This document shows, in pieces, positions 1-6,454 of a DNA stretch of 6,454 bases. The stretch is from a bacterium. GTDB lineage: Bacteria; DYJV01; JALVYZ01. Positions within the stretch are counted from its first letter, which is position 1. Every line of letters starts with the position of its first letter. The notes under the pieces are model-generated. The model was not told where the DNA came from, ran no database searches, and saw nothing but the letters and a program-made list of their open reading frames with translations. Position numbers and translations under genes: made by a program. The stretch spans positions 1-6,454 of the forward strand of contig JALVYZ010000414.1 in the NCBI GenBank assembly GCA_027037705.1. The letters are read 5' to 3'.

Positions 1-1067
1 ATAATTTTAATATTTGCTTCAGAAATATGTGGGGAAAGAGGAAGTGATATAACTTTATCAGAAATATTTTTTGCAATAATGTAGTCTTCTGGTAAAATGT
101 CAAATTCTTTCATACATGGTTGTTCAGGAATAGTTTTTTTATAAAAAATTTTAGTTTCAATTCCATTTTCCGTTAGAAATTTTTTTAGTTCATCTCTCTT
201 TTTAACTCTTATTGTAAAAAGATTATATGTATGGTAACTTTTTTCATCTTCCACAGGTAATATAATTTCTTCTATATCAGAAAGTAAAGTTTTATATAAT
301 TTAGCGGCTTTTCTTCTTCTTTCTAAAAAACTTGAAAGGTAAGCTATTTTAACATTTAAGATAGCTGCTTGAATGGTATCTAATCTTGAGTTAAAACCAT
401 GAATAATATGTTCCTCTCCTTGATAACCATGGTTTCTTAAAAGTAAAACATTTCTAAAAATTTCATCTGAGTTTGTAACAACAAGTCCTGCATCTCCATA
501 TGCCCCTAATGTTGCATTAGGAGAAAAACTAAAACATCCTGCATCTCCAAAGCTTCCTACATATTTATCATTATATTTTGAGCCAAATGCTTGTGTGCAA
601 TCTTCTATTAATTTAAGATTATATTTTTTTGCAATTTCAATAAATTTATCCATGTTACATGGATTCCCATAAAGATGTGTAACAATTATAGCCTTTGTTT
701 GATCATCAATCTTTTCTTCAACTTTATTTTCATCCATATTAAATGTATCAGGATTTATATCAACATAAACTGGAATAGCTCCAACATTGACAATTGCTTC
801 TGTAGGAGCAATAAATGAATAAGGAGTTGTGATTACTTTATCTCCTTTTCCAATATTACATGCTTTTAAAGCCAAAAATAGAGCGTCTGTCCCACTTCCA
901 ACTCCAACTGCATAGTTAATTTGAAACAATTCTGCAACTGTTGCTTCAAATGTTGAAACTTCTTCTCCAAGAATGAATTGAGCATTAAAAAGAATATTGT
1001 TAATTTTTGAGATTATTTCTGACCGAAAAATTTCAATTTCTTTATTGATGTCTATAAATGGTATCAT
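1..1067 (-). CDS. DegT/DnrJ/EryC1/StrS aminotransferase homologue lacking the PLP lysine (gnnB-like), C-terminus cut by window edge
   Basis: I translated 355 open codons on the minus strand from ATG 1065-1067; only a short C-terminal tail seems to be missing. AAGGAG at 1075-1080 precedes the ATG with 7-bp spacing, which fixes the start. The fold-type I sugar aminotransferase signature is clear: GSGTDA near residue 60, a THLYGNP loop, EDCTQAFGS with Asp156 (PLP N1 contact) and Gln159, then FSFSPNATLGAYGDAG. Family members read roughly SFYPxKNLGAxGDxG, where K is the Schiff-base lysine. Here that residue is Ala185 (GCA, 513-515). The offset from ArnB (Asp159, Gln162, Lys188, from memory) is a constant three, so the alignment is not in doubt. 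Such enzymes transfer an amino group from glutamate to a keto-sugar nucleotide in the cytoplasm. It follows and overlaps a Gfo/Idh/MocA dehydrogenase, an arrangement like GnnA/GnnB (UDP-GlcNAc3N for lipid A) or WbpB/WbpE. Without the lysine, ordinary transamination is not expected. The family is certain; the function is open. Confidence 0.93.
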   Translation of the reverse strand, partial: MIPFIDINKEIEIFRSEIISKINNILFNAQFILGEEVSTFEATVAELFQINYAVGVGSGTDALFLALKACNIGKGDKVITTPYSFIAPTEAIVNVGAIPVYVDINPDTFNMDENKVEEKIDDQTKAIIVTHLYGNPCNMDKFIEIAKKYNLKLIEDCTQAFGSKYNDKYVGSFGDAGCFSFSPNATLGAYGDAGLVVTNSDEIFRNVLLLRNHGYQGEEHIIHGFNSRLDTIQAAILNVKIAYLSSFLERRRKAAKLYKTLLSDIEEIILPVEDEKSYHTYNLFTIRVKKRDELKKFLTENGIETKIFYKKTIPEQPCMKEFDILPEDYIIAKNISDKVISLPLSPHISEANIKI

Positions 1068-2022
1068 TTAAATTCTCCTTTAAATTTTTCAGAATTTTTA
1101 AACTTAATTCTAAAGCTCTTTGTCCTGCTATCCCATCAACAACTGGTTTTTCTCTCTTTTTTATACAATTTACAAAAGAGCTAATCTCTTCTTTTAATTG
1201 ATCAATTTTTTCAGGAAATTTTAATTTTTTGTATTTAAATTTTGTTAAAAAATCAATAGGTTTTATTTTTTCATTTTCTTTTTTATTAATAGAATATATT
1301 TTAGCAAATTTTTTGTCAAAGTCTATTGAAATATATCTATTTTTTTGGAAAAAACGCATTTTTCGTTCTTTCTTTAAAGAAACTCTACTTGCTGTAAAAT
1401 TTGCAGTACAGCCATTTTCAAAAACAATTCTCACATTTGCAATATCTATTTTATCAGTTAAAACAGGGGCTCCTGCTGCATGTATAAATTTAATATTGTC
1501 TTTAACAAAATTTAACATAATTTCAATATCATGTATCATTAAATCCCTAATAACATCAATATCAGTACTTCTACCAGTAAAAGATGATATTCTTATTGAT
1601 TCAATAAACATTGGATTTTCAATATAAGATTTGCATGCTATAACAGCTGGATTAAATTCTTCAAGATGACCAACTTGCAAAATAGAATTATTATTTTCAG
1701 CTATTTTATTTAAAATTTGTGCTTCTTTAACTGTGGTGGTTATTGGTTTTTCTACTAATATATCTTTTTTATTTTCAAGAAAAAATTTTGCTATTTCAAA
1801 ATGGGTATTCGTTGGAGTTACAATAGAAACAGCGTCAACAAAAGGTAAAATTTCCTTATAGTTAGTTGTTTTAAAAATATCAGAGTAAGTATAATTTTTT
1901 AAAATTTTTTCATTAGTATCACATATTGACGTTACAATAACATCATTAATATCTCTAAATTTTTCAAAATGAAACTTTCCTAAATAACCAAGACCTATAA
2001 TACCAATTCTAATTTTTGACAT
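1042..2022 (-). CDS. Gfo/Idh/MocA-family sugar-nucleotide dehydrogenase, probably GnnA-like (UDP-GlcNAc 3-dehydrogenase)
   Basis: This 326-residue protein has the two-domain Gfo/Idh/MocA layout. An N-terminal Rossmann fold carries GIIGLGYLGKFH (residues 7-18), with Asp35 after the second strand, suggesting NAD(H). The EKP motif follows at residues 91-93 (Lys92 near the nicotinamide), then VGHLEEFNPA (117-126) and DLMIHDIEIML (160-170) with the likely catalytic His164-Asp165. The GHxExFNP and LMIHDI motifs recall the subgroup found in lipid A gene clusters (GnnA-like), which oxidises the 3-OH of UDP-GlcNAc. That substrate is an inference from motifs and from the overlapping aminotransferase homologue. 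The 26-bp overlap suggests translational coupling. The ATG at 2020-2022 has no Shine-Dalgarno; a TATGAT box at 2035-2040 lies so close that the message may be leaderless, though no good -35 accompanies it. WlbA/WbpB-type UDP-GlcNAcA dehydrogenase is the main alternative. Confidence 0.9.
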   Translation of the reverse strand: MSKIRIGIIGLGYLGKFHFEKFRDINDVIVTSICDTNEKILKNYTYSDIFKTTNYKEILPFVDAVSIVTPTNTHFEIAKFFLENKKDILVEKPITTTVKEAQILNKIAENNNSILQVGHLEEFNPAVIACKSYIENPMFIESIRISSFTGRSTDIDVIRDLMIHDIEIMLNFVKDNIKFIHAAGAPVLTDKIDIANVRIVFENGCTANFTASRVSLKKERKMRFFQKNRYISIDFDKKFAKIYSINKKENEKIKPIDFLTKFKYKKLKFPEKIDQLKEEISSFVNCIKKREKPVVDGIAGQRALELSLKILKNLKENLNDTIYRHQ

Positions 2023-2044
2023 AAATCAAAGTTTATCATATAAA
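2016..2044 (+). promoter_or_regulatory. Sigma-70-type promoter of the O-methyltransferase gene
   Basis: TTGACA at 2016-2021, a 17-bp spacer and TATAAA at 2039-2044 give a near-consensus promoter. Transcription would start near 2051, leaving a leader of about 29 nt before ATG 2080. The -35 box overlaps the start codon of the divergent dehydrogenase gene, so polymerase bound here could interfere with expression of that gene. Predicted by inspection only. Confidence 0.7.
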
Positions 2045-2079
2045 AATATAATTGTAAATATTTGCTGAAGGCTAAAATA

Positions 2080-2724
2080 ATGAATGTTGAAGAATATTTA
2101 GAAAAATTTTATAAACTGGATGATTTAGAGAAACTAATTATTAATTTAGCTAATGAAACAAAGACTCCAATTTTGACTCTATCAAAAGCAAAAATTTTAG
2201 GTTTATTAGTAAAATTAAAAAATCCTTCAAATTGTTTTGAAATTGGGTTAGGAATAGGCTTTTCTACATATCAAATTTTAAAAAATATAAATGAAAATGC
2301 GCGATTAATAAGTATTGATAAGAATTTTCATAGAATTGAACTATTTTTTGAAAATATATATAAAAAATTTGATTTGAAATTAAAGAAAAAATTATCAGTT
2401 TATCCTCTTGATGCATTTTACTGTATGGATATCTTTTTAAATTTAAATCAAAAATTTGATTTTATTTTTATTGATTCTCAAAAAAGAGATTATTTTTATT
2501 TTTATGATTATTTTGTTAATTTAACTGAAAAGGATGCATTGATTGTAATAGATAACATAACTTATAATATGCAAACCTTTAAAGAAGTAACTAAAAGAAG
2601 TGAAAAATATATGGAAGGAGTTAATTTAGTCAAAAAATTTATAAATAAAATTTCAAATTCAGAACATTTTTTAAATTTTTTTATCCCAGCTGGAGATGGT
2701 ATGTGTTGTTTAGTTAAATTGTAA
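2080..2724 (+). CDS. SAM-dependent O-methyltransferase, YrrM/TrmR (COG4122) class
   Basis: The chosen start is ATG 2080, because GAAGG at 2067-2071 sits 8 bp upstream; an upstream in-frame TTG at 2062 has no such site. The 214-residue product has a small N-terminal helical part and one Rossmann-like methyltransferase domain. The SAM-binding motif is FEIGLGIGFST (53-63), with acidic Asp80 ending strand 2. FDFIFIDSQKRDY (126-138) holds Asp132 and Lys135, and IDNI (157-160) holds the Asp158-Asn159 pair that binds a divalent metal in caffeoyl-CoA-type O-methyltransferases. The tail IPAGDGMCC matches the family's closing strand. Bacterial members act on small catechol-like molecules or, as TrmR, on 5-hydroxyuridine in tRNA wobble positions; I cannot choose between these. 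It has its own promoter, diverges from the dehydrogenase gene, and overlaps the convergent small gene by 11 bp. Confidence 0.9.
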   Translation: MNVEEYLEKFYKLDDLEKLIINLANETKTPILTLSKAKILGLLVKLKNPSNCFEIGLGIGFSTYQILKNINENARLISIDKNFHRIELFFENIYKKFDLKLKKKLSVYPLDAFYCMDIFLNLNQKFDFIFIDSQKRDYFYFYDYFVNLTEKDALIVIDNITYNMQTFKEVTKRSEKYMEGVNLVKKFINKISNSEHFLNFFIPAGDGMCCLVKL

Positions 2725-2914
2725 CATTTACATAACTTCCCTTATATGATTCCTCTATTTCGTTTTGAGAAGTTTGAATTGCTTGTTGTTGTGCTTCTTC
2801 TTGCTGCTGTTCTTCTTCTACTTCTGCTAGCGACTCTGTTTCTTCATATCTATCATAATAATATTTATCATAATATAAACTATCAATATAACATGTAGAT
2901 GTGTCAATAGACAT
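2714..2914 (-). CDS. Small Tyr/Glu/Gln-rich acidic protein, function unknown
   Basis: This 66-residue protein matches no family I recognise. Residues 9-23 hold seven tyrosines mixed with Asp and Lys; residues 24-55 are dominated by Glu and Gln, including QQQEEAQQQ (36-44), and could form a polar helix or coiled coil. The short C-terminal end, GSYVNVTI, looks less polar and strand-like. The sequence counts 9 Tyr, 12 Glu, 8 Gln and one Cys (Cys8). There is no signal peptide or membrane segment, so it is probably cytoplasmic. I call it a real gene on its expression signals: a perfect consensus promoter (2935-2963) and a Shine-Dalgarno complementary to the whole anti-Shine-Dalgarno (2918-2927). 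It stands alone, divergent from kdsA and overlapping the 3' end of the methyltransferase gene by 11 bp. The strong signals suggest an abundant structural or regulatory protein; this is inference. Confidence 0.82.
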   Translation of the reverse strand: MSIDTSTCYIDSLYYDKYYYDRYEETESLAEVEEEQQQEEAQQQAIQTSQNEIEESYKGSYVNVTI

Positions 2915-2917
2915 TTT

Positions 2918-2927
2918 ATCACCTCCT
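2918..2927 (-). promoter_or_regulatory. Full-length Shine-Dalgarno of the small Tyr/Glu/Gln-rich protein
   Basis: Read on the minus strand, AGGAGGTGAT ends three bases before ATG 2912-2914, with the AGGAGG core 7 bases from the ATG. All ten bases can pair with the 16S rRNA 3' end (AUCACCUCCU). It is the strongest ribosome binding site in the window and decides the start. Confidence 0.9.
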
Positions 2928-2934
2928 ATTAAAT

Positions 2935-2963
2935 ATTATAATTTGAAAAATTTTTATTGTCAA
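2935..2963 (-). promoter_or_regulatory. Perfect-consensus sigma-70 promoter of the small protein gene
   Basis: On the minus strand TTGACA (2958-2963), a 17-bp spacer and TATAAT (2935-2940) match the consensus at all twelve bases and the optimal spacing. Transcription would start near 2928, giving a leader of about 14 nt that is mostly ribosome binding site. The -35 box overlaps that of the divergent kdsA promoter. Confidence 0.85.
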
Positions 2964-2985
2964 ATGTAATTTTTAATAATATATA
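2957..2985 (+). promoter_or_regulatory. Probable kdsA promoter with overlapping divergent -35
   Basis: TTGTCA (2957-2962), a 17-bp spacer and TATATA (2980-2985) form a reasonable promoter. A start 7-8 bases downstream falls at 2992-2995, at or just before the kdsA ATG (2995). The -35 shares five bases with the opposing TTGACA, so both promoters cannot be occupied at once. Confidence 0.6.
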
Positions 2986-2994
2986 TAAAATGCG

Positions 2995-3771
2995 ATGTAT
3001 GAAAAATTAAAACAAAAAAAATTCATAATTGCAGGTCCTTGTGTGATAGAATCATTGGATCTATGTTTTATTATAGCAGAAAAATTAAAATTTTTATGTG
3101 AAAAATATGGATTTTTTTATATTTTTAAAGCAAGTTTTGATAAAGCAAATAGAACTTCTATAAATTCATTTCGAGGTCCAGGTCTTGAAAAAGGTATAGA
3201 AGTACTTTTTAAAATAAAAGAAAAATTTTCTATCCCAGTAACAACAGATATTCATGAATCTTGGCATGCTGAAAAAGTAAAAGATATAATTGATATTATC
3301 CAAATCCCTGCTTTTTTATGTAGACAAACTGACTTATTAATATCTGCTGGAAAAACAGATAAAATTGTAAATATTAAGAAAGCACAATTTCTTGCTGGCA
3401 AAGATATGATTTATCCTCTTGAAAAAGTTAAGTCCACAGGAAATAATAAAGTAATTTTAACAGAAAGAGGAACTATGTTTGGATATGGAAATTTAGTAGT
3501 TGATTTTAGAAATATTGTTGACATGAAAGAATTAGGCGTGCCTGTTGTTTTTGATGCTACACATTCAACACAAAAACCAGGAGCATTAAAAGGAAAAAGT
3601 GGAGGAGATAGAAAGTATACTCCTTGTTTAACTTATTGTGCAGATGCTTGTGGAGTAAATGGATTTTTCTTTGAGGTTCATCCAGAACCTGATAAAGCTT
3701 TATCAGATGGGCCTAATATGATTAATTTTAAGATATTTGAAGAAATTTTGAAGAACTTAGCATTTAAATAA
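2995..3771 (+). CDS. kdsA: 3-deoxy-D-manno-octulosonate-8-phosphate synthase (KDO8P synthase), metal-dependent class
   Basis: KdsA condenses phosphoenolpyruvate with D-arabinose 5-phosphate to make KDO 8-phosphate, precursor of the KDO that links lipid A to the LPS core; it is cytoplasmic. The 258 residues cover the whole TIM barrel. Diagnostic motifs are IIAGPCVIES (11-20), FKASFDKANRTS, SFRGPGLEKG, TDIHE, QIPAFLCRQTDLL, NIKKAQF, FGYGNLVVD, FDATHSTQ, KSGGDR and VHPEPDKALSDGP. Cys16, His190, Glu227 and Asp238 match the metal ligands of Aquifex KdsA (Cys11, His185, Glu222, Asp233) with a constant offset of five, so this is the metal-requiring class; the E. coli type has Asn at the Cys position. 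There is no Shine-Dalgarno before ATG 2995, and the promoter places the transcript start at or next to the ATG, so translation is probably leaderless. The 3' end overlaps the convergent amidohydrolase gene by 15 bp. Confidence 0.97.
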   Translation: MYEKLKQKKFIIAGPCVIESLDLCFIIAEKLKFLCEKYGFFYIFKASFDKANRTSINSFRGPGLEKGIEVLFKIKEKFSIPVTTDIHESWHAEKVKDIIDIIQIPAFLCRQTDLLISAGKTDKIVNIKKAQFLAGKDMIYPLEKVKSTGNNKVILTERGTMFGYGNLVVDFRNIVDMKELGVPVVFDATHSTQKPGALKGKSGGDRKYTPCLTYCADACGVNGFFFEVHPEPDKALSDGPNMINFKIFEEILKNLAFK

Positions 3772-4596
3772 AATTTTTGCATTTTCACCTTTTATTTTTC
3801 TTTTTAACTTATCAGAAATGTCAACCTCATCCATATCTTTAAAATATCTTTTGGGATTTATTAAAGGATAATCAGAACCAAATAAGATTTTATCTTCTCC
3901 AGCAAATTCTGCTGCAATTTTATATATTTCCTTTTTGTATAAAAATGGTACTGCAGCTGTATCGTAATACACATTCTTTAAAACATCCGTAACTTCTTTT
4001 TTCATTGATGTGTAGAAAAAAATTCCACCACCCATATGAGCTAAAATAATTTTATTTTCTGAATATTTTTTTACAAAATTGTAAATATTTTTTAATTTCA
4101 TATCAGCTTTTCCTGGATACATATGTCCAACAGGTTCATTTGTATGAACTAAAAATGGATAATCTGCTTCAAAACATAACTTCATAATCTTATTCAATTT
4201 TTCGGAAATTTCCTCAGTAATATCAGAATGATAAAAAGCTATTTCTCCAACACCTTTCAATCCATTTAAAAAACATCTTTTAACCTCTTCTTCTGATCCA
4301 GGTGTTAACGGATTTAAACAACATAATCCTATAAATCTATCTGGATATTTTTTTACAGCTTCAATTACAGAATCATTATTTAATTTTGCAAATTCAATTT
4401 TATTCCATGGAAAGCCAAAAATAACAGATTTATCTATCCCCTGCTCATCCATCATTTCTAACATGTCTTTATAATTAACCATTTTTGCATTACTATTTTT
4501 GTAAATTGAGGCAAATTCAGGTTCTCCAATAAAAAATTTTTCTCTATTATTTATAATTTCATCTGGAAAAATATGAGTATGAACATCAATTATCAT
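3757..4596 (-). CDS. Metal-dependent amidohydrolase (amidohydrolase_2, COG2159)
   Basis: A 279-residue single-domain TIM-barrel hydrolase, probably cytoplasmic. Metal-site motifs appear in the expected order: HTH (His6, His8) on strand 1, GLKGVGE (112-118), LVHTNEP with His151, ILAHMGGG with His187, and ILFGSDYPL with Asp242. Family members hydrolyse or decarboxylate small, often aromatic, acids (for example the amino-carboxymuconate-semialdehyde decarboxylase group), but many are uncharacterised and I cannot name the substrate. ATG 4594-4596 follows GAGGAG (4604-4609) at 7-bp spacing and lies inside the end of coaE, an 11-bp overlap that implies translational coupling. It appears to be the last gene of the tRNA-crotonase-coaE unit. 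No clear terminator follows, and its end overlaps kdsA. Confidence 0.9.
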   Translation of the reverse strand: MIIDVHTHIFPDEIINNREKFFIGEPEFASIYKNSNAKMVNYKDMLEMMDEQGIDKSVIFGFPWNKIEFAKLNNDSVIEAVKKYPDRFIGLCCLNPLTPGSEEEVKRCFLNGLKGVGEIAFYHSDITEEISEKLNKIMKLCFEADYPFLVHTNEPVGHMYPGKADMKLKNIYNFVKKYSENKIILAHMGGGIFFYTSMKKEVTDVLKNVYYDTAAVPFLYKKEIYKIAAEFAGEDKILFGSDYPLINPKRYFKDMDEVDISDKLKRKIKGENAKILFKC

Positions 4597-5233
4597 TTTT
4601 TAACTCCTCTATTATTTTTTTTACCTGTTTTTCTGTTTCAATTAAAGAATTTGAATTATCAATAATAAAATCAGCATATTTAATTTTTTCATCAATAGGC
4701 ATTTGGGATTTTATTCTTTTTATAGCTTCCTCTTTTGAAAGATTGTCTCTTTTCATCAATCTTTGAATTTGAAGTTCTTCTGGGATATAAACGACAATAA
4801 TTTTATTATATCTTTTAAAACTCCCAGTTTCTATCATTAAAGCTGCATCTACAATAATTATAGAATCTGGATTTTTTTTTAGATAATTAAAAACAATTTC
4901 TTTTTCTTTTTGGAATATTAAAGGATGGAGTATGTTTTCTAATTTTTTTTTAGCAGATTTATTATTAAAAATTAAATTACCTAATTTTCTTCTATCTAAA
5001 TTTCCATTTTTATCCAAAAAATTTTTTCCAAATTCTTTTACAATTAGATCTAATCCTTTTTCACCTTTTTTAACTACTTCTTTTGCCACATCATCAATAT
5101 CTAATACAAATATTCCATTTTTTTTAAAAAGATTGGCAACAGTGGTTTTACCACAGGCAATAGAGCCTGTTAAGCCATGGACATTAGGAGGATATTTATT
5201 TAAATTTAGGTTCTCTTTTTTCCATAAAGGCAT
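4586..5233 (-). CDS. coaE: Dephospho-CoA kinase
   Basis: CoaE phosphorylates the 3'-OH of dephospho-CoA with ATP, the last step of coenzyme A synthesis, in the cytoplasm. The 215-residue protein has GLTGSIACGKTT (P-loop, residues 20-31), DIDDVAKEV for the conserved DxD region, LDRRKLGNLIF, LENILHPLI in the CoA domain, VDAALMIETG, and the lid/adenine segment QIQRLMKRDNLSKEEA with IKSQMP. The protein normally begins just before GLTG; here about 18 residues precede it. No in-frame ATG, GTG or TTG lies between ATG 5231-5233 and GLTG, so the extension seems real. That ATG lies within the crotonase gene (38-bp overlap) behind a weak GAAG at best, so coupling to crotonase translation is likely. The next gene, the amidohydrolase, overlaps its end by 11 bp. 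Confidence 0.95.
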   Translation of the reverse strand: MPLWKKENLNLNKYPPNVHGLTGSIACGKTTVANLFKKNGIFVLDIDDVAKEVVKKGEKGLDLIVKEFGKNFLDKNGNLDRRKLGNLIFNNKSAKKKLENILHPLIFQKEKEIVFNYLKKNPDSIIIVDAALMIETGSFKRYNKIIVVYIPEELQIQRLMKRDNLSKEEAIKRIKSQMPIDEKIKYADFIIDNSNSLIETEKQVKKIIEELKNDN

Positions 5234-5984
5234 TGACCGCTTCTTTCATATCTTCAGTCTGTGAGCATTCAATGATTCCATTTCTTTCTAATTCAATATA
5301 TTCTTCAAATTTTAAATTTTGTCCCTGAAAAAATAATCTTTTTGTTAAAATATTTGCAAAATGAGGACCATTTACAATATTTTCTGCAAAATTATACACA
5401 TACTGGAACCCTTCATTTTTTGTTATAACTTTACTTAATACTCCCCAGCTTTCTAATTCTTTTGCACTGAATTTTTCATTTGATAAAAAGAAATACATTG
5501 TTTTCGGTAATCCTGCATTTTTTACAAAAACATAACTTGAACCACCGTCTGGAGTTGTTGCAAGTTTATTATAACCACCAATAAATAATGATTCTTCTGT
5601 TGCAAAGCTTATATCTACATTTAATGCAAAAGATAATCCTACTCCTGCTACTATCCCATCAATATAACTTATAATTATTTTATCCATATTTTTCATTAAT
5701 AGAATTGTTCCATTTAAAGTCAAAGTCAATTCCTCCACCATTTGTGGGAAATTATTTTCATCAATCGCTTTTTTAAAAGACGGGATATCTCCTCCTGCTG
5801 AAAATGCTTTGCCAGTTGCTTTTAAAATAACAACTCTAATATTTTTATCCCATTTAATATTTTGCAATGCATTGAAAAGTTCCTCTGCAAGAATATTGTC
5901 ATAAGAATTATAGGTTTTAGGATAATTTAATGTTACTATTGCAATTTTACCATTTTTCTCAAGAGATATCTTTTGAAATTCCAT
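5196..5984 (-). CDS. Enoyl-CoA hydratase/isomerase (crotonase) family, PaaG-like
   Basis: I chose ATG 5982-5984, preceded by GAGGGG (5989-5994), giving 262 residues; a TTG at 6000-6002 would add six. The crotonase fold is clear: FSAGGD (61-66) and GIVAGVGLSFAL (110-121) supply the oxyanion hole that holds a CoA thioester. The two glutamates of true hydratases are replaced by Ser118 and Tyr138. Asp146 in TTPDGGSS matches the aspartate in PDCGG of the ring-oxepin isomerase PaaG, and the tail LERNGIIECSQTEDMKEAVNAFMEKREPKF resembles PaaG too. An isomerase-type reaction is therefore more likely than hydration, but no phenylacetate genes are seen. It is the first protein gene after tRNA-Arg, with 23 nt between them, and its end overlaps coaE by 38 bp. 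Confidence 0.92.
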   Translation of the reverse strand: MEFQKISLEKNGKIAIVTLNYPKTYNSYDNILAEELFNALQNIKWDKNIRVVILKATGKAFSAGGDIPSFKKAIDENNFPQMVEELTLTLNGTILLMKNMDKIIISYIDGIVAGVGLSFALNVDISFATEESLFIGGYNKLATTPDGGSSYVFVKNAGLPKTMYFFLSNEKFSAKELESWGVLSKVITKNEGFQYVYNFAENIVNGPHFANILTKRLFFQGQNLKFEEYIELERNGIIECSQTEDMKEAVNAFMEKREPKFK

Positions 5985-6007
5985 CTCGCCCCTCAATATC
6001 AAAATTT

Positions 6008-6080
6008 TGCCCCCACCAGGACTCGAACCTGGCCACCTGGATTAGGAATCCAGTGCTCTATCCTCCTGAGCTATGGGGGC
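6008..6080 (-). tRNA. tRNA-Arg, anticodon CCT
   Basis: The minus strand folds into a full cloverleaf: a 7-bp acceptor stem (GCCCCCA/TGGGGGC), D stem GCTC/GAGC with loop AGGAGGATA, anticodon stem CTGGA/TCCAG with loop TTCCTAA (anticodon CCT, reading the AGG arginine codon), a four-base variable region, and T stem CCAGG/CCTGG with loop TTCGAGT. The discriminator base is A at 6008. The 3' CCA is not encoded and must be added after processing. Only 23 bp separate it from the crotonase ATG, with no terminator between, so the tRNA appears to lead a protein-coding transcript. Confidence 0.97.
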
Positions 6081-6085
6081 TTTTT

Positions 6086-6106
6086 TTGAAAATTCAGTAT
6101 TTTCAA
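6086..6106. repeat. Perfect 8-bp inverted repeat in the tRNA-Arg leader
   Basis: The arms TTGAAAAT (6086-6093) and ATTTTCAA (6099-6106) are exact complements around a five-base loop (6094-6098). It lies between the predicted tRNA transcription start (near 6103) and the tRNA 5' end. An RNA hairpin would form only if transcription starts at or above 6106. It may be a processing element, an operator, or chance in AT-rich DNA. Confidence 0.5.
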
Positions 6107-6109
6107 GGT

Positions 6110-6138
6110 GTAATAGCACTTTGTTATTTTAGTGTCAA
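6110..6138 (-). promoter_or_regulatory. Sigma-70 promoter with extended -10 for the tRNA-Arg operon
   Basis: On the minus strand TTGACA (6133-6138), a 17-bp spacer and TATTAC (6110-6115) preceded by TGC give an extended -10 promoter. Transcription should start near 6103, about 22 nt before the tRNA. It probably also drives the crotonase, coaE and amidohydrolase genes, since no other good promoter is seen before them. Confidence 0.75.
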
Positions 6139-6163
6139 GTTCAAAAAATAGATAAAAATAAAA

Positions 6164-6177
6164 AGTTTAGTTAAACT
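6164..6177. repeat. Operator-like dyad between divergent promoters
   Basis: AGTTTA and TAAACT are perfect inverted 6-bp half-sites around a GT spacer. The dyad lies upstream of both the tRNA operon promoter and the secreted-protein promoter. The rest of 6081-6266 holds these promoters and AT-rich DNA (an UP-like run at 6181-6194) and no gene. A regulator site is possible; chance is not excluded. Confidence 0.3.
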
Positions 6178-6197
6178 GTATTTTAAATTAAAAATTA

Positions 6198-6226
6198 TTG
6201 ACAGAATTTTTAAAATCAAATATTGT
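6198..6226 (+). promoter_or_regulatory. Sigma-70-type promoter of the secreted protein gene
   Basis: TTGACA (6198-6203), a 17-bp spacer and TATTGT (6221-6226) lie 40 bp before ATG 6267, placing the start near 6233 and giving a leader of roughly 34 nt. An AT-rich run directly upstream could act as an UP element. Confidence 0.7.
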
Positions 6227-6266
6227 GTACTAAGAATCCATATTTTAAATAATATTGGAGGGACAA

Positions 6267-6454
6267 ATGTTAAAAAGAATATTTTTCTTTTCAATGTTTC
6301 TTTTCTTAATTTTTTCCCTTTCATCAGTTACAAATTCTATGGCAAAAGAATGTACTTTTGGCTATAGTTATTACACCCCTTCAGAAAATAAAGTTGTTTT
6401 ACCTTGTATAGATGTTGAGGGGATATGTTGGTATGGAGAAATAAAAATTACTCC
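6267..6454 (+). CDS. Secreted protein with Sec signal peptide, 5' part only
   Basis: ATG 6267-6269 follows GGAGGG (6257-6262) at 4-bp spacing and a good promoter; 62 codons are open to the right edge. The start is a typical Sec signal: MLKR, a hydrophobic core of Phe, Leu and Ile (residues 5-18), then VTNSMA with likely cleavage after Ala26. The mature part shows YYTPSENKVVLPCIDVEGICWYGEIKI-like alternation of hydrophobic residues (around 35-61), resembling short beta-rich repeats in exported proteins of the type 'VLxxPxVxVxG'. Cys29, Cys47 and Cys54 could form disulfides outside the cytoplasm. No lipobox is present, so it is probably periplasmic or extracellular. I do not recognise a family from this fragment. 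It diverges from the tRNA operon. Confidence 0.82.
   Translation, partial: MLKRIFFFSMFLFLIFSLSSVTNSMAKECTFGYSYYTPSENKVVLPCIDVEGICWYGEIKIT

Follow-up and report, generated by a model that had tools for sequence, protein, structure and literature searches.

The question raised by this locus is what becomes of a lipid A aminotransferase when the lysine at the centre of its chemistry is replaced in nature. In enzymes of the DegT family this lysine forms the internal aldimine with PLP as a Schiff base and carries out the 1,3-proton shift, and to our knowledge its loss is known only as the Lys-to-His change of the 3-dehydratases and from laboratory mutants. The window, that is, the whole stretch of DNA analyzed here, is a contig of 6,454 bp, and the features on which the argument depends are the following:

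3..1067, (-) strand: gnnB-like DegT/DnrJ/EryC1/StrS aminotransferase homologue without the Schiff-base lysine (Pfam PF01041, best PDB match 7b0d, G001 ortholog)
482..541, (-) strand: PLP-lysine motif, CFSFSPNATLGAYGDAG versus CFSFYPTKNLGCYGDGG in G001 (sequence comparison)
513..515, (-) strand: codon GCA (Ala185), where G001 has AAA for the catalytic lysine (alignment)
1042..2022, (-) strand: gnnA-like Gfo/Idh/MocA dehydrogenase of the UDP-GlcNAc 3-dehydrogenase type (NF040723, PDB 7bvj, G001 ortholog)
2062..2724, (+) strand: O-methyltransferase-like protein between gnnA and kdsA, with no established link to them (PF01596, 82.8 bits)
2995..3771, (+) strand: kdsA, KDO-8-phosphate synthase, pointing to a lipopolysaccharide setting (TIGR01362 at 356.3 bits, over the cut-off)

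The gene at 3-1067 belongs to the DegT family by profile (PF01041, DegT_DnrJ_EryC1, 350.9 bits) as well as by fold. The first-pass annotation had counted 355 open codons, and the frame is indeed intact over these 355 residues, but the stop codon is absent because the contig ends within the gene, and by comparison with the 366-residue ortholog of genome G001 the C-terminus is cut, with about 11 residues missing. The overlapping dehydrogenase that the same annotation had pointed out proved to be gnnA-like: it overlaps the start of gnnB by 26 bases, its nearest profile is that of the UDP-GlcNAc 3-dehydrogenases (NF040723), although its 174.5 bits fall short of the curated cut-off of 450, and it matches PDB 7bvj with an E-value of 1.4e-46. 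The gnnB-like gene itself matched no curated NCBIfam profile above its cut-off. In the pathway assigned to GnnA and GnnB, C3 of UDP-GlcNAc is oxidized and then transaminated to supply lipid A synthesis (PMC5644692). About 1 kb beyond the gnnA-like gene, on the opposite strand, lies kdsA. In G001 the gene order is gnnA-gnnB-lpxB, which assigns the locus to the lipid A pathway by way of UDP-GlcNAc3N, and kdsA is encoded some 5 kb upstream on the opposite strand. The window protein therefore has both the pairing with gnnA and the linkage to lipid A genes expected of GnnB, which it further resembles in its DegT fold; it differs from GnnB in having alanine for the Schiff-base lysine and YKK for the usual YP of the substrate loop, the latter also in G001. 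In the assembly of the window's genome, which is fragmented into 496 contigs, lpxB was not found, and it is probably to be expected just past the contig end. On another contig lie lpxD, fabZ and a cut lpxA that ends at the contig end; the fabZ of this cluster (L245:203-608) is interrupted by assembly N runs. Another ORF of the window (2714-2914, minus strand) encodes 66 residues with a high content of Glu, Gln, Tyr and Ser; it has a strong ribosome-binding site but matches nothing in Pfam.

The PLP-lysine motif of the window protein reads GCFSFSPNATLGAYGDAG, and when it is aligned with 7b0d and further DegT enzymes of solved structure, Ala185 (GCA at 513-515) falls in the column of the Schiff-base lysine of the FSFxPxK motif, so that the replacement of the catalytic lysine by alanine, claimed in the first-pass annotation, stands. 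So does its statement that the remainder of the protein is well preserved, since Asp156, Gln159, Ser180 and the glycine-rich end of the PLP pocket are all kept, as are Asn226 and Arg228. The residues around Ala185 are changed too (Ser182 for Tyr/Phe, Asn184, and Thr186 for Asn), and nearly all of codons 182 to 186 differ from those of G001, which makes a single base-call error very unlikely, in agreement with the earlier argument against one. The column of Ala185 holds lysine in 100% of the other homologues of the comparison set. In 30 homologues, 55 columns are at least 90% conserved, and the window protein departs from them in 7 and the G001 ortholog in 4; the lysine column is the only one that is invariant in 30 of 30 homologues and changed in the window protein.

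The changed codons have a further peculiarity: a perfect inverted repeat with 7-base arms and a 3-base spacer (CCTAATG-TTG-CATTAGG, window 505-521) lies exactly over them. A templated (hairpin) mutation was considered as the cause and set aside, because, suggestive as its position over the motif is, the AT-rich window has many repeats of this kind, 20 of them with 7-base arms and spacers of 0-7 bases; a pair of frameshifts was rejected as the source of the changed block, since the codons do not fit. An assembly or sequence artefact at the motif is in our judgement quite improbable. The 496-contig assembly, a contig end only about 510 bases from the motif and the repeat spanning the changed codons would all favor it, but the frame and the flanking conservation are intact, many bases differ together and repeats of this kind are common in the window.

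The next point is how widely the change is shared. G001, a member of the same order and the only other genome of the phylum compared, has a gnnB ortholog 59% identical to the window gene whose motif, FSFYPTKNLGCYGDGG (FSFYPTKNLG), keeps the lysine, as do the other homologues read. A scan for this motif in which the lysine codon is replaced by one not beginning with A, run over 386 genomes and a second set of 387 with 228 new ones (614 distinct in all) and therefore blind to A-initial codons (Asn, Thr, Ile, Met, some Ser and Arg) and to motifs degraded elsewhere, gave two DegT proteins, the window protein and one in genome G265, the other matches not being DegT proteins; Lys-bearing motifs of the same form were present in 82 of 116 genomes. 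No homologue above 45% identity to the window protein came from plasmids, phages or viral contigs, and where viral contigs matched the non-Lys motif, the protein was never of the DegT family. The lysine loss, read in the window lineage from a single assembled genome, is specific to that lineage within the genomes compared, and the observation is real and uncommon. The two cases are unrelated and each stands among Lys-bearing relatives, which include G001 and the three closest relatives of the G265 protein (73-74% identity), and the distinct lysine-less subfamily that had been suggested at first is not borne out. The first-pass annotation had also named, as an outcome that would overturn its reading, close relatives with lysine and the window strain alone changed; this is largely what was found, although the nearest relative available is only of the same order.

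What the protein may still do is suggested by its predicted structure. The AlphaFold2 model (41 sequences; mean pLDDT 96.4, pTM 0.94) is closest among solved structures to 7b0d (TM 0.97), WlaRG, WbpE and QdtB, and it lies 1.0-1.6 Å from Lys-bearing enzymes and 1.4 Å from WbpE K185A with PLP. Replacement of the Schiff-base lysine by alanine is a standard crystallographic trap, made to freeze DegT enzymes, and four such engineered proteins are among the PDB matches: WbpE K185A with PLP, WlaRF K184A with TDP-Qui3N, GDP-perosamine synthase K186A with a sugar ligand, and ArnB K188A with PLP and UDP-Ara4N. WbpE and its K185A mutant (PDB 3nyu, 3nys, 3nyt) have the same fold (rmsd 1.4 Å), and the mutant has the identical Lys-to-Ala change, its alanine standing at the exact position of Ala185; the window protein differs in that the change is natural, the substrate likely lacks a C6 carboxylate and the identity is about 35%. 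By this analogy, the window protein is probably a natural counterpart of the trap, expected to take up PLP together with the amino sugar and then stall, and the earlier idea of a PLP-binding pseudoenzyme appears to fit the Lys-to-Ala crystal mutants.

The first-pass annotation had stated that known lysine-less members use histidine, and this agrees with the 3-dehydratases ColD, E1 and SpnQ, which share with the window protein a DegT fold without the lysine, and which use His as acid-base together with PMP on 4-keto-6-deoxy sugars (PMC8987622). These enzymes are a precedent for activity with a different chemistry, be it through PMP and another base or through slow transamination by Lys310/Lys311 of the substrate loop, where the window protein and the Lys-bearing G001 ortholog both have FYKKTIPEQP (residues 308-316) in place of the usual [HY]YPxPLHLQ. 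We regard such activity as very improbable. Residues 184-186 (Asn-Ala-Thr) offer no acid-base residue, the position of the histidine being taken by Ala185; the YKK loop predates the lysine loss, since the G001 ortholog has both YKK and the lysine; and the dehydrogenase partner points to a 3-keto substrate and not to the 4-keto-6-deoxy sugars of the 3-dehydratases. Nothing supports the suggestion, made earlier, that the fold is used for a new reaction.

The rate of evolution was compared as well. Between the window's genome and G001 the identity is 59.0% for gnnB, 58.6% for gnnA and 57.3% for kdsA; the window protein averages 39.9% identity to other homologues and the Lys-bearing G001 ortholog 39.6%, and their end branches are 0.48 and 0.45, respectively. 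By these protein-level measures, silent sites being expected to be saturated at such a distance, the window gene is not accelerated relative to its Lys-bearing ortholog. The rest of the protein shows no sign that constraint has been relaxed, which would be strange if the enzyme had died long ago and is compatible with a loss of recent date as well as with a role that has been kept. That an ordinary gnnB has only just lost its lysine in the sampled population, and will decay, would account for the lysine in every close relative seen and for the clustering of the changes in five codons with no other damage. We consider it unlikely, because several substitutions within five codons are required, more than a single point mutation, and because a similar cluster with the same serine arose independently in G265.

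This second case concerns a DegT protein (L059:957-2051, L230:6046-7140) whose motif is LSFSPGRNLGCYGDGG, with arginine at the lysine position. Its gene lies directly before lpxB, with further lipid A and core genes after it, and no gnnA-like gene is beside it within the 14-kb stretch read. The three closest relatives keep FFPSKNLG with its lysine and also adjoin lpxB, and between these relatives the G265 protein (73-74%) is more conserved than the adjoining LpxB (60-65%); the end branches here are 0.24 and 0.19, and general decay is apparent in neither lysine-less gene. The tree requires two separate lysine losses. The G265 protein thus resembles the window protein in the lost lysine, the serine before the motif proline, the lpxB neighbor (for the window, by way of G001) and the lack of rate acceleration, and differs from it in its independent origin, in Arg versus Ala and in having no gnnA-like neighbor. 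In 162 Lys motifs, some of them duplicates, the residue before the proline is Tyr, Phe, Asn or His and never Ser (0/162), so that serine may mark lysine loss, a lead from two cases and not a rule.

The G265 protein bears on the possibility that lysine-less GnnB has been selected as a partner, which would either pair with the Lys-bearing WbpE-like enzyme or, by binding GnnA or the product of GnnA, exert regulation or channeling. In the DegT family two subunits together form each active site, and Asn226 and Arg228, which in this family serve the active site of the neighboring subunit, are kept in the window protein; the rest of the protein evolves at a normal rate, the gnnB-gnnA overlap is preserved, and the independent Arg case before lpxB has the same serine, no acceleration and a conservation above that of LpxB. 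Nevertheless, no lysine-less clade exists, both cases being single lineages among Lys-bearing relatives, and the physical partner is conjectural, so that we hold this role to be possible but rather unlikely. The broader proposal, that lysine-less GnnBs arise repeatedly and are selected as pseudoenzyme partners of a Lys-bearing 3-aminotransferase or of GnnA, with the serine before the proline as their mark, also seems to us unlikely.

Our preferred explanation, to which we give roughly even chances, is that the GnnB of this lineage is an aminotransferase left dead or trapped by a natural change, any 3-amination that persists being the work of a Lys-bearing WbpE-like enzyme. The overlapping GnnA would make UDP-3-keto-GlcNAc, which GnnB should convert to UDP-GlcNAc3N for lipid A. 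With alanine in place of the lysine of the internal aldimine and the 1,3-proton shift, GnnB should still fold, dimerize and bind the nucleotide sugar as well as PLP or PMP, in the manner of its engineered Lys-to-Ala relatives, but it should not finish the transamination at a useful rate. A candidate to replace it is present: the window's genome (G000) encodes two other strong DegT proteins, both with the lysine, and one of them, on contig C9 (L035:550-1653; motif PAKPLGCYGDGG), is nearest to WbpE (E 2.6e-114). Its gene overlaps kdsC and diverges from an HPr kinase-RapZ-PTS gene cluster, and the 5.4-kb contig carries no sugar dehydrogenase next to it. In G001 the strong DegT matches number only two, gnnB and one on contig C2. 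The C9 enzyme could serve GnnA, with its substrate guessed from similarity, and would be the most likely source of any 3-amination; a small residual chance of binning error attaches to this, the reported contamination being 3.3%.

For the prediction of lipid A structure, these results are a caution, since a 2,3-diaminoglucose lipid A predicted from the presence of gnnA and gnnB alone can be wrong. For the family, a natural Lys-to-Ala change in a preserved lipid A gene, together with an independent Lys-to-Arg change in the same setting, would allow one to test whether aminotransferase pseudoenzymes are retained because they serve some purpose.
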